Source: an uncultured bacterium
Lineage (GTDB): Bacteria; Bacillota; Clostridia; Peptostreptococcales; Anaerovoracaceae
Direction of reading: 5' to 3'
DNA length: 64,000 nucleotides
NCBI GenBank assembly: GCA_905214225.1
Contig: CAJMLL010000005.1
Location: forward strand, 1-64,000
Positions 1 to 64,000 of this stretch are shown here, one piece after another (within the stretch, counting starts at the first letter, position 1; every line of letters begins with the position of its first letter). Both the position numbers and the translations under genes were made by a program. A model generated the notes under the pieces. The model was not told the origin of the DNA, did no database searches, and worked only from the letters and a program-made list of their open reading frames with translations.

Positions 1-221
1 TGATCAACAGTGTTTTATTTTTTCACTGTCTCTCATAAAGGGAGCATATCAAAGCTGTCCTTCATCCGCACATCCTGTCCCGGGATTTTTTGTTTTGTTT
101 TCTTTTATTTCTACTATGACCGGTCTTCTGTACTCCATCTCCAGTCCGGTCCTGTCCGGGAATTTCCGTCCGGCAGCCGTGTTTTCTCCACCTGCACAGA
201 CAGATCGTTCCCTGCTTATCT

Positions 222-830
222 TTAGTGGATCAGCGCCCGTTTCAGCCGCTTATAGGCGATGAAGGTGATGACCGATACAATTCCATATTTAAGAATGTTA
301 AACGGGAACACGATGATCAGCATCATCGAGAACAGACCGTTAATGTGACTGTTGACTGCCGTTCCCATGGCGATGATCGCCTTCAGCGGCATTCCATAGA
401 GCTTGGAATACAGCGGGAACATAATGAAGTAGTTGACGAATACAGCCAGGATGCTGACGGAAAGTGTGCCCAGCATCAGCGAAACGGCCGCTCTCTTCTT
501 TGTTTTCTTCCGGTGATAGAAGAAGTACGACGGAAGAATATACATCAGGGCACAGACAAAATTAGAAAGTTCTCCGACGAAAGCCGTATCAGTTCCCTTA
601 AACACCAGTTTCAGGACAATCTTCAGCGCGGCAATCCCTGCACCGGCTCCCGGGCCGATCATAAAGGTTCCCAGGATCGCCGGAAGGTCCGACAGATCGA
701 TTTTCATAAACGGAGGGGCAATCGGAATTGGAAATTCCAGGAGCATCAGCACCATGCTGACTGCGCCGAACATAGCGATCAGAACGGCGTTGCGCGTTTT
801 CCGGGTTGTATTGGTCTGTTCCTGATTCAT
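222..830 (-). CDS. ECF transporter S component, riboflavin (RibU) type
   Basis: Predicted substrate-binding membrane subunit of an energy-coupling-factor vitamin transporter, which would act with a shared EcfA/A'/T module not present here. The 202-residue protein has five to six hydrophobic segments. The motif EFPIPIAPPFMKIDLSDLP near residues 32-50 and the following glycine-rich GPGAGAGIAALK are typical of RibU-like S components, so riboflavin is the likely substrate, although other ECF vitamins cannot be excluded. I chose the ATG at 830 because an AGAGAGGA ribosome binding site lies just upstream; the longer reading to 872 has none. It follows the MmpL pair on the same strand, but a terminator at 915-943 separates them. 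I see no FMN riboswitch in the short upstream gap. Confidence 0.8.
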   Translation of the reverse strand: MNQEQTNTTRKTRNAVLIAMFGAVSMVLMLLEFPIPIAPPFMKIDLSDLPAILGTFMIGPGAGAGIAALKIVLKLVFKGTDTAFVGELSNFVCALMYILPSYFFYHRKKTKKRAAVSLMLGTLSVSILAVFVNYFIMFPLYSKLYGMPLKAIIAMGTAVNSHINGLFSMMLIIVFPFNILKYGIVSVITFIAYKRLKRALIH

Positions 831-914
831 AAACTCTGATTCCTCTCTTCTGCAGATACAATTTTTATACATGCCTTATTATACACTTCTTTCCGGTCAA
901 TTACACATAAAAAA

Positions 915-943
915 CAGGCACCCGGCCTTCTGCCGGATGCCTG
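915..943 (-). terminator. Intrinsic terminator after the MmpL operon
   Basis: A GC-rich hairpin with arms CAGGCA-CCGGC and GCCGG-TGCCTG is followed on the minus strand by six T residues. It lies 60 bp past the stop of the repeat protein and ahead of the S-component gene. Confidence 0.8.
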
Positions 944-1003
944 CTGCATATTTCTATCTGCACATAATATGCAGATGCTCATGCTCATTCAGAAATCCTT
1001 CTG

Positions 1004-3211
1004 TTATTTCTTCACTTCCATGGTCTTGAAGATCATGCGGCTCTCGCCAGACATATTGTCTGCAATTCCGCCGATCATGCTGCTTCTCTTGGAAGCCTGT
1101 ACGATTGCTTCCAGACGGTTGGTCATATCTTTCAGCTCTTCTCCGTTCAGAGAACCGGTCAGCTTCTGGATACCCTGAGCGTTGAACTTATTCATTCCGC
1201 TGCTCAGAGAATTGGCTCCGCTGGCCAGAGAACCGATTCCGTTCGTCAGAGACTGCGCTCCCTTGCTCAGTTTCTGTGCACCGGATGCCAGGGAAGCTGC
1301 TCCGCTGTTCAGCTGCTGTGCGCCGGATGCCAGGGAAGCTGCTCCGGATACCAGCTTCTTGCTTCCCGCATATGCACTGTCAACGCCTGCTGTATAAGTC
1401 TCAACCGCCTTTACATAGGCAACCAGTGAATCCAGAGAAGTCTTCACAGAATTCAGCTGAGAAGAGGCGTTCTTTACTGCATCACTGGATGCCGCCGCAT
1501 AGTTGATCAGCGCCGTTGTGTTGGAAGAAGCACTCTTTGCCGCATCCTGATACAGTGCCGCTGCCTGGACATATTCTTTTGCCTTTGTGGCTGCTTCTGC
1601 AGCGGACATGCCCTGATTCTGCAGGTAGATGGACGTTGCCGCAGCTGCAATCTGTTCGGTAGATGCCGTAATTCCAACCTGGGAAACAGCCTGTTTCTGG
1701 ATCTCGCTGTTGGATGTCGCTGCCTGAACAGCCTGTGCTTCCTTTGCCAGTGTGCCGGCCTTGGTGACTGCAGAAGTTACACTCATCGATGTTCCCGCAT
1801 TCTTCGCCGTCATCATCTGGTTATAGGCAAGGGACAGAATGTTGTTCTGCGTTGTTTTATCGGAAACACCGGCCTTTACAAGTGCCTGACGAAGCTGTGT
1901 TTCTGCCGCTCCGGATGCCTTTCCGGTAATTCCGGACAGCTGCTGAACATAGTTGGATGGAGTCAGGCTTACCGTCATCGTGATGTTCTGCTCTTTCAGG
2001 GCTTTGTTGATCTGCGATCCCGCTGTCTTGAAGACCTGATTTTCCAGTGTGTAGGTTGCCTGGCGCAGGGCCTGGCTGTTGGCGCTGAGCTGTCCGAGTC
2101 CCTGATACAGAGAAACGATGCCGCTGCTCAGCTGGCTGCTGCCGCTGGCAACTCTTCCGGTTCCTGCCGCCAGAGAATTGGCTCCGGATGCCAGGGAAGC
2201 TGCTCCGCTCTGCAGAGACTGTGATCCAGCCAGCAGTTTATTCGCGCCGCCTCTGAGCTTGTCCGCGCCATTGACCAGCTGGTTTGAAGCATTGCTCAGC
2301 TGTGTGAGTCCTGATGTGAGCTCATCCAGCTTGCCCATGCTGCCGCCGGTGATGCTGCTGAGGTTCAGGTCGCTGAGGACACCGTCCAGAGCTGCTGTGT
2401 ATGTTCCGTCAATCTCAAAATCATCGGTCTTGGCGGTGATCGTTACGCTTTCCGGAATGTCCAGTTTATTGTTCTTCAGATTCAGGTTCTGTTTCATTCC
2501 CGGGAAGGCAATGCCGAGGCAGACGGTATTGTTTCCGTCGTTCAGGCTCTTTCCACTGCTGACTTTCACATCCGTGAAATGGGAATTATCCAGCATGACA
2601 CCGCTGGCCATGGTGTATGGATGGTTCAGGGAATACTGTTCTCCGCCTTCGTTCACCACGTCAACCTTGTGAACGTCATACTTAAACTGGATCTTTACAT
2701 TTCCGGATTTTCCGGCGATCTGATCCGCTGTCATTCTCTTTCCGTTCAGGAAGTAAGAGACGTTTACGCTGACCGGAAGATCCTTATCCGTCGTTCCTTC
2801 ATAACGGATGTCATCTCCCTTGGCATTCCAGGTCAGCTTGTCCCCATTCTTCTTATAGGTTTCATCGCCGGCTGTATTCTTGATCTTTTTCAGATTGGAT
2901 ACGTCGTCAATTTTATCGGATTTGGTTCCGTTGCGGAGCCATTCCTCCACATAGACGTTCTTCTGCACGCCATTTGCATCTTTAATGACATATACCGTCT
3001 CATCCTTCTGCTGCTTTCCGTCACCGGATACAGACGGTGTGATGGACGGATAATTCTTCTCAACGGCCTTCTGCGTCTTCGCAGCCGCATAGACACCATT
3101 GCTGTTTTTCTGCTTATACCACTCCACTCCGACGCAGGTAGTTGTTACCAGCGCACCGGCGAGGCACAGTACAGCAATCTTCTTTGCCTTGCTATTCAAC
3201 ACTCTCTTCAA
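1004..3211 (-). CDS. Secreted repeat protein, YhgE/Pip-like, partner of an MmpL exporter
   Basis: A 735-residue exported protein of unknown exact role. The N-terminus (basic MKRVLNSKAKK, then hydrophobic residues 12-28) is a signal peptide or signal anchor. Residues about 60-290 form a soluble domain. Two blocks of LxxGxxxLxxG repeats (about 295-375 and 605-673, e.g. LASGAQQLNSG, LSKGAQSLTNG) match the X-repeat seen in YhgE/Pip-type proteins and are separated by an alanine-rich, probably helical region of about 200 residues. There is no C-terminal membrane domain as full YhgE would have. The start is TTG, six bases after GGAGGGG. It begins 16 bp after the MmpL gene, so the two are almost surely co-transcribed, and it may be an extracytoplasmic adaptor of that exporter. 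Confidence 0.7.
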   Translation of the reverse strand: MKRVLNSKAKKIAVLCLAGALVTTTCVGVEWYKQKNSNGVYAAAKTQKAVEKNYPSITPSVSGDGKQQKDETVYVIKDANGVQKNVYVEEWLRNGTKSDKIDDVSNLKKIKNTAGDETYKKNGDKLTWNAKGDDIRYEGTTDKDLPVSVNVSYFLNGKRMTADQIAGKSGNVKIQFKYDVHKVDVVNEGGEQYSLNHPYTMASGVMLDNSHFTDVKVSSGKSLNDGNNTVCLGIAFPGMKQNLNLKNNKLDIPESVTITAKTDDFEIDGTYTAALDGVLSDLNLSSITGGSMGKLDELTSGLTQLSNASNQLVNGADKLRGGANKLLAGSQSLQSGAASLASGANSLAAGTGRVASGSSQLSSGIVSLYQGLGQLSANSQALRQATYTLENQVFKTAGSQINKALKEQNITMTVSLTPSNYVQQLSGITGKASGAAETQLRQALVKAGVSDKTTQNNILSLAYNQMMTAKNAGTSMSVTSAVTKAGTLAKEAQAVQAATSNSEIQKQAVSQVGITASTEQIAAAATSIYLQNQGMSAAEAATKAKEYVQAAALYQDAAKSASSNTTALINYAAASSDAVKNASSQLNSVKTSLDSLVAYVKAVETYTAGVDSAYAGSKKLVSGAASLASGAQQLNSGAASLASGAQKLSKGAQSLTNGIGSLASGANSLSSGMNKFNAQGIQKLTGSLNGEELKDMTNRLEAIVQASKRSSMIGGIADNMSGESRMIFKTMEVKK

Positions 3212-3227
3212 TTCTAACCCCTCCGAA

Positions 3228-5360
3228 CTATGCTTCTATATTCGTATCTGCATTTTGTCTCTTCAGGAAATCTTTCTTCCGAAGTCCTATGGTCGTCGCA
3301 CAGACAACCTTATCCAGCGCCATCAGGAGTGACGGCAGTACCAGAATTACACTGATCATACTGATGATCGCACCTCTAGCCATCAGATCGCAGAGCGTAC
3401 TGATGATTCCAATGTTGGAATACACGCCTACACCGAATGTGGCCGTAAAGAATCCAAGCGCACTGGTGATGATGGACGGAATCGCGAAAGTTGTCGCGGT
3501 TTCAATCGCCTGGCGCTTGCTGTTTCCGGCCATCCGCTCCGTCTTATACCTCGTTGACAGCAGGATCGCGTAGTCTACCGTAGATCCCAGCTGAATGGTA
3601 CTGATGCAGACCGGAACGATGAACGGGAGTTCCAGATGCGTGAATCCGGATATTCCCAGATTCATGTATATGGCGAACTCGATGACCGCAACCAGGATGA
3701 ATGGAAGCGATACACTCCTCAGGACAAAGAATATGATGAAGAATACCGCAAGGATGGAAATGATATTTACTATCTTGAAATCCCTGTTGGTAATCTGAAT
3801 CAGATCCTTGGTCGCCGGTCCCTCTCCGATCAGCTTTGCGGTCGGATCGTACTTCCTTATAATCGTATTTATCCGGTCAATCTGGTTATTACACTTGGTC
3901 GTCGAAACCTTATACGCCGAATTGACCAGAATCAGCTGATGTCCCTTGGCTGACAGTGCCGTTTCCAGGCCGTCCGGAAGGATCTGTCTTGGAACGGCCT
4001 CTCCGAGGAAAGCATCGTATCCGATAACGTTGTTGACACCGTCAACTTTTTCAATCGCCTCCGTCATTCCTTTACCATCTTTAGACGGCAGACTGGACTT
4101 GGCGATGATCATATGTGTAGTTCCGATATTGAAGTCTTCCTGCAGTTTCTGATTTGCCTTAATTACCGGCGCCTGCGATTCTGACAGGCTCTTTCCGCCG
4201 CTTCCGGTGAACATCTTGCTGAAGTCGTAGATGACATTGTCCTGTGTATATCCGTAAATTGCAGGTGCCAGGGCAATCGCGAAAATCGCGATGTAAATAC
4301 CGTAACGACTGGTCAGCCCATGTGCCAGTTTGCCGGCGTCCGGAATCAGTGACTTATGTCTGGTGCGTTCAAGCAGCCTGCTGAACAGCAGCAGCAGCGA
4401 CGGCAGGATCGTAACGGAAGTGATTACTCCCAGCAGTACTCCCTTGGCCATAACCAGTCCCAGATCTCGTCCCATTGTATACGTCATGAAACAGAGGGCC
4501 AGGAATCCGGCGATGGTCGTGACGGAACTTCCGGTTACGGAAATCAGTGTCTCATTTACCGCGGAAGCCATTGCCTCCTTGCGCTCGTGCCCTTTGTCCA
4601 GATTCTCCATATAGCTGTGCCAGAGGAAAATCGAATAGTCCATGGTGGTGCCCAGCTGCAGGACAGCGGCAATCGCCTTGGTGATATAGGAGATTTCTCC
4701 GAACATGACGTTGGACCCGAGGTTATATATGATTGCCATTCCGATACTGAGAATGAACAGAAACGGCGCGGCGAAGGAATCCAGCAGGAGCATCATTGCG
4801 GCAAGGGAAAGCAGCACGGCGATCAGCACGTACTTCGCTTCTTCCTGTTCGCACAGATTCTTCAGATCCTGTACCAGCGCACTCATACCGGACACATACG
4901 CATCCTTCGTACACAGATGCCGGATCTGTGTCACGGCTTTCAGTGTCGGTTCCGCCGATGTCGATGTGTCATAGAAAACGACCAGCATGGACGCATCCGG
5001 ATTCTGGATGTTCTTTCGAACACTTTCCGGATACATCGCCAGCGGAACGTTCGGATTGATCACTTCGTCAAGATTGACAACGCTATCCACGTGGTTGACC
5101 TTGCTGATCTTATTTTTCAGATCCGCGACCTGCTTGGATTTCATGTTCTCGGTAACAACCATGGAAAATCCGCCTTTGCCGAAATCGTGCAGCAGCAGAT
5201 CCTGTCCTTTCATGGTCTCCAGATTTTTCGGCAGGTAGGTCAGCATATCGTAATTGATACGCGTGGCCTTGATGCCGAGAACTGAAGGGATCAGCAGTAA
5301 TACAGCAACCACGAGGATTACATATCGGGATTTAACGATTTTCTCTCCGAATCCTCCCAT
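3228..5360 (-). CDS. MmpL/YdfJ-family RND exporter
   Basis: A 710-residue membrane transporter of the MMPL branch of the RND superfamily, expected to export a lipid, hydrophobic compound or drug using the ion gradient. It has the family layout: one N-terminal membrane segment (residues 11-30), a large extracytoplasmic loop, a cluster of membrane helices (about 165-345), then a second copy of helix, loop and helix cluster (about 520-690). The segments AVLQLGTTMDYSIFLWHSY and ISTIQLGSTVDYAILLSTR are the paired helix-4 motifs with the charged residues used for proton relay in the family. AGGAGGA precedes the ATG. It is divergent from a TetR gene over a 400-bp region with an inverted operator pair, which suggests TetR-controlled export. 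Confidence 0.88.
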   Translation of the reverse strand: MGGFGEKIVKSRYVILVVAVLLLIPSVLGIKATRINYDMLTYLPKNLETMKGQDLLLHDFGKGGFSMVVTENMKSKQVADLKNKISKVNHVDSVVNLDEVINPNVPLAMYPESVRKNIQNPDASMLVVFYDTSTSAEPTLKAVTQIRHLCTKDAYVSGMSALVQDLKNLCEQEEAKYVLIAVLLSLAAMMLLLDSFAAPFLFILSIGMAIIYNLGSNVMFGEISYITKAIAAVLQLGTTMDYSIFLWHSYMENLDKGHERKEAMASAVNETLISVTGSSVTTIAGFLALCFMTYTMGRDLGLVMAKGVLLGVITSVTILPSLLLLFSRLLERTRHKSLIPDAGKLAHGLTSRYGIYIAIFAIALAPAIYGYTQDNVIYDFSKMFTGSGGKSLSESQAPVIKANQKLQEDFNIGTTHMIIAKSSLPSKDGKGMTEAIEKVDGVNNVIGYDAFLGEAVPRQILPDGLETALSAKGHQLILVNSAYKVSTTKCNNQIDRINTIIRKYDPTAKLIGEGPATKDLIQITNRDFKIVNIISILAVFFIIFFVLRSVSLPFILVAVIEFAIYMNLGISGFTHLELPFIVPVCISTIQLGSTVDYAILLSTRYKTERMAGNSKRQAIETATTFAIPSIITSALGFFTATFGVGVYSNIGIISTLCDLMARGAIISMISVILVLPSLLMALDKVVCATTIGLRKKDFLKRQNADTNIEA

Positions 5361-5442
5361 GTATTCCTCCTCTTTTCAAAACCTTGATTCTGTCTCGTTT
5401 ACATAGATTCTACTTACTCTGTATTTTTTGTTTATCATGTCT

Positions 5443-5471
5443 ATTATATAGGTTTAACCAGTCCATTGCCA
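5443..5471 (-). promoter_or_regulatory. Candidate promoter of the MmpL operon
   Basis: Perfect -10 TATAAT on the minus strand (5448-5443), with a weak -35 TGGCAA 17 bp upstream. It lies about 85 bp from the MmpL start and downstream of both operator copies. Confidence 0.5.
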
Positions 5472-5556
5472 TGCATACAGGCAAATTAACTTCTTAAATA
5501 TTTCATTTAATACACATGCACCCAAAACAGCAGAGTCACTTTTATTACAAAAAATA

Positions 5557-5588
5557 TCCTAGCACGAAACTGACCGCCCGTCAATCTT
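5557..5588 (+). promoter_or_regulatory. Operator copy 1 (TGAC-N5-GTCA core)
   Basis: The sequence contains TCCTAGCA-CGAAAC-TGAC-cgccc-GTCAA. The same element occurs in reverse orientation at 5687-5717. The core is a 13-bp inverted repeat of the type bound by TetR dimers. The adjacent TetR gene is the natural candidate binder. Confidence 0.6.
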
Positions 5589-5686
5589 TTCATCTCTATA
5601 CAAATCCGCCATTATGTATATATTCCAGACATATTGAAATTTCAACATTCTATATTCAGAACATTACCATATTCTGCCCAACAATA

Positions 5687-5717
5687 AAGTTGACCAAAAG
5701 TCATTTCGATGCTAGGA
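5687..5717 (-). promoter_or_regulatory. Operator copy 2, inverted relative to copy 1
   Basis: Read on the minus strand it is TCCTAGCATCGAAA-TGAC-ttttg-GTCAACTT, matching copy 1 through the TCCTAGCA flank and the TGAC/GTCA core. It ends 44 bp before the TetR start codon, so it probably overlaps the TetR promoter and allows autoregulation. Confidence 0.6.
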
Positions 5718-5760
5718 TTTAAGTAGCAATTATGTCTTTTATCAAACAGAGAGGTATATC

Positions 5761-6390
5761 ATGGCAGAACATGAACTGACAAAAAACGAAATCAAGAAGC
5801 GCAAGAAAAGAAATGCGCTGCTGGACAGTGCTTATGAACTGTTCACCACTGTCGGATATACAAAAACAACAGTCCTTCAGATTGCCCGCCGGGCTGGTGT
5901 CGGAAAAGGCACCTTTTATCTCTATTTTAACGATAAAACGGATATCCGGGATGAACTGATCGGAGTAAAATCCAGTCAGCTTCTTGCCCGCGCCGTAAAA
6001 GCCCTTCAGCACAGAAAGGACATCGGCAGTTTTGCGGATAAGCTTGTCTTTATTACTGACTACATTATTACTGTTCTTTCTAAAGATATCGCTATGCTGA
6101 AATTTATTTCTAAATCTCTCAGCTGGGGGCTGTTTAAAAACTCTGCGGAATTTGTCAAGAAAAATGAAGATGTCATCGACTTCCAGAAGTTTATTCTGGA
6201 TGCCATAAAAGAAGAGGGAATTCATCTGCAGGAACCGCTTCTGCTGATCTATACGATCATCGAACTGACCAACTCCACCTGCTACAACATTATCCTGCAC
6301 GGAGAACCGGTAACCTTCAGCGAATATAAACCTTACCTCTATAACTGCATCCGGCTGATTGCCAATGACGCACTGAAAAAAAGCCGCTAG
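5761..6390 (+). CDS. TetR/AcrR-family regulator, divergent to MmpL
   Basis: A 209-residue one-component regulator. Residues about 18-64 are the helix-turn-helix domain, with recognition segment VGKGTFYLYFNDKTDI; the remainder is an all-helical ligand and dimer domain without a recognisable ligand signature. GAGAGG precedes the ATG. It is transcribed away from the MmpL operon, and the shared region carries two copies of a TGAC-N5-GTCA palindrome in opposite orientations. By analogy with AcrR- and QacR-type pairs it most likely represses both itself and the exporter and is released by the exported substrate. That role is inferred from position and operators. Confidence 0.85.
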   Translation: MAEHELTKNEIKKRKKRNALLDSAYELFTTVGYTKTTVLQIARRAGVGKGTFYLYFNDKTDIRDELIGVKSSQLLARAVKALQHRKDIGSFADKLVFITDYIITVLSKDIAMLKFISKSLSWGLFKNSAEFVKKNEDVIDFQKFILDAIKEEGIHLQEPLLLIYTIIELTNSTCYNIILHGEPVTFSEYKPYLYNCIRLIANDALKKSR

Positions 6391-6418
6391 CAGCCGTCAG
6401 CTGAAAATCCCGGCTGCT
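6389..6418 (+). terminator. Terminator after the TetR gene
   Basis: AGCAGCC pairs with GGCTGCT around a 16-nt loop and is followed by TTCTGCTG. The T-tract is short, so this is a moderate-strength call. The first arm overlaps the stop codon. Confidence 0.5.
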
Positions 6419-6981
6419 TTCTGCTGTCCCGGTCCATGCATGACAGACATTTTACTGCCTGTCCATCAGACGACAGCAGGCCGGAACTCTTATTCCCGTT
6501 TTCCCTGCTTTCCAGCCCTCGCGGCCATTCCATCCATTCCAAACTCCGAATCAGAAAATTTATTCCACCATTTAGCGCTTTAGGCAAAACTATATTTCTC
6601 TCGCACAAAAACTATTCTGTAAGACATTCTAGCATTTCTTTCCGTGCATAAATAAATATTTATAATTTCATCGACATCACCAGAGTATTTTACACTGGAT
6701 ATTTTTTACCCATCTGTTTCATCAATAAAATAATGGATATTTTGGATACTACAGAGCATATACATTATCCTTTTCAATAATTTTGTTGCCATTACACAGA
6801 ATTCACATTCACCCAGGGGTGCGCATTTGTTCTAGAATACATTATAGAATGCATTCTACGAATTTTTCATTGTACTATTATCATAATATTCCGCATGTTC
6901 TATTCCCGTTGGAATCACTATTATTCACCCTATAATGCATAAACATGCATTAAACATGGTCAATTTTTTCACAGGTTTTTA
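6419..6981. other. AT-rich intergenic region with TAGAAT palindromes
   Basis: I see no credible gene here. The region is AT-rich and holds TTCTAGAA (6830-6837), a perfect 14-bp palindrome TAGAATGCATTCTA (6845-6858) and a further ATTCTA near 6626. These lie 120-150 bp upstream of the TSUP promoter and may be binding sites for a regulator of the proline reductase island. Confidence 0.4.
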
Positions 6982-7010
6982 TTGACATAATTGATACCCT
7001 TCGGTAGAAT
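6982..7010 (+). promoter_or_regulatory. Vegetative promoter of the TSUP permease gene
   Basis: TTGACA, a 17-bp spacer, then TAGAAT: a near-consensus housekeeping promoter. The predicted transcript starts near 7017 and has a leader of about 190 nt before the ATG at 7205. Confidence 0.8.
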
Positions 7011-7056
7011 GATAGTACATTAATTAACAAGTCATCGGGGGAGATTTGTTAGAACC

Positions 7057-7163
7057 CGCTGCCTGATACAAGTATTTAGTTTTCGTATATTTATGCATAT
7101 ACAATTCTATTCAGCCCGCTCGTATTCCGGCTTGAATATTCTGAATGTATGAGACAGGCAGCG
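7057..7163 (+). ncRNA. Candidate structured leader RNA, three-way junction
   Basis: Within the TSUP leader, CGCTGCCTG (7057-7065) is perfectly complementary to CAGGCAGCG (7155-7163). Between these arms lie GTATAT/ATATAC and TTCAGCC/GGCTTGAA hairpins, giving a closing helix with two internal stems, as in small riboswitches. I do not recognise a known class. No poly-T terminator follows, so control at translation would be more likely. Derived by eye, not by folding software. Confidence 0.4.
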
Positions 7164-7204
7164 AACGGCACTTATTTCGACATTTAGAATGTAGGAGAGA
7201 TATT

Positions 7205-8128
7205 ATGAAAGTAAGTACGATCTTGAAAATCATCTGCATCATCGGATTTATCTTTGACTTTATTCTCGTTGCTGCAAGCGTTCATAAAAAGCGCAGCACA
7301 GAGGAAGGAAGAAAATTGTTTGCACAACAGAAAAAATTCTTCCTGTGGAATGCCATGGTCGGCGTAGTAGCAAACTTCTTCGATACCCTGGGTGTCGGAT
7401 CCTTCGCTACATCCTCTGCTCTGTTCAAGATCAGAGGTTCCATTGATGACATCAACGTACCGGGAACACTGAACGTAGGAGATACATTCCCGGTCCTGAT
7501 GGAGGCCTTCCTCTTCTTCAGTCTCGTTGACTTGGACCCGCTGACACTGGTTTCCATGCTGGTCGCAGCAACCCTGGGATCCGCTCTCGGAGCAAACATC
7601 GTTACCAAATGGAATCGTACAACTGTACGTTACGCCATGGGTGTCGGACTTACTGTCCTGGGCATTATCATGGCCTGCAAAGTCACTAATGTCGGCCCGT
7701 TTGGTACGACAGGAACAGCTACCGCACTTCACGGTTCCAAGCTCATCATCGGAATCGTATGCAACTTCGTCCTGGGCGCTCTGATGAACGTCGGCGTTGG
7801 CCTCTACGCACCGTGCATGGCTCTGGTTGCACTGCTGGGCATGAACGTACAGGCTGCATTCCCGATTATGATGGGAAGCTGTGCATACCTGATGGCATTC
7901 GGAAATACTCCGGTATTCGTTAAGCAGTCCCGTTACGACATGATCGGTGTTATCACACAGGGAATCTTCGGATGCATCGGCGTATTCATCGCTTACACAT
8001 TCGTAAAGTCTCTGCCGATCAAGATTCTGACGATCCTGGTTGTATTCGTTGTATTCTTCACCGCAATCCTCTTCCTCAGAGACGGAATCAAGGACACCAA
8101 GGCGAAGAAAGCAGGAACAGCTGCATAA
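7205..8128 (+). CDS. TSUP (TauE/SafE-like) membrane permease next to the prd operon
   Basis: A 307-residue membrane protein with about eight hydrophobic helices in two similar halves. The segments NFFDTLGVGSFATSSALFK (first half) and GALMNVGVGLYAPCMALVALL (second half) are the repeated glycine-rich cores of the sulfite-exporter TauE/SafE family. Members move sulfite, sulfoacetate, thiosulfate and other small organic or sulfur anions. TAGGAGAGA is placed for the ATG at 7205, not for the ATG at 7145. It is convergent with the proline reductase genes and has its own strong promoter and leader. Import of proline, export of 5-aminovalerate or movement of a sulfur or selenium species are all possible; none is shown. 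Confidence 0.75.
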   Translation: MKVSTILKIICIIGFIFDFILVAASVHKKRSTEEGRKLFAQQKKFFLWNAMVGVVANFFDTLGVGSFATSSALFKIRGSIDDINVPGTLNVGDTFPVLMEAFLFFSLVDLDPLTLVSMLVAATLGSALGANIVTKWNRTTVRYAMGVGLTVLGIIMACKVTNVGPFGTTGTATALHGSKLIIGIVCNFVLGALMNVGVGLYAPCMALVALLGMNVQAAFPIMMGSCAYLMAFGNTPVFVKQSRYDMIGVITQGIFGCIGVFIAYTFVKSLPIKILTILVVFVVFFTAILFLRDGIKDTKAKKAGTAA

Positions 8129-8172
8129 GTTTAAACAGCATCACCGCATTGAAGTCCATAAATGCTATATTA

Positions 8173-8199
8173 GAGAGCCTCAAGCAGGCTCTCTTTTTT
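8173..8199 (+). terminator. Terminator after the TSUP gene
   Basis: GAGAGCCT, a short loop, AGGCTCTC and six T residues on the plus strand. A textbook intrinsic terminator 45 bp past the stop codon. Confidence 0.9.
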
Positions 8200-8333
8200 C
8201 ATGCCGTTAATATCACCTGTCACAGAACATATTCCACAGCCGGCAGCACTCTGCGGACAGCCCTCGCAGCGGCGTATTGTCACATCCAGACCATCCCCTG
8301 GCTCTTCAGCCTTTGTCCTCAGGGCAAAAGAAA

Positions 8334-8360
8334 ACCGCCAGGGGAAATCCCTCCGGCGGT
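8334..8360 (-). terminator. Terminator after prdE
   Basis: On the minus strand ACCGCC...GGCGGT (with inner AGGG/CCCT pairing) is followed by TTTTCTTTT, 35 bp past the prdE stop. It ends the proline reductase transcript. Confidence 0.8.
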
Positions 8361-8395
8361 GTGTCGATGCTGCATCTCAATCCTCAGCAATACGG

Positions 8396-8884
8396 CTATT
8401 CTGTGGTGCCGCGGCCTCTGTCGTGCTTGCGCATATCCATCTTCAGGCGGACCAGCGCTTTCCGGCAGTCCAGCTTATTCATGTTATTTTCTCCGAGTAC
8501 GGTTGTCTCGGTTCCTTCCTTGCTTTTATTGGTGTCGATAATATTTCCGAGGTAGTCGTTCGTAACAACGAACTGGGCCGTGCGTCCGGAGAAGTGCAGT
8601 CCGGCTACGCAGATCCCTCTTCTGCCCAGCTGTTCGCAGGTGTTGGTGAAGTCAACGTCACTGTTTCCCCATCCGTCTGCGGAGATCAGAGCTCCGTCAG
8701 CACGCATGCAGTCTGCCATAATCGCGGCTCTGGTGCCGACTCTGATCTTATCGACATTATCATCCGGCGTACCGACGATGATGATTCCCATCAGATCGAC
8801 GTCTGTATCTTCTGATACCACTTCCAGAAGCGGATCCTGGAAATGATGAAGTGAAGTTTCCTTGGTTGATGGACCAATTCCCAT
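8396..8884 (-). CDS. prdE: Proline reductase cluster protein PrdE (PrdA C-terminal paralogue)
   Basis: A 162-residue cytoplasmic protein that parallels the part of PrdA downstream of its processing cysteine: IGPSTKETSLHHF matches PrdA IGPASKEMSRHY, DLMGIIIVGTPDDN matches DLCGVIFVGSPQIN, and VTNDYLGNIIDTNKSKEG matches VGNKYMNAMVDNNKSKSG. Known PrdE proteins are such stand-alone copies in prd clusters; their function is not settled. The N-terminus begins as MGIGPSTKE, almost exactly where PrdA is cut, so the protein is born in the shape of the mature fragment but has no pyruvoyl-forming Cys. AAAGGAG precedes the ATG. It follows prdD by 18 bp. Confidence 0.9.
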   Translation of the reverse strand: MGIGPSTKETSLHHFQDPLLEVVSEDTDVDLMGIIIVGTPDDNVDKIRVGTRAAIMADCMRADGALISADGWGNSDVDFTNTCEQLGRRGICVAGLHFSGRTAQFVVTNDYLGNIIDTNKSKEGTETTVLGENNMNKLDCRKALVRLKMDMRKHDRGRGTTE

Positions 8885-8902
8885 AGTTTTCTCCTTTCTC
8901 CA

Positions 8903-9673
8903 CTACTGCATGGAACGCAGAATTCCGTCTCTGTACTCATTCGGCGTGACGATAACCGGCATATTGCCCATATCGATGATGGACCGGCCTCCTATGGCGC
9001 CGCTCGGCTCATCCGGGAAGAGGTACATATCGTACATCGCGCCCTGTCCGGCAACCTGACGGATGATCACGATCTTCTTGCGTCCCGGACGCTCTACATC
9101 ATGATAAACGTGCTTTTCTGTGCAGTCATTGGCATTGAAATGCTTCATCTGGTTGCGGAATTCCTGTATGAACATGTCGCAGACCTCATGAGCCGCATAG
9201 CAGCCCTTACGCTCTTCCGACATGCCCGCCTTCATGGTGACATCAAAGGAAATGATGATGTCTCCAGTTTTTGGGGTGCTCGGACGGTCAAAGATAACCT
9301 GGTCCTTCAGATTGCCTTCTGAAGATCCGAACTCATGAGCCTGGATTCCTTCTGTGTCTACACCGGTCAGCATAAAGTACACACCGGTGAGGGTGTAGGT
9401 AACTCCCGTTCCGATAGCACCCAGGACCTTGGTGGAAATCGGAATAAAGTCCATAATCGTGTTGGTGTAGCGGTCATGGTCATCAGGCTGAATTACTTGC
9501 AAATCGATATGATCGATAAATTCTGACTTTTCCTCCGCCAGCTTGTCGAGCATATCCTTGCAGACCCTCATCTTCCCCTTCGAGTCGACTTCATTCTTCT
9601 CGCCAAAGTCAACATCGTTGATATGGAAGCATTTAATTTCCAGCCTTCCATGGTCAATTGTCTTATCCGGCAT
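8903..9673 (-). CDS. prdD: Proline reductase cluster protein PrdD (PrdA N-terminal-side paralogue)
   Basis: A 256-residue paralogue of the section of PrdA before the processing site. Shared segments include VTYTLTGVYFMLTGVDTEG (PrdA TRVLDGAVMMLTGTDDNG), EFGSSEGNLKDQVIFDRP (EFGSSEGYLDENIQWGRP) and IIRQVAGQGAMYDMYLFP (VKEIMGQGAMHDNFILP). It stops at YRDGILRSMQ, where PrdA reads LDGCIHALTC, so the protein ends just before the position of the pyruvoyl-forming cysteine. With prdE it therefore encodes the two halves of a PrdA-like core as separate genes. AAGGAGG lies upstream. A strong terminator separates it from prdB. Confidence 0.9.
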   Translation of the reverse strand: MPDKTIDHGRLEIKCFHINDVDFGEKNEVDSKGKMRVCKDMLDKLAEEKSEFIDHIDLQVIQPDDHDRYTNTIMDFIPISTKVLGAIGTGVTYTLTGVYFMLTGVDTEGIQAHEFGSSEGNLKDQVIFDRPSTPKTGDIIISFDVTMKAGMSEERKGCYAAHEVCDMFIQEFRNQMKHFNANDCTEKHVYHDVERPGRKKIVIIRQVAGQGAMYDMYLFPDEPSGAIGGRSIIDMGNMPVIVTPNEYRDGILRSMQ

Positions 9674-9735
9674 ATCTTTCCAACCTCCTTATTCTCAATT
9701 CTGTTAATATTTTACCACACTTCGTTAGTAAAAAA

Positions 9736-9757
9736 GGGGCAGATTTTAATCTGCCCC
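9736..9757 (-). terminator. Strong terminator between prdB and prdD
   Basis: GGGGCAGATT and AATCTGCCCC form a perfect stem followed by six T residues on the minus strand. It lies inside the prd gene series, 40 bp past the prdB stop, so prdDE probably receive only read-through or come from a weak local promoter. Confidence 0.9.
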
Positions 9758-9798
9758 CTGAAATGTCCATGTTCAGGATTCTCAGAATCCCCGAAGAC

Positions 9799-10524
9799 TT
9801 ACAGCTTAGCTGTGTACTCGTATGGCAGCGGAACAATCTTTCCCGGTGTCTCGATGTCTTCGAGTGCCTGCAGAGCACCCTTAACAATGTTCGTCTGCAT
9901 CTCAACGTTGTGCGGCTCACCACAGTTAGCACCCATCGGTACCAGCGGAGCTACGGCACGCGGAGTTCCCTGCTGACGTACAACTGGCGGAAGTGCGGCA
10001 ATGATTACCGTCGGAATTCCAGCAGCTTCAATCGCTCTCTGCACAATAACTGCAGAGCGGTGGCAGGTTCCTCAGCCAGCGGTCATGAGAACGCCGTCAA
10101 CATCTTCTTCTTTCAGTCTCTGTGCAATTGCAGGACCTGTCTTCTCTGTGAAGACCTGGATGTCTCCGCCGCCGCCCATGAATCCGTAATGGTACGGTGC
10201 TGTTTCCTTGATGAATCCCTCTTTTACGAGTTCATGCAGTCTGTCAATAGGGAACATGCAGTTGATGTCCTTATTAACGTCGGAGTTATCGTATCCACCA
10301 TGGGATACCATCAATTCATCATCTGTTACGTTGTCCGGAATCTCTCTGTAAGTTGTATCTCCAGCGAGGTTGAATCTCTCCTGAGTCTTCAGATGAACAC
10401 CAGCAGCTGTTGCGAATGCGATACGCATGTCCTTCAGCTTCTTTGTGCATGGTGTGAAAATTGACTTAGGAGTAATAGGTACAAAGATTTCAGACTGTAA
10501 TCCTTTAACTACAGTTAAGCTCAT
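9799..10524 (-). CDS. prdB: D-proline reductase selenoprotein PrdB (UGA read as selenocysteine)
   Basis: The selenium-containing subunit of D-proline reductase, which cleaves the proline ring reductively to 5-aminovalerate. The frame runs from ATG 10524, meets TGA at 10074-10072, and continues to a stop at 9799. The protein before the TGA ends DGVLMTAG and continues after it GTCHRSAVIVQRAIEAAG, so codon 151 lies in the U-G-T-C active-site motif known for PrdB. Full length is 241 residues, as expected for the family. A hairpin of SECIS type starts 14 nt after the UGA. TAGGAGG precedes the start. A standard gene finder would split it into two ORFs. Confidence 0.95.
10037..10057 (-). promoter_or_regulatory. 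Bacterial SECIS hairpin in prdB
   Basis: On the mRNA, CTCTGCA, loop GTTATTG and TGCAGAG form a perfect 7-bp stem that begins 14 nt after the UGA. The loop begins with G about 22 nt after the UGA, in the window described for bacterial SECIS elements. It should recruit SelB for selenocysteine insertion. Confidence 0.8.
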
Positions 10525-10535
10525 ATTGAATCCTC

Positions 10536-10844
10536 CTACTCTTTATCTTTCGAGTTTTTCTCAGCCATCTCTTTCTGACGTCTGAGGTACATATCATGAT
10601 TGCTGACGTACTTAGTATTGACGTCCGGACCGAGCTGCTCGATGAAACTCATGTTCCAGGCGACTTCCTGTCCGACTTTAAACGGATAGTCCGAAATGAC
10701 CATGCGGTTCGGTACTCTCAGATATCCCAGGCGTCCCTTAAGATCGACTGCAATACCCTCTTCGTGCACCTCTACGATGACACCTTCCATCCGGATAATT
10801 TTATCGCCATACTTCAGTTCTTTCGTCTCAATCTTATTAGTCAT
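10536..10844 (-). CDS. Small prd-cluster protein (CBO2463/CBO2479-like, OB or S1-like fold)
   Basis: A 102-residue protein of unknown function, starting at the ATG of MTNKIETKELKYGDK. Its middle (IRMEGVIVEVHEEGIAVDLKGRLGYLRVPNRMVI) has the alternating pattern of a small beta-barrel like an S1 or OB domain. I recall similar proteins from clostridial prd clusters under the name CBO2463/CBO2479 domain, but could not check. The start codon overlaps the last codons and stop of prdA by 8 bp, so translation is probably coupled to PrdA synthesis. prdB follows 11 bp downstream. Its place between the two enzyme subunits suggests a role in PrdA maturation or assembly, which is inference. Confidence 0.7.
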   Translation of the reverse strand: MTNKIETKELKYGDKIIRMEGVIVEVHEEGIAVDLKGRLGYLRVPNRMVISDYPFKVGQEVAWNMSFIEQLGPDVNTKYVSNHDMYLRRQKEMAEKNSKDKE

Positions 10845-12702
10845 ACTTCTCTTTTCTCTTCTGGGACATCGGCAGGGACTGCTCGTTCTCTTCGAGTTCA
10901 ATCTTCTCGCCGGATGCTTCCTCGATCAGTTCAACATTGTTCTGCTTAACTGCCGGATTCCACTTTCTCTCAGGTGCCTTTACAGACTCGCCGGCCATCT
11001 CAGCCTTCAGCATGTACATAGCACGTGTTGCATCCTCTGGTGCCAGAGTGTTGCATCCCAGTACCTCGTTCTCGATACCGGACTTGGACTTGTTGTTGTC
11101 AACCATAGCGTTCATGTACTTGTTTCCAACTACCAGAGCACCCTGGTTAGCGCAGAAGCTCATTCCTACTACCGGAATTCCTCTCATACCGATCTGCTCG
11201 ATGTGGCTGGAGAAGTCGATGTGGTTGTTTCCGAATCCCTCTGTTGTTACGATCGCACCGTCAACGTCCAGAGCCTCAACCATCATTCCCAGACGACGGG
11301 ATACATAGTACTTCTCAGCGTTGATCTGCGGGGATCCTACGAAAATAACTCCGCAGAGGTCGATTTCAGGATCGTTCAGAGCTTCCAGGACAACCGGCTC
11401 TCTCCAGTAATGTCTGGACATTTCCTTGGATGCAGGTCCGATGCATGTCAGAGCATGAATGCAGCCGTCCAGTACTTCCAGAGGTGAGCACATTACAGGA
11501 ACGTTTCCGAGTTCTACGTTCGGTCTAGCTCCCAGAACTCCGACTGGCTCTACCGGCAGGATGAAGTTATCATGCATAGCACCCTGTCCCATGATTTCCT
11601 TAACGATGACAACCTTCTTCTTTCCAGGATGACGGAACTGCTCGAACTTCTCTGTGTCAACAACCAGGGAATCATCCAGATCCTTCATTGCCTCACGGAT
11701 TTCCTGTGTAACAACGTCGAATGCTGTATGAGCTGCGATCGGTCCACGTCTCTCCATGTTGGTCTTAGCCTGGATAGTAACCTGACCCTTGATGAAGATT
11801 TCACCCTTCTCCGGGCAGCCCGGACGTCCCCACTGAATGTTCTCGTCGAGGTATCCCTCGGAAGAACCGAACTCACCGATCTGAACGCCATTGTCATCTG
11901 TTCCTGTCAGCATCATTACTGCACCGTCCAGAACTCTGGTTGTGCCTGTTCCGAGCAGGTCGTCGCCTTCCTTTGTAGCGATCGGCTGAACGTCCATGAT
12001 TGTCTCGGAATATGTATGATACTTATCCGGTGTGATGATCTCGAGCTTGAAGTCGTGAACCAGCTCCTGGTCAGCAATTACATCCTTCTCAATACCTTCA
12101 CGGATGTAAAGAGTTGTTCCTTCGATCTTTGTCTCCGGTCCTCTCTTAACCTCTGTGATCTTATAGTGCTTTCTTGTCAGGTCTCTTACAACCTTGCCCT
12201 CAGCCTCTTCTTCTGCCGGTGCTGCTGCGCCTGCAACCTGAGCTGCTACTGCAGCCGGTGCTGCCGGTGCTGCTGCGCTTCCGCCGAATACTCCTGTAGG
12301 AATCTCCAGATCGATGTCTTTTCCTTCACCGATGTGGATCTTCATCATGCCGCCTGCTACTGCAGCCGGTGCTGCTGCAGGAGCTGCTGCCGGTGCTGCT
12401 TCCTCAGCCGGAGCCTCTTCTTCTGCAGGAGCTGCTTCTTCAGCCGGAGCCTCAGTGTAACCCTTCAGATTGTCTGCCGTCAGAGCGGTCAGAGAATCGC
12501 AGGTCTTAGTCATTGTTGCGCCGATAACCTGTCCGATTGTCAGTGCGCCGTCGAGATTCAGAAGTCCGGACTCAACGAGATCGTCGAAGATAGCCGGATC
12601 TTCCAGGTTGGATGCCTGAATTACTGTGCCTTCCTCTGCTCTGCAGCACAGTACTGCTGGATCCTTAGCATGTTCTTTAGCTGTTTCAGCTGAAATGGAC
12701 AT
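10837..12702 (-). CDS. prdA: D-proline reductase proprotein PrdA
   Basis: A 621-residue proprotein of the pyruvoyl- and selenium-dependent D-proline reductase. Autocleavage before a cysteine makes two subunits and leaves a pyruvoyl group that binds the proline amine. The site is visible as HALTCIGPASKEMSRHYW with Cys420, matching the known processed cysteine at about position 421. Residues 1-83 form an N-terminal domain (DPAVLCCRAEEGT), followed by an Ala-Pro-Glu linker (about 84-116), a short conserved module (GMMKIHIGEGKDIDLEIP, about 118-136), a second Ala-rich linker (about 142-168), and the main enzyme region. The linkers resemble the flexible hinges of swinging-arm proteins. AAAGGAGG precedes the ATG. 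Neighbours are prdB and a partial copy of its own N-terminus. Confidence 0.96.
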   Translation of the reverse strand: MSISAETAKEHAKDPAVLCCRAEEGTVIQASNLEDPAIFDDLVESGLLNLDGALTIGQVIGATMTKTCDSLTALTADNLKGYTEAPAEEAAPAEEEAPAEEAAPAAAPAAAPAAVAGGMMKIHIGEGKDIDLEIPTGVFGGSAAAPAAPAAVAAQVAGAAAPAEEEAEGKVVRDLTRKHYKITEVKRGPETKIEGTTLYIREGIEKDVIADQELVHDFKLEIITPDKYHTYSETIMDVQPIATKEGDDLLGTGTTRVLDGAVMMLTGTDDNGVQIGEFGSSEGYLDENIQWGRPGCPEKGEIFIKGQVTIQAKTNMERRGPIAAHTAFDVVTQEIREAMKDLDDSLVVDTEKFEQFRHPGKKKVVIVKEIMGQGAMHDNFILPVEPVGVLGARPNVELGNVPVMCSPLEVLDGCIHALTCIGPASKEMSRHYWREPVVLEALNDPEIDLCGVIFVGSPQINAEKYYVSRRLGMMVEALDVDGAIVTTEGFGNNHIDFSSHIEQIGMRGIPVVGMSFCANQGALVVGNKYMNAMVDNNKSKSGIENEVLGCNTLAPEDATRAMYMLKAEMAGESVKAPERKWNPAVKQNNVELIEEASGEKIELEENEQSLPMSQKRKEKYD

Positions 12703-12734
12703 ATACGTTTCCTCCTTTAACTTTTCAGCACTAT

Positions 12735-13184
12735 TTAACGGTCAGCAGGTGCTTCTCCGCCGAATACCCATGTCGGGACTTCCAGGTCAATGTCCTTTCC
12801 TTCGCCGATATGGATCTTCATCATGCCGCCTGTTACGGCAGCAGATACCGTTGCACCAGACAGAGCTGCCGGAGCCGGCGTCTCTGTGGTTTCGCTTGTT
12901 TCATCCTCTGCTGCATCTTCATCAGCTCCTGCTTCGGAATAATCCTTCAGGTTGTCTGGTGTCAGAGCAGTCAGTGAATCCTCTGTTTTTGTCAGGGTTG
13001 CACCGAGAACCTGTCCGATTGTCAGTGCTCCGTCAATATTCAGCAGTCCGGAATCAACCAGATCTGGGAAGATCGTAGGGTCTTCCAGATTATGTGATGT
13101 AATGACGGTTCCCTCTTCTGCCCTGCAGCACAGTACTGCAGGATCGCCGGAATGTTCTTTCGCGTATTCTTCTGAAATAGACAT
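12735..13184 (-). CDS. Free-standing duplicate of the PrdA N-terminal region
   Basis: A 149-residue protein that repeats the first part of PrdA almost residue for residue: both start MSIS, then AKEH, DPAVLCCRAEEGTVI, NLEDP, SGLLN-DGALTIGQV-GAT and DSLTAL. The Pro-Ala-Glu linker is present but has diverged to an acidic, threonine-rich one. The copy resumes as GGMMKIHIGEGKDIDLEVPTWVFGG and stops there, where PrdA enters its second linker. There is no catalytic region and no frameshift, so it looks like a maintained short gene. AGGAGG is ideally placed for the ATG at 13184. It lies 32 bp upstream of prdA and downstream of a structured leader. I do not know a described function. Confidence 0.85.
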   Translation of the reverse strand: MSISEEYAKEHSGDPAVLCCRAEEGTVITSHNLEDPTIFPDLVDSGLLNIDGALTIGQVLGATLTKTEDSLTALTPDNLKDYSEAGADEDAAEDETSETTETPAPAALSGATVSAAVTGGMMKIHIGEGKDIDLEVPTWVFGGEAPADR

Positions 13185-13240
13185 TGGTTTCTCCTCCTCT
13201 TTTTGCAATCATTGTGTCTGCAAGTTACAGATATATAGGC

Positions 13241-13373
13241 AAACGGTCGATATGCCTCAAAAGCTCGACGGATTCGGGGGTTCCGCTTCCCTCTTGAAAA
13301 GTTATCTTTTGTCGATTAACCTGAGCGCCGGGGCGGCAGAAAGCTTCCCCCGCGCTCCCACGATCTTCCGTTT
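13241..13373 (-). ncRNA. Candidate structured cis-regulatory RNA in the prd operon
   Basis: A 240-bp gap between prdC and the PrdA-N copy has no gene. On the minus strand AAACGG (13373-13368) pairs with CCGTTT (13246-13241), extended by GAT/ATC after a two-by-two internal loop. Inside lie a GC-rich hairpin (13323-13357, GAGCGC-GGGG arms), an AAAAG/CTTTT hairpin, a TCGAC/GTCGA helix (13311-13315 with 13265-13269) and a competing CAAAAG/CTTTTG pairing. A segment CCCGAATCCGTC recalls a conserved piece of ydaO-type (c-di-AMP) riboswitches as I remember them, but I cannot assign the class. The arrangement suggests a riboswitch or protein-bound leader ahead of the enzyme genes. Confidence 0.5.
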
Positions 13374-13449
13374 TCTATCAAATATTAATTGCCCTTAATT
13401 AAATTGGCAAATCGGTTTTTTCTATTCGAAATTTCTATCTGAAATTCTC

Positions 13450-14772
13450 CTAGAAATCAATATCCTGGCTGACTTCTCTGGATACAGTCATGTGTCTGTA
13501 CAGCGGATGGCCAATCGTTCTCATCATATGGTCGGTCAGGTGGAATACCTTCAGTCCCATCTTAGGAGCGGATGCCATTACAGTGTTGGAACAGTCAGAG
13601 CAGTTTCCGATCAGGATATATTCGCATTTATCCTTCTTAAACTGCATGTTGTTCTTAACCTGTCCAGGACAGATTCCCGGACGCTCACACTTCAGAGATC
13701 CGTTCTTCTGTTCCTGAGCCTGCTTGCACTTGCATACAGAGATTACTTCGCCGTTCATCTTCTTTACAACGTCTCTGAGTCTGTCCTCTGTTCCGCTGCA
13801 TGCGCAGACCAGAATACCACACTTGGCGCCGTGAAGATCCGGGAACGGAATGCTGACCAGAATCGCTCCGGAGGACTTGGTAACTGGGGAATCCAGTGTT
13901 GTCGGTCTTCCTGTGAACGGTCCTCCGAGAAGGATTTCACCGTACTCGCCGTCAATTCCGCCGGCTTTCTCGATCATATCATTAACAGAAGTTCCAACCG
14001 GTACGTCGAAGAAGACGTGCGGCTCGCTTCCGCCGTTCAGCTTTCCGCGGACGGTCATGTCCTTGGAATAGGATGGCTTTCTTTCTTCAATGGCTTCACA
14101 TACTCTTGCGCATGTCTCGCAGTTGATGACAATTGCGTTGGCAGCGGATGGCAGCTGTGAAGGCTCGAGCTCGATGCCCAGGCACTCTCTTACGACTGCA
14201 CGCTCCTCTCCTTCCGGATAAATGTCTGCCAGAAGATGCATGGATACGTCCGGTCTGTCCTTGATTGCTGCATCGATTGTCTTGATTGCTTTATGATGCT
14301 TTCTCTTGATTGCGATGATTACCTTGGAAGCATTGGAGATTTCCTTTGCATATTCTGCTCCGCGGATAACCTTCTCCGGATCCTGTTCCAGACGTGCGAT
14401 GTTGTGTGCCAGTCCCGGCTCACACTCGGATGCGTTTACGAGGATATATCCATCCTTCAGATCGCAGTCCAGCTTAACGCCTGTCGGGAATCCTGCACCG
14501 CCCTGTCCGACGACTCCGGCTTCCTTGACCATATCCAGCTTGCTGCCTTCCTTGATCTTCTCATACTCATCCGGCTGCTCATCGTCAGCTTTAATAATGA
14601 TGCGGTCGTCCAGAACATCCTCAACTGTTCCGTAAACACTGGAGAAAATGTTAGCTCCCAGTCCTGTCGGCTCTGCAATCAGCGTACCTTTCTTAACCCT
14701 GTCGCCCTTCTTGACGATCGGTGCACACGGTTTGCCGACATGCTGCCGGAGCAAAATCTGTAAATTGTCCAT
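13450..14772 (-). CDS. prdC: Proline reductase electron-transfer protein PrdC (RnfC-like)
   Basis: A 440-residue cytoplasmic flavo/iron-sulfur protein related to RnfC, thought to pass electrons from NADH to proline reductase and perhaps to the Rnf complex. The N-terminal part has the RnfC-type barrel (CAPIVKKGDRVKKGTLIAEP) and the glycine-rich VGQGGAGFPTGVKL at residues 87-101, the flavin and NADH binding fold. The C-terminal part is rich in cysteines (CGILVCACSGTED, VCKCKQAQ, CERPGIC, GNCSDCSN), suggesting Fe-S clusters or redox thiols. No in-frame UGA is present. GAGGAGTG precedes the ATG. It heads the prd series; a downstream structured leader may set the ratio of PrdC to enzyme. Confidence 0.93.
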   Translation of the reverse strand: MDNLQILLRQHVGKPCAPIVKKGDRVKKGTLIAEPTGLGANIFSSVYGTVEDVLDDRIIIKADDEQPDEYEKIKEGSKLDMVKEAGVVGQGGAGFPTGVKLDCDLKDGYILVNASECEPGLAHNIARLEQDPEKVIRGAEYAKEISNASKVIIAIKRKHHKAIKTIDAAIKDRPDVSMHLLADIYPEGEERAVVRECLGIELEPSQLPSAANAIVINCETCARVCEAIEERKPSYSKDMTVRGKLNGGSEPHVFFDVPVGTSVNDMIEKAGGIDGEYGEILLGGPFTGRPTTLDSPVTKSSGAILVSIPFPDLHGAKCGILVCACSGTEDRLRDVVKKMNGEVISVCKCKQAQEQKNGSLKCERPGICPGQVKNNMQFKKDKCEYILIGNCSDCSNTVMASAPKMGLKVFHLTDHMMRTIGHPLYRHMTVSREVSQDIDF

Positions 14773-15641
14773 ACTGTTACACTCCTCTTAGCCTAACACT
14801 TCTATTTTATTCAATACCAGGTATCTGGATTTTCACTAAGTTATTGTTAATTACTCGACAGGTTAACGTGATAATTTTCTAAATATTAGCGCCGGTAACA
14901 GAATGCCCGGAAAAACACAGTCCGATCACTGGTTTCTGTCCATCCTTCCTGCCGGATTTTCCTCCGGAAGTCTGGATGTATAAGAATACATAATTGTGAT
15001 TCGATTAACTATGTCGCTTACGAATACCTCATCGCAACCTCATGTACATTTACAATATCACATCTTCAACAGGATTGCAATGAAATTATTAAAAAAATAA
15101 CAGAGTTTTATCAGTCCTTTTATCATTGGCATTTCAATGCTTTTCCGATTTTCATCAATAATACGACTGAACCGCGTTCTATTCAGCGGTTTATTGTTTT
15201 TCCCCCACTATGGACGATTGATGACATTTTAAAACTTCTATCGATCTATAATTTATTTAAATCGGAGCTCTTCCCATTCTGCTGTCAAAAATAATTGGAA
15301 ACCACCACATGATTTGTCCGTTTTTCCTGTGATTTTTTTATCGATCGAACACAACGTTTTCCCCAGCTCAATCGTTTCCCGCACCCCTCGTCAAAAGAGA
15401 GGTAATTTTTATCCTATTTTTCTGCTTTTCTTCTCCTTAAATCCCGATCACAGTACCAGAATTTCAAAGCTCCGGACAATCGGTACACTGTATACACGAT
15501 ACCCCCTCTTATTTTTTGACTCGTCTGTCTTTCAATCAATTGTTGCAAATAAAATCAGATAGATATATCTAATCAATATAATTTTACTCATTTCTATCGA
15601 TTTTCTTTTGGATTATAGTTCTAATCTTTTACATTTTACGA

Positions 15642-15647
15642 TATAAT
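15642..15647 (+). promoter_or_regulatory. Possible -10 box of the TetR gene
   Basis: Perfect TATAAT on the plus strand 214 bp before the TetR start, with only a weak -35 (TTCTAA, 17 bp upstream). The palindrome at 15696-15709 would lie about 50 bp downstream of it, in the transcribed leader. Confidence 0.3.
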
Positions 15648-15695
15648 ATTATCTAATACATCTTGATTTACGTATACAATTCCAAGGTATTGAGG

Positions 15696-15709
15696 TCCCG
15701 GATCCGGGA
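15696..15709. promoter_or_regulatory. Perfect 14-bp palindrome, candidate TetR operator
   Basis: TCCCGGATCCGGGA lies 151 bp upstream of a TetR start codon, in otherwise AT-rich DNA. Length and symmetry suit a TetR dimer. No second copy was found at prdC. Confidence 0.45.
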
Positions 15710-15860
15710 TCGGACAGCATCCTGATTTTTTCACGGGATACTCCATAATTACAAAACACATAAAGACAGCAGAATACCCGGGTGATTCCGGAGAGGTCCA
15801 TCCTTATGTATTCATCTGCATAACGATCATGAAAAATAAAAGAAAGAGGTAAGTAAAAAC

Positions 15861-16529
15861 ATGGGACGTAAAAAGAGAACAACAAAGCAGAAGATTGTGG
15901 ACGCGGCATGGAAGCTCTTCTATACGAAAGGCTACGATGAAACCACAATCGAAGACATTATTAAAGAGTCCAAGACGTCCAAAGGCTCTTTCTACCACTA
16001 TTTCAAGGGAAAAGACGCTCTTCTCGGCACACTGTCCGATCTGTTCGATCAGAAATATATCGAGCTGTCAGAAGAACTGGATGAACACAAGCCGGAAATG
16101 TCCGCCTCAGACAAACTGCTTTATCTGAATCATGAACTGTTTCAGATGATCGCAGATAACGTTGATATTCACCTGCTGGCTTACATGTACGGCACGCAGC
16201 TGACCACTGACGGCGAACGCCACCTGCTTAACAGCAGCCGTTTCTATTTCAAGTATATTACGGAAATTATAAAAGAAGGACTGGATTCCGGAGAATTTGA
16301 CCAGCGCTTCACGCTGAACCAGCTGGTAAAGATCTACGCCATGTTTGAACGTTCCATGCTGTATGACTGGGCCCTGTGTAAGGGAAAGTACAGCCTGACA
16401 ACGATATCGACCTATCTGCTGAAATCCATTCTGGACCGGTTTCGCCACGGCTATGACGGCGCCGAACTGGATGACAATGTCAAACAGACCTTTATCGATG
16501 CGTACATAAGTTCACGTTCGGATCTTTAA
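15861..16529 (+). CDS. TetR/AcrR-family regulator, divergent to prdC
   Basis: A 222-residue regulator with a typical N-terminal helix-turn-helix (residues about 8-54, KTSKGSFYHYFKGKDALLGTL) and a helical C-terminal domain of unknown ligand. AAAGAGG precedes the ATG. The gene is divergent from prdC across 1.1 kb, so a link with proline reductase is possible but not demonstrated. In species such as Clostridioides difficile the prd genes are controlled by the sigma-54-dependent activator PrdR; no such gene is seen in this window, which makes this regulator a candidate. A terminator lies about 140 bp downstream. Confidence 0.85.
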   Translation: MGRKKRTTKQKIVDAAWKLFYTKGYDETTIEDIIKESKTSKGSFYHYFKGKDALLGTLSDLFDQKYIELSEELDEHKPEMSASDKLLYLNHELFQMIADNVDIHLLAYMYGTQLTTDGERHLLNSSRFYFKYITEIIKEGLDSGEFDQRFTLNQLVKIYAMFERSMLYDWALCKGKYSLTTISTYLLKSILDRFRHGYDGAELDDNVKQTFIDAYISSRSDL

Positions 16530-16667
16530 CCGCTTCAGAAGTATATACTCCCCCGGGGAAGTTCACTGGTTGATGCGGGCGGGCATATTTTCATCCGCCT
16601 CCCTTCTGCAGCTGCCGGTCACGCAAACCGCATAAACCCCAGCAGCACCAAATTGAAAGAATGATAA

Positions 16668-16698
16668 AACCGCTGCCACCATCAAGGTGGCAGCGGTT
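16668..16698 (+). terminator. Bidirectional terminator between convergent genes
   Basis: AACCGCTGCCACC and GGTGGCAGCGGTT form a perfect 13-bp stem with a 5-nt loop, followed by a T-tract on the plus strand and a shorter one on the minus strand. It serves the TetR gene and probably the convergent radical SAM gene. Confidence 0.88.
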
Positions 16699-16775
16699 TT
16701 TTATAAACTGATTTTCCAACATCGTAAAAGCTGAATCCAGGGTCATCCACAAGAGAAGCTGCAGATTTCTCCGTT

Positions 16776-18149
16776 CTAAGCATTCTGCTGCGGGTGTTCC
16801 TCATTCCAGAGCCTGTCCGCAGTCGGCTGCCATGCTTTTGCGTAGGCATCACACTTTCCGCACAGATGCTCTGCGCTCTCCGGGCTCAGCATATCCGTGC
16901 TCTTCGCGCCGGTCTTCTTCACCAGCTCGCGCAGATATTCCGGATTTTCCAGCATCGGGCACGGACGCAGGAGATTGCCGTTAAATGGCTGGTCATCCTG
17001 GTAAGCCTTGAACAGCGGCTGCTGCAGACATTCCAGCAAGGACTTATCGTGAATGTTGGCGCTGGAATAATGAATGAATACGCAAGGTTCTACATCGCCG
17101 TTCGGGTTGATGTGGCAGTACTCACGTCCGCCTGCGATGCATCCGCCGACCTTGTCGCCGTCGTTCTGGAAGTCCATCAGCCAGATCGGCTTTCCGCCCT
17201 CAAACCCTCTGACCTCGCGGATACGGTGGTACATATATTCTCTCTGCTCCGGCGTCGGCATCAGATCTACATCCGCATCATTGCCTACCGGCATATAATG
17301 GAAGTACCAGGAGAACTGTACACCCTTGCTGATCAGGAAATCGAAGAATTCATCGCTCGTTACGGATTGAATGTTCTTACTGGTGTAGCAGATGGAAGTG
17401 CCGTAAACCAGGCCATTCTTATTCATCAGATCCATGGCGTCCATAACTTTCTGGAATGTGCCCTTTCCGCGGCGTGCATCCGTTGTTTCCTCGAATCCTT
17501 CAATACTCATGACCAGAACGATGTTCTTGCATTTTCTGACATCATCACAGAATTTCTGGTCGACCAGCGTTCCATTGGTGAAAATCATGAATCCGCAGTC
17601 GGAATGTTTCCCGGCAAGACGGATGATGTCATCTTTTCTGACCATCGGCTCTCCGCCGGTCATAACGTATTCATGGATGCCCAGCTCCGTTCCCTGTGTG
17701 ACGATGCTGTCCATATCCTCATAGCTCAGGTTCAGCGTGTGTTTATATTCCGCAGCCCAGCAGCCCGTACAGTGCAGGTTGCAGGCACTGGTCGGGTCGA
17801 ACAGAATCACCCACGGAAGATGTGTGCCTAACTTCTCGCTCATTTTCTTTGTCTGCCGGTATCCAGACAGCGCACCTTCATATCCAAAGGACATAAAAAT
17901 TCCCTTCAAAAATTCCGTATCTCTGCTGTCAAGCAGATTACAGAAGAACTGTGTCCATTTCCCATCCTTTCCGAAGGTCTCACGCAGCTTGTCGAACGCC
18001 TCCGGCGGCCAGGTATTTCCCAGGATTTTCTGAAACATATTAACAACACTGACAAATCCCTCTTCACGAGCATTCTTTGATTTCTTCAGAACACTGTTTA
18101 ATGCTATTTCAAACGCTTTTCTTTCTGCAGCATGTGCAATCGAACTCAT
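16776..18149 (-). CDS. Radical SAM protein with C-terminal Fe-S (SPASM-like) region
   Basis: A 457-residue radical SAM enzyme of unknown substrate. After a helical N-terminal domain of about 110 residues comes FDPTSACNLHCTGCWAAEY, the CxxxCxxC loop that binds the SAM-cleaving [4Fe-4S] cluster, then YVMTGGEPMVR (the GGE motif) and SIEGFEETTDARRG. The C-terminal third carries more cysteines (GGCIAGGREYCHINPNGDVEPC, LLRPCPML, LCGKCDAYA), as in SPASM-type proteins that hold auxiliary clusters. The AAAGGGGA site supports the start. It has its own promoter, appears to be a single-gene unit, and has no peptide substrate next to it, so a RiPP maturase role cannot be argued from context. Confidence 0.8.
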   Translation of the reverse strand: MSSIAHAAERKAFEIALNSVLKKSKNAREEGFVSVVNMFQKILGNTWPPEAFDKLRETFGKDGKWTQFFCNLLDSRDTEFLKGIFMSFGYEGALSGYRQTKKMSEKLGTHLPWVILFDPTSACNLHCTGCWAAEYKHTLNLSYEDMDSIVTQGTELGIHEYVMTGGEPMVRKDDIIRLAGKHSDCGFMIFTNGTLVDQKFCDDVRKCKNIVLVMSIEGFEETTDARRGKGTFQKVMDAMDLMNKNGLVYGTSICYTSKNIQSVTSDEFFDFLISKGVQFSWYFHYMPVGNDADVDLMPTPEQREYMYHRIREVRGFEGGKPIWLMDFQNDGDKVGGCIAGGREYCHINPNGDVEPCVFIHYSSANIHDKSLLECLQQPLFKAYQDDQPFNGNLLRPCPMLENPEYLRELVKKTGAKSTDMLSPESAEHLCGKCDAYAKAWQPTADRLWNEEHPQQNA

Positions 18150-18179
18150 ATGATCTTCCCCTTTCTCTCGACAAAAAAC

Positions 18180-18197
18180 AGCCTTTCAAGAGGCTTC
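18180..18197 (-). terminator. Weak hairpin with T6 in the leader of the radical SAM gene
   Basis: On the minus strand AGCCT-cttgaa-AGGCT is followed by GTTTTTTG, between the promoter and the start codon. It looks like a short intrinsic terminator and could attenuate the gene, but the stem is only 5 bp. Confidence 0.35.
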
Positions 18198-18208
18198 CCC
18201 TTATTGAT

Positions 18209-18237
18209 ATTATACTCTCTGTTACTTAGTCAGTAAA
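18209..18237 (-). promoter_or_regulatory. Promoter of the radical SAM gene
   Basis: TTTACT, 17-bp spacer, perfect TATAAT on the minus strand, about 60 bp upstream of the start codon at 18149. Confidence 0.7.
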
Positions 18238-18388
18238 ACCTACAAAACCGCGTTTTTGTATTAATTCCAAACACTTTTAGTTATTTATCATAAAATTATT
18301 TCTTTCACCTGATTTACATATTCCGTACGCCTGACCACGCCGGATTCCTGAATCTGCGCCTTTCCACGCGCTGTTTTCAAAAAGGAAA

Positions 18389-18420
18389 AGGCCGTAAAGC
18401 CTGATTTCACTTTACGACCT
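18389..18420 (-). terminator. Terminator after the B12-radical SAM operon
   Basis: AGG-CGTAAAG and CTTTACG-CCT pair around a 10-nt loop. On the minus strand the stem is followed by TTTTCCTTTTTG. It lies 8 bp after the small membrane ORF stop, which supports that ORF being the last gene. Confidence 0.7.
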
Positions 18421-18427
18421 GGCTCCG

Positions 18428-18571
18428 CTATGCATCTGCATCCGGGTAATAGGATTTTTTCTCCTGATGGTGTTCCAGCATATTCATCACACCGATCAGG
18501 CAGGTGCATATGCCGACAATTTCTACGATGACCTTCACGCAGGCACCCAGAATCCGAAATACTCTCTTCAT
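18428..18571 (-). CDS. 47-residue membrane ORF, coupled to the B12-radical SAM gene
   Basis: A short ORF not previously noted as a gene family by me. It begins MKRVFRILGACVKVIVEIVG and ends KKSYYPDADA, with one hydrophobic stretch (about residues 5-31) and a charged C-terminus, so it is a likely single-pass membrane peptide. Its ATG overlaps the TGA of the upstream gene as ATGA, the classical arrangement for translational coupling, and a terminator begins 8 bp after its stop. No function can be given. Confidence 0.6.
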   Translation of the reverse strand: MKRVFRILGACVKVIVEIVGICTCLIGVMNMLEHHQEKKSYYPDADA

Positions 18572-19980
18572 CCCTGTTCATGCGTCCGCAGTCTCAGTCT
18601 CTGCGCGCGTTCCTCCTTTCTCTCTCCTAGATGTTTCAGCCGGTAATACGGACTTCCCGGAACGTGATCCGCACAGAGATGGGCGCCCGCGACTCCCAGC
18701 CTGGTCATCACCGACAGCCCGAATCTGCGCATTCCGTATTCCGGTCCGAATAATTTATCCATTGTTCTGGAAGACGGTATGTCGTAAAAATACTCCACCG
18801 CCTTATAAAACTCTTCCTGCAGCTGCCATGGCGTCATTTTAGCAGGCTTGAAGGTAACATTCATCATGTCGAACTGCTCCCAGTCATGGGTCAGCATCCG
18901 GCCTTCCTTCACGAACTGCTCGTATACCGGTGTTCCCGGGTAGGGAGTCAGAATCGCACACTGCAGCTGATAGGCGTTCACTGATTTCGCAAAGGCGACG
19001 CTCCGGTGTATGTCTTCAATTGAATCATCATCAATCCCCAGAACCAGACTCGCAATCAGACGGATTCCATGGTCCGCACACGCCTTTGCAGCGTCGCGGA
19101 TATCCTGGATGCTCTGCCTCTTGTTCACACGGTCGAGCGCCTTCTGATTCAGCGACTCGATTCCGATCAGAACCCGGGTCAGATGAGCATCGTGCAGGAG
19201 CTGAAGCAGCTCCTCATCCTTTGCGAGATCGGTACGCCCGAAGAAAAATGTTTCTTTAAACGTTAATCCCTCTGCAATCATTCTCCGGCAGATCTCCTTG
19301 GCTCTTTCCTTATCTGCCGTAAAATTGTCATCTTCAAAATTCATATATTGAAATCCCATGTCCTTATACATGCGGATTTCCTCGATAACGTTATCTACAC
19401 TTCGCTGACGGTAGGGCGCAAACATTCTCGATGTCGTGCAGAACGTACAGCAGAAGGGACAGCCTCTGGTGGTAATCACGTTCGCGCATTCCGTCGGCGT
19501 CCTGAGAATAGAATAATCCGGAAAGGGGACACTGTCCAGATCACAGATCGGATCCGGCCTTACAATCGGATCCTTGATTCTGCCTTCTACGACATCCAGA
19601 ATGACCGATTCTCCCTCTCCGACGATTATCTGATCAGCATGCTGCAGAGCCTCCTCCGGCAGCGCAGATACGTGGAATCCGCCCATCAGAACTCTTGCGT
19701 CACTTTCCCGGTGAACGATATCCGCCAGTTCGTATCCACGCGGCGCCGTCGATGTCATCAGGCAGAAGCAGAACACATCTGTGTCGTCCAGCATCTCTTC
19801 AATATGAACAGGTCCGTTCAGTTCTTCATATACCTCAACTTCGTGACCGGCTTCCTTTAATATATGTCCAAGGATCAGCGGACCGGTGATTGAATTCGGG
19901 TGTCCGTAAATTTTGCCGCCGAACCGGTATGCCGGAATTCTTCTGATCCTTGCAGTCGGCGTAATAAATACAATCTTCAC
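18568..19980 (-). CDS. B12-binding-type radical SAM protein
   Basis: A 470-residue protein of the class with an N-terminal cobalamin-binding Rossmann fold and a radical SAM barrel. Residues 1-130 carry the fold (GPLILGHILKEAGHEVEVYEE, VLMGGFHVSALPEEAL, IIVGEGE). The radical SAM loop is TRGCPFCCTFCTTS (CxxxCxxC) near residue 176, followed by MNFEDDNFTADKERAK and LIGIESLNQKALDRV. The B12 fold lacks an evident DxHxxG motif, as in many such proteins. Members include methyltransferases, ring-forming enzymes and lipid-tailoring enzymes; I cannot choose. The start is GTG after GGGAGGG. It has its own promoter and ends in an ATGA overlap with a small membrane ORF. Confidence 0.82.
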   Translation of the reverse strand: MKIVFITPTARIRRIPAYRFGGKIYGHPNSITGPLILGHILKEAGHEVEVYEELNGPVHIEEMLDDTDVFCFCLMTSTAPRGYELADIVHRESDARVLMGGFHVSALPEEALQHADQIIVGEGESVILDVVEGRIKDPIVRPDPICDLDSVPFPDYSILRTPTECANVITTRGCPFCCTFCTTSRMFAPYRQRSVDNVIEEIRMYKDMGFQYMNFEDDNFTADKERAKEICRRMIAEGLTFKETFFFGRTDLAKDEELLQLLHDAHLTRVLIGIESLNQKALDRVNKRQSIQDIRDAAKACADHGIRLIASLVLGIDDDSIEDIHRSVAFAKSVNAYQLQCAILTPYPGTPVYEQFVKEGRMLTHDWEQFDMMNVTFKPAKMTPWQLQEEFYKAVEYFYDIPSSRTMDKLFGPEYGMRRFGLSVMTRLGVAGAHLCADHVPGSPYYRLKHLGERKEERAQRLRLRTHEQG

Positions 19981-20015
19981 TGTTCCCTCCCTGTGTGATC
20001 CATCTCACAGACCGG

Positions 20016-20037
20016 CCGGGGAAAAAACCGGCCGATA
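20016..20037 (-). repeat. GC hairpin in the leader of the B12-radical SAM gene
   Basis: CGGCCGG, loop TTTTTTCC, CCGGCCG on the minus strand, 36 nt before the GTG start. A stable stem-loop in the 5' leader with no T-tract after it, so not a terminator. Confidence 0.5.
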
Positions 20038-20065
20038 TTCAGTGTATACAATTCCTGTTGTCTCT

Positions 20066-20093
20066 ATTTTAACGCCGGAAAAATATCTCTCAA
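20066..20093 (-). promoter_or_regulatory. Promoter of the B12-radical SAM gene
   Basis: TTGAGA, 16-bp spacer, TAAAAT on the minus strand, giving a leader of about 80 nt. Confidence 0.6.
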
Positions 20094-20102
20094 TGAACAA
20101 GA

Positions 20103-20137
20103 ATGCCGGTCTGTACCCAAATGGTACAAACCGGCAT
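20103..20137 (-). terminator. Stem-loop after the second TetR gene
   Basis: ATGCCGGT-TGTACC and GGTACA-ACCGGCAT form a 14-bp stem with one mismatch. The following minus-strand sequence ATTCTTGTTCATT is only moderately T-rich. It probably separates the TetR gene from the radical SAM gene. Confidence 0.55.
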
Positions 20138-20181
20138 AATTGGCCCAAAATAATTCTGAATTTTTCTTTATTATTCTTAAG

Positions 20182-20760
20182 TTATAGTCTGTCCGGCTCC
20201 GGATCATCCTTCTGCGGCGTGATGCGGAAAGCCATATCGATCGATCCGGCCAGAAGATCTCCCAGTCTTCTGGTCATCGACACAATGTCATACATCATAT
20301 CTGCGTCAAACCAGTCCAGAAGCAGGCCCTCGATCGCGCTGGAATAAAAGTGGATCAGGAGATCCATATCCTCGTCAGACAGACTCTGCTCCCTCATAAT
20401 CAGCTGAATATAACGCCTTACTCCGCAGTCGCACACCCGTTTGAAGGCCTGCTGGAAGCGGCGGTGATCATCGCTGTGGAGAATATGAATGATTTCTGCC
20501 TTCTTTTTTAAGGTGAACTCTTCCTCCTTAATCAGACAGCCGACAAAATTAGACGTCCGGTAATTCTGTTCGACAATCTTTTCTGCCTGCTCAATGAAAT
20601 ACTGTTCCGGCACATCCGCAAGACAGGAAAAATGGTAATAAAAAGCATGCCTGCTGATTTCACATTTCTCCGTAAGCATTTTCACCGTGATTTTATTAAA
20701 GGCATGCTGTTTCAGCAACTTCATGAACTCACTGGTAATATGTCTTTCCATTACATCCAT
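20182..20760 (-). CDS. TetR-family regulator (atypical, DhaS/YbiH-like)
   Basis: A 192-residue regulator. Its helix-turn-helix (FNKITVKMLTEKCEISRHAFYYHF) matches the divergent TetR branch seen in clostridial DhaS-like proteins, where C-terminal domains are short and act as dimer and partner surfaces. I chose the ATG of MDVMERH because AAAGGAGGG sits 7 bp before it. The upstream neighbour is rlmD, 87 bp away; the downstream neighbour is the B12-radical SAM gene, with a stem-loop in between. Control of that gene is possible but has no operator evidence. Confidence 0.75.
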   Translation of the reverse strand: MDVMERHITSEFMKLLKQHAFNKITVKMLTEKCEISRHAFYYHFSCLADVPEQYFIEQAEKIVEQNYRTSNFVGCLIKEEEFTLKKKAEIIHILHSDDHRRFQQAFKRVCDCGVRRYIQLIMREQSLSDEDMDLLIHFYSSAIEGLLLDWFDADMMYDIVSMTRRLGDLLAGSIDMAFRITPQKDDPEPDRL

Positions 20761-20847
20761 AGCAGCCCTCCTTTCCATCCTCAACTAATCGCAGATTTAT
20801 CCACCCTCATTAACCACCGGAAAAATCCAGTGCGCAGGGCAGCAGCC

Positions 20848-22374
20848 TTACTCCCGGGTCAGCAGCACAGCAGCTTCCAGTCTCCCGGTCTGCGGGAACA
20901 TGTCAAAGGGCGTCATCTCTGCCGCTCTGTATCCGCATCCGGACAGGAAGCTCAGATCTCTGGCCAGAGTCGGCGGCTCACAGGAGACATAGACGATTTT
21001 TCCCGGAGCGGCATCTGCACAGACCTGAAGAAGGGACTGGTCACATCCTGCGCGCGGCGGATCCAGGATGATGCAGTCCACACCGTCCAGCCGAACCTTC
21101 AGCAAGTCTTCCGGCGACGGGTCTTTCTCTTGCGCATTACTTTTTGTCCCCGGAAGATGAGGCGCATCGGATTTCACCTCTGCCGCTTCCTCTGTTCCGA
21201 GAACCTTTCCGATCTCATCTTCCGCTTTTCCGGTCACGTAACGCGCATGGACGATTCCGTTGATAACCGCATTCCGGTTCGCCGCGACCACGGCTTCATG
21301 ACTGGACTCGATGCCCACCAGTTCGATCTGATCCTGCATGCGTCCGGAAAGCCACAGCCCGATCGTGCCGGCGCCGCAGTACAGATCCAGCACATGGTCT
21401 CCCGGTTTCAGGTCTGCATAGTCACTGACCTGATCGTAGAGCTTTTCCATCATATACGGATTCACCTGATAGAAGGCCTCCGGGCTGATCTCAAACTTCA
21501 TCCCGCCAATTTCTTCATGAATCACACGGTCTCCCGCAAGACAGACAGAAGTTTTTCCATAAAGCTCATGATTTTTCCCGCGGTTCTGGTTGATCCAGAC
21601 GCTGGTCAGCGCGTATCCCGGATCCTCCCCGAGATTGTAAACGGCATCATCCAGCATGCCGACCAGCTTTTCACCGTTCGGAATGCCCTTTCCGTTGATC
21701 ACCAGAATCACCATAACCTCGCCGCTTCCAAAGGCCGTGCGGACGATCATGTTTTTCAGCAGCCCTTTTCCGGTTCTTGGATTGAAGGCCTGCACGTGAT
21801 CCGACTCCATAAACGCTCTCAGGGCCTCTGCACAGGCCAGGGCCGCAGGTGACTGGATCTGACATTCCGGGCAGTCCGCGGCACGATGGGTCCGGTTCTG
21901 GTAGAATCCGACCACCGGCTTTCCATTCTCCTCGGATACAGTAAAAACAGCCTTGCTGCGGTAATGCAGGGCGCCGTCTGCGGCATCGTCTCCCATTCCG
22001 ACAGCCGGGCGGACAGCGACATCCTTCAGGCCGCCGATCCGCTGCACCGCATCCTGAAGATGGCGCTGCTTCAGCTTCAGCTGTTCTTCATACTGCAGGC
22101 CTCCAAGGGCGCAGCCGCCGCAGGATTTCTGATGCGGGCAGTATTTCTCCTCTGTGCGCAGAGAAGAGGCCGTATCCAGGAACATCATCTCCGCCTGGGC
22201 GTAACGCTTTTTCATTTTCTTCACTTCACAGCGCACCAGGTCTCCCGGAAGCGGCACGGCACCGGCATCAGATCTGCGGATGAAGACCATGCGCCCGTCT
22301 TCTGCCCGGCCGAGCCCCTGTCCGTCTTCCGTGACATCTTCAATTCTGATCTGCAGGATATCTCCTTTTTCCAT
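20848..22374 (-). CDS. rlmD: 23S rRNA (uracil-C5)-methyltransferase, RlmD/RlmCD type
   Basis: A 508-residue SAM-dependent RNA methyltransferase of the TrmA/RumA family that forms 5-methyluridine in 23S rRNA. It has an N-terminal TRAM domain (DVTEDGQGLGRAEDGRMVFI, about residues 11-60), four Fe-S cysteines (CPHQKSCGGCALGGL plus CPEC), the SAM fold (VLDLYCGAGTIGLWL) and the catalytic motifs DPPRAGCD and VSCEPPTLARDL, in which the Cys is the nucleophile. An acidic insert of about 35 residues (roughly 395-430) interrupts the methyltransferase domain. The family has several paralogues with different target uridines, so the site is uncertain. AGGAG precedes the ATG. Confidence 0.9.
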   Translation of the reverse strand: MEKGDILQIRIEDVTEDGQGLGRAEDGRMVFIRRSDAGAVPLPGDLVRCEVKKMKKRYAQAEMMFLDTASSLRTEEKYCPHQKSCGGCALGGLQYEEQLKLKQRHLQDAVQRIGGLKDVAVRPAVGMGDDAADGALHYRSKAVFTVSEENGKPVVGFYQNRTHRAADCPECQIQSPAALACAEALRAFMESDHVQAFNPRTGKGLLKNMIVRTAFGSGEVMVILVINGKGIPNGEKLVGMLDDAVYNLGEDPGYALTSVWINQNRGKNHELYGKTSVCLAGDRVIHEEIGGMKFEISPEAFYQVNPYMMEKLYDQVSDYADLKPGDHVLDLYCGAGTIGLWLSGRMQDQIELVGIESSHEAVVAANRNAVINGIVHARYVTGKAEDEIGKVLGTEEAAEVKSDAPHLPGTKSNAQEKDPSPEDLLKVRLDGVDCIILDPPRAGCDQSLLQVCADAAPGKIVYVSCEPPTLARDLSFLSGCGYRAAEMTPFDMFPQTGRLEAAVLLTRE

Positions 22375-22474
22375 TGTATTCTCCTGTCATTCGCGGATTC
22401 AGTGGGAACAAGGCCCGGTGATGCCGGGATGCGCGGGATGAACCTCTGCATCCGGTCATCTGGCTGACGCGCCG

Positions 22475-22513
22475 TTACGCATCCTGCGTATCAGCAGTAC
22501 TGCCGGGCCTCAT
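22475..22513 (-). CDS. Possible 12-codon leader ORF before rlmD
   Basis: AGGAGGGGAAAGG immediately precedes an ATG that reads MRPGSTADTQDA then TAA. A long GC stem (AGGCCCGG near 22412 with CCGGGCCT near 22510) spans the leader and would overlap this ORF. It may be a leader peptide, or simply a chance ATG next to a purine run. Confidence 0.3.
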   Translation of the reverse strand: MRPGSTADTQDA

Positions 22514-22580
22514 CCTTTCCCCTCCTATATCATTTATACACTATTTCCAGAAATTTACATGCTATTTTTTTGCTATTTTT

Positions 22581-24305
22581 TTATTTTCTCTTTCCACGGA
22601 AGGCACGGAATCCTTCGCCGGATTTTCCGCGTCTTGCGCCCTTCCCGGAGTGGCTGCCCGGCTTTACAAACTTCCCGGAGCGCTTTCTGCCGGAAAAGTC
22701 ACGTCCGGAATGGCCGCGGCTGCCGGACTTTTCATATCTGCCGCCCTCCCGTCTTCCGGAATCTTTTCCGAAGTCCCGGGATGAGGATCTCCGGTCTATG
22801 CCAAAGTCACGGGATTCTGCATCACGGCGCTTTCTTGAATGTTGATTTTTGTCCCTGCTGAAGTCGGAATCGGAGCGGCCGGATCTGCGGCGGCTCTTTC
22901 CGTACTGACCGGATTTCCCAGATCTTCCGGAATGTCCGGAATTTCCATTGCGGCCGGAATTTCTGCGGGAACCCTTCTTTCCGCCTCCGCGCTTTCCGGA
23001 AACGATCTCGATGTCTTCACGCGCCTCGCCCAGGCTCTCTCTCAGGAAAGCCGCCGCGATCAGCAGCTGGTCGGTGTGGTTCTCCATGGCGTAGCTTCTG
23101 ATCATATCCGCGTATTCTGTCAGATCCATGCCCTCACAGAACTTCAGCGCGCGCTCAATGTTGCTGTTCGCCTTGATCGGCATAACGTCGCGGTAGCTCG
23201 GCATTACCTTTTCCTTGATGGATGCACCGGTGAATTCCTGCAGAGCATTGATCTTGCGGCGTTCTCTGGTGTTGATCAGGGAAACGGCCTTACCCTTCTT
23301 TCCGGCACGGCCTGTACGTCCGATTCTGTGCACGTAGTATTCCATCTCCTGCGGAAGGTCGTAGTTGAATACGATGTCCACGTCATCCACGTCGATTCCG
23401 CGGGCTGCAACGTCCGTAGCCAGCAGAAGATCCAGATTTCCGCTTCTGAACAGGTCCATCACACGGTCTCTCTGCTGCTGAGACAGATCTCCGTGCAGGC
23501 CCTCTGCGGAATAACCGCGCCTCTTCAGCAGCAGGGTCAGCTGGTCGACCTTGCGCTTAGTGTTGCAGAAAACCAGAGCGCGCTTCGGGCACATATAGTC
23601 GATCAGACGGCAGAGCGCCTCATCCTTCTGTCTGCCTTTTACCATATAATAGCTCTGCTTGATCTTCGGAACCGTCAGCTCGTCGTGAGAAACCTCGATA
23701 ATCTCCGGGTCCTTCTGATAGGCGCGGGTCAGCTCCAGAATCTCGTCCGGCATGGTCGCGGAGAACAGCGCCGTCTGACGCTCCTCCGGCATGGCCTGGC
23801 AGATCGTCTCAATGTCGTCGCGAAAGCCCATATCCAGCATTTCATCCGCCTCATCCAGAACGAGGTATTTCACGTTTTCCAGCTTCAGCGTACCTCTGCG
23901 CATGTGGTCCATCACACGTCCCGGCGTTCCGATCACTGCCGTAACGCCCTTTCTGAGCGCCTTCAGCTGGCGGACGATGTCAGAGCCTCCGTAAACCGAC
24001 AGGATCTTCAGACCGTCCACATACTTTCCCATTGTCGCGATTTCCTCCGCGTCCTGCATGGCCAGCTCTCTCGTCGGACAAAGAACAACCGCCTGCACGC
24101 TGCGCTCTGCAGGCTCCACAAGGGAGAGAAGCGGAATTCCGAATGCCGCGGTCTTTCCTGTTCCCGTCTGCGCCAGGCCGACGATGTCCTTTCCGTCCAG
24201 AATTGCAGGAATCGCCTGCTCCTGAATCGGTGTCATCTCCTCAAATCCCATCTCTGCGATGCCCTGAAGGATTTCTGCTTTTAAATTTGTGTCTTGATAC
24301 TTCAT
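22581..24305 (-). CDS. DEAD-box ATP-dependent RNA helicase with RSG-rich tail
   Basis: A 574-residue RNA helicase of the DeaD/CshA type involved in ribosome assembly, mRNA decay or cold adaptation. From the ATG at 24305 (MKYQDTNLKAEILQG) it shows the Q motif (MTPIQEQAIP), motif I AQTGTGKT (residues 45-52), PTRELA, VLDEADEMLD, SAT, and HRIGRTGRAGKKG. After an intermediate dimerisation-like segment, the last ~120 residues are an RSGR/GKSG-rich basic tail thought to bind RNA. The longer reading frame to 24476 lacks a ribosome binding site and overlaps the upstream LysR gene, so I prefer the shorter start. I cannot tell CshA from DeaD by eye. Confidence 0.92.
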   Translation of the reverse strand: MKYQDTNLKAEILQGIAEMGFEEMTPIQEQAIPAILDGKDIVGLAQTGTGKTAAFGIPLLSLVEPAERSVQAVVLCPTRELAMQDAEEIATMGKYVDGLKILSVYGGSDIVRQLKALRKGVTAVIGTPGRVMDHMRRGTLKLENVKYLVLDEADEMLDMGFRDDIETICQAMPEERQTALFSATMPDEILELTRAYQKDPEIIEVSHDELTVPKIKQSYYMVKGRQKDEALCRLIDYMCPKRALVFCNTKRKVDQLTLLLKRRGYSAEGLHGDLSQQQRDRVMDLFRSGNLDLLLATDVAARGIDVDDVDIVFNYDLPQEMEYYVHRIGRTGRAGKKGKAVSLINTRERRKINALQEFTGASIKEKVMPSYRDVMPIKANSNIERALKFCEGMDLTEYADMIRSYAMENHTDQLLIAAAFLRESLGEAREDIEIVSGKRGGGKKGSRRNSGRNGNSGHSGRSGKSGQYGKSRRRSGRSDSDFSRDKNQHSRKRRDAESRDFGIDRRSSSRDFGKDSGRREGGRYEKSGSRGHSGRDFSGRKRSGKFVKPGSHSGKGARRGKSGEGFRAFRGKRK

Positions 24306-24448
24306 TATATATGTCTCTTCTCTTTCTTCTGCTTCGGGCACCGCCGGAAACCTCTTTCTCCAGTCACGCCCATCCTGTGCAGACTTCTTCCTGTACGCGG
24401 ATTCCAAGTATTCCGCGCCTGCGCTGAAAAACAGCGTCAATCGTTCTA

Positions 24449-25408
24449 TTATACTCTGTCCGGACCGTGTATACAATCATTATTTCCGGATTTACCCTTG
24501 TCTTTTTCTTTTGTCCCCTCCCGCTCCTGAATGTAGCCATCGAGGAACTTCCGCAGGGCCCGGGTAAAGGAATTTCCCGCATTCTGCTTCAGAGTGATCA
24601 GATTAAGCGCAATGTCGATTTCCGGATCCAGCGGAACGGCCTTTCCACCATATCTCCGGACAAATGATTCCGGGCCAAGGGCAATCCCGGCTCCGCTTCT
24701 GACCAGGGCCATGATGGTCTCGATGTCCTGCGCGCGGTAAACCTTCTTTACATGAATGCCCCAGGTATAGCGCAGCTCCTGGAGAACGGAATCGTCCAGA
24801 CAGCCTTCCGGCCCGGAAATAAAGGAGCAGCCGTCCAGATCTTCGATCCGGATACTTCTCAGCAGACTCTTCGAGTCATCATCGGATACCAGGACACACT
24901 GCGGCTCTGTAAGAAGCGGATGGATATAGAAGCGTTCCGGATGCGGGACGTGCCCCTCTGGCGGAATTCTGCAGATGGCAATTTCAATCTTCTTCTCCTC
25001 CAGCATATCCATCATGGATACGCCCACATCCGTCAGGAAAGTCACCGATGTGTCCGGATGGCGGTTGAAAAATTTCACCAGCGGATCAAAAAGCTCCTGG
25101 GAATAGACACGCGGATCCAGGCCGATGGAAATCTCTGAACATACTGCGTCGCTCAGTTTTTTCCGGTCTTCTTCCAGCCGGGTCCAGGCTTCTTTAACGG
25201 CAATCGCATCGGTCTGAAACAGCCGCCCGGAAGCCGTCAGCACGACTCCCTGCGGTTCTCTTCTGAGCAGCTGGCAGCCGGTTTCCGCTTCCAGATTCTT
25301 GATCTGCAGGGAAAGCGCAGGCTGGGAAACATGCAGCTCTTCCGCCGCCTTCGACATGCTCCCATATTCCGCCGCCGCGAGAAAATACATTACCTGTAGT
25401 ATCGTCAT
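24449..25408 (-). CDS. LysR-family regulator, divergent to iorAB
   Basis: A 319-residue LysR-type regulator. Residues 1-60 form the winged helix-turn-helix (ILQVMYFLAAAEYGSMSKAAEELHVSQPALSLQIKNLE), followed by the linker helix and a two-lobed effector domain (ISIGLDPRVYS onward). I use the ATG of MTILQV at 25408 because GGAGAG lies just before it. It is divergent from iorAB, and the gap has a perfect 8-bp inverted repeat with a T-N11-A core, the usual LysR site. It very likely controls iorAB and itself, perhaps in response to an aromatic or branched 2-keto acid (inference). Confidence 0.88.
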   Translation of the reverse strand: MTILQVMYFLAAAEYGSMSKAAEELHVSQPALSLQIKNLEAETGCQLLRREPQGVVLTASGRLFQTDAIAVKEAWTRLEEDRKKLSDAVCSEISIGLDPRVYSQELFDPLVKFFNRHPDTSVTFLTDVGVSMMDMLEEKKIEIAICRIPPEGHVPHPERFYIHPLLTEPQCVLVSDDDSKSLLRSIRIEDLDGCSFISGPEGCLDDSVLQELRYTWGIHVKKVYRAQDIETIMALVRSGAGIALGPESFVRRYGGKAVPLDPEIDIALNLITLKQNAGNSFTRALRKFLDGYIQEREGTKEKDKGKSGNNDCIHGPDRV

Positions 25409-25437
25409 ATTACTCTCCATTCTATACGCTTCTGCAA

Positions 25438-25458
25438 GGTATAAGCGTCTCTTATACC
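25438..25458. promoter_or_regulatory. LysR operator between the LysR gene and iorA
   Basis: GGTATAAG-cgtct-CTTATACC, a perfect 8-bp inverted repeat with 5-bp spacer, 30 bp upstream of the LysR start codon. The T-N11-A frame is the LysR consensus. Confidence 0.7.
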
Positions 25459-25711
25459 CATATATTATAACAGTATTTCTATTTTTTCAAGAATTCAGAT
25501 AAGATAAAAGTATAGAAATCAATACAATAATTCCGCGGCTGATCCGCTGTGTGTGCAGATAAATTTCTGCAGGCCTGTGCCGGGTATCTGCCGGCAGCAT
25601 CCACAGCCCTTGATTTACCGCCGCTGAAAACAGAAAATTACAGAAAGTTGAAATTGCGCTTCCGCAATAATGGTACAGGCGGAAGCCGGAACGGAAAGGA
25701 GACGAGAGGGA

Positions 25712-27463
25712 ATGGAAAAGCGTTTGATGTCGGGAAACGAAGCCATTGCCCGCGGCGCATATGAAGCAGGCGTAAAGTTCTGCTCTGCGTATCCGGGCAC
25801 CCCAAGTACAGAAATTTTCGAGAACCTGCCGCAGTATAAGGATGTCCTCCACTGCGAGTGGGCGCCGAATGAGAAGGTTGCGACAGAGGCAGCATACGGA
25901 GCCGCAATGGCCGGTGTCCGCAGCCTGTGCGCAATGAAGCATGTCGGCCTGAATGTCGCGGCCGATCCGCTGTTCACCGCATCCTATGACGGACTGAACG
26001 GAGGCATGGTCCTCGTCAGCGCAGACGACCCGAGCATGCACTCCTCACAGAACGAGCAGGATAACCGCCACTATGCAATCGCTGCCAAGATCGCATGTCT
26101 GGAACCTTCCGATTCACAGGAATGCAAGGACTTCATGAAATACGCATTCGAAATTTCCGAGAAATTCGATATGCCGGTTATGCTCCGCACAACAACCCGT
26201 GTTTCCCACTCCAAGAGCATTGTCGAGCTGGGAGAACGGACAGAAGCCGAAGTAAAGCCGTATAAACGTGATGCAGACCGTTTTGTCAGCACACCGGCTC
26301 ATGCCTGCAAACATCATCCTCAGGTTGAGGCCAACCTGAAAGCGCTGGAAAAGTATGCCTGCGACTGTCCGCTGAACCGTATGGAAATCAAGGGTTCCAA
26401 AGTCGGTGTCGTTACCGCTTCTATTTCTTATCAGTATGCAAAGGAAATCTTCCCAGAGGATACTTCCTTCCTGAAGCTGGGCCTGACCAATCCTCTTCCG
26501 ATCAAACTGATCAGAGAGTTCGCGTCCAAAGTTGACAAGCTGTATGTCATTGAAGAGCTGGACGGCATCATGGAAGAGCAGATCAAGGCTGCAGGAATTG
26601 CGTGCACAGGAAAAGATCTGGTCAGCAACATGTTCGAGCTGAATCCGGAGCGTCTGCGCGAGGAAATCTTCGGTGAGAAGCCGGAGACCGTAGATCCTGG
26701 AGTAGAAGCTGTCGGCAGACCGCCTGCACTGTGCCCGGGATGTCCGCACAGAGGATTCTTCTACACCATGAGCAAGATCAAGGATGCCGTAATCTGCGGA
26801 GATATCGGATGCTACACACTGGGATGCGCCGCACCGCTGAACGCCATGGACTCCTGCGTATGTATGGGAGCCGGATTCTCAGCAGCAGCCGGAATGGCAA
26901 AGGCCTTCGAAGAAACCGGCCAGAAGAAGCATGTCTTCGGCGTACTCGGCGACTCCACCTTCTTCCACAGCGGTATGACCGGCGCGGCAGAGATCATCTA
27001 TAATAACGCAGATGTAATTCCAGTCGTTCTGGATAACTCCATCACCGCGATGACCGGCCAGCAGGATAACCCGGGAACCGGATTCAACCTGGAAGGAGAC
27101 ATCGCCTCCAAGATCAAGATTGAAGATGTCCTGAAAGCCATCGGATTCAAGAACGTAATCATCGTTGATCCGCAGGATCTGGATGCCATGAAGAAAGCTG
27201 CTGAAGATGCAATGAACAGCACTGAGAAGACGGCCATCATCACACGCCGTCCATGCGCAATGCTGAAACACATCGACCACCACTTCGGAAAGTGCGTGGT
27301 TGACCGCGACGTCTGCATCGGCTGCAAGAAGTGCCTGAGCGTCGGCTGCCCGGCCGTCATGATCAGAGACGGAAAGTCCATGATCGATACTTCCCTCTGT
27401 GTCGGCTGCACCGTCTGCGCACAGGTATGTCCGGTAAAGGCAATCAGAAGGGAGGATCAGTAA
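25712..27463 (+). CDS. iorA: Indolepyruvate:ferredoxin oxidoreductase, alpha subunit
   Basis: The large subunit of a thiamine-pyrophosphate 2-keto acid oxidoreductase that converts indolepyruvate and other aryl pyruvates to aryl-acetyl-CoA while reducing ferredoxin. At 583 residues it is of normal size. It has the pyrimidine-binding half first (CSAYPGTPSTEIFENL), the TPP core (LCPGCPHRGFFY, GDIGCYTLG, FGVLGDSTFFHSG), and a C-terminal two-cluster ferredoxin domain (CIGCKKCLSVGCP, CVGCTVCAQVCP). The start is ATG 25712, nine bases after AAGGAGA. iorB follows immediately. It belongs to the oxidative side of aromatic amino acid fermentation. Confidence 0.95.
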   Translation: MEKRLMSGNEAIARGAYEAGVKFCSAYPGTPSTEIFENLPQYKDVLHCEWAPNEKVATEAAYGAAMAGVRSLCAMKHVGLNVAADPLFTASYDGLNGGMVLVSADDPSMHSSQNEQDNRHYAIAAKIACLEPSDSQECKDFMKYAFEISEKFDMPVMLRTTTRVSHSKSIVELGERTEAEVKPYKRDADRFVSTPAHACKHHPQVEANLKALEKYACDCPLNRMEIKGSKVGVVTASISYQYAKEIFPEDTSFLKLGLTNPLPIKLIREFASKVDKLYVIEELDGIMEEQIKAAGIACTGKDLVSNMFELNPERLREEIFGEKPETVDPGVEAVGRPPALCPGCPHRGFFYTMSKIKDAVICGDIGCYTLGCAAPLNAMDSCVCMGAGFSAAAGMAKAFEETGQKKHVFGVLGDSTFFHSGMTGAAEIIYNNADVIPVVLDNSITAMTGQQDNPGTGFNLEGDIASKIKIEDVLKAIGFKNVIIVDPQDLDAMKKAAEDAMNSTEKTAIITRRPCAMLKHIDHHFGKCVVDRDVCIGCKKCLSVGCPAVMIRDGKSMIDTSLCVGCTVCAQVCPVKAIRREDQ

Positions 27464-27464
27464 G

Positions 27465-28049
27465 ATGAAAACCAAGAGTGCAATTTTAGTCGGCGTCGGC
27501 GGACAGGGCGCGATTCTTACTGCCCGTGTACTGGTAAACGGCCTGATGAAGCAGGGCTACGACGTAAAGATGTCTGAAGTCCACGGCATGAGTCAGCGCG
27601 GCGGAAGCGTATCCACACAGGTCCGCTGGGGAGAAAAAGTCTACTCCCCGCTGATCGGAAAAGGAGAAGCCGATCTGCTCGTTGCCTTTGAAGAGATGGA
27701 AGCCGTCCGCTACGCAGATTATCTGAAGCCGGGCGCCATCGCCGTCATCAACAACTACCGTCAGGATTCTTCCCTGACTGCAGCAGGTCTTGCGGAATAT
27801 CCGGAAGGCTGCATAGAGGCTATGCAGAAACACTTTAAATGCTTCACCCTGAAAGCAGAAGAGATTGCAAAAGAGATCGGCAGCGTAAAATGCACCAATA
27901 TCGTTCTGTTCGGCGCAATGACCGAAGCCCTGGATCTCGGTGATGTGGACTGGGAAGAGGTTATCAGGGAGACCGTACCTCCTAAGTTCGCTGAAATGAA
28001 CATCCAGGCTTACCGCCGCGGAAAAGAAGCTGCAAAAGCAGACGCGTAG
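27465..28049 (+). CDS. iorB: Indolepyruvate:ferredoxin oxidoreductase, beta subunit
   Basis: A 194-residue gamma/delta-type domain of a 2-keto acid:ferredoxin oxidoreductase that binds CoA and completes the active site of IorA. Family signatures are VGVGGQGAILTARVLVNGLM, the SEVHGMSQRGGSV segment and DLLVAFEEMEAVRYADYLKPG. GGAGG overlaps the end of iorA and the two genes are one base apart, so they are translated together. A terminator lies 70 bp downstream. Confidence 0.95.
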   Translation: MKTKSAILVGVGGQGAILTARVLVNGLMKQGYDVKMSEVHGMSQRGGSVSTQVRWGEKVYSPLIGKGEADLLVAFEEMEAVRYADYLKPGAIAVINNYRQDSSLTAAGLAEYPEGCIEAMQKHFKCFTLKAEEIAKEIGSVKCTNIVLFGAMTEALDLGDVDWEEVIRETVPPKFAEMNIQAYRRGKEAAKADA

Positions 28050-28121
28050 TCAGTAACATATACTGCAAAAGAAAATGCCGGAACTCCACATCCGGATTTA
28101 CAAGCTCTAATCACTTACGAG

Positions 28122-28156
28122 CAGGAGGCAGCGCCAGATCATGGTGCTGTCTCCTG
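28122..28156 (+). terminator. Terminator after iorB
   Basis: CAGGAGGCAGCGCC and GGTGCTGTCTCCTG pair through 14 positions with two G-T pairs, followed by TCTTTTACT on the plus strand. Confidence 0.75.
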
Positions 28157-28286
28157 TCTTTTACTGCAAGATTCAGCTTTTCCGGCTTTCCTGGCTTACT
28201 TAATAGAAGAGACGAGAAGACGATAAAAAAAGGCCGCCGCCCGGCTTTATTATCGCAGCTTCGTGCAGCGTCCCTCAAAAAACAGC

Positions 28287-28323
28287 GCGTCCGCGCGGCC
28301 TGATCCCAGGCCGGCGCGGACGC
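28287..28323 (-). terminator. Terminator after the V-ATPase operon
   Basis: GCGTCCGCGC-GGCCTG and CAGGCC-GCGCGGACGC form a very stable stem with one bulge. The minus strand continues GCTGTTTTTTG. It lies 42 bp past the stop of the last ATPase gene. Confidence 0.9.
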
Positions 28324-28364
28324 CTTTCTCTTTTCATGAAACATGTTCCAGCTTATTTTATCCA

Positions 28365-29018
28365 CTACTGCTGGTAGTCGTGCGCATCCTCCAGAACCAT
28401 GTCTTTTACCTTCATCAGTCTGGTCTGATTGGATCTCTCACCCTCATCCAGCTTCATCTGGATATAGCGGATGGTGGTCTCAAGACGCGGAATCATAACA
28501 TATTCCAAGGCGTTGACCCGGCGTCTGGTTTTCTCCAGCTCTGCAGCCATGAGCTGTACTTCCTTCTCATGGGCAGCCAGATCCAGAAGTTTCGGGAACA
28601 CATCCGCGGCTGCGCTGATGGCGCCGTCCAGATCACCGGACGTGTCCGCATATCCGTAGGCATAAACATCTGTCGGATCCTTGGCGGTTGTCTGGAAGGA
28701 GAATTCCGGAACGTTGACGCTCATGATATTCTTCTTCTGCACAGAAAGCTCTACGCCCTGCTTCGGATACATCAGAGCCTCTTCCATCGCCTCATTGCTC
28801 ATGACGGCATTGGCCTTCTCAAAGTCCTTATACATTGCCGCGAGCTCCTTCTCGACTTCCTGGCGGAGCCGCCCGTTTTCCCGGGCCAGCTCCAGAAAGT
28901 TCTTCATCAGCTCATCGCGCTTGTCCTTCATCAGCTTGTGTCCGCGTTCTGCGGTTGCCAGACGTTTTTTCAGCGTGGAGAGCATCATTCTGGTAGGATT
29001 GACATTTAATCTGTCCAT
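28365..29018 (-). CDS. ntpD: V-type ATPase subunit D (central rotor stalk)
   Basis: A 217-residue, almost fully helical protein that forms the rotating axle within the A3B3 head. The start MDRLNVNPTRMMLSTLKKRLATAERGHKLMKDKRDEL and the C-terminal EKTRRRVNALEYVMIPRLETTIRYI are strongly conserved features of subunit D. It is the last gene of the nine-gene operon, 8 bp after ntpB and before a strong terminator. Confidence 0.95.
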   Translation of the reverse strand: MDRLNVNPTRMMLSTLKKRLATAERGHKLMKDKRDELMKNFLELARENGRLRQEVEKELAAMYKDFEKANAVMSNEAMEEALMYPKQGVELSVQKKNIMSVNVPEFSFQTTAKDPTDVYAYGYADTSGDLDGAISAAADVFPKLLDLAAHEKEVQLMAAELEKTRRRVNALEYVMIPRLETTIRYIQMKLDEGERSNQTRLMKVKDMVLEDAHDYQQ

Positions 29019-29026
29019 AGGATCAC

Positions 29027-30400
29027 CTACCTGTCGTAATACTTCTCAATCAGCTTGTCATCAATTCTCTTCAGCTCGCTCTTCGGCAGGATCTTCAGCA
29101 GATCCCAGCCCAGATCAAGCGTCTCTTCAATGCTTCTGTCCGTGTCATTTCCCTGAGAGACGTAGCGTTTCTCGAATTCATCACTGAACTTCGCGTACTT
29201 CAGGTCGGTCTCTGTCAGTGCGGCTTCACCGAGGATGGTGGCCAGCTCCAGACTTTCTTTACCTTTCGCATAGGCGGCGAACAGCTGGTTCATGGTGTCC
29301 GCGTGGTCTTCTCTGGTCTTTCCCTTTCCGATACCTTTATCCTTCAGACGGGACAGGGACGGAAGTACATCGATCGGCGGCTCGATCCCCTTACGGTAAA
29401 GCTCCTTGGACAGAATGATCTGTCCCTCGGTGATGTATCCGGTCAGGTCCGGGATCGGGTGCGTGATGTCGCCTTCCGGCATGGTCAGGATCGGGATCAG
29501 GGTGATGGATCCGTCATAGCCCTTCTTTCTGCCGGCACGCTCGTACATGGTTGCCAGGTCGGTATAGAGGTAGCCCGGGTAGCCGCGGCGTCCCGGTACT
29601 TCCTTACGTGCGGCGGATACTTCACGCAGCGCCTCGGCGTAGTTGGTGATATCGGTCAGGATGACCAGCACGTGCATGCCCAGGTCAAAGGCCAGGTACT
29701 CTGCAGCGGTCAGGGCCATTCTCGGGGTTGCGATACGTTCTACGGCCGGGTCGTTCGCCAGGTTCATGAACATGACGGTACGGTCGATGGCTCCAGTTCT
29801 TCTGAAGTCGGATGCGAAGTAATCGGCTTCCTCATAGGTAATTCCAATCGCCGCGAAGACAACCGCGAATTTGGATTCTCCGCCGTCCAGTACCTTTGCC
29901 TGACGGGCAATCTGTGCCGCCAGCTGTGCGTGCGGCAGTCCGGATTCGGAGAAGATCGGCAGCTTCTGTCCTCTTACCAGAGTGTTCAGTCCGTCAATTG
30001 CGGATACTCCGGTCTGAATGAACTCTGCCGGGTAGTCTCTGGCCGCCGGGTTCATCGCCAGTCCGTTGATGTCCAGGGATTTTTCCGGAATGATGTCCGG
30101 ACCGCCGTCTGCCGGGCGTCCCATACCATCGAACACACGTCCGAGGATTTCCGGGGAAACCTTCAGCTCGGTTCCTTTTCCAAGGAAACGGACGGAACTT
30201 TCCTTCAGGTTGATTCCCGCCGCACTCTCAAAAAGCTGGACCAGAACGTCTCCGCCGTTAATTTCCAGAACCTTGCACAGACGCTTCTCGCCGTTCTGCA
30301 GGAGGATTTCTCCCAGCTCATCATAGGTAGCGCCTTCTACATCTTTTACCAGCATCAGAGGGCCGGCAACTTCTGATATTGTTTTATATTCCTTAATCAT
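29027..30400 (-). CDS. ntpB: V-type ATPase subunit B (regulatory head subunit)
   Basis: A 457-residue non-catalytic nucleotide-binding subunit of the head. It has an N-terminal beta-barrel ([20 protein letters not shown]), the degenerate P-loop region ([22 protein letters not shown]), which lacks the usual GKT, and the [27 protein letters not shown] segment diagnostic of B subunits. Its start overlaps the last codons and stop of ntpA by 8 bp. Confidence 0.96.
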
Positions 30401-32171
30401 CGTTCTCCGCCTCCTCTGCGATCAGCGCCTGAATGCTGTCTTTCAGCTCCTGCATCAGGCTGTCATAGGCGCCGTCAACCTTGTCTTCTTCCAGATATTT
30501 AAAACGTCCGATTTTCTCCTTGACCGGGAGTGTTTCCAGTTTATTGAACGGGGCTCCTTTGCCGACGCCGTCAACGGCTAGATCAAAGTAGCTCAGGATC
30601 AGCTTCAGCATCTTATACTGCTTATTCATGGAAGAATAGGTATCGATGTCGTGGAAAGCGTTCTGGTGCAGGTAGTCCTCACGGATGGACTTGCAGGCAT
30701 CCAGTTTTACACGGTCTTCCAGTGACAGGGCATCTACACCGACCAGCTGTACGATTTCGTTCAGGTTGGCCTCTTCCTGCAGCAGCCTCAGTGCCTGGGC
30801 ACGGAGTTTCGGGAACTCCTTATTCACGTTCTTCTCAAACCACGGGGTCAGACGGTCAACATACAGGGAGTAACTCTGCAGCCAGTCGATCGCCGGGAAG
30901 TGACGCTCATGCGCCAGGGTCGCGGACAGACACCAGAATACCTTTACAATTCTCAGGGTCGCCTGTGATACCGGCTCGGAAATATCTCCGCCCGGCGGGG
31001 ATACGGCTCCGATTGCGCTCAGTGCGCCGATACGGTCATCGGATCCCAGTGTGCGGACTCTTCCGGCACGCTCGTAAAACTGCGCCAGACGGGAGCCCAG
31101 GTAGGCCGGGTATCCTTCTTCACCAGGCATCTCTTCCAGACGTCCGGACATCTCACGCAGCGCCTCTGCCCAGCGGGAGGTGGAATCCGCCATCAGCGCT
31201 ACAGAATATCCCATGTCGCGGAAGTACTCTGCAATGGTAATTCCGGTGTAAATGGATGCTTCACGGGCTGCTACCGGCATATCAGATGTATTCGCGATCA
31301 GAACGGTTCTCTTCATCAGAGACTCGCCTGTGCGCGGGTCCTTCAGTGCAGGGAACTCGTTCAGTACATCGGTCATCTCATTTCCACGCTCGCCGCAGCC
31401 GATGTAAACAACGATGTCCGCGTCCGCCCATTTTGCCAGCTGATGCTGTACAACGGTCTTTCCGGATCCGAACGGTCCCGGAACCGCGGCAACTCCGCCC
31501 TTTGCGATCGGGAACATCGTATCAATGACACGCTGTCCGGTGATCAGCGGCATGTCCGGAACGAGCTTTTCTTTATATGGTCTGCCGACACGGACCGGCC
31601 ATTTCTGCATCAGGGTCAGTTCCTTCTCTTCACCGCTGTCCAGTTTCAGTACAGCGACCTTCTGGTCGACGGTGTAGGATCCTGCCTCAATGGACACGAT
31701 CTGACCGCGGAGCGGATACGGAACCATGATCTTATGCTTTACAACGGCGGTTTCATCTACCGTTCCGATTACATCTCCGGACTCAACCTCATCACCAGCC
31801 TTGACGCACGGTGTGAATTCCCATTTCTTTTCACGGTCGAGAGCCGGCACCTGGATACCTCTAGTGATATTCGGGCCAACCTTCTCATACATTGTTTCCA
31901 GCGGACGCTGAATTCCATCGTAAATATTTTCAATCAGTCCCGGCCCCAGCTCTACAGAAAGCTGTGCGCCTGTGCTGACCACCGGCGCTCCCGGTCCGAT
32001 TCCTGCTGTTTCCTCGTAAACCTGAATAGATGCATCGCCTCCGCGCATCTCGATGATCTCACCGATCAGTCCCAGATCACCAACGCGGACTACGTCGAAC
32101 ATATCCGCATCTTCCATGCCGGATGCAACGACCAGAGGTCCAGAAACCTTCGTAATTGTTCCCTGCGCCAT
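30393..32171 (-). CDS. ntpA: V-type ATPase subunit A (catalytic)
   Basis: The 592-residue catalytic subunit, which hydrolyses or makes ATP. The P-loop GPFGSGKT is at residues 232-239, followed by [15 protein letters not shown] with the catalytic Glu, and [36 protein letters not shown]. The extra domain near residues 110-190 (the non-homologous region) separates V/A-type A subunits from F1 beta. Length and motifs are complete. The start codon directly follows the ntpF stop. Confidence 0.97.
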
Positions 32172-32495
32172 CTATTTCTCACCTCCAAATAATATATCTG
32201 CTCCGACAGCTCTTTCCACGGCTTTGCTGACATTTCTCAGTCCCTCGCCGGTGGCTCCGTTTCTGTCCGGGATCGTAATGATCGCCGGAAGCATCATATC
32301 TTTATATTTATCAACTTCATTCGGGATCTCCGCCGCGATTTTCTCCGTAATATACAGAATCGCGTAGTCCTCTTCTGCCAGCTTATGCACCAGCTTCCGG
32401 GCCTCATCCCCTGAACTGACAGGGAACACAGACAGGCCTACCGACTGAAATCCCAGGACAGACGCTCTGTCCCCGATAACACCGACCTTATACAT
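32172..32495 (-). CDS. ntpG: V-type ATPase subunit F (rotor)
   Basis: A 107-residue Rossmann-like subunit that joins subunit D in the central rotor (called NtpG in Enterococcus naming). Characteristic features are MYKVGVIGDRASVLGFQSVGL at the N-terminus and DYAILYITEKIAAEIP in the middle. It overlaps the end of ntpC by 8 bp and abuts ntpA. Confidence 0.93.
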   Translation of the reverse strand: MYKVGVIGDRASVLGFQSVGLSVFPVSSGDEARKLVHKLAEEDYAILYITEKIAAEIPNEVDKYKDMMLPAIITIPDRNGATGEGLRNVSKAVERAVGADILFGGEK

Positions 32496-33495
32496 ATGGT
32501 TCCCTTATCCTTTCTTCTATTTCATCCGGATCGAACCCGAACTGGCTGCCCATCAGCGCAATCCGAAGATTCGAAAGTTCCTGGTGCTTGGCGAACCAGA
32601 ATCCTTCAATCGGAACGATTCCGAACGGCTCATACTTTGCTTTTCTCACATGGTCCATGACCGCATCATCCCGGAGCCGCTCAAACAGCCCGAAACTTCC
32701 CGTTTCCTTCAGCGCCTTACCGCCTTCGGTGAATGCCTGCTGGAATCCGTACGGCGCCAGCCTTTCTCCGACACGGGAGTACGCCTCTTCATAACAGGAA
32801 ATCAGAAGCTGAAGCGGGATGTTTCCACCGCTGATGAACAGGTCCTTAAACGCAGACCACGGTTTCCCCATGCTGCGGAAGCGGACGAACACGCCCAGAT
32901 TCACCGCGTCGATCTGCCGGCGCACCAGTTCCTCCATGAACGGTTCCTCCATCGCGGTCACATCATCCAGCATCTGCTTATAGCAAGCCTTATCCAGGAT
33001 CAGGTCGATGGCCTGCGGATCATGCCCTCTTCCGAAGGTGTCCGCGGCATCCGCAATGGCCTTTTTCAGCCCTTCCGGCATTCCCGATCCGCTGCGCTCT
33101 CTGATCAGCAGTTCCATTTTCTCGGCCGGGATACTTCCCGCATCCGACATCATGGCCGGATCCGGCGTTTTCCCCAGCGCCTCTGCCTTCAGGCAGACCT
33201 TGGCGTTGTGAAAATCCGACGGATAAAGATTGAATGCCAGTTCCGAAGGATCTGGAACCGTGCTGAATACGATTTCATGCAGCTTTTCCTCTTCCCGGTG
33301 CAGAAACGGGTCGATTCCGCCCGCCTTCAGCTCCTTGGACTCCTCATAGCCGAACTCTCTCAGCATGGCCTCCGCGGCCTCCAGATCGCGGCTTCCCGCA
33401 ATGCGCATCAGGTCCTTGCGCGTCATCAGATGCCTGGTGAAATTTCCAATGTATGAGTCTGCAAAGATGTAATCTGTCTCTTTTCTCTTTGCCAT
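32488..33495 (-). CDS. ntpC: V-type ATPase subunit C (stalk funnel)
   Basis: A 335-residue subunit that sits as a funnel between the rotor axle and the membrane c-ring. It is helical throughout, with AHADSYIGN-like start DYIFADSYIGNFTRHLMT and the C-terminal AKYEPFGIVPIEGFWFAKHQELSNLRIALMG, where the family is best conserved. It is placed between ntpE and ntpG, as in Enterococcus. Confidence 0.92.
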   Translation of the reverse strand: MAKRKETDYIFADSYIGNFTRHLMTRKDLMRIAGSRDLEAAEAMLREFGYEESKELKAGGIDPFLHREEEKLHEIVFSTVPDPSELAFNLYPSDFHNAKVCLKAEALGKTPDPAMMSDAGSIPAEKMELLIRERSGSGMPEGLKKAIADAADTFGRGHDPQAIDLILDKACYKQMLDDVTAMEEPFMEELVRRQIDAVNLGVFVRFRSMGKPWSAFKDLFISGGNIPLQLLISCYEEAYSRVGERLAPYGFQQAFTEGGKALKETGSFGLFERLRDDAVMDHVRKAKYEPFGIVPIEGFWFAKHQELSNLRIALMGSQFGFDPDEIEERIREPYV

Positions 33496-33507
33496 ACCAA
33501 TTTCTCC

Positions 33508-34095
33508 CTATTGCACGCGGAACAGAATCTCCGCCGCCTTTTCCGCCAGTTCCTCCCTGGCCTCCTTGGCGAAACTTTCGATCGTTCCGTTGATGTATAC
33601 CTTTCCATCGCGCAGCATCAGTCCGCCGGAAAACGGTCTTGTCTCCTCAGAAAGTGTAAACGCACTTCCCGGGATTTCCTTCTTCAGCGCCTTCATCAGC
33701 GCCTCACCGACCTTTTCGCGGTCCCGCGCGTTCAGGATGACTTCAGCTTTCTTCAGGCCCGTTTCCGCAGCGATTCCGGTAAGAAACGCAACATATTCTC
33801 CCGGCTCAAGATCCGCCGCCTCTTCCGCAGCCTTAGAAAAGCACGCGTTCAGTTTTTCCTGCTTCGTCTGCAGGAGCAGCTTGCGGCTGTCGATATCCGC
33901 GACCGACTGTCTGCGGCTGATGACTTTCAGCTTATCTTCCTTTCCGCGCTGCTCCGCGTCTTTTACCTTCTGATCTGCCTCCTGCTGCGCCCGGCTTACG
34001 ATTTCGTCTGCCTGCTTCTGTGCGTCTTCCGCGATGGACCTGGCCTGCATTTCTGCATCTTCTATAATTTTCGATGTAATCTTTTCAATACTCAT
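33508..34095 (-). CDS. ntpE: V-type ATPase subunit E (peripheral stalk)
   Basis: A 195-residue peripheral stalk subunit. From the ATG at 34095 (MSIEKITSKIIEDAEMQARS) it has a long heptad coiled coil of about 95 residues rich in A, E, K and Q, then a globular head-binding domain ending GGLMLRDGKVYINGTIESF. It pairs with the 108-residue coiled-coil protein at the top of the operon. Confidence 0.9.
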   Translation of the reverse strand: MSIEKITSKIIEDAEMQARSIAEDAQKQADEIVSRAQQEADQKVKDAEQRGKEDKLKVISRRQSVADIDSRKLLLQTKQEKLNACFSKAAEEAADLEPGEYVAFLTGIAAETGLKKAEVILNARDREKVGEALMKALKKEIPGSAFTLSEETRPFSGGLMLRDGKVYINGTIESFAKEAREELAEKAAEILFRVQ

Positions 34096-34137
34096 TTGTC
34101 CACGTCCTATCTCTTGCTCACTGCTTTTTGACAAAAG

Positions 34138-36580
<2,443 letters not shown>

Positions 36581-36593
<13 letters not shown>

Positions 36594-36907
36594 TTTCGAT
36601 TCACGATCCTTTCTTTAATCAGCCGGACGGCTTCCTCTGAATTCCGGTCTGCAGATTCTGCGACTGCCGCGCACTCTGCTTCTGCCTTACGCATGGAAGC
36701 TTCATAATTCTTTTCCGCTTCCTCCGTTCCTTCCCGGATCAGTGCGTCATAAATCGTTCCGGCTCTCGCGTCCGCGTCTGAAATCAATGCGTCCGCTTTT
36801 CTGCGGCTCTCGGCAAGCCGCTCTTTTCCATCCTCGGCCGCCTGCTGCACGATTTCTTCCGCTCTGCTTTCTGCAGCCCGGACATCATCGAGCTCCTTAT
36901 CGAACAT
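36581..36907 (-). CDS. ntpF: V-type ATPase small coiled-coil stalk subunit (G/H type)
   Basis: A 108-residue, highly charged protein with no hydrophobic segment. It is predicted to be coiled coil from residue 5 to about 100 (AAESRAEEIVQQAAEDGKERLAES). Position as first gene before subunit I and its composition match NtpF in Enterococcus and AhaH in archaea, which pair with subunit E in the peripheral stalk. Sequence conservation in this family is low, so the call rests on context. Confidence 0.85.
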
Positions 36908-36960
36908 ACTGCGCCTCCTTCCTGTCTCATGCGAGACTGATGCCGTACATGAATATTTTT

Positions 36961-36980
36961 ACGGACAATATAGTGTCCGT
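36961..36980 (-). repeat. Inverted repeat in the V-ATPase leader
   Basis: ACGGACA-atatag-TGTCCGT, a perfect 7-bp inverted repeat 54 bp before the first ATPase gene. It may form a hairpin in the leader or act as an operator. Confidence 0.5.
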
Positions 36981-37101
36981 ATGATAAACGACAGTCTTTC
37001 TCCCCCTTTCCACATGCTGATGCGCTGATGGGGGCCGGCAGTTCTGCTGCCGTCTTGATGCAGAACAATAAAATGAGAAAATATCATCTATTCTCACTTG
37101 C

Positions 37102-37130
37102 CTTATATTACTTATAATATAGCAAATCAA
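37102..37130 (-). promoter_or_regulatory. Promoter of the V-ATPase operon
   Basis: TTGATT, 17-bp spacer, TATAAG on the minus strand, giving a leader of about 190 nt. Confidence 0.6.
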
Positions 37131-37411
37131 AAATAAAATCCATCCCTTTATGTACCTGCTCACATACAATTCGTTAAAAAAATATCAGAATGTTCGGGAA
37201 GAAAATGTTCCAGACATCCATCTTCTTGCATATTATTCATGTACAGAAATAGATACTTCTATTTTCTACCCCTATTTTACCATAGGCAAACAAAATAATC
37301 ATGATTATTTTTTGTGTTGATATCAATATCACCAAATTTTCCCTAGTGTCTTACTAGGGAACCTTCTTCATAATATACAAAAATCATTCATATTCCAACG
37401 GTTCAAAAAAA
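37131..37411. other. Intergenic region with two perfect palindromic sites
   Basis: No gene seen. It holds AAAATAATCATGATTATTTT (37292-37311, perfect 20-bp palindrome) and TTCCCTAGT-gtctt-ACTAGGGAA (37339-37361, perfect 9-bp arms). Both lie upstream of the V-ATPase promoter. Neither is followed by a T-tract, so they look like protein binding sites more than terminators. Confidence 0.55.
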
Positions 37412-37448
37412 GGGCGCGGCGAAAAATTTCCTTTTTTCCACTGCACCC
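37412..37448 (-). terminator. Terminator after whiA
   Basis: GGGTGC and GCGCCC with further A/T pairing form a stem; the minus strand then reads seven T residues. It lies 22 bp past the whiA stop. Confidence 0.75.
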
Positions 37449-37469
37449 TTTTTTCATGTATTTTTATGT

Positions 37470-38423
37470 TTATTTTTCAGACATGACTTTTTCTGCCAAA
37501 CTGAGGATTCTTTTCATGCGATTATTGACTCCAGACTTCCCCAGAGGCGGATCGGTCATCTCACCCAGCTGTGTCAGGCTGGCTTCTGGATTGCTTATCC
37601 TCAGATCGGCAAGTTCTTTCAATTTCTCCGACATCCGGTCATACTGCCCCGACTGCTTCAGGCTGCGGATGGCACGGAGCTGTTTTTCCGAGGCATCCAG
37701 GGTCCGGTCTGTATTGGCATTGTCACAGTTTAATATTCTCGTTGTCTGATTGAAGACGGATTTCTGCACGCGGACATTTTCAAAGGCCAGCATCTGGGCG
37801 TGCGCTCCCATCAGCGCCAGCACATCACTGATGTACTGTGAGTTTTTCATATAGACGACCCAGCGGTTTCTGCGCTGCACCACCTTGACCGACAGATCCT
37901 CAAAGGAATTGATCATTTTCTTCAGATCGTTCGCCAGCGTCCTGCTTTCACAGGCAAATTCCAGATGGTAGCTTTTTTCCGGATCGCTGATGCTCCCGGT
38001 TCCCATGAACATGCCCCGCATATAGGCACGCTTGCAGCACTTTTTACGGATCAGCTCCTCATAGATTCCATCACTGATGTAGTTATTTCCTTCCCGCACC
38101 AGAAGGATTCCTGTCTCTCTCAGAATGGACTCGCTGTGGTTTTCCGGGCTGATGGTCAGCATATAGGTATGGCCTTTTTTCAGGGCCTCTGCGCCGCCTA
38201 CTTCCAGTTTCGCATCGATCTGGAAATACTCCCGGATCAGCCGTTTATAGTGTCTTGCGATGGCCGGATTATCTGTGGCGATCACGATGGTGAAGTTTCC
38301 GCCGCCGGTCAGCCTCAGACTTCCGGACACACGAAGAAAGCCGGCGATTTCCGCCAGCTGGTCGCATTTCTTCTCCGGTTCTACTCTTGCGAGTTCATTT
38401 TTTGTCTCTGATGAAAATGACAA
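37470..38423 (-). CDS. whiA: WhiA-family DNA-binding protein
   Basis: A 317-residue protein with an N-terminal LAGLIDADG homing-endonuclease-like fold and a C-terminal helix-turn-helix. In Firmicutes it binds the chromosome and affects cell division and metabolism. Family marks are MSFSSETKNELARVEPEKKC, RGMFMGTGSISDPEKSYHLEF and the end LTQLGEMTDPPLGKSGVNNRMKRI, where the helix-turn-helix lies. The start is TTG. It follows rapZ by 30 bp. In most Firmicutes a yvcK gene stands between these two; here it is absent. Confidence 0.95.
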   Translation of the reverse strand: MSFSSETKNELARVEPEKKCDQLAEIAGFLRVSGSLRLTGGGNFTIVIATDNPAIARHYKRLIREYFQIDAKLEVGGAEALKKGHTYMLTISPENHSESILRETGILLVREGNNYISDGIYEELIRKKCCKRAYMRGMFMGTGSISDPEKSYHLEFACESRTLANDLKKMINSFEDLSVKVVQRRNRWVVYMKNSQYISDVLALMGAHAQMLAFENVRVQKSVFNQTTRILNCDNANTDRTLDASEKQLRAIRSLKQSGQYDRMSEKLKELADLRISNPEASLTQLGEMTDPPLGKSGVNNRMKRILSLAEKVMSEK

Positions 38424-38453
38424 TCCGCTCTCATCCTCCTGTATCTCTACTGC

Positions 38454-39335
38454 TTATTTCTGCATCTCACGATGATGGACAAACACATGGTATCCCTGCT
38501 TGTGGAAGAAGTCCGCTGCTGCATTGGCGACAACGACAGAACGGTGCTGTCCTCCCGTGCAGCCGAAGTATATATTCAGATGATACTTTCCCTCTTTAAT
38601 GTAGCAGGGAATCAGCATGGTCAGCATTTCTTCCACGGAATCAAGGAATTTACCCGTTATCTCCTGCCGCATAACATAGTCTCGGACCTTCCGGTTGTTT
38701 CCGGTAAGTTTCCTCAGCGACTTTACATAATATGGGTTGGGGATAAACCGCACATCAAAAATAAGATCGGCATCCGGCGGAAGTCCGTATTTAAATCCGA
38801 ATGAAGCAATCGAAAGCGCGAACTGGCTCTGCACTTCTTCTCCGGAGCCAAAGCTTCTCTGCATAAGATGCTGAAACTGGGAAACTTTCAGACTGCTGGT
38901 ATCGATGATGACATCGGCATGGCCGCGGAAGGGTTCCAGCATTGCGCGTTCCTTCGCAATTGCCTGGGCAGTGGTCATTCCCTGGGCCAGCGGATGCGTT
39001 CTTCGGGTCTCGCTGAAACGGCGGATCAGTGTGTCATCGGACGCTTCCAGGAATAAAAGCCTGAGGTTAACATCCTGACGCTCGGTGAGATGATGAACCG
39101 CTCCGTTCAGATCCTGGAAAAACTGCTCACTCCTGATATCCACAACAAAAGCAGCCTTCCGGATTTTCTGTTTTCCGCTCATCTGCGCCAGATCCAGGAA
39201 ATTCCGGATCAGAAGCGGCGGCATATTATCAATACAGTACCAGCCCTGATCCTCGAACCAGTCCGCCGCCTGTGTCTTTCCGGCGCCGGACAGGCCTGTA
39301 ATCAGGACAACTTCCATCGGTTTATCCGCAGTCAT
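38454..39335 (-). CDS. rapZ: RapZ/YvcJ nucleotide-binding protein
   Basis: A 293-residue P-loop protein. In E. coli RapZ guides RNase E to the GlmZ sRNA and senses glucosamine-6-phosphate; in Firmicutes YvcJ binds nucleotides and affects cell envelope processes. The Walker A motif GLSGAGKT is near residue 16, and the C-terminal domain has IYFGCTGGQHRSVVVANAAADFF, the conserved sugar-phosphate-binding region. I choose the ATG at 39335 after GGGGTGA, since the GTG three codons upstream overlaps that site. It is part of the murB-PHP-rapZ-whiA series. Confidence 0.95.
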   Translation of the reverse strand: MTADKPMEVVLITGLSGAGKTQAADWFEDQGWYCIDNMPPLLIRNFLDLAQMSGKQKIRKAAFVVDIRSEQFFQDLNGAVHHLTERQDVNLRLLFLEASDDTLIRRFSETRRTHPLAQGMTTAQAIAKERAMLEPFRGHADVIIDTSSLKVSQFQHLMQRSFGSGEEVQSQFALSIASFGFKYGLPPDADLIFDVRFIPNPYYVKSLRKLTGNNRKVRDYVMRQEITGKFLDSVEEMLTMLIPCYIKEGKYHLNIYFGCTGGQHRSVVVANAAADFFHKQGYHVFVHHREMQK

Positions 39336-39403
39336 GACGTTCACCCCTTTTTCTTCATGTGCGCGGTGCCGCGCCGCGTATATCGCATATATGATCTCTG
39401 TTC

Positions 39404-40171
39404 CTATTCCTCAGATACCCGTTCGATGTTCACGATCCGTTCGAACTCCAGCCCGGCATCTGCCGCTCTCTGCAGTCCGTTTTCATAGGATCCGACAGCC
39501 GCCGGTGTATGGGCATCACTGTCAATAATGAACAGGACGTCCTCTTTCATCGCTTCACGGATTTCCTCCACGGTCAGGTGCTGATGACGGGAATTGATCT
39601 CCATTAAGGTTTTGGTTTCCGCACAGGCCTTCGCGACTTCGGTCATGTCCACCGGACCCTTGTCTCCCGGATGGGTCAGAACCTTGATGTCGTTCTCATA
39701 CAGTGCGCGGATGTACATATCTGTGTTGGCAGCCACAAGCCGGCTTCTCCTTGCGCCGGTCGAACTTTGTCCTCCCAGATGGTTCGCCGTGCTGTGGCAG
39801 TGCATCACACCATAGTGATATCCCGCCAGCAGAAAATCAAACTGTCCCTGCTCGTCTTTCTGAAGATCCAGACCGTTGTCGGATTCCATGATGTTGGCTT
39901 CTACGCTGAGGTAGATATCCATGTCCGGGTACAGCTTCTTCTCCCGCTCGATTTCCGCGCGCATCTCCGGGATTTTACTCCTCTTCAGTCCGTACATGTA
40001 GTGTCCCGGACCGTGGTCGGAAATAGCGATGCCCTGCAGTCCCTGCTGACGCGCCGCAACGATGTTCTGGTCGATTGTTCCCTTTCCGTGCGGCATAATC
40101 CAGCCGTGGGAATAGCGGGTGTGTGTGTGCAGATCATAGGTCATCCGGTACTCTGCGATATCGATACTCAC
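39404..40171 (-). CDS. PHP-domain metal-dependent phosphoesterase (YcdX-like)
   Basis: A 255-residue PHP-domain protein. Metal ligands are seen in YDLHTHTRYSHG near the start, ISDHGPGH, EANIME, HPGDKG and DSDAHTP, the full set for a trinuclear zinc-type site as in YcdX. The physiological substrate is unknown; members hydrolyse phosphate esters. The likely start is GTG at 40171, with AAGAAGG 8 bp before it, one base after the murB stop. The longer ATG frame would overlap murB by 44 bp without a ribosome binding site. This gene is commonly found beside murB and rapZ in Clostridia. Confidence 0.85.
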   Translation of the reverse strand: MSIDIAEYRMTYDLHTHTRYSHGWIMPHGKGTIDQNIVAARQQGLQGIAISDHGPGHYMYGLKRSKIPEMRAEIEREKKLYPDMDIYLSVEANIMESDNGLDLQKDEQGQFDFLLAGYHYGVMHCHSTANHLGGQSSTGARRSRLVAANTDMYIRALYENDIKVLTHPGDKGPVDMTEVAKACAETKTLMEINSRHQHLTVEEIREAMKEDVLFIIDSDAHTPAAVGSYENGLQRAADAGLEFERIVNIERVSEE

Positions 40172-40172
40172 C

Positions 40173-41069
40173 TTATCTGCCTTCTTTCTCATTCTTTTCA
40201 GCCGGGCCGCCGACAATCCGGACTTCCGGCTCCATCTCTACGCCGAAACGGTCTTTTACCGTATTCTGCACCAGATGCATCAGTTTCAGAATGTCATCGG
40301 CCGTCGCTCCGCCGCGGTTGATCATGAAACCGCTGTGCTTGGCGCTGATCTGCGCACCGCCGACCGATGCCCCTTTCAGGCCCGCGTCCTGAATCAGCTT
40401 GCCCGCGAAATATCCCTCCGGACGCTTGAAAAAGCTTCCTGCACTCGGATACTGCAGCGGCTGTTTGCTGTTTCTCTTCTGCATGAACTCCTGCATGGCG
40501 CTCAGAATGTCTGCGCGGTCAGCCGTGGTCAGCTTCAGCGTGACGGATACGACCACTTCCCCGGTCTTCTGAATGCGGCTCATCCGGTAGCCCAGCTGAA
40601 GGTCCTCATTGCTCAGGGTGCAGATTTCCTGTCCGTCGGCACTGACGACCTGCGCCGATTCGATCAGCTGCTTCATCTCACCGCCATAAGCGCCGGCATT
40701 CATGAAGACCGCTCCGCCGATACTTCCCGGAATACCGGAAATCGGCTCCATCCCGGAAAGTCCGTGCTCCATGGCCTCATGAGCAGCAGCGGAAATCAGC
40801 GCTGCGCTCCCGCAGATCAGCCGCTCGCCGTCTACTTTTATGGAAGAGAAAGCATCGCCCAGATGAATCACCGTTCCGTGATAGCCTTCATCTCTGAAAA
40901 TCGTGTTGCTTCCATTTCCCAGAAGCAGATATTCCTCTCCGCTGCGCTGCAGCTTCTGCAGGATCTCCTGCAGCTCCTCCGTGGATTCTGGCACAGCCAT
41001 TGTATCCGCACAGCCTCCCGCACGGAAAGATGTATATTCTCTCATGTCCACATCGTGCATGATCTTCAT
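40173..41069 (-). CDS. murB: UDP-N-acetylenolpyruvoylglucosamine reductase
   Basis: A 298-residue FAD enzyme that reduces UDP-GlcNAc-enolpyruvate to UDP-MurNAc with NADPH in peptidoglycan synthesis. It has the FAD domain (YTSFRAGGCADTMAVPES, LLGNGSNTIFRDEGY, GMEPISGIPGSIGGAVFMNAGAYG) and the catalytic YRMSRIQ and SAGSFFKRPEGYFAGKLIQDAGLKG segments of type II MurB. The ATG overlaps the stop of the upstream permease gene as ATGA, and the PHP gene follows directly. Confidence 0.96.
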   Translation of the reverse strand: MKIMHDVDMREYTSFRAGGCADTMAVPESTEELQEILQKLQRSGEEYLLLGNGSNTIFRDEGYHGTVIHLGDAFSSIKVDGERLICGSAALISAAAHEAMEHGLSGMEPISGIPGSIGGAVFMNAGAYGGEMKQLIESAQVVSADGQEICTLSNEDLQLGYRMSRIQKTGEVVVSVTLKLTTADRADILSAMQEFMQKRNSKQPLQYPSAGSFFKRPEGYFAGKLIQDAGLKGASVGGAQISAKHSGFMINRGGATADDILKLMHLVQNTVKDRFGVEMEPEVRIVGGPAEKNEKEGR

Positions 41070-42319
41070 TTCAATATATCCTTTCTGTCTGCATCGTATA
41101 CGTTGAAATCGATATACTCGTCAGTTTTCTCCTTATATCCCCTGAAACGCAGGCGTTTCCCTGTATTCCGGTCAAAATAGTAGGTGATGATGGCAAATGT
41201 CGGAACACCGAGCACCATGCCCGCAACGCCGAACAGCCCGCCGCCGACAATGATCGCGAACATGACCCAGAAACTTGCCAGTCCGGTAGAATCACCCAGG
41301 ATCTTCGGTCCCAGAATGTTTCCGTCGAACTGCTGCAGGCAGAGAATCATGATCAGGAAGTACAGCGCCTTCAGCGGACTGATCACACAGATCAGAATAG
41401 CTGAAGGAATCGCGCCGATAAACGGCCCGAAGAACGGAATAATATTCGTCACGCCGACAATCGTGCTGATCAGCGCCGTGTACGGCAGATGCAGAATCAC
41501 CATCAGAATGTAGCAGAGGATGCCGATAATGATGGAATCAATGATTTTACCATTGATAAATCCGCCGAATGTCCGGTTGCAGAAACTCCCGAAATTCATG
41601 ATTTCCTCAGAATGTGCGCGGCTGAAATGAGAAAGAATGAAGCGCTTCATATTGGCCTTCAGCTTCTCTTTTCCGTTCAGCAGATAGACGCTGACAATGA
41701 CCGCCACCAGAATGTTCAGGAACAGCTTTGCCGTCGCCACAATGCCCTCCGTAAGCCGGACCGCGATACTCCCGCTTCCCGGGATCAGCTTCTTCATCGC
41801 AAACGCCATCAGACCGTCGATCGCCTTGCGGATAAACCCGTCAATCGACCCGATGATCTCCGGATGCCCGGCCTTTCTGGCCAGGTAGGCAATTCCTCTG
41901 GTGAGATCGTCCATACGCCCCGGCAGGATCTTCACGATCGCGACCACACTCTTGATCAGCTGCGGAACGATCAGAGCAATCGCCGCCGCCATCACCGCAA
42001 ACAGCACGATCAGCGCCACTACACTTCCGATGAAGCGGGAGAATGTCAGCGCCCTTCTCTTGATGCGTGAGAACCCCAGCATCTTCCAGTTCTGCGCGTG
42101 CCGGTAGAAGAAGCGGACGGTCACGTTATAGATCGGACAAAGAAGATACGCAAGAATCGCTCCGAGTATAAACGGGAACAGAATTCCGTTCAATGCCTTC
42201 AGCCCGGCCATCACCTTACTGAAATCCTTGATAAAGAAATAAAAAAGCAGAACTCCGCTTCCGCCAAGGAACAGGTTCAGTCCCAGCCGAAATGTTTTAT
42301 CCTGTAATTTATCTTTCAC
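41066..42319 (-). CDS. AI-2E family transporter (PerM/YdiK-like)
   Basis: A 417-residue membrane protein with about eight helices: a pair at the N-terminus, a soluble-like central region (about 150-200) and a C-terminal bundle with the family signature FGPFIGAIPSAILI and QFDGNILGPKILGDSTGL. The family includes the proposed AI-2 exporter TqsA and Na+/H+ antiporters, so the substrate is open. The start is probably the GTG at 42319, with GGAGG 8 bp before it; the longer ATG reading has no site. Its stop overlaps the murB start, making it the first gene of that operon. Confidence 0.87.
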   Translation of the reverse strand: MKDKLQDKTFRLGLNLFLGGSGVLLFYFFIKDFSKVMAGLKALNGILFPFILGAILAYLLCPIYNVTVRFFYRHAQNWKMLGFSRIKRRALTFSRFIGSVVALIVLFAVMAAAIALIVPQLIKSVVAIVKILPGRMDDLTRGIAYLARKAGHPEIIGSIDGFIRKAIDGLMAFAMKKLIPGSGSIAVRLTEGIVATAKLFLNILVAVIVSVYLLNGKEKLKANMKRFILSHFSRAHSEEIMNFGSFCNRTFGGFINGKIIDSIIIGILCYILMVILHLPYTALISTIVGVTNIIPFFGPFIGAIPSAILICVISPLKALYFLIMILCLQQFDGNILGPKILGDSTGLASFWVMFAIIVGGGLFGVAGMVLGVPTFAIITYYFDRNTGKRLRFRGYKEKTDEYIDFNVYDADRKDILK

Positions 42320-42542
42320 CTTTCTTTCCTCCATGAAACACATACTTCTTTTTATGATACCACAATCCGACCGGAGCATACAATCAGCCGCAGCGGAAGA
42401 CATCCCAAAAGAAGCATCCAAATGTGATACAATGATAACAGTAAAAGCAGAAAAAATCTAATACAAACGATAAACATACGATAAATATGCAGCAGCATTG
42501 ATTTTGAAAAGAATATTTTACAGAAAGGCAGCAGATTCAGCG

Positions 42543-43130
42543 ATGAGAATATTAGTATTCAGTGATACACACGGCAGAATCAACCGTGCAGAAGAAATTT
42601 TTAACATTGTATCCGCAGAGGAAGCCGTCACCATGATCTTCCACTGCGGCGACTACCAGAGGGACGCCGATTCCCTGGCCCAGGACCTGAAAGTCCCGGT
42701 CATCAGCGTCCCGGGCAACTGCGACGGCAGCATCAGGCGTGACTTCCAGATCGCAACCCTTCCCTCCGGGAAGGTCATGATCATCCACGGCCACACAGAA
42801 GGCGTGGACTGGGACTACGGGCGCATCAGCCTCCTGGCAGAAGAACACGGCTGCAATGCCGTCTGCTTCGGCCACACCCACATTCCGGTCAATGATGACA
42901 CTGGCCGGGTTTATCTGGTCAACCCGGGAAGCCTGACCAACCCGAGAGGCGGAAGCCGCCGCTCCTGCGCCCTCCTGACCTCGGAGCCGGGAAATTTCGA
43001 CGCAGAAATTCTCTATTATGACGACCTGACCGGAAAAGCGCACGATCCGTCCGCATCCGGCTCCGGAAAGCATGGAAAACGCCGCGGGGGATTCCTGAAA
43101 AAAATCATGAATTACAGCGACGGCCAGTAA
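42543..43130 (+). CDS. YfcE/MJ0936-type phosphodiesterase
   Basis: A 195-residue calcineurin-like phosphoesterase. Metal-binding motifs are DTHGR (residues 8-12), HCGDYQRD, PGNCDG, IHGHTEG and FGHTHIP, the full set for the family. These enzymes hydrolyse phosphodiesters such as cyclic nucleotides or NDP-sugars; the substrate is unknown. An ORF start 15 codons upstream is less likely because MRILVFSDTHG is the usual N-terminus, although no good ribosome binding site is seen. It is divergent from the AI-2E gene. Confidence 0.88.
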   Translation: MRILVFSDTHGRINRAEEIFNIVSAEEAVTMIFHCGDYQRDADSLAQDLKVPVISVPGNCDGSIRRDFQIATLPSGKVMIIHGHTEGVDWDYGRISLLAEEHGCNAVCFGHTHIPVNDDTGRVYLVNPGSLTNPRGGSRRSCALLTSEPGNFDAEILYYDDLTGKAHDPSASGSGKHGKRRGGFLKKIMNYSDGQ

Positions 43131-43220
43131 CGGCCGCCAGAGGATTGATTCACACGATCCGGATGCAGACAAAAAGACCGCTGCAGGCTCAGGCAGGCAG
43201 CGGTTTTTCTTGTGTTTCTG

Positions 43221-44375
43221 TTAGTTTTCCGGCGCACAGGCGATATTTTCCGCCATCTGCGCGGCCCTCTCCCGGATGCCCGGACATTCCAGGATGCTCT
43301 TCGGGTCGTTGGCCGTTTCCAGCATGCAGAAATGCGGCGGAAGAATAAAATTCTTATTGCAGTTCATGGCTCCCATAACCTGTTCAGCGACGATGTCGCC
43401 GCCGCTGTATCCGGAAACCACCAGGGCGTAGACCTTTTTCTCCGAAAAGTCATATGCGCTGTAAAGCGCTGTCAGCCGGTTGAAGAAGGCGGCAATGTTC
43501 GCACTTACAGAGTCGTTATAGTTCGGGCAGACCAGCATGATGCTGTTACATTTCAGAAGAGCCGGATAAACCTGCTCCACCATGACACCGCCGTAAAAAC
43601 AGTCCGCCTTTTCACCGAAATGGCGGCAGGCTTCATAACTGCAGCCTCTGCAGTCGACAACGGCGCCATTCCGCAGAGAAATATCATGGGTCCTGACAGC
43701 AGGATTCTTCCGCGTCATCTCCTCTTTAATCATTTCCCAAAGGAGCAGGGTGTTCGAGGTCTTTCTGCTGCTGGCGTGAATCATCAGCACATCCGGCGCC
43801 TCCACTTCAGGCAGCCGGAAATCCTTCAGCTTCTGCACAAGAAATCTGGCGCCTCTCCGGAAGGCCTCCGGGATATCCACCTCCATCCGGTGCGCCATCG
43901 TCCTCCAGTTATACAGGGAACCGGTTCCCTCGCAGAGTGGTTTCCCCGGAAAGGCACATCCCGCGTCATTGGCGGCAAAAATAATGTCCCGTCCGGTCCT
44001 TTTGGTAAACAGTTCGCTTTCTCCGCAGATGAATACCGCACCGCTCCATCCGTCCATCAGATGCGGATGGGCATGCAGAAATCCATTTAATTCCAGCACC
44101 TGCATATTCCACCCAGACATAGGAAGTTCCGCGGCAAACAGAACCTTCAGCTCTCCCCTGCAGCCTTCCGCCTGCTCCTCATTTTTCTCCGCATCTGCTT
44201 CCTGCTCTTTCGCCAGGGAGGTTCCCTCCCTCTTCATCAGAAAATCCATAAACGATCTCCCGTTTCTGAATTCCCGGTATTCTTCCTCCTGAAGCGCATA
44301 ATCCAGCGTCTCCTGATACCGTTTCCGCAGTGCTCTGGACCCGTCCAGACTTTCCAGACGAATAACCGCCAGCAT
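43221..44375 (-). CDS. Flavodoxin-fold NAD(P)H-dependent oxidoreductase-like protein
   Basis: A 384-residue protein with two parts. Residues 1-190 are of no family I recognise (DPSRALRKRYQETLDYALQ-like helical start, FICGESELFTKRTGRDI). Residues about 195-384 form a flavodoxin-like FMN reductase domain: DVLMIHASSRKTSNTLLLWEMI is the phosphate loop, and MLVCPNYNDSVSANIAAFFNRLTALY is the isoalloxazine loop region. A CRGCSYEAC motif suggests a redox-active cysteine pair, as in iron-sulfur flavoproteins. AAGGAGAGG sets the start at 44375. It is the last gene in a series with a giant NMNAT-like fusion and an MDH-like protein. Confidence 0.72.
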   Translation of the reverse strand: MLAVIRLESLDGSRALRKRYQETLDYALQEEEYREFRNGRSFMDFLMKREGTSLAKEQEADAEKNEEQAEGCRGELKVLFAAELPMSGWNMQVLELNGFLHAHPHLMDGWSGAVFICGESELFTKRTGRDIIFAANDAGCAFPGKPLCEGTGSLYNWRTMAHRMEVDIPEAFRRGARFLVQKLKDFRLPEVEAPDVLMIHASSRKTSNTLLLWEMIKEEMTRKNPAVRTHDISLRNGAVVDCRGCSYEACRHFGEKADCFYGGVMVEQVYPALLKCNSIMLVCPNYNDSVSANIAAFFNRLTALYSAYDFSEKKVYALVVSGYSGGDIVAEQVMGAMNCNKNFILPPHFCMLETANDPKSILECPGIRERAAQMAENIACAPEN

Positions 44376-44497
44376 TCTTTCCCTCTCCTTTCTGCCACTT
44401 TTCTCTGCCGCGCAGACCGGAGGAAGCCCGGGCGTCTTTCCCAAAGCTCTGCGGTCTGTCTGCCGATAAAAGCAGCTCCGTTCTTTCCTGATTCTTT

Positions 44498-45598
44498 CTA
44501 TCTCTGCTGATTCTCCCGCAGCAGCGCAAGCCCCATATACGCGTTCTTCAGCCTGCTGTACAGTGCCTCCGGAACTTCCGGATCATCGATCTGCCATTCT
44601 GCGCCCTTCCGGAGACGGTTTTTCACCCCGAAGTAGGCGCCCTTTTCCCGGTTTCCGATATACACAGAACCGTAATGCCAGCGGCCCCGCACCGTCAGCA
44701 GGATCGACAGAGCCGCAGAAGAAAAGGCCGGCGCCAGAAAGGGCTTGAAGCCCAGGTCTCTGACTTCCAGATTGGCGTGAGCCGCCTTTTCCGTCAGCGC
44801 CCGGGACACCTCATCGTCGTAATCTTCCAGACTGTCCGCCAGCACCAGATCCTCTCCATGGGGTCCGTAAGCACGCCCCTCTGTCAGATAGCGCGCCCAG
44901 GCCGGATTTCTCTCCGCAAAATACATGCCTCTGGCATTCATGACGCCCAGGCCGTATCCCTGAATCTGCCCCGGCCGCAGATGCGACGCCTCCAGAAAGG
45001 CCCCGCAGAGCGGATCCACCGGATCTGAAACGACACAGACCAGGCCCTGATAATCCGCCTGATCCGCCAGGCCGGCAAAATGCCGGATCAGTCCCCGGTT
45101 CGCCTCCATCTGCGCCATCCGTACATCGCCTTTCTGCGATATGTCCGGAACGCCCCTGCTTGCACAGAAAATGAACACATCGCCGTTAAACAGCTCCTCT
45201 TCAGAGACCACGCGGATCTCCGGCATCTCCGGGGCGGTCCAGGCCGGAAGCCCGGCTTCCGGATCCCCTTCATCTTCAGAGAAAGGCCAGCGGATCTGAT
45301 TGACCTCGATTTCAAGTCTTTCGGTCTGTTTCTCATTCAGGTCGCAGATGCCGATCTCTGAGAAAACATCTCCCCCCAGAAGGCGCAGACCGAGGAGAAG
45401 ATTCGTTCCCACATCGCCTAACGCCAATATGCGTGCCTTCCGTCTTTCCGGCGGGTACAGACCTTTCTCCGCCCAGGAAGGTCCCGCAGAGCCTTCCGCC
45501 CGAACGCCGATTTCCTCCGCCAGACGGCGCACGCAGAGAGGCAGCTCCCCTCCGCGGCCGCCGGCAGATCTATGCTCTTGCTCCTTAATTTTTGTCAT
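44498..45598 (-). CDS. Divergent lactate/malate dehydrogenase-like NAD-binding protein
   Basis: A 366-residue protein with the fold of lactate and malate dehydrogenases. ARILALGDVGTNLLLGLRLLG (about residue 54) is the NAD-binding loop with D at the end of strand two (EIGICDLNEKQTERLEIEVNQI). VVSDPVDPLCGAF matches the VVSNPVD motif, YGLGVMNARGMYF matches the region of the substrate arginine, and GPHGEDLVL contains the catalytic histidine position. Overall similarity to true LDH or MDH is low, so substrate is not assigned. GGGAGAGTAAGG lies over the end of the upstream gene. A role with the fusion protein upstream is suggested only by operon position. Confidence 0.72.
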   Translation of the reverse strand: MTKIKEQEHRSAGGRGGELPLCVRRLAEEIGVRAEGSAGPSWAEKGLYPPERRKARILALGDVGTNLLLGLRLLGGDVFSEIGICDLNEKQTERLEIEVNQIRWPFSEDEGDPEAGLPAWTAPEMPEIRVVSEEELFNGDVFIFCASRGVPDISQKGDVRMAQMEANRGLIRHFAGLADQADYQGLVCVVSDPVDPLCGAFLEASHLRPGQIQGYGLGVMNARGMYFAERNPAWARYLTEGRAYGPHGEDLVLADSLEDYDDEVSRALTEKAAHANLEVRDLGFKPFLAPAFSSAALSILLTVRGRWHYGSVYIGNREKGAYFGVKNRLRKGAEWQIDDPEVPEALYSRLKNAYMGLALLRENQQR

Positions 45599-45600
45599 CC

Positions 45601-48600
45601 TTACTCTCCCCACTTCAGTCTGATGACGCGCTCGATGTCGTTCGTAATGAAGCTGGTCGGTCCGAGATTCTGATCGAACTTGACGCCCAGGTCTATGTCC
45701 GGCACACGCGGATAGGTCAGAACTTCACCGATACGGCTCAGGGTCATCTTACGCTCGTATGTCTTCTGATATTCCTCTTCCAGCACTGTCCAGATGTTCA
45801 GCGCATTCTCCAGGCAGACTCTGGAATACTCATAGCCCGTCTCAAAATCGCCGTTTCCGATGAACTGCGGCTTGATGTAAGGCAGGATCAGATTGACCGA
45901 TGGGTTTCTGCCCAGGCCCAGATATTCCTCCGTCACCTCGATGCTGTCGCCGCCGATAAACGGGTAGCAGTCCCGCTCATTCAGCCACAGACTCAGATTC
46001 GGCACAAAGTAGGCGCTCTCGGCCTTTACATTGCTCTGCGCCATCATATCCATGGCATTTCCGGTCATGACCGCAACCAGCACCTCGTGGATATCCACAC
46101 CGACCTTCCGCAGGATCGGCAGCAGATTGCGCATGCGGTGGCCCTTATGCAGCAGGTCGTCCACCAGAATCACCGGTTGATTGAAGGACTTGATCATCTT
46201 CGCCTGATTTTCCATCGAAGAGTAATTTCTGGCCTCGCGGATCTTGAAGCCCTTGACCGTACGGTTGAAATACTTATCCAGATTCAGTGACTTGGTGACC
46301 GTGTTCGGCACAACCACGTCGCCCAGCGTCTTCCCGAACGGCACCAGCATGTAAGGACCCTTCGGACTTCTGCCCTGGATCACCGATACACCGTTGATGT
46401 CCGCAACCTTCCGGATGATCTTATAATGCACGGCACTCGTGTTATAGGACAAAATCAACTCGCCAGGGTAAACCTTGGTAAGGACGCCGAGCAGGTTTCG
46501 GTGAGCCGTGTCGATGGCTTCCAGCACACGCGGATTCCGGTTGAACGGGTCCTTGATGACGGTTTCCACGTCACGGAAAATCACCTTTGGTTCATGCATG
46601 TCGACGGCGTAGATCGGCGAGTGGTTCGGCGGCGCGATATTGACAAAGCCCTGCTGGATCAGCAGTGCCTTGATTTCCTTGGTCAGGCCCGCAGGATCCA
46701 CAGGATCGTAAACCGCGTAGGTGAAGTCGCGCTCAATCAGCGCGGACAGGATTTCTGTCAGCACCATCTGTCCCACGTTGGAAATCTCCCCTTGGTCTTT
46801 TGCGAACAGAAAACCGATGACAGCGATGTTTCCGCCTGCTTCTTTACGGATATGGGCGGAAATCTGCGAATCCTTGAATTCATCCAGAAGTTCTCTGGTG
46901 CCGATGCGGTGCGCGGCGGCGTAGGCGGCCATTTCCCGCCGTTCGCCTCCGGCGGCCTCAATGTACAGGGAGCGGACCCGGTCATCTTCCAGATATTTCT
47001 CCAGCTTCTGCTCATCGTAGCCCATCTGCTGAAGCTCGTCCATAATCGGCCAGATGCTCTCCACGCCTCTGGACTTGAAGGATCCCATGCCGATTTCTCT
47101 TGCTTCCAGCACATGTTTATAAGCTGGCTCTCTCAGGTAGAGGCCCTTGTCGTAGATGAAGTTCTGCGCAACCGGGTCGATCAGGTTGGAGATGTCTCTG
47201 TGCATGTCGACATTCTCGCGGATCCTGCTGGAACTGATATCTTCATAGAACTTATCCAGCTTCAGGTGAATGACCTCTCCCTGGATTTTCTTTTCGTTCT
47301 CGTTCTCCATCTCTTCACTCTGCGGATTCTCATCGGTTTCACGCTCGAAGGCAATATGATTGATGGTGTGAATGCTGTCCGGCTCCGGATCTTTTCTGTA
47401 GGCAGACGCGTTGCGGATGACATCGGTTCCGACGGCAATGTACAGTTCCTTGTCTCTGAAGAGCTTCTTCAGGACGTACAGATCGTCCGGATTGGCGATG
47501 TTGACGGAAATATCGTCCGGGAAGGGATAAATTCCCTCTTCATCGGCGACGGACATGTTCATGATCCTGCGGCGCAGAAGGCGCGGCTGGGTGTGCTTGG
47601 ACCAGGAGAATTCATCGATGGCCAGGTAGACATCGAATCCCATATCACGGATCTGGCAGGCAACCGCCTTGTGCCCAAGGCTGAACGGGTCAAAGGTTCC
47701 CGGATAGAAGGCGACTTTCTTATGCTTCTTAAATTTAAACGGGGTCTTTCCCAGCTCCTTATAGGACAGATAGCGGTAGATATGGTTCAGTACCGCAGAA
47801 TCACTGTAGAAGTCCAGAAGCTCGCCCTCGTCCTCCATCAGCAGGCAGAGGAGTTTTCTCGCTCCGTGGGTAAAGAGCTGATCCCGTTCCTTTTCTCCCA
47901 TGTTCGGTCCGGCAAAAATATATTTTCCGATGCAGCGGAAGGCCTCGCGGCTCAGTCCTCTGTCATAGTGCGCATATCCTCTGAGCAGGATTCCCAGAAG
48001 CCGGCGTCTGCGCGCGTCATGTTCCTTTTCTGTTCCGCCCGCGTGTGCGGCGAACTCTTCATAATGATCCAGAACGACACCGACGGTATCCATAATCGAC
48101 TTTGCGACCGCCGTGCTTTCCTCAACGGCACTCTGCTCCAGCATTTCGATCATCTCATCGAATTCCTTTTCCGGAAGCAGGATCGCCGTCCGTCCGAGAT
48201 ATTCCGGGACATAGGTCGCAAACTGGCGGTCTCCGATATCCAGACCGTTGTACAGCTCAATCGCAAGTTCGTTCACCTGCGAAGACGGCATCTTCCGGAT
48301 AACCGACAGCAGCGCATTTCCTGCCGCCTGACGCACCGCCGCCCGTTCGCTGACCTTCAGCAGGTTGACCAGATGGGTTCCGATATGCAGAAAGGCTCCG
48401 TTCCGGTCGTTATTCCTGAGGGCAAATTCCCGCATCAGTTCAATGTTTGCTACTTTTACGCCCCAGTGGACGCCCATTTTCAGGTCATCCAGGAAGAGCC
48501 GGCTCTCTGCTTCCGCAAATTCTTCATCTGATTCCGGAAGCTCCATAATTTTCAGAAGCTTCTTCCAGTAAGATGCATTGTCCATATCTTTAAACAGATG

Positions 48601-50376
48601 CTGCTGGGCTTCCAGGGCAAAAACTCTCAGCTGGCGGTTCTCGGAACGGGATGCCTCGCGGATGAAGGCGCCTGCCTGCGCAAGAAATTCCCTGCTGCAG
48701 TCTCTTTTGTCCAGAACCAGCAGGGCCTGGAGCAGGTTGACCCGGACTTCATCACTGTAATCCTCACTGGCATAATAAGGAAGGATCTCCTCCAGAAAAT
48801 CGCCCTTCTGTTTCTCTGTGCAGCCGCTCATCAGGCCCTCGATAAAAGCCCGGAGGCTGCTGCCTACCCACAGCTTGTGCTGATCGGTGAAACGCAGGTC
48901 CGGACGGATGATCATTTCCAGATACTGATTGAGGAGGGTGAGGTTGGTAATTTCCTTGCCCGGGAGGACAACGCCCTTCGGGAGCTCCTTCGTGTACAGT
49001 TCATTATAATTGGCAACGATTCTGCCCATCAGTCTCGCGGACTGGGTGCGGATATCCTCTTCTCGGTGGAAGAGAAGCTCATAGAGGAAGTTCAGGGTCA
49101 GCAGCTCCTGGTGCTCCGACATGTAAGTGGAGTACTCCTCCATGATATTAATGTAGGTCCTGACATTTTCCCAGTTCTGCTCACTTCTGGCCGCCTCGAT
49201 CAGGCTGGTGAACTTCGCATCATCATAGAAAATGCTCATCATCCGGATATTGTGACTGAATGCGCTGAATTTGAACTGACGGATAACCTCCCGTCCCTCC
49301 AGCATGGCGGCCTCTCTGTGCATCGGAACCGGGTTTCCCTCCGGCTGATAGGCGTACATCGGATCCAGCACAGTTCTGACGCCCAGCGCATGCATATAGT
49401 CCTCAAAATCCGCCAGTTTCGCGTAAACCTTGCGGTATCTCTGTTCCTTCGCAGCGTCCACATTATCCAGTTTATTCAGAATAACATCGAAGGATTCCTT
49501 CAGGCTGTAGAAGTGAACCACTTCCTTTCCATCATCGCCCCGCGTGCTCTTTACGCGGAAGTCCGAATAGATCAGAAGCAGGGATTCGATCGACAAATTT
49601 TCAAGTTCAAGATCCCAGACGGAATGATTCGCTGCGATATGTCCGATGGATTCCAGACCGAATTTCCTGTAGCAGATGTCCGTATAATAGTAGTGCAGAT
49701 ATGGGACACGCTTTTCATCATCGCCCCGGCAGCCGTATTTTCCGATATCGTGGCCCGCTGCGGCTCCGGAAATCAGGCCCAGATCCACCGGTTCGCCGAC
49801 AGCGGCAAGCTGATAGGCCATGTACATGGCAACCCAGTGAACGCCGCCGATGTGTGCCAGGGCGTCAAACGGTGTGATCTCGGAATGGATACGCATCATT
49901 TCATAAATGTAGTATTCTTTTGCGACCTGCAGCATCTTGACATAGTCCTGCGTATAGCCGTTTTTCTTTACGTTTTTCAGCGAAAGAACGTGAAAGTCAA
50001 AATGCGGATCGAACCGCAGATATTTTCTTTCCATGTGGAACTGGCTGCGCAGAACATTCAGCAGAAAGAGGATGCCGGTTTTCTTTTCTTCCAGATTTTC
50101 CGGTTCCGGCTCACCCGGAAAGATACCGGACAGCACGTACTGCACCGCATCTTCCAGCCACTGTTTCTCTGAATATCCCTGCATGCAGCTGATTCCGCAC
50201 GCTGCAATATGCCGCATCGTCCGAAGGCAGGAAAATCTGCCGTGAGAATCTGCGGATGACGCCAGACGGGACGCCAGATTGCGCATCGGTATATCCAGAA
50301 TACTGATGTGCGCAAGCTCCATATTGCTCTGTATCGTCTGTTCCATCTCAATCGATGTATATCCATTCCACTTCAT
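45601..50376 (-). CDS. Giant fusion: HD + HEAT-like + NMNAT-type nucleotidyltransferase + GNAT-like + phosphoribosyltransferase
   Basis: A 1,591-residue cytoplasmic protein. Residues about 170-330 form an HD hydrolase domain (AHIGGVH, AAGHDIGKYG with His209-Asp210, HIAANH, IYSDF). Residues about 380-880 are helical pairs resembling HEAT repeats. Residues 888-1082 are a nucleotidyltransferase of the NMNAT/cytidylyltransferase type (VAFYPGTFDPFSLGHKA at 888-904, AVGTDVIRN, SSSRIREN). Residues about 1095-1265 look like a GNAT acetyltransferase (IAVIGFLFAKDQGEISNVGQM). Residues about 1300-1460 are a type I phosphoribosyltransferase (PVILVDDLLHKGHR at 1401-1414 is the PRPP loop). AGGAG precedes the ATG. 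It follows the sdaAA gene and is translated into an MDH-like gene. A role in NAD or other nucleotide metabolism is likely from the domains, but the exact reaction is unknown. Confidence 0.85.
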   Translation of the reverse strand: MKWNGYTSIEMEQTIQSNMELAHISILDIPMRNLASRLASSADSHGRFSCLRTMRHIAACGISCMQGYSEKQWLEDAVQYVLSGIFPGEPEPENLEEKKTGILFLLNVLRSQFHMERKYLRFDPHFDFHVLSLKNVKKNGYTQDYVKMLQVAKEYYIYEMMRIHSEITPFDALAHIGGVHWVAMYMAYQLAAVGEPVDLGLISGAAAGHDIGKYGCRGDDEKRVPYLHYYYTDICYRKFGLESIGHIAANHSVWDLELENLSIESLLLIYSDFRVKSTRGDDGKEVVHFYSLKESFDVILNKLDNVDAAKEQRYRKVYAKLADFEDYMHALGVRTVLDPMYAYQPEGNPVPMHREAAMLEGREVIRQFKFSAFSHNIRMMSIFYDDAKFTSLIEAARSEQNWENVRTYINIMEEYSTYMSEHQELLTLNFLYELLFHREEDIRTQSARLMGRIVANYNELYTKELPKGVVLPGKEITNLTLLNQYLEMIIRPDLRFTDQHKLWVGSSLRAFIEGLMSGCTEKQKGDFLEEILPYYASEDYSDEVRVNLLQALLVLDKRDCSREFLAQAGAFIREASRSENRQLRVFALEAQQHLFKDMDNASYWKKLLKIMELPESDEEFAEAESRLFLDDLKMGVHWGVKVANIELMREFALRNNDRNGAFLHIGTHLVNLLKVSERAAVRQAAGNALLSVIRKMPSSQVNELAIELYNGLDIGDRQFATYVPEYLGRTAILLPEKEFDEMIEMLEQSAVEESTAVAKSIMDTVGVVLDHYEEFAAHAGGTEKEHDARRRRLLGILLRGYAHYDRGLSREAFRCIGKYIFAGPNMGEKERDQLFTHGARKLLCLLMEDEGELLDFYSDSAVLNHIYRYLSYKELGKTPFKFKKHKKVAFYPGTFDPFSLGHKAVACQIRDMGFDVYLAIDEFSWSKHTQPRLLRRRIMNMSVADEEGIYPFPDDISVNIANPDDLYVLKKLFRDKELYIAVGTDVIRNASAYRKDPEPDSIHTINHIAFERETDENPQSEEMENENEKKIQGEVIHLKLDKFYEDISSSRIRENVDMHRDISNLIDPVAQNFIYDKGLYLREPAYKHVLEAREIGMGSFKSRGVESIWPIMDELQQMGYDEQKLEKYLEDDRVRSLYIEAAGGERREMAAYAAAHRIGTRELLDEFKDSQISAHIRKEAGGNIAVIGFLFAKDQGEISNVGQMVLTEILSALIERDFTYAVYDPVDPAGLTKEIKALLIQQGFVNIAPPNHSPIYAVDMHEPKVIFRDVETVIKDPFNRNPRVLEAIDTAHRNLLGVLTKVYPGELILSYNTSAVHYKIIRKVADINGVSVIQGRSPKGPYMLVPFGKTLGDVVVPNTVTKSLNLDKYFNRTVKGFKIREARNYSSMENQAKMIKSFNQPVILVDDLLHKGHRMRNLLPILRKVGVDIHEVLVAVMTGNAMDMMAQSNVKAESAYFVPNLSLWLNERDCYPFIGGDSIEVTEEYLGLGRNPSVNLILPYIKPQFIGNGDFETGYEYSRVCLENALNIWTVLEEEYQKTYERKMTLSRIGEVLTYPRVPDIDLGVKFDQNLGPTSFITNDIERVIRLKWGE

Positions 50377-50394
50377 TCTGCACTCCTGACTGTT

Positions 50395-51270
50395 TTAGGA
50401 TTTAAAAATACACTGTGAACATTCCAGTCCGGCTTCCGTTACCGCGCATCCGCCGAGCGCGGTCTCTCTCAGCGCCGCCGGCAGTCTTCTTCCCACGTCG
50501 TACATTGTGTCAATCATCTGATCCAGCGGAATCAGCTGCTTATTTCCCGCAAGCGCGATCTCCGCCGCCACCAGAGCATTCGCGGCTCCGGAAGCATTGC
50601 GGTTCTGGCAGGGATATTCCACCAGTCCGGCGACCGGATCGCAGACAAGGCCCAGCATATTCATCAGCACGGTAGACGCCGCGTCTTCACACTGCTCCGG
50701 TGATCCGCCTTCAAGCTCTGTTACAGCCGAAGCCGCCATCGCGGCAGCAATTCCGATCTCCGCCTGACATCCGCCCACGGCTCCTGCAACGGTTGCATTT
50801 CTCATGGCCAGATAGCCGATGGCTCCCGCATTGAACAGTGCCTGTACCATTTTCTCATCAGAGACCTTCTTCTCTTCCTGATAAGCCAGGAAAACTCCCG
50901 GCACTACGCCGGAAGATCCGGCCGTCGGAGCGGCAACGATCAGTCCCATCGAAGCGTTGACTTCCAGTACGCCCATGGAATAAGCCGCTGCGCGGTTCAT
51001 GATCCCGGGAAAAATGCTTTTTCCGTTTTCCGCCAGTTTATGGAGTCTGCTGCTCTCTCCCCCAATGATTCCGCCCATGGTTTTCACTGGTTTTTCGATC
51101 GCACGCCGGGCTGAATCTTTCATAATCTGATAGACCTCCGTCATTCTCTGCGTGATTTCCGCATCGTCCGCACCGGTAAGGTCGTGTTCTCTTCTCTTCA
51201 TTGCCTCAGAAATCGTCAGATTGTTCTCTTCACAGACCTGAAGCAGTTCTTTCGCATTCTTAAAGTCCAT
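50395..51270 (-). CDS. sdaAA: L-serine dehydratase, iron-sulfur dependent, alpha subunit
   Basis: A 291-residue catalytic subunit of the two-subunit serine dehydratase that turns L-serine into pyruvate and ammonia with a [4Fe-4S] cluster. The cluster region is visible as QCEDAASTVLMNMLGLVCD and GLVEYPCQNRNASGAANA, with three cysteines in the expected order; MGLIVAAPTAGSSGVVPGVF is the substrate-binding region. GGAGG sets the start. It lies 10 bp after sdaAB and 18 bp before the giant fusion gene. Confidence 0.95.
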   Translation of the reverse strand: MDFKNAKELLQVCEENNLTISEAMKRREHDLTGADDAEITQRMTEVYQIMKDSARRAIEKPVKTMGGIIGGESSRLHKLAENGKSIFPGIMNRAAAYSMGVLEVNASMGLIVAAPTAGSSGVVPGVFLAYQEEKKVSDEKMVQALFNAGAIGYLAMRNATVAGAVGGCQAEIGIAAAMAASAVTELEGGSPEQCEDAASTVLMNMLGLVCDPVAGLVEYPCQNRNASGAANALVAAEIALAGNKQLIPLDQMIDTMYDVGRRLPAALRETALGGCAVTEAGLECSQCIFKS

Positions 51271-51280
51271 TCTTTACCTC

Positions 51281-51949
51281 CTATGGTTCGACAATCATGA
51301 CGTCTTTTACATTCTCATTTTTCAGAATTTCATCCCGAACACTCATTGGAACGTGTTCATCCGATTCTACGATTGTATAGGCCGTCTCATGCTTGGATTC
51401 TCTGAACAGTCTCATGAATGCGATATTTACGCCCAGATCACTGAGGCATTTGGTAATATGCGCCACAACCCCCGGATAATCTTTCTGGATTACGATCACC
51501 GTACTGTACTCTCCGGTAAAATCAACGTCCACGCCGTTGATCTTTACGATGCGCACCTTTCCGCCTCCGATAGATTCCCCCCGGATCGTCATGACGCGTC
51601 CGGATACACCGGTCATCTTGATATCCGCCGTGTTCGGATAGATATCTTCAAGCTTGTCATTCGGAATAAAGCTGTACTTCAGACCGCGCTCATCAGCGAT
51701 TTTAAAGGAATCCCGGATTCTCTCGTCATCGGTATTAAAGCCCATGACGCCTCCCAGAAGCGCGCGGTCCGTACCGTGACCGCGATAGGTTTTTGCAAAC
51801 GATCCGTACAGGGTAAATTCCACTTCCTTCAGCGGCTCACCCATCATTTTCTGAGCCAGAAACGCAATCGAATCCGCACCCGCCGTATGTGAGCTGGACG
51901 GTCCGATCATATTCGGTCCCAGCACGTCAAACACACTGATTAATGACAT
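51281..51949 (-). CDS. sdaAB: L-serine dehydratase, iron-sulfur dependent, beta subunit
   Basis: A 222-residue partner subunit. The N-terminal domain has SVFDVLGPNMIGPSSSHTAGA, the conserved motif of iron-sulfur serine dehydratases, and the C-terminal part is an ACT domain (STVIVIQKDYPGVVAHITKCLSDLGVNIAFMRLFR), a likely regulatory fold. AAAGAGG precedes the ATG. It is first in a series with sdaAA. Confidence 0.95.
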   Translation of the reverse strand: MSLISVFDVLGPNMIGPSSSHTAGADSIAFLAQKMMGEPLKEVEFTLYGSFAKTYRGHGTDRALLGGVMGFNTDDERIRDSFKIADERGLKYSFIPNDKLEDIYPNTADIKMTGVSGRVMTIRGESIGGGKVRIVKINGVDVDFTGEYSTVIVIQKDYPGVVAHITKCLSDLGVNIAFMRLFRESKHETAYTIVESDEHVPMSVRDEILKNENVKDVMIVEP

Positions 51950-52005
51950 TTTCTACCTCTTTCTAACTTCTTCTGCAGTGAATTAAATGCCGTATATTCT
52001 GACTG

Positions 52006-52017
52006 TGTGTATACACA
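52006..52017. promoter_or_regulatory. Perfect palindrome upstream of sdaAB
   Basis: TGTGTATACACA, 57 bp upstream of the sdaAB start. The GTATAC core is typical of GntR-family sites and is shared with repeats at the PFOR promoter. Confidence 0.45.
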
Positions 52018-52044
52018 GTTGTCCCCTTTTATTCCCCTCTTCTT

Positions 52045-52073
52045 AGATTACTCTGAACTGATGCGCTTGACAA
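52045..52073 (-). promoter_or_regulatory. Possible promoter of sdaAB
   Basis: TTGTCA, 17-bp spacer, TAATCT on the minus strand. The -10 is poor, so the call is weak; its position between the nfnB terminator and sdaAB is suitable. Confidence 0.35.
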
Positions 52074-52084
52074 GACACAAAAAA

Positions 52085-52108
52085 GGGGCCGCTTTATCCG
52101 CGTGCCCC
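52085..52108 (-). terminator. Terminator after nfnB
   Basis: GGGGC-CGC and GCG-GCCCC pair, and the minus strand continues with six T residues. It closes the nfnAB unit. Confidence 0.8.
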
Positions 52109-52203
52109 TTTTCTGTATATTCTTCTCAGCCCATGATGCCTTCAGCTGATGAATTGTCATTTATCCGGCAGCCGGCTCTGACGAAGTCAGATATTCCGCT
52201 GTC

Positions 52204-53592
52204 TTACTTGCTCTGGATGTATTTGTCGATTCCTGCAGCAGCAACTTTTCCGGCTCCCATGGCCTTGATTACTGTAGCTGCTCCGGTTACTGCATCTCCG
52301 CCGGCGAAGATTCCCGGATGGGAAGTCATTCCGTTCTCGTCGACATCAATTCCGCCCTTCTTGGTCGGTGTGATGTTGCTTGTCGTGTCGCGGATCAGAG
52401 AGTTTACTCTGGTTCCCAGAGACATGATGACGTAGTCGCAGTCGATGACAAACTCAGATCCTTCAATAGGAACTGGTCTTCTTCTTCCGGATGCATCCGG
52501 CTCACCGAGCTCCATCTTGATGCACTTGATTCCGCATACGTTTCCGTTCTCATCGCCCAGGATCTCAATCGGGTTGGTCAGGAAGTGGAAATCAATTCCT
52601 TCTGCCTTTGCGTGCTCGAACTCTTCTGCTCTTGCCGGAACTTCCTTCTCGGAACGACGGTATACCAGCTTGACCTCTGCGCCCATTCTCTTTGCGCAGC
52701 GGGAAGCATCCATAGCAACGTTTCCTGCTCCGACGATAACAACGTGCTTCGGACGTGCGATCGGTGTGTCATAATCATCGCGGTAAGCCTTCATCAGGTT
52801 GATTCTGGTCAGATACTCATTCGCGGATACAACACCGACAAGGGACTCACCCGGAATATTCATGAACATCGGCAGACCTGCTCCTGTACCTACGAATACA
52901 GCCTCAAAGCCTTCCTCATCCATCAGCTCTTCAACGGTGATTGCCTTTCCGACAATCGCGTCGGTAACAAAGTTAACGCCCTTGGCAGCAAGCTTGTCAA
53001 CTTCTGTCTGTACGATTTCCTTCGGCAGACGGAACTGAGGGATTCCGTAAACCAGAACTCCGCCGATCTTATGCAGAGACTCGAAAACGGTAACTTCATA
53101 TCCCTTATTTACCAGGTCTCCTGCAGCCGTCAGTCCTGCCGGGCCGCCTCCGACAACGGCAACCTTATGGCCGTTGGAAGGAACTTTATCGATTTTCTCA
53201 TCGCCGTGATGAGCTTCATGCCAGTCTGCTGTGAATCTCTCCAGACGTCCGATTCCAACAGGCTCGCCCTTGATTCCTCTTACGCACTTGCTCTCGCACT
53301 GGTTCTCCTGCGGGCATACACGGCCGCAGACTGCAGGCAGAGAGTTTGTCAGTGTGATTTCTTCATATGCACCTTCATAATCCTTGTTTACAATCTTCGC
53401 GATGAAATTAGGAATATGAACGTTTACCGGACATCCGTCCACGCAAGGATGGTTCTTACAGTTCAGGCATCTCTGCGCTTCATCCAGTGCCATTTCTTCT
53501 GTATATCCAAGAGCAACCTCTTCGAAATTCTTATTCCGGACGTTTGGCTCCTGTTCCGGCATCGGATTCTTATCAGCTCTCATATTAGGCAT
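52204..53592 (-). CDS. nfnB: NfnB-type subunit (GltA-like FAD and Fe-S oxidoreductase)
   Basis: A 462-residue protein of the glutamate-synthase small subunit family. With the gene upstream it forms NfnAB, which couples NADH and reduced ferredoxin to NADP+ reduction by electron bifurcation. It has an N-terminal double [4Fe-4S] region (CLNCKNHPCVDGCP, CGRVCPQENQCESKC), then two nucleotide folds (KVAVVGGGPAGLTAAGDL for FAD; HVVIVGAGNVAMDASRCAKRMG for NADPH), and AGGDAVTGAATVIKAMGAG at the end. The start is ATG 53592, overlapping the nfnA stop by 8 bp. The gene could be read as a glutamate synthase subunit, but no large subunit is nearby and the nfnA partner decides the call. Confidence 0.88.
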   Translation of the reverse strand: MPNMRADKNPMPEQEPNVRNKNFEEVALGYTEEMALDEAQRCLNCKNHPCVDGCPVNVHIPNFIAKIVNKDYEGAYEEITLTNSLPAVCGRVCPQENQCESKCVRGIKGEPVGIGRLERFTADWHEAHHGDEKIDKVPSNGHKVAVVGGGPAGLTAAGDLVNKGYEVTVFESLHKIGGVLVYGIPQFRLPKEIVQTEVDKLAAKGVNFVTDAIVGKAITVEELMDEEGFEAVFVGTGAGLPMFMNIPGESLVGVVSANEYLTRINLMKAYRDDYDTPIARPKHVVIVGAGNVAMDASRCAKRMGAEVKLVYRRSEKEVPARAEEFEHAKAEGIDFHFLTNPIEILGDENGNVCGIKCIKMELGEPDASGRRRPVPIEGSEFVIDCDYVIMSLGTRVNSLIRDTTSNITPTKKGGIDVDENGMTSHPGIFAGGDAVTGAATVIKAMGAGKVAAAGIDKYIQSK

Positions 53593-54439
53593 TCTGACGT
53601 ACACCTCCAATCAGCTTGCAGACATGCTGTCTGTCATGTGCTTCCTCTTCTGCGAATGTTTTACCTCTCTTGATCAGCAGATCCCAGTCAATCTTGGCAC
53701 CGTCGAAGTCCGGTCCGTCTACGCAGACGAATCTGCTCTCGCCGTCAACGATGCAGCGGCAGCCGCCGCACATACCAGTTCCATCGACCATGTAGGTTGC
53801 CAGAGATGCAACAGAAGGAATTCCGTAGTCTTTTGCAATTCCGCATACGAACTTCATCATAACAGCCGGACCGACTGCAACGATCTCATCGTATTTCTCA
53901 CCGGCGTCCAGAAGAGCCTTCAGCTTATCTGTTGTGAAGCCCTTTTCACCATAGGTTCCATCATCCGTAACCATATGTACTTCATCGACACCTGCACGGA
54001 ACTCATCCTCAAGGATAACGATATCCTTTGTCTTGAATCCGCAGATCATGGTAACATGAATGCCATGCTTATGCATTCCGATTGCAAGCGGATAAGCCAG
54101 AGCGTTTCCTACTCCTCCGCCGACAATGCAGACTCTCTTCAGGCCGTCCATCTTAGAAGGCTGACCAAGAGGTCCTACAACATCTGCCAGACAGTCACCG
54201 ACCTGGAGCTGCTCCAGCAGCATAGTCGTTCTTCCAACTGTCTGAACGATGATATCAATTGTGCCTTCCTTCTCATCATGTCCCGCCATGGTCAGTGGAA
54301 TTCTCTCTCCGTGCTCATCTACACGAAGAATGATGAACTGTCCTGGTTTCGCGTGTCTGGCGATCAGCGGCGCATAAATCGTATACCAGTTGATGGTATC
54401 GTTCAGCTGCCTTTTTTTAATAATTTCAAACCTTTTCAC
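53585..54439 (-). CDS. nfnA: NfnA-type subunit (PyrK/SudB-like FAD and [2Fe-2S] protein)
   Basis: A 284-residue ferredoxin-NADP reductase-like protein. The FAD fold (IILRVDEHGERIPLTMAG) is followed by the NAD(H)-binding fold (VCIVGGGVGNALAYPLAIGMHKHG) and a C-terminal [2Fe-2S] site CGGCRCIVDGESRFVCVDGP. The start is GTG after TAGGAGG. The order nfnA then nfnB with overlapping ends is that of clostridial NADH-dependent ferredoxin:NADP+ oxidoreductases. Related proteins act with dihydroorotate dehydrogenase or sulfide dehydrogenase, but those partners are absent here. Confidence 0.88.
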   Translation of the reverse strand: MKRFEIIKKRQLNDTINWYTIYAPLIARHAKPGQFIILRVDEHGERIPLTMAGHDEKEGTIDIIVQTVGRTTMLLEQLQVGDCLADVVGPLGQPSKMDGLKRVCIVGGGVGNALAYPLAIGMHKHGIHVTMICGFKTKDIVILEDEFRAGVDEVHMVTDDGTYGEKGFTTDKLKALLDAGEKYDEIVAVGPAVMMKFVCGIAKDYGIPSVASLATYMVDGTGMCGGCRCIVDGESRFVCVDGPDFDGAKIDWDLLIKRGKTFAEEEAHDRQHVCKLIGGVRQNA

Positions 54440-54491
54440 CGCAAATCCTCCTATGTGTATTTTACGTTGAGTGAAGTCCCTTATTCATATA

Positions 54492-54520
54492 ATTATAGCC
54501 TAATAGATTGAATTTGATAA
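54492..54520 (-). promoter_or_regulatory. Promoter of nfnAB
   Basis: TTATCA, 17-bp spacer, perfect TATAAT on the minus strand, 53 bp before the GTG start. Confidence 0.6.
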
Positions 54521-54643
54521 GCACCGGAATACGAAAAGCCCACATTTCCATACTCCCGCGCAGAGACTCCCTTCATAGTTATCCAACCTATCCTATATTA
54601 TACGCTAATTGATAATTTTATGTCAATTATATTTGTAAAAAAA

Positions 54644-54668
54644 AGGAGCCAAATTTACTTTGACTCCT
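54644..54668 (-). terminator. Terminator after the PFOR gene
   Basis: AGGAG-CAAA and TTTG-CTCCT pair with one mismatch, followed on the minus strand by eight T residues. It is 60 bp past the PFOR stop. Confidence 0.85.
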
Positions 54669-54729
54669 TTTTTCATTTTTACAGGTAAGCAATTAACTGC
54701 TTATCTGCTGCTTTTCATATCTATCAAGA

Positions 54730-57700
54730 CTACTTGGAAGCCTTTGCAGTCAGCTCTTCATAACGAGCCTTTGCGTCAGCCTCAGCCTTGTCAAACAGCT
54801 TCTCTGCTCTCTCCGGGAACTTCAGAGTCAGGGAGTTGTAACGAACCTCTCCCATGATGAAGTCTCTGTAGCTCTCTGTCGGAGCCTTGGAATCAACTGT
54901 CAGGCCGTTCTTTCCTTCTGCAACCAGTTCAGGGTTGAATCTGAGCAGATCCCAGTAACCGGACTTAACAGCTGCCTTAGCCTCTTCCTGAGCCTTAGCC
55001 ATTCCTCTCTTGATACCATGGTTGATGCATGGGGAGTAAGCAATGATCAGGGAAGGACCATCGTAAGCTTCAGCTTCCTTGATAGCCTTTACTGTCTGAT
55101 TCATGTCAGCACCCATAGCAATCTGTGCTACATAAACGTAGCCATACTGCATCATGATCTGAGCCATGTCCTTCTTCTTAACTGCCTTACCAGCAGCAGC
55201 GAACTGTGCAACAGCTCCCATTGGTGTGGACTTGGAGGACTGTCCGCCTGTGTTGGAGTAAACCTCAGTATCGAATACGAAGATGTTTACGTTCTTGCCG
55301 GAAGCGAGGACGTGGTCAACTCCGCCGTAACCGATATCATAGGACCAGCCGTCTCCGCCGAAGATCCACATGGACGGCTTTCTCAGCATGTCTGCGTTGT
55401 CAACGATGAACTTGGCATCCGGATCGTCGAGCTTAGCGCAGTCAGCAGCAAATGCCTCGCCAGTTGCCTTGGAAGCATCTCCGTCGTTGAATGTGTCGAG
55501 CCAAGCCTTAGCAGAAGGAACCTTGTCAGCCAGTCTCTCAGCAGCGTGCTTGCACTCTGTTCTTCTAGCCTCAACAGCTACTTCCATACCAAATCCGAAC
55601 TCAGCGTTATCCTCGAACAGGGAGTTGCCCCATGCAGGACCGTGACCCTCTTCATTTACTGTGTACGGTGTGGACGGTGCAGAGTTACCCCAAATGGAGG
55701 AGCATCCTGTAGCGTTTGCAATGTACATTCTGTCTCCGAACAGCTGTGTGATCAGCTTAGCATATGGAGACTCTCCGCATCCCGGGCAAGCTCCGGAGAA
55801 CTCGAGGAGCGGCTGCTCGAACTGGGAACCCTTTACAGAGTACTTGTTGAACGGCAGATCCTTCTTGGATACGTTCTTGAATGCATAGTCGAACTTCTTC
55901 TGGTTGTTTGCAACGACTTCATCGTCAGCCTGAGTCATTGTCAGAGCCTTAGCCGGGCAAACCTGAGCGCAGGATCCGCATCCTGTGCAGTCCAGAGCGG
56001 AAATTGCGATTGTGAACTGCAGGTCGTCAACGCCCTTGCCGTTCAGCTTCTTGGCATCTCCGTTCAGAGGCTCAGCTTCCTTAGCTGTCAGTGCGAACGG
56101 TCTGATTACACCGTGCGGGCAGACGAAGGAGCACTGGTTGCACTCGATACATTTAGCAACATCCCAAACCGGAACATCAGCAGCGATTCCACGCTTCTCA
56201 TAAGCAGCTGTACCAGCCGGCTCAGATCCGTCCTGAGTATCCATGAATGCGGATACCGGAATGCTGTCTCCGTCCATAGCACCCATCGGAGCGACGATGT
56301 CGTTCAGGAATGCTGTCATCTTATCATCACGTCCAACAAGCTTAGCCGGAGCCGGATCATCCTTAGCGTCAGCCCAGGAAGCCGGAACCTCAACCTTATG
56401 AACGTTCTTGATTCCTTCTTCAACTGCTGCGCAGTTCATGTTAACGATCTTCTCACCCTTACGTCCGTAAGTCTTCTTGATCGCGTCCTTCATGAACTTC
56501 TCTGCATCGTCGATCGGAATAATGTTAGCGATCTTGAAGAATGCAGCCTGCAGTACAGAGTTTGTTCTTCTTGCGCCCAGACCAACCTTCTTAGCGATGT
56601 CTACAGCGTCGCATGTGTAGAAGTTGATGTTGTGCTGAGCCAGATATCTCTTAACCTTTCCTGGCAGGTGCTCTTCCAGCTCCTGATCATTCCATACGCA
56701 GTTCAGCAGGAAGGAACCACCGTCAACGACATCCTCAACCATGTTGTACTTTGTGAGGTATGCACTGTTATGACATGCTACGAAGTCAGCCTGCTTTACA
56801 TAGTATGTGGACTTGATCGGCTTGTCTCCGAAACGCAGGTGGGAAATTGTAACACCACCGGACTTCTTGGAGTCATACTGGAAGTAAGCCTGTACCTTCT
56901 TATCTGTGTGGTCTCCGATGATCTTTACGGAGTTCTTGTTAGCTCCTACAGTACCATCAGAACCAAGTCCCCAGAACTTACATGCAACTGTTCCTTCCGG
57001 AGCTGTGTTTGGATAGTGGCTCGGTGTGAGGGACAGATGTGTAACATCATCGTTGATGGACAGTGTGAACTCTTTCTTCGGCTCAGCAGCTGCCATGTTC
57101 TCGTAAACAGCAAGGATGTCTCCCGGCTGAACGTCCTTGGAACCAAGTCCGTAACGGCCTCTTGTGATCTCGCAGTTTGCAAACTCTGTTCCGTTCAGAG
57201 CAGCTACGACATCCAGGTACAGCGGCTCACCGACTGTTCCAGGCTCTTTTGTTCTGTCGAGAACAGCGATCTTCTTAACGCTCTTCGGCATAACTGCTGT
57301 CAGATACTTAGCGGAGAACGGTCTGTACAGATGAACCTCAACGATACCAACCTTCTCGCCCTTAGCCAGCATATGGTCGATCAGCTCTTCAGCAGCTTCA
57401 CATACGGAACCCATAGCTACGATAACGCGGTCAGCATCCGGAGCACCATAGTAGTTGAACGGCTTGTAGTCTGTGCCGATCTTCTCATTGATCATCTCCA
57501 TGTACTTGTTGAAGATGTCCGGTGTCTCGTTGTAGCTTGTGTTAGCTGCCTCACTGTGCTGGAAGAATGCTTCCGGCTGCTCAGCAGATCCGATTGTGTG
57601 CGGATGGTTAGGATTCAAAGCGTGATCCTTGAATGCCTTAACTGCATCCCAGTTAACCATGTCTTTCAGAGTGTCATAGTCCCAAACATGAATCTTCTGA

Positions 57701-58263
57701 TACTCATGAGATGTTCTGAATCCATCGAAGAAATGCAGGGTTGGCAGATGTCCGTCAATTGTTGCCAGATGAGCAACTGCAGCCAGGTCCATTACCTGCT
57801 GAACACTGTTGGATGCCAGCATAGCGAATCCTGTCTGACGTGTTGCCATAACGTCGGAATGATCTCCGAAAATAGAAAGCGCGTGAGTAGATACGGCTCT
57901 TGCAGCTACGTGGAATACTGCAGGAACCTGCTCAGCAGCGATCTTGAACATGTTCGGAACCATCAGCAGCAGTCCCTGAGATGCAGTGAATGTTGTGGTG
58001 TAAGCACCAGCAGACATAGCACCGTGTACAGCACCTGCAGCTCCGGCCTCGGATTCCATCTCTACGATGTTTACCGGCTCACCGAAAATGTTCTTTCTTC
58101 CCTGAGCTCCCCAGTTATCCATGTTCTCAGCCATTGGTGAGGACGGTGTGATTGGGTAGATGGCAGCGACTTCTGAGAACGCAAATGCTACATGAGCGGC
58201 AGCAGCGTTACCATCCATTGTCTTCAGCTGTCTGTTATCAGCTGATACATGCTTGTTGTCCAT
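54730..58263 (-). CDS. nifJ: Pyruvate:ferredoxin oxidoreductase, single-chain
   Basis: A 1,177-residue enzyme that converts pyruvate and CoA to acetyl-CoA, CO2 and reduced ferredoxin. All fused domains are present: the pyrimidine domain at the N-terminus (YPITPSSPMAENMD), transketolase C-like domain, the gamma domain (about 420-610, GLGSDGTVGANKNSVKIIG), a two-cluster ferredoxin domain (CIECNQCSFVCPHG, CTGCGSCAQVCP, about 690-770) and the TPP domain (CPGCGESPYAKLITQLFG, ATGCSSIWG, GGDGWSYDIGYGG). AAAGGAG precedes the ATG. Codons look strongly biased, consistent with high expression. It is a single-gene unit with a near-consensus promoter flanked by twin 16-bp repeats. Confidence 0.97.
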   Translation of the reverse strand: MDNKHVSADNRQLKTMDGNAAAAHVAFAFSEVAAIYPITPSSPMAENMDNWGAQGRKNIFGEPVNIVEMESEAGAAGAVHGAMSAGAYTTTFTASQGLLLMVPNMFKIAAEQVPAVFHVAARAVSTHALSIFGDHSDVMATRQTGFAMLASNSVQQVMDLAAVAHLATIDGHLPTLHFFDGFRTSHEYQKIHVWDYDTLKDMVNWDAVKAFKDHALNPNHPHTIGSAEQPEAFFQHSEAANTSYNETPDIFNKYMEMINEKIGTDYKPFNYYGAPDADRVIVAMGSVCEAAEELIDHMLAKGEKVGIVEVHLYRPFSAKYLTAVMPKSVKKIAVLDRTKEPGTVGEPLYLDVVAALNGTEFANCEITRGRYGLGSKDVQPGDILAVYENMAAAEPKKEFTLSINDDVTHLSLTPSHYPNTAPEGTVACKFWGLGSDGTVGANKNSVKIIGDHTDKKVQAYFQYDSKKSGGVTISHLRFGDKPIKSTYYVKQADFVACHNSAYLTKYNMVEDVVDGGSFLLNCVWNDQELEEHLPGKVKRYLAQHNINFYTCDAVDIAKKVGLGARRTNSVLQAAFFKIANIIPIDDAEKFMKDAIKKTYGRKGEKIVNMNCAAVEEGIKNVHKVEVPASWADAKDDPAPAKLVGRDDKMTAFLNDIVAPMGAMDGDSIPVSAFMDTQDGSEPAGTAAYEKRGIAADVPVWDVAKCIECNQCSFVCPHGVIRPFALTAKEAEPLNGDAKKLNGKGVDDLQFTIAISALDCTGCGSCAQVCPAKALTMTQADDEVVANNQKKFDYAFKNVSKKDLPFNKYSVKGSQFEQPLLEFSGACPGCGESPYAKLITQLFGDRMYIANATGCSSIWGNSAPSTPYTVNEEGHGPAWGNSLFEDNAEFGFGMEVAVEARRTECKHAAERLADKVPSAKAWLDTFNDGDASKATGEAFAADCAKLDDPDAKFIVDNADMLRKPSMWIFGGDGWSYDIGYGGVDHVLASGKNVNIFVFDTEVYSNTGGQSSKSTPMGAVAQFAAAGKAVKKKDMAQIMMQYGYVYVAQIAMGADMNQTVKAIKEAEAYDGPSLIIAYSPCINHGIKRGMAKAQEEAKAAVKSGYWDLLRFNPELVAEGKNGLTVDSKAPTESYRDFIMGEVRYNSLTLKFPERAEKLFDKAEADAKARYEELTAKASK

Positions 58264-58384
58264 AAAAGCACTCCTTTCAAATTATCACAAATCCACCGAG
58301 ACGCGAATGCATGGCAAGACACAGCAATAACCAAAGATTCCTCCTGTGAGGAGGTCTCTCTGACCGCCATGATTCACCCCGATA
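58264..58384 (-). other. PFOR leader with GGAGG hairpin
   Basis: The transcript leader of about 140 nt contains CCTCCT-cac-AGGAGG (about 58342-58356 on the forward strand), a hairpin that would hide a second strong ribosome-binding-like sequence. A TTG after it opens a short frame running into PFOR. A leader peptide is possible but unproven. Confidence 0.3.
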
Positions 58385-58400
58385 GGATTTTGTATACCCA
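58385..58400. repeat. 16-bp repeat copy 1, at the PFOR transcription start
   Basis: GGATTTTGTATACCCA, identical to the copy at 58457. It covers about +1 to +16 of the predicted PFOR transcript. The GTATAC core resembles GntR-family sites. Confidence 0.7.
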
Positions 58401-58407
58401 TAACTTG

Positions 58408-58436
58408 ATTCTACTCTTAACCATTCTTAAAGTCAA
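58408..58436 (-). promoter_or_regulatory. PFOR promoter
   Basis: TTGACT, 17-bp spacer, TAGAAT on the minus strand; predicted start near 58401. A near-consensus housekeeping promoter. Confidence 0.8.
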
Positions 58437-58456
58437 CAATTTGACAGGCGTTTTCT

Positions 58457-58472
58457 GGATTTTGTATACCCA
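58457..58472. repeat. 16-bp repeat copy 2, upstream of the PFOR promoter
   Basis: GGATTTTGTATACCCA, exact direct copy of 58385-58400, starting 72 bp away (about seven helical turns) on the other side of the promoter. A looser inverted match TGGGTATGAAAATAGC occurs near 58676. Confidence 0.7.
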
Positions 58473-58792
58473 ACTCTGTTCATTTTTGAATACATTCAGC
58501 CGACAAGCCTTTCTACCTTTACTTTATTCCGCTTCTTTTCTTTACATCTATTTTTATTCGTCCTGTATCATTTCTATGCACATTTTGCCGGGTGCCCACA
58601 TATTTTCAGCTTCATCGGGCCTCTTGCTTGTCCCTTTTGACAAAAGAAAACTGGCATGTGTAATAACCCTTTAATTGGGTATGAAAATAGCATAGTTCAT
58701 AAAAGCATTCAGACACAGCAATAATAAAATTGACAAAAACAATAAAACTATATGGCGATTTATAGATTCAGTATATCGGACGGGAGGTCCGC
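58473..58792. other. Intergenic region between PFOR and nfo
   Basis: About 320 bp with no credible gene. Besides the inverted half-match to the 16-bp repeat near 58676, there is TTGACA at about 58731 but no well-spaced -10 box, so the nfo promoter is not clear. Confidence 0.4.
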
Positions 58793-59704
58793 ATGATTTA
58801 TATCGGAAATCATTTATCTTCCTCTTCAGGATTCGCGGCGATGGGACGCCATGCCGACCGGCTTGACGCCAGCAGCTTCGCGTTTTTCACCCGCAATCCA
58901 CGGGGCGGAAAGGCAAAAGCCATCGACCGTGATGACGCGGAAGCCCTGCGGAAACATAACCGGGAGCATAACTTCGGTCCCCTTGTCGCCCACGCCTCTT
59001 ATACGATGAATCTCTGCAGCGGAAAGGAAAATGTCCGCACATTCGCACAGACCTGCCTGGCAGACGACCTCCGCCGGATGGAATATCTTCCGGGGAACTT
59101 CTACAATTTTCATCCGGGCAGTCACGTCGGTCAGGGCGCAGAAACCGGCATCCGCATGATTGCAGAAGGCCTTGACCACGCTATCGATGAGGCCCTGTCC
59201 GGCTCACTTCCCGAGCCAAAACGCGCAGGAGAAGTGTTTACACCCCTGCCTTTGGAAATGGAAGCAGAAGAAGGTCTCCATACCGCCATTCTTCTGGAAA
59301 CCATGGCCGGAAAAGGCAGTGAAGTCGGACGTACATTTGAAGAACTGAAAGCAATCATCGATGCAAGCCGCTATGGAGATAAACTGGGCGTTTGCTTCGA
59401 TACCTGCCACGTATGGGATGCCGGCTACGACATTGCCGGAGATCTGGACGGCGTGCTGGATGAATTCGACCGGATTCTCGGCCTCAGCCGTTTGAAAGCC
59501 GTCCATTTTAATGAAAGCATGAACGACCGCGGCTCCCATAAAGACCGCCATGCGCGGCTGAAAGAAGGCCATATCGGCCTGGATGCCATGAAACGCATCG
59601 TTCAGCATCCGGTTTTTCAGGATAAGCCATTTATTCTGGAGACCCCGAATGAAGATGCAGGGTATAAAGAAGAGATTGCGCTGGTCCAATCTTGGATGGA
59701 ATAA
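58793..59704 (+). CDS. nfo: Endonuclease IV
   Basis: A 303-residue AP endonuclease that cuts DNA 5' of abasic sites in base excision repair. The zinc-site motifs are FHPGSHVGQG, LLETMAGKGSEVG, CFDTCHVWDAGYD, VHFNESMNDRGSHKDRH, EGHIGLDAM and ILETPNED. The protein is about 20 residues longer than usual because of an insert at about 136-164 (LSGSLPEPKRAGEVF onward) just before the catalytic LLETMAGKG strand. GGGAGG precedes the ATG. Confidence 0.93.
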   Translation: MIYIGNHLSSSSGFAAMGRHADRLDASSFAFFTRNPRGGKAKAIDRDDAEALRKHNREHNFGPLVAHASYTMNLCSGKENVRTFAQTCLADDLRRMEYLPGNFYNFHPGSHVGQGAETGIRMIAEGLDHAIDEALSGSLPEPKRAGEVFTPLPLEMEAEEGLHTAILLETMAGKGSEVGRTFEELKAIIDASRYGDKLGVCFDTCHVWDAGYDIAGDLDGVLDEFDRILGLSRLKAVHFNESMNDRGSHKDRHARLKEGHIGLDAMKRIVQHPVFQDKPFILETPNEDAGYKEEIALVQSWME

Positions 59705-59751
59705 AAAAAATAAACGGAGCTGCTGCACGAAGCGAACAGTTCCGTCTACGT

Positions 59752-59828
59752 TGGTGCGTCACGGGAGACTCGAACTCCCAACCTTTTGATTCGTAGTCAA
59801 ACACTCTATCCAATTGAGCTAGTGGCGC
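59752..59828 (-). tRNA. tRNA-Arg (anticodon ACG)
   Basis: A 77-nt cloverleaf on the minus strand: acceptor GCGCCAC/GTGACGC, D arm GCTC...GAGT, anticodon stem TTTGA/TCAAA around CTACGAA (anticodon ACG), T arm GGGAG-TTCGAGT-CTCCC, discriminator A and encoded CCA. A34 should be changed to inosine by TadA to read CGU/CGC/CGA. The fourth acceptor pair is a C-A mismatch. Confidence 0.95.
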
Positions 59829-59929
59829 AAGCGATTTCTTTATCGCACTTCCTTAGTATAAAGGATAACACCCGGATTGTCAAATATTTTTTCCCTTCTC
59901 GTAAAGTTTTCTTTTCTGACCATAGAAAG

Positions 59930-59972
59930 AGCCGGACGAATCCTGCTGTCACGAGCAGAAATCCATCCGGCT
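59930..59972 (-). terminator. Stem-loop after fbp
   Basis: GCCGGA and TCCGGC enclose an inner CTGCT/AGCAG stem; the minus strand then reads CTCTTTCT. Probably a terminator though the T-tract is weak. Confidence 0.5.
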
Positions 59973-59988
59973 TCCGGCAGTCTGCCGA

Positions 59989-61953
59989 TTATTTCATCGT
60001 GTAATCGTAATGCTCTTTCAGATTTCCTCTGCGGTAGGCGTCAACCAGCTGCTTCAGATCTTCAATGTTCTGTACCAGATCAGCGCCCTGGTCCGTGTCC
60101 AGCACCATCATTCTGGACGGCAGCGTCTCTACAGTCTGCATAACCGGTGAATGGAACACCTGAGTTCCGTCCGGCTGCAGCGGGCTGTACGGCTTATGCT
60201 GCGCCAGCGCCATGAATCGGGAATTGAAAATGAATGTATATCCGGCAATTCCCGTCTGTTTCTGATAGGCCTTGGAAATTCCGCCGTCGATGACATACAG
60301 CAGTCCGCCGCCCTTGACCGGGCTTTCTCCGTCCTTGATTTTAACAGGAACATGTCCGTTCAGGATCTTGGAAGTCTTCGGGTCCAGGCCGAACTCACGC
60401 AAGATTCTCTCGCACGGCGCTTTCTGCTCGCGGAGGTGGTAATACGGACGCGTCGGCTCCTTATGAGACGTCTTGTCCGCGATAAACAGACGCTCGAAGG
60501 TGGTCATCTTTTCTTTGCCGAACAACGGAGAATCCTTTCCTTCCCACAGATACAGCATCAGGTCTCCAGGCCGTCCGCTTTCCTCGGACTCATCAGGGCT
60601 GAAGAACTCCAGACGGACCTGCTTGTCAAGATGATCGAATAATGCCTTGCCGCTGTAAGATTTTCCGTTAAAGGTGAGCGCGATGAAATTTCCCTTCTCG
60701 TCCATAGGAACGCAGCCATGATACAGCAGATTTCCGTTGCACTTGGTGTACAGCGCGCCGTGGCTGAACAGATAGCGGATGTGACGCTGCAGTTTAGTGG
60801 AGTTCAGAATGGATGCCTCCAGCGAGTTCATGACGAACCGTTCGTCATCCGTCAGCTCGTACGGGTTTTTCGGGTCGACCGTCGGCAGGTTTGTATCGCG
60901 CATCGGCCAGGCTTTTCCTTCTACCTTGACTGTTCCCTTGTCAAAATCTATTTTGTCAAGAAGAAGACGTTTATCCATCTCGTATTCCGGGTGGCGCTTG
61001 ATCAGCTGGCCCTCTGCCTTGAACTGGATGATGGAGATGGCCTTGTGCATCTTGGCTGCAAGTTTTTCATCAACCGGGTCATATTTATTTCTGTCAAGCA
61101 GATGCGGCTTGAAGGCCGTGCACGGGTCGTCTCCGTAGACTTTCTCGGCAAAGGTCGCCAGCGGACGCAGGTTGATTCCGTATCCGATTTCCAGCATATC
61201 AAAGTTGTTGTAGCTGATGTTCATTCTGAGAATGTTCGCGATGCAGGCCCAGTTTCCGGTTGCCGCGCCGATCCATACGATGTCGTGGTTTCCCCACTGG
61301 AAATCAACATCGTGATAATTCATCAGGAAATCGAGAATATAGTCCGGGTGCGCACCACGATCAAAAATATCACCGATGATATGGAGCTGGTCAACGGCCA
61401 GGCTGCTGATGGCATCAGCCAGTTCGATAATGAAGGTCTCTGCCAGTCCGCACTCGATGACAGAACTGATAATCTCGTTATAATAATGGGCCTTGTTCTC
61501 CTCATCATCTGCGTGGAGCAGCTCGTCCATCGCGTAGTCCAGGTACTTCGGCAGTCTGTGACGCACCTTGGAACGTGTATACTTTGTCGAAACGGAGCGG
61601 CAGATCGTGATCAGACGGTAAATGACGACCTTGCACCAGTCATCAAAGTCCTCCGGTGATTTTTTTCTTCTCTTGATTTCTGCTTCAGCATTGTAAATCA
61701 GAGAAGCAAGATCGTCACGGTCTTTCTCACTCAGAATTCCGGAATAATGCTCATCAATCTTCGCCTTGATTGTCCCGGATGCGCTCTTCAGCATATGAAT
61801 AAATGCCTCATGTTCACCGTGCAGATCGCTGAGACAGTATTCCGTTCCTTTCGGAAGCGCAAGAATCGCTCTCAAGTTGATAATTTCAGCCGATGCGGCC
61901 TGAATATTCGGATAATCCTTGGAAAGAAGCTCCAAAAATTTAATATCCGCCAT
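59989..61953 (-). CDS. fbp: Fructose-1,6-bisphosphatase, class III
   Basis: A 654-residue gluconeogenic phosphatase of the class found in Firmicutes, unrelated to FBPase I and related to metallophosphoesterases. The metal site is visible as YCLSDLHGEHEAF, HIIGDIFDRGAHPDYILD, FQWGNHDIVWIGAATG and, in the C-terminal half, ILNGHVPVK and YVIDGGISKAYQ. GGAGGG sets the start at MADIKFLELLSKDYP (61953); the longer reading has no site. It allows sugar phosphate synthesis from amino acid carbon, which suits the fermentative life suggested by the other genes. Confidence 0.95.
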   Translation of the reverse strand: MADIKFLELLSKDYPNIQAASAEIINLRAILALPKGTEYCLSDLHGEHEAFIHMLKSASGTIKAKIDEHYSGILSEKDRDDLASLIYNAEAEIKRRKKSPEDFDDWCKVVIYRLITICRSVSTKYTRSKVRHRLPKYLDYAMDELLHADDEENKAHYYNEIISSVIECGLAETFIIELADAISSLAVDQLHIIGDIFDRGAHPDYILDFLMNYHDVDFQWGNHDIVWIGAATGNWACIANILRMNISYNNFDMLEIGYGINLRPLATFAEKVYGDDPCTAFKPHLLDRNKYDPVDEKLAAKMHKAISIIQFKAEGQLIKRHPEYEMDKRLLLDKIDFDKGTVKVEGKAWPMRDTNLPTVDPKNPYELTDDERFVMNSLEASILNSTKLQRHIRYLFSHGALYTKCNGNLLYHGCVPMDEKGNFIALTFNGKSYSGKALFDHLDKQVRLEFFSPDESEESGRPGDLMLYLWEGKDSPLFGKEKMTTFERLFIADKTSHKEPTRPYYHLREQKAPCERILREFGLDPKTSKILNGHVPVKIKDGESPVKGGGLLYVIDGGISKAYQKQTGIAGYTFIFNSRFMALAQHKPYSPLQPDGTQVFHSPVMQTVETLPSRMMVLDTDQGADLVQNIEDLKQLVDAYRRGNLKEHYDYTMK

Positions 61954-62163
61954 AACACCCTCCATCCTTTCTTCAGCATCCACTGTTCTCTTCACAGCGC
62001 CCGCAGGACTGTATATTTCCCAGACGCTGCTGCACCCTGTTTCCGCGGTCAGGATCTGCAGTCTGAAAACCAGAAAGCAGACTCATTCCCGCTGCGGATT
62101 CCGCAGGGTATTGCCAGATATATCTTACATCAATCTGATTAAATTTACATCCATTTGACACAG

Positions 62164-62196
62164 AATCAGGCTTCAGCATTATGCTGAAGCCTGATT
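62164..62196 (-). terminator. Stem-loop after murA
   Basis: AATCAGGCTTCAGCAT and its near-perfect complement ATGCTGAAGCCTGATT form a 16-bp stem 13 bp past the murA stop. No T-tract follows on the minus strand, so it may stabilise the 3' end rather than terminate. Confidence 0.5.
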
Positions 62197-62208
62197 TACT
62201 TTTCTTTA

Positions 62209-63474
62209 TCAGTCGTCGATTTTCAGGATATTTGCACCCAGTCCTCTGAACTTCTCGATGAAATGCGCGTATCCTCTTTCAATATGATAAATCTCGGAAA
62301 TCTCTGTTGTGCCTTCCGCGACAAGGCCCGCGATGGCGAGCGCAGCTCCGGCACGAAGGTCGGTAGCAATGACCTGTGCTCCTTCCAGCTTTTTTGCTCC
62401 CTGGATTTTTGCACGGTTTCCGTCGATCTTGATATTCGCGCCCATACGGTTCAGCTCTGCAACATGCATGAAGCGGTTCTCAAAAACCGTTTCTATGACC
62501 GTGCTGGATCCCTTTACCGTAGTCAGGAAAGCCATGAACGGGGACTGAATGTCCGTCGGGAATCCAGGGTAAGGCAGTGTCTTGATATCCGTAGAAGTCA
62601 GTTCCCTGCGGTCTCCGGCAACGAACATGCCGTCATCACCGATTTCCACATCGACACCGCATTCTCTCAGCTTTGCGGTAATCGGTCGGATATGATCCGG
62701 TACCACGTTGTGAACCAGAACTTCTCCTCTGGTAATTGCAGCGGCAAGCATATATGTACCTGCCTCAATACGGTCCGGAATAACGGTATGTGATGCTCCG
62801 TGAAGCTTCTCCACACCCTCGATCTTGATCTGATCCGTTCCAGCGCCCTTGACCCTTGCGCCCATCTTATTCAGGAAGTTGGCAAGGTCGACGATCTCCG
62901 GCTCTTCTGCAGCATTGATAATATACGTGCTGCCTTTTGCCAGAACAGCTGCCATCATGATGTTTTCCGTTGCTCCGACGCTCGGGAAATCCAGATAAAT
63001 GCTGTTTCCGATCAGGCCGCCGGCAGGTGCCGTTGTCTCTACGTAATTATCCTTCAGAACAACTTCCGCGCCCAGAGCCTTGAATCCCTTCAGGTGCAGG
63101 TCAATCGGACGTGCCCCGATCGTACATCCGCCCGGAAGATGAACTCTTGCTTTTCCGGTTCTGGCCAGAAGCGGCCCCATAACCAGGAAAGATGCTCTCA
63201 TTTTGCGGACCAGTTCATAGTTTGCGATATAGTTATTCAGTCCGGACGCGTCAATTTCCAGCACATTTTTATCGATCTCAGATAACCGGAGTCCGAGAGA
63301 TGACAGGATTTCTTTCATAACCCGGACATCTCTGAGTTCCGGAACGTCTGAAATCGTGCAGACATCCTCCGGAAGAATTGCAGCCGCCATTAACGGCAGA
63401 ACTGCGTTTTTTGCACCGCTGATATTCACTTCTCCATGCAGCGGGTCACTTTTCTGTACCAAGAATTTAGCCAA
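62209..63474 (-). CDS. murA: UDP-N-acetylglucosamine 1-carboxyvinyltransferase
   Basis: A 421-residue EPSP-synthase-fold enzyme for the first committed step of peptidoglycan synthesis, transferring enolpyruvate from PEP to UDP-GlcNAc. Seen are LHGEVNISGAKNAVLPLMAA with the catalytic Lys22, the loop PGGCTIGARPIDLHLKG with the fosfomycin-target Cys, and YPGFPTDIQSPFMAFL. The start is TTG after GGTGGAG. Firmicutes often have two paralogues; which one this is cannot be told from the window. Confidence 0.95.
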   Translation of the reverse strand: MAKFLVQKSDPLHGEVNISGAKNAVLPLMAAAILPEDVCTISDVPELRDVRVMKEILSSLGLRLSEIDKNVLEIDASGLNNYIANYELVRKMRASFLVMGPLLARTGKARVHLPGGCTIGARPIDLHLKGFKALGAEVVLKDNYVETTAPAGGLIGNSIYLDFPSVGATENIMMAAVLAKGSTYIINAAEEPEIVDLANFLNKMGARVKGAGTDQIKIEGVEKLHGASHTVIPDRIEAGTYMLAAAITRGEVLVHNVVPDHIRPITAKLRECGVDVEIGDDGMFVAGDRRELTSTDIKTLPYPGFPTDIQSPFMAFLTTVKGSSTVIETVFENRFMHVAELNRMGANIKIDGNRAKIQGAKKLEGAQVIATDLRAGAALAIAGLVAEGTTEISEIYHIERGYAHFIEKFRGLGANILKIDD

Positions 63475-63499
63475 TTTACGTCTCCACCTTTATTATCCG

Positions 63500-63742
63500 C
63501 TACAGCTGCTTCAGTTCTTCAATACATTTTTCGCATACACATTTTCCATGCACTGTGCGGATATTATTCACTTCACCGCAGAAAATGCAGGTCGGCTCAT
63601 ATTTCTTGAGCATGATGTACTGCCCATCCACGAATATTTCCAGCGAATCATTGGTCTGAATTCCGAGATTCCTTCTGAGTTCTACTGGGATGACCACTCT
63701 GCCCAATGCATCTACCGGCCTGACGATTCCTGTTGCTTTCAT
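63500..63742 (-). CDS. AbrB/SpoVT-type transition-state regulator
   Basis: An 80-residue DNA-binding protein with the AbrB swapped-hairpin domain (GIVRPVDALGRVVIPVELRRNLGI, DSLEIFVDGQYIMLKKY) and a C-terminal four-cysteine region (CIFCGEVNN...GKCVCEKC) typical of clostridial AbrB and probably binding zinc. GAGGAG precedes the ATG. AbrB proteins repress post-exponential genes; targets are not evident here. It is 25 bp upstream of murA on the same strand. Confidence 0.9.
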   Translation of the reverse strand: MKATGIVRPVDALGRVVIPVELRRNLGIQTNDSLEIFVDGQYIMLKKYEPTCIFCGEVNNIRTVHGKCVCEKCIEELKQL

Positions 63743-63783
63743 TCTACTCTACTCCTCAACTGTTACGAACCTCTCCGTTCGCT

Positions 63784-64000
63784 TTACTTATCCTTATGCT
63801 CTTCTTTACGATCTTTTACATACTGCGCAGCATTCGCCGCCGCTTTTGCAAAATTGGTTACAGCAGCCAGAAGTCCCTGATGGCCCTTAACGGCCTTGGA
63901 AATATCTGAAGCGGCCTTCTGAACATCGGTAATGATGTCATTCAGATCCGTCGCGCGGTCGGCTGCGACCCCGGTGATTTTGGAAGCATCCTCTGTGATG
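63784..64000 (-). CDS. DUF948-like membrane-associated protein, C-terminal end only
   Basis: The frame enters from the window edge and runs about 71 codons to a TAA at 63786-63784. The visible part is alanine-, lysine- and aspartate-rich and helical (AADRATDLNDIITDVQKAAS, then QGLLAAVTNFAKAAANAAQYV), ending in the charged tail KDRKEEHKDK. This resembles the end of DUF948/YtxG general-stress-type proteins. The N-terminal membrane segment would lie outside the window. Confidence 0.6.
   Translation of the reverse strand, partial: ITEDASKITGVAADRATDLNDIITDVQKAASDISKAVKGHQGLLAAVTNFAKAAANAAQYVKDRKEEHKDK

What the first reader, a model, noticed from the sequence alone, without database searches (positions are those of the whole stretch)
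45601..50376. 1,591-residue fusion of HD hydrolase, HEAT-like repeats, NMNAT-type transferase, GNAT-like and phosphoribosyltransferase domains
Motifs for at least three nucleotide-handling activities are seen in one chain: HD (His209-Asp210), FYPGTFDPFSLGH (residues 890-902) and PRPP loop ILVDDLLHKGHR (1403-1413). PRTase plus nucleotidyltransferase is the core chemistry of NAD-type cofactor synthesis, and the HD and GNAT parts could act on the product or on protein. I know of no described function for this architecture. It might be a one-protein pathway for salvage or synthesis of an unusual nucleotide, or a sensor.
Basis: partly seen in the sequence, partly recalled or inferred. Interest (0 to 1): 0.75.

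Follow-up and report, generated by a model that had tools for sequence, protein, structure and literature searches.

The report
Giant nucleotide enzyme with redox partners
A very large bacterial protein that joins several nucleotide-handling enzyme parts in one chain is nearly always found with the same two redox-type proteins in anaerobic bacteria, which points to an undescribed pathway, perhaps one that makes or repairs an unusual nucleotide cofactor.

Summary
Profiles and two AlphaFold models (pLDDT 88.5) support HD, HEAT solenoid, NadD-like NMNAT, GNAT-fold and type I PRTase-fold segments. HD ligands and NMNAT catalytic residues are invariant in 30 diverse members. The NMNAT acceptor side is rewritten, the PRTase phosphate loop is altered, and 18 of 20 GNAT segments hold no acetyl-CoA motif.

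Downstream lie an LDH/MDH-fold protein and a four-cysteine FMN_red protein. The order giant, LDH-like, FMN_red holds in 25 of 29 testable loci. In 299 phylum genomes the same 6 carry all three; in 41 genomes (G001 and relatives) the same 18 do. This is a tightly linked three-gene system of anaerobic Firmicutes with no described counterpart found.

It does not replace the cell's NAD or hypoxanthine enzyme: NadD and HGPRT match over cut-off in 41 of 41.

Best reading: a scaffolded enzyme that makes and adenylylates a non-nicotinate nucleotide, with two redox partners making or using it. Function is inferred only; confidence 0.35.

The parts
45601..50376 (-). Giant protein, 1591 aa (N-terminal helical region, HD, HEAT solenoid, NMNAT, GNAT fold, PRTase fold)
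   Evidence: ORF and translation; family; models
49372..49959 (-). HD metal-dependent phosphohydrolase domain, residues 140-335; H175, H209, D210, H251, D272 in 30 of 30 members, H180 in 28
   Evidence: profiles and motif; fold not tested by structure search
47749..49293 (-). HEAT-like alpha solenoid, about residues 362-876
   Evidence: helices in model; importin/PP2A-A-like matches; HEAT profile in 15 of 30 members
47134..47721 (-). NadD-like nucleotidyltransferase (NMNAT) domain, residues 886-1081, with an own acceptor-side signature DEFSWSK / NIAN / GxDV....AS.Y
46501..47085 (-). GNAT-fold segment, about residues 1098-1292, without a conserved CoA-loop motif
   Evidence: Foldseek rows 7ciu, 4ua3, 1tiq, 5hh1 (placement inferred); alignment and motif count
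45757..46524 (-). Type I PRTase-fold segment, about residues 1285-1540; PRPP-type loop ILVDDLLHKGHR 1403-1414
   Evidence: (uracil PRTase 6wn8; placement inferred)
44498..45613 (-). Partner 1: 371-aa LDH/MDH-fold protein; as listed, its frame starts 13 nt inside the end of the giant gene (true start codon not determined)
   Evidence: gene order
43221..44444 (-). Partner 2: 407-aa FMN_red protein with an extra N-terminal domain and four Cys (265, 268, 273, 282) invariant in 15 of 15 members
   Evidence: gene order
50395..51270 (-). L-serine dehydratase alpha subunit gene, 18 nt upstream of the giant gene; probably co-transcribed in this lineage, not a constant part
51281..51949 (-). L-serine dehydratase beta subunit gene

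Best explanation
A three-protein pathway of anaerobes that makes, or regenerates, a nucleotide-based small molecule other than NAD. Inferred steps: the PRTase-fold domain forms or binds a mononucleotide; the NMNAT domain adenylylates it with ATP, the base stacking on invariant Tyr993, giving a dinucleotide; the HD domain hydrolyses a phosphate ester of the product or of a wrong dinucleotide, as HD protein YqeK is paired with NadD in Firmicutes (recalled); the HEAT solenoid and GNAT-fold domain hold the active sites together. The LDH-fold and FMN/four-Cys partners supply the redox step on the base, or are the enzymes that use the product. Shown here: domain assignments, conservation of HD and NMNAT catalytic residues, gene order, co-occurrence, presence of separate NadD and HGPRT. 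Inferred: substrates, direction, product, role of the partners.
For: HD and NMNAT segments have the highest share of invariant positions (37 of 196 and 34 of 206; PRTase 19 of 216, HEAT 29 of 545, GNAT 5 of 187, C-tail 3 of 91, N-terminus 0 of 139; 30 members), as working active sites would. The NMNAT domain keeps G893, D896, H902, S1048, S1049 and R1053 in 30 of 30. Its acceptor side differs from canonical NadDs: DEFSWSK in 24 of 24 giants and 0 of 16 NadDs; P-H/F-K in 1 of 24 and 16 of 16; S/G/T-Y-T in 0 of 24 and 16 of 16. The giant NMNAT domains form one clade, 24 of 24, support 0.85, on a long branch. Two partners with NAD- and FMN-binding-type folds accompany it: 25 of 29 testable loci in order; the same 6 of 299 and the same 18 of 41 genomes. 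Pairwise distances of the three proteins correlate (r 0.81, 0.90, 0.83; 24 loci, L057 left out). NadD and HGPRT matches over cut-off in 41 of 41.
Against: No substrate, product or phenotype is known. The PRTase 5'-phosphate loop is rewritten, the domain scores below Pfam's cut-off in the window protein, and two members depart further (L060 SDEVINRGRT, L059 DDMLHTADR), so it may only bind a ligand. In partner 1 the catalytic Asp168 position is Met in 16 of 16, so ordinary 2-hydroxyacid dehydrogenation is doubtful. Four testable loci lack the partners beside the giant (L048, L061, L083, L085); for L083 and L085 it was not tested whether partners lie elsewhere. The arrangement of the domains in space was not examined. 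Distance correlation also follows from vertical descent, and the co-occurrence odds treat related genomes as independent.
Confidence: 0.35

Rival explanations
1. Nucleotide/redox sensor and regulator: NMNAT- and PRTase-fold domains bind NAD(P)-, ATP- or PRPP-type ligands, the HEAT solenoid moves, and the HD domain is the output, cutting a nucleotide signal; the LDH-fold and FMN proteins report redox state.
For: Large solenoid between HD and NMNAT domains; altered PRTase loop and lost LDH Asp position fit ligand binding; upstream neighbours include amino-acid catabolism and regulator genes in some lineages (serine dehydratase in 3 of 31 loci; sigma-54 activator directly upstream in L042 and, by clustering, L044 and L045).
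Against: NMNAT catalytic residues (H902, S1048, S1049, R1053) are invariant in 30 of 30, more than needed for binding alone; no known signalling domain was found.
Confidence: 0.22
2. Maturation or modification machine for a macromolecule (RNA or a redox enzyme): the solenoid holds the target, NMNAT/GNAT-type domains modify it, the partners reduce it. NMNAT-superfamily members that work on carboxylates, CitC (with a GNAT domain) and TmcAL, are precedents (recalled).
For: HEAT solenoid of about 500 residues with importin-, PP2A-A- and spliceosome-type matches; GNAT-type match in the same model; DPF(S/T)xxH resembles CitC's NPFTxGH (recalled, not tested).
Against: TIGR00482 (NadD) matches 30 of 30 members (best 1.5e-14), and the alignment runs over the whole model in the window protein and in 19 giants; an aromatic (Tyr993, 30 of 30) sits at the base-stacking Trp position; no RNA-binding domain appeared in the profile scans; CoA motif absent in 18 of 20 GNAT segments.
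Confidence: 0.15
3. It is this lineage's NAD biosynthesis or purine salvage enzyme in fused form.
For: Some NCBI and JGI records call it nicotinate-nucleotide or nicotinic acid mononucleotide adenylyltransferase. In carrier G033 the separate NadD match holds one in-frame stop.
Against: NadD over cut-off in 41 of 41 genomes including all 18 carriers; giant NMNAT domains score 34-56 bits against a cut-off of 112; HGPRT over cut-off in 41 of 41; NadA in 11 of 18 carriers and 8 of 23 others, so no replacement of de novo NAD synthesis.
Confidence: 0.04
4. Part of a Ter-type (tellurite/stress) nucleoside-metabolite system.
For: In L061 the giant lies beside TerD x3, TelA, YceG_bac and C-C_Bond_Lyase genes. 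Ter systems are said to include nucleobase PRTases (passage in PMC7824862).
Against: Ter genes are in the fetched flanks of 1 of 31 loci only; five relatives of L061 at 68-82% identity (L083-L087, short flanks in L086 and L087) show none; in the L061 genome the two partners sit together on another contig.
Confidence: 0.03
5. Anti-phage defence system.
For: Patchy distribution (6 of 299); multidomain nucleotide enzymes occur in defence (recalled).
Against: PADLOC gave one chance-level match (partner 2, E 0.03) and none for the other two; no tblastn match in 50,697 phage records; partners are metabolic redox folds.
Confidence: 0.04

Closest known systems
NadD, nicotinate-nucleotide adenylyltransferase (TIGR00482)
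   Different: First His of HxGH is Ser/Thr; P-H/F-K, S/G/T-Y-T and the stacking Trp are replaced by DEFSWSK, NIAN and Tyr; 34-56 bits against a cut-off of 112
NadD-HD fusion NF005519 (NadD-YqeK type; identity as such recalled)
   Same: HD and NMNAT activities brought together
   Different: NF005519 matches only the NMNAT part (residues 886-1093, profile 1-197 of 361); here the HD comes first, a solenoid lies between, GNAT and PRTase parts are added, and a canonical NadD coexists
Type I PRTases (HGPRT, archaeal HPT, APRT)
   Same: PRPP-type loop with acidic pair; a PRTase among the Foldseek rows (6wn8)
   Different: 5'-phosphate loop mostly H/N-K-G-Y-R; in the window protein scores far below cut-offs (15-20 bits)
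L-lactate/malate dehydrogenase family (partner 1)
   Same: Rossmann-type match; R109, R171 and H195 equivalents kept (R165, R228, H252; 16 of 16; LDH numbering recalled)
   Different: Asp168 equivalent is Met225 and Asn140 equivalent is Asp197 in 16 of 16; the window protein is below the Pfam and NCBIfam cut-offs
NADPH-dependent FMN reductase / iron-sulfur flavoprotein (partner 2)
   Same: FMN_red domain E 1.2e-15, Cys cluster
   Different: Extra N-terminal domain, C-x2-C-x4-C-x8-C spacing in the window protein, no NCBIfam match in 15 members at E<=0.01, no PDB sequence matching its profile at E<=1e-3

Membership tests
NadD (TIGR00482) | Score over the curated cut-off (112.45 bits) | tested here: not met
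   30.2 bits for the window protein; giants in carriers 34-56 bits
NadD (TIGR00482) | HxGH, FDP and ISSxxIR nucleotidyltransferase motifs | tested here: inconclusive
   D896, second His H902, S1048, S1049 and R1053 in 30 of 30; first His is Ser (20) or Thr (10), as in T-x-G-H members of the superfamily (recalled)
NadD (TIGR00482) | Nicotinate-side motifs (P-H/F-K, S/G/T-Y-T, GxD...W) as in NadDs of the same genomes | tested here: not met
   24 giants against 16 NadDs, one of them a fragment; 2 of 18 NadDs sought (L003, L071) were not picked up by the script
HD phosphohydrolase superfamily | H...HD...D metal ligands | tested here: met
   H175, H209-D210, D272 in 30 of 30; Pfam HD in 12 of 30 members at E<=0.1, best 3.3e-5
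Type I phosphoribosyltransferase | PRPP motif with acidic pair followed by T/D-T-G-x-T (recalled) | tested here: inconclusive
   acidic pair in 30 of 30 (second Asp is Glu once); loop mostly H/N-K-G-Y-R; Pfam cut-off not reached in the window protein
GNAT acetyltransferase | R/Q-x-x-G-x-G/A CoA loop (recalled) | tested here: not met
   18 of 20 segments have it nowhere; in the other two it occurs at unrelated, unconserved places
L-lactate/malate dehydrogenase (partner 1) | Catalytic Asp168-His195 pair (recalled) | tested here: not met
   His kept (H252), Asp position is Met225 in 16 of 16
Ter-associated nucleoside system | Neighbourhood of TerD/TelA/YceG genes | tested here: not met
   1 of 31 loci, within the fetched flanks
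PADLOC defence families | Profile match | tested here: not met
   none for the giant or partner 1; one E 0.03 match for partner 2
All of the above | Enzyme activity and substrate | not testable with these tools
   needs protein and mass spectrometry

The most novel reading that the evidence does not exclude
The operon makes and uses an undescribed NAD-like dinucleotide cofactor of anaerobic Firmicutes: the PRTase joins a non-nicotinate base to ribose phosphate, the NMNAT domain adds AMP, and the LDH-fold and FMN/four-Cys partners are the redox enzymes that build or use that cofactor.
Probability: 0.15. Interest if true: 0.93.

Novelty: categorically new. Interest (0 to 1): 0.66.

Why it matters
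A roughly 1,600-residue protein with 7817 matching sequence clusters (120 of them seen) in anaerobes such as Megasphaera, Emergencia, Hornefia, Clostridium aceticum and Alkaliphilus is labelled, where it has a name, as a phosphohydrolase, a cytidyltransferase or a plain NAD enzyme; the last is contradicted here. A tight three-gene linkage makes the question testable: three proteins, one operon, one missing metabolite. If the product is a new dinucleotide it would add a redox cofactor to biochemistry; if it is a sensor it would show how these organisms couple nucleotide pools to their fermentations.

Tried and rejected
Rejected: plain NAD synthesis; replacement of quinolinate synthesis (NadA 11 of 18 carriers, 8 of 23 others, p 0.12); purine salvage replacement; Ter system; defence; phage or plasmid gene: no phage match, and the only match in the plasmid collection is a 2.6 Mb Acetoanaerobium noterae record labelled as a plasmid but of chromosome size.

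Weak lead not pressed: 2-hydroxyacyl-CoA dehydratase family PF06050 is in 17 of 18 carriers and 10 of 23 others (p 7e-4), but carriers have larger genomes (mean 2.9 against 1.9 Mb), so this may be size alone. Closeness of the HD domain to 'oxetanocin-like' HD proteins (1xx7, E 0.017) is too weak to use.

Led nowhere: six paper searches for the architecture or a NAD-like cofactor. Three found no paper; the others listed 2, 1 and 10, of which only PMC7824862 was looked into, by passages around five terms (12 of 15 places shown): no such protein in them. The 2012 Ter paper is not held. The first-pass ORF picker lost partner 2 in L001, L044 and L045 to shadow ORFs (inspected); tblastn corrected the count. 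The VIA-align lists were filled by one domain of each model, so no VIA row tests the GNAT, PRTase or HD parts.

Caveats on counts: L044/L045 and L053/L054 are near-identical pairs (97% and 96%); L057's giant is split over two frames; L052 and L086 end at contig ends and were left out of the 29; L089 held no giant and was left out of the 31. G010 gave a lone 100-residue partner-2 fragment with a stop, not counted as a carrier. The 41 and the 299 genomes both include G001. That searches drew the same 299 genomes is taken from the handles listed (26 of 299). E-value limits were 1e-20 (giant) and 1e-15 (partners). In some searches only 7990-7999 candidates were scored and 120 listed. The structure alignments held the window fragment and 76 of the 240 relatives then listed. 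The tree is one FastTree run without model testing and includes a truncated NadD.

Full report
What is there. The reported coordinates hold one open frame of 1,591 codons on the minus strand, window 50376 down to 45601. GC by codon position is 0.58/0.33/0.68, as in a translated gene. Relatives are abundant: 7817 proteins at E<=1e-3 among 7996 scored candidates, the 120 listed at 48-100% identity and mostly full length. A search from a distant member listed Alkaliphilus, Caloramator, Clostridium aceticum, Clostridium formicaceticum, Peptoclostridium acidaminophilum, Natronincola, Tepidibacter, Crassaminicella and Geosporobacter; another listed Peptococcus simiae, Sinanaerobacter, Anaerotignum and Chakrabartyella. 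Where sources give a name it is mostly 'phosphohydrolase', 'cytidyltransferase', 'nicotinate-nucleotide adenylyltransferase' or 'hypothetical protein'.

What is kept and what is changed. In 30 diverse members the share of invariant positions is 37 of 196 in HD, 34 of 206 in NMNAT, 19 of 216 in PRTase, 29 of 545 in HEAT, 5 of 187 in GNAT, 3 of 91 in the C-tail and 0 of 139 in the N-terminal part. The NMNAT catalytic side is kept (G893, D896, H902, S1048, S1049, R1053, all 30 of 30), while the acceptor side differs from canonical NadDs taken from carrier genomes: DEFSWSK is in 24 of 24 giants and 0 of 16 NadDs; P-H/F-K in 1 of 24 and 16 of 16; S/G/T-Y-T in 0 of 24 and 16 of 16. The stacking Trp position of NadD (role recalled) is Tyr993 in 30 of 30. 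The PRTase loop keeps its acidic pair, but the phosphate-binding part is mostly H/N-K-G-Y-R, and L059 and L060 depart further. The protein therefore looks like an adenylyltransferase for another mononucleotide beside a PRTase-fold domain whose activity is uncertain.

Partners. Downstream on the same strand lie a 371-aa LDH/MDH-fold protein, whose frame as listed starts 13 nt inside the giant gene, and a 407-aa FMN_red protein. By tblastn on 31 loci with a giant, the order giant, LDH-like, FMN_red holds in 25; L048, L061, L083 and L085 lack it, and L052 and L086 cannot be tested because the contig ends. In a sample of 299 genomes of the phylum the giant is in 6, partner 1 in 6 and partner 2 in 6, the same six (chance 1e-12 if genomes were independent). 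In 41 genomes, G001 and relatives, it is the same 18 for all three, plus a partner-2 fragment in G010. In G338 (L061) the giant is separated from its partners, yet both exist, together, on another contig; in G008 (L052) they are likewise on another contig; L048 is a second giant copy in G035, whose other copy has the partners. For L083 and L085 the rest of the genome was not searched. Partner 1 keeps the LDH arginines and the catalytic His but has Met at the Asp168 position and Asp at the Asn140 position, 16 of 16 (LDH numbering recalled). Partner 2 has four Cys invariant in 15 of 15 and an extra N-terminal domain; no NCBIfam model matches any of 15 members at E<=0.01, and no PDB sequence matches its profile at E<=1e-3. 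Distances between loci correlate across the three proteins (r 0.81, 0.90, 0.83 in 24 loci, L057 left out), as co-inheritance predicts, though vertical descent alone gives this too.

Not the housekeeping enzymes. NadD over its cut-off is in 41 of 41 genomes (in carrier G033 that match holds one in-frame stop), HGPRT in 41 of 41, NadA in 11 of 18 carriers and 8 of 23 others. Giant NMNAT domains form a clade of 24 of 24 apart from NadDs (support 0.85).

Context. Beyond the three genes the neighbourhood varies. L-serine dehydratase genes lie directly upstream in the window, L001 and the distant L062 (34% identity), 3 of 31 loci. A sigma-54 activator gene lies 14-17 nt upstream in L042, L044 and L045 (identified by Pfam in L042, the others by clustering). 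An M18 aminopeptidase gene lies 87 nt upstream in L060. This hints at amino-acid fermentation but proves nothing. One giant (L061) sits by a Ter operon; its five nearest relatives examined do not.

Reading. I commit to a pathway enzyme that makes or repairs a non-nicotinate adenine dinucleotide or related nucleotide, with two redox partners, at 0.35. The sensor reading is at 0.22 and the macromolecule-modification reading at 0.15. Conservation, linkage and the presence of separate NadD and HGPRT are shown; the folds are supported to the degrees given; substrate, product and the partners' roles are inferred.

Novelty. Each fold is known. As a whole, the architecture and the three-gene linkage matched no entry in the Pfam, NCBIfam, PADLOC and PDB searches made, and six full-text searches of the held open-licence library found no description (one listed paper was looked into by passages, the other listed ones judged by title and abstract start). 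Subscription papers were not searchable, so an earlier mention is possible.

Noticed in passing
L061:982-7398: A Firmicute Ter operon (three TerD genes, TelA, YceG_bac, C-C_Bond_Lyase) lies beside a giant gene that lacks its two partners nearby; the partners are on another contig of that genome.
   Followed up: yes
L048:7489-12372 and L058:7676-12592: One genome (G035) has two giant genes but a single partner pair, next to the second copy; the first copy follows an APH-like kinase gene and precedes OB-fold and HD-domain genes.
   Followed up: partly
L057:7596-12529: The giant is split over two frames, with the PRTase half in a separate ORF; sequencing error or real split not decided.
   Followed up: no
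window 52204-54439 (-): Genes for a Fer4_20/pyridine nucleotide-disulphide oxidoreductase and a DHODB-type Fe-S/FAD protein lie upstream of the serine dehydratase genes; they look like an NfnAB-type pair (name recalled).
   Followed up: partly
window 54730-58263 (-): 1,177-aa ORF that by eye reads as pyruvate:ferredoxin oxidoreductase, in line with an anaerobe (recalled, no profile run).
   Followed up: no
L042:5489-7567, and L044, L045 upstream of the giant: Sigma-54 activator (Pfam in L042) whose N-terminal part looks by eye like an amino-acid dehydrogenase (Kdd-like, recalled), directly upstream of the giant operon.
   Followed up: partly
G010:C7:11815-12105: Lone fragment of partner 2 (about 100 residues, one stop) in a genome without the giant: possible relic of a lost operon or contamination.
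   Followed up: no
G033:C4:54864-55448: The separate NadD match of this carrier genome holds one in-frame TGA: sequencing error, or a decaying NadD in a carrier.
   Followed up: no
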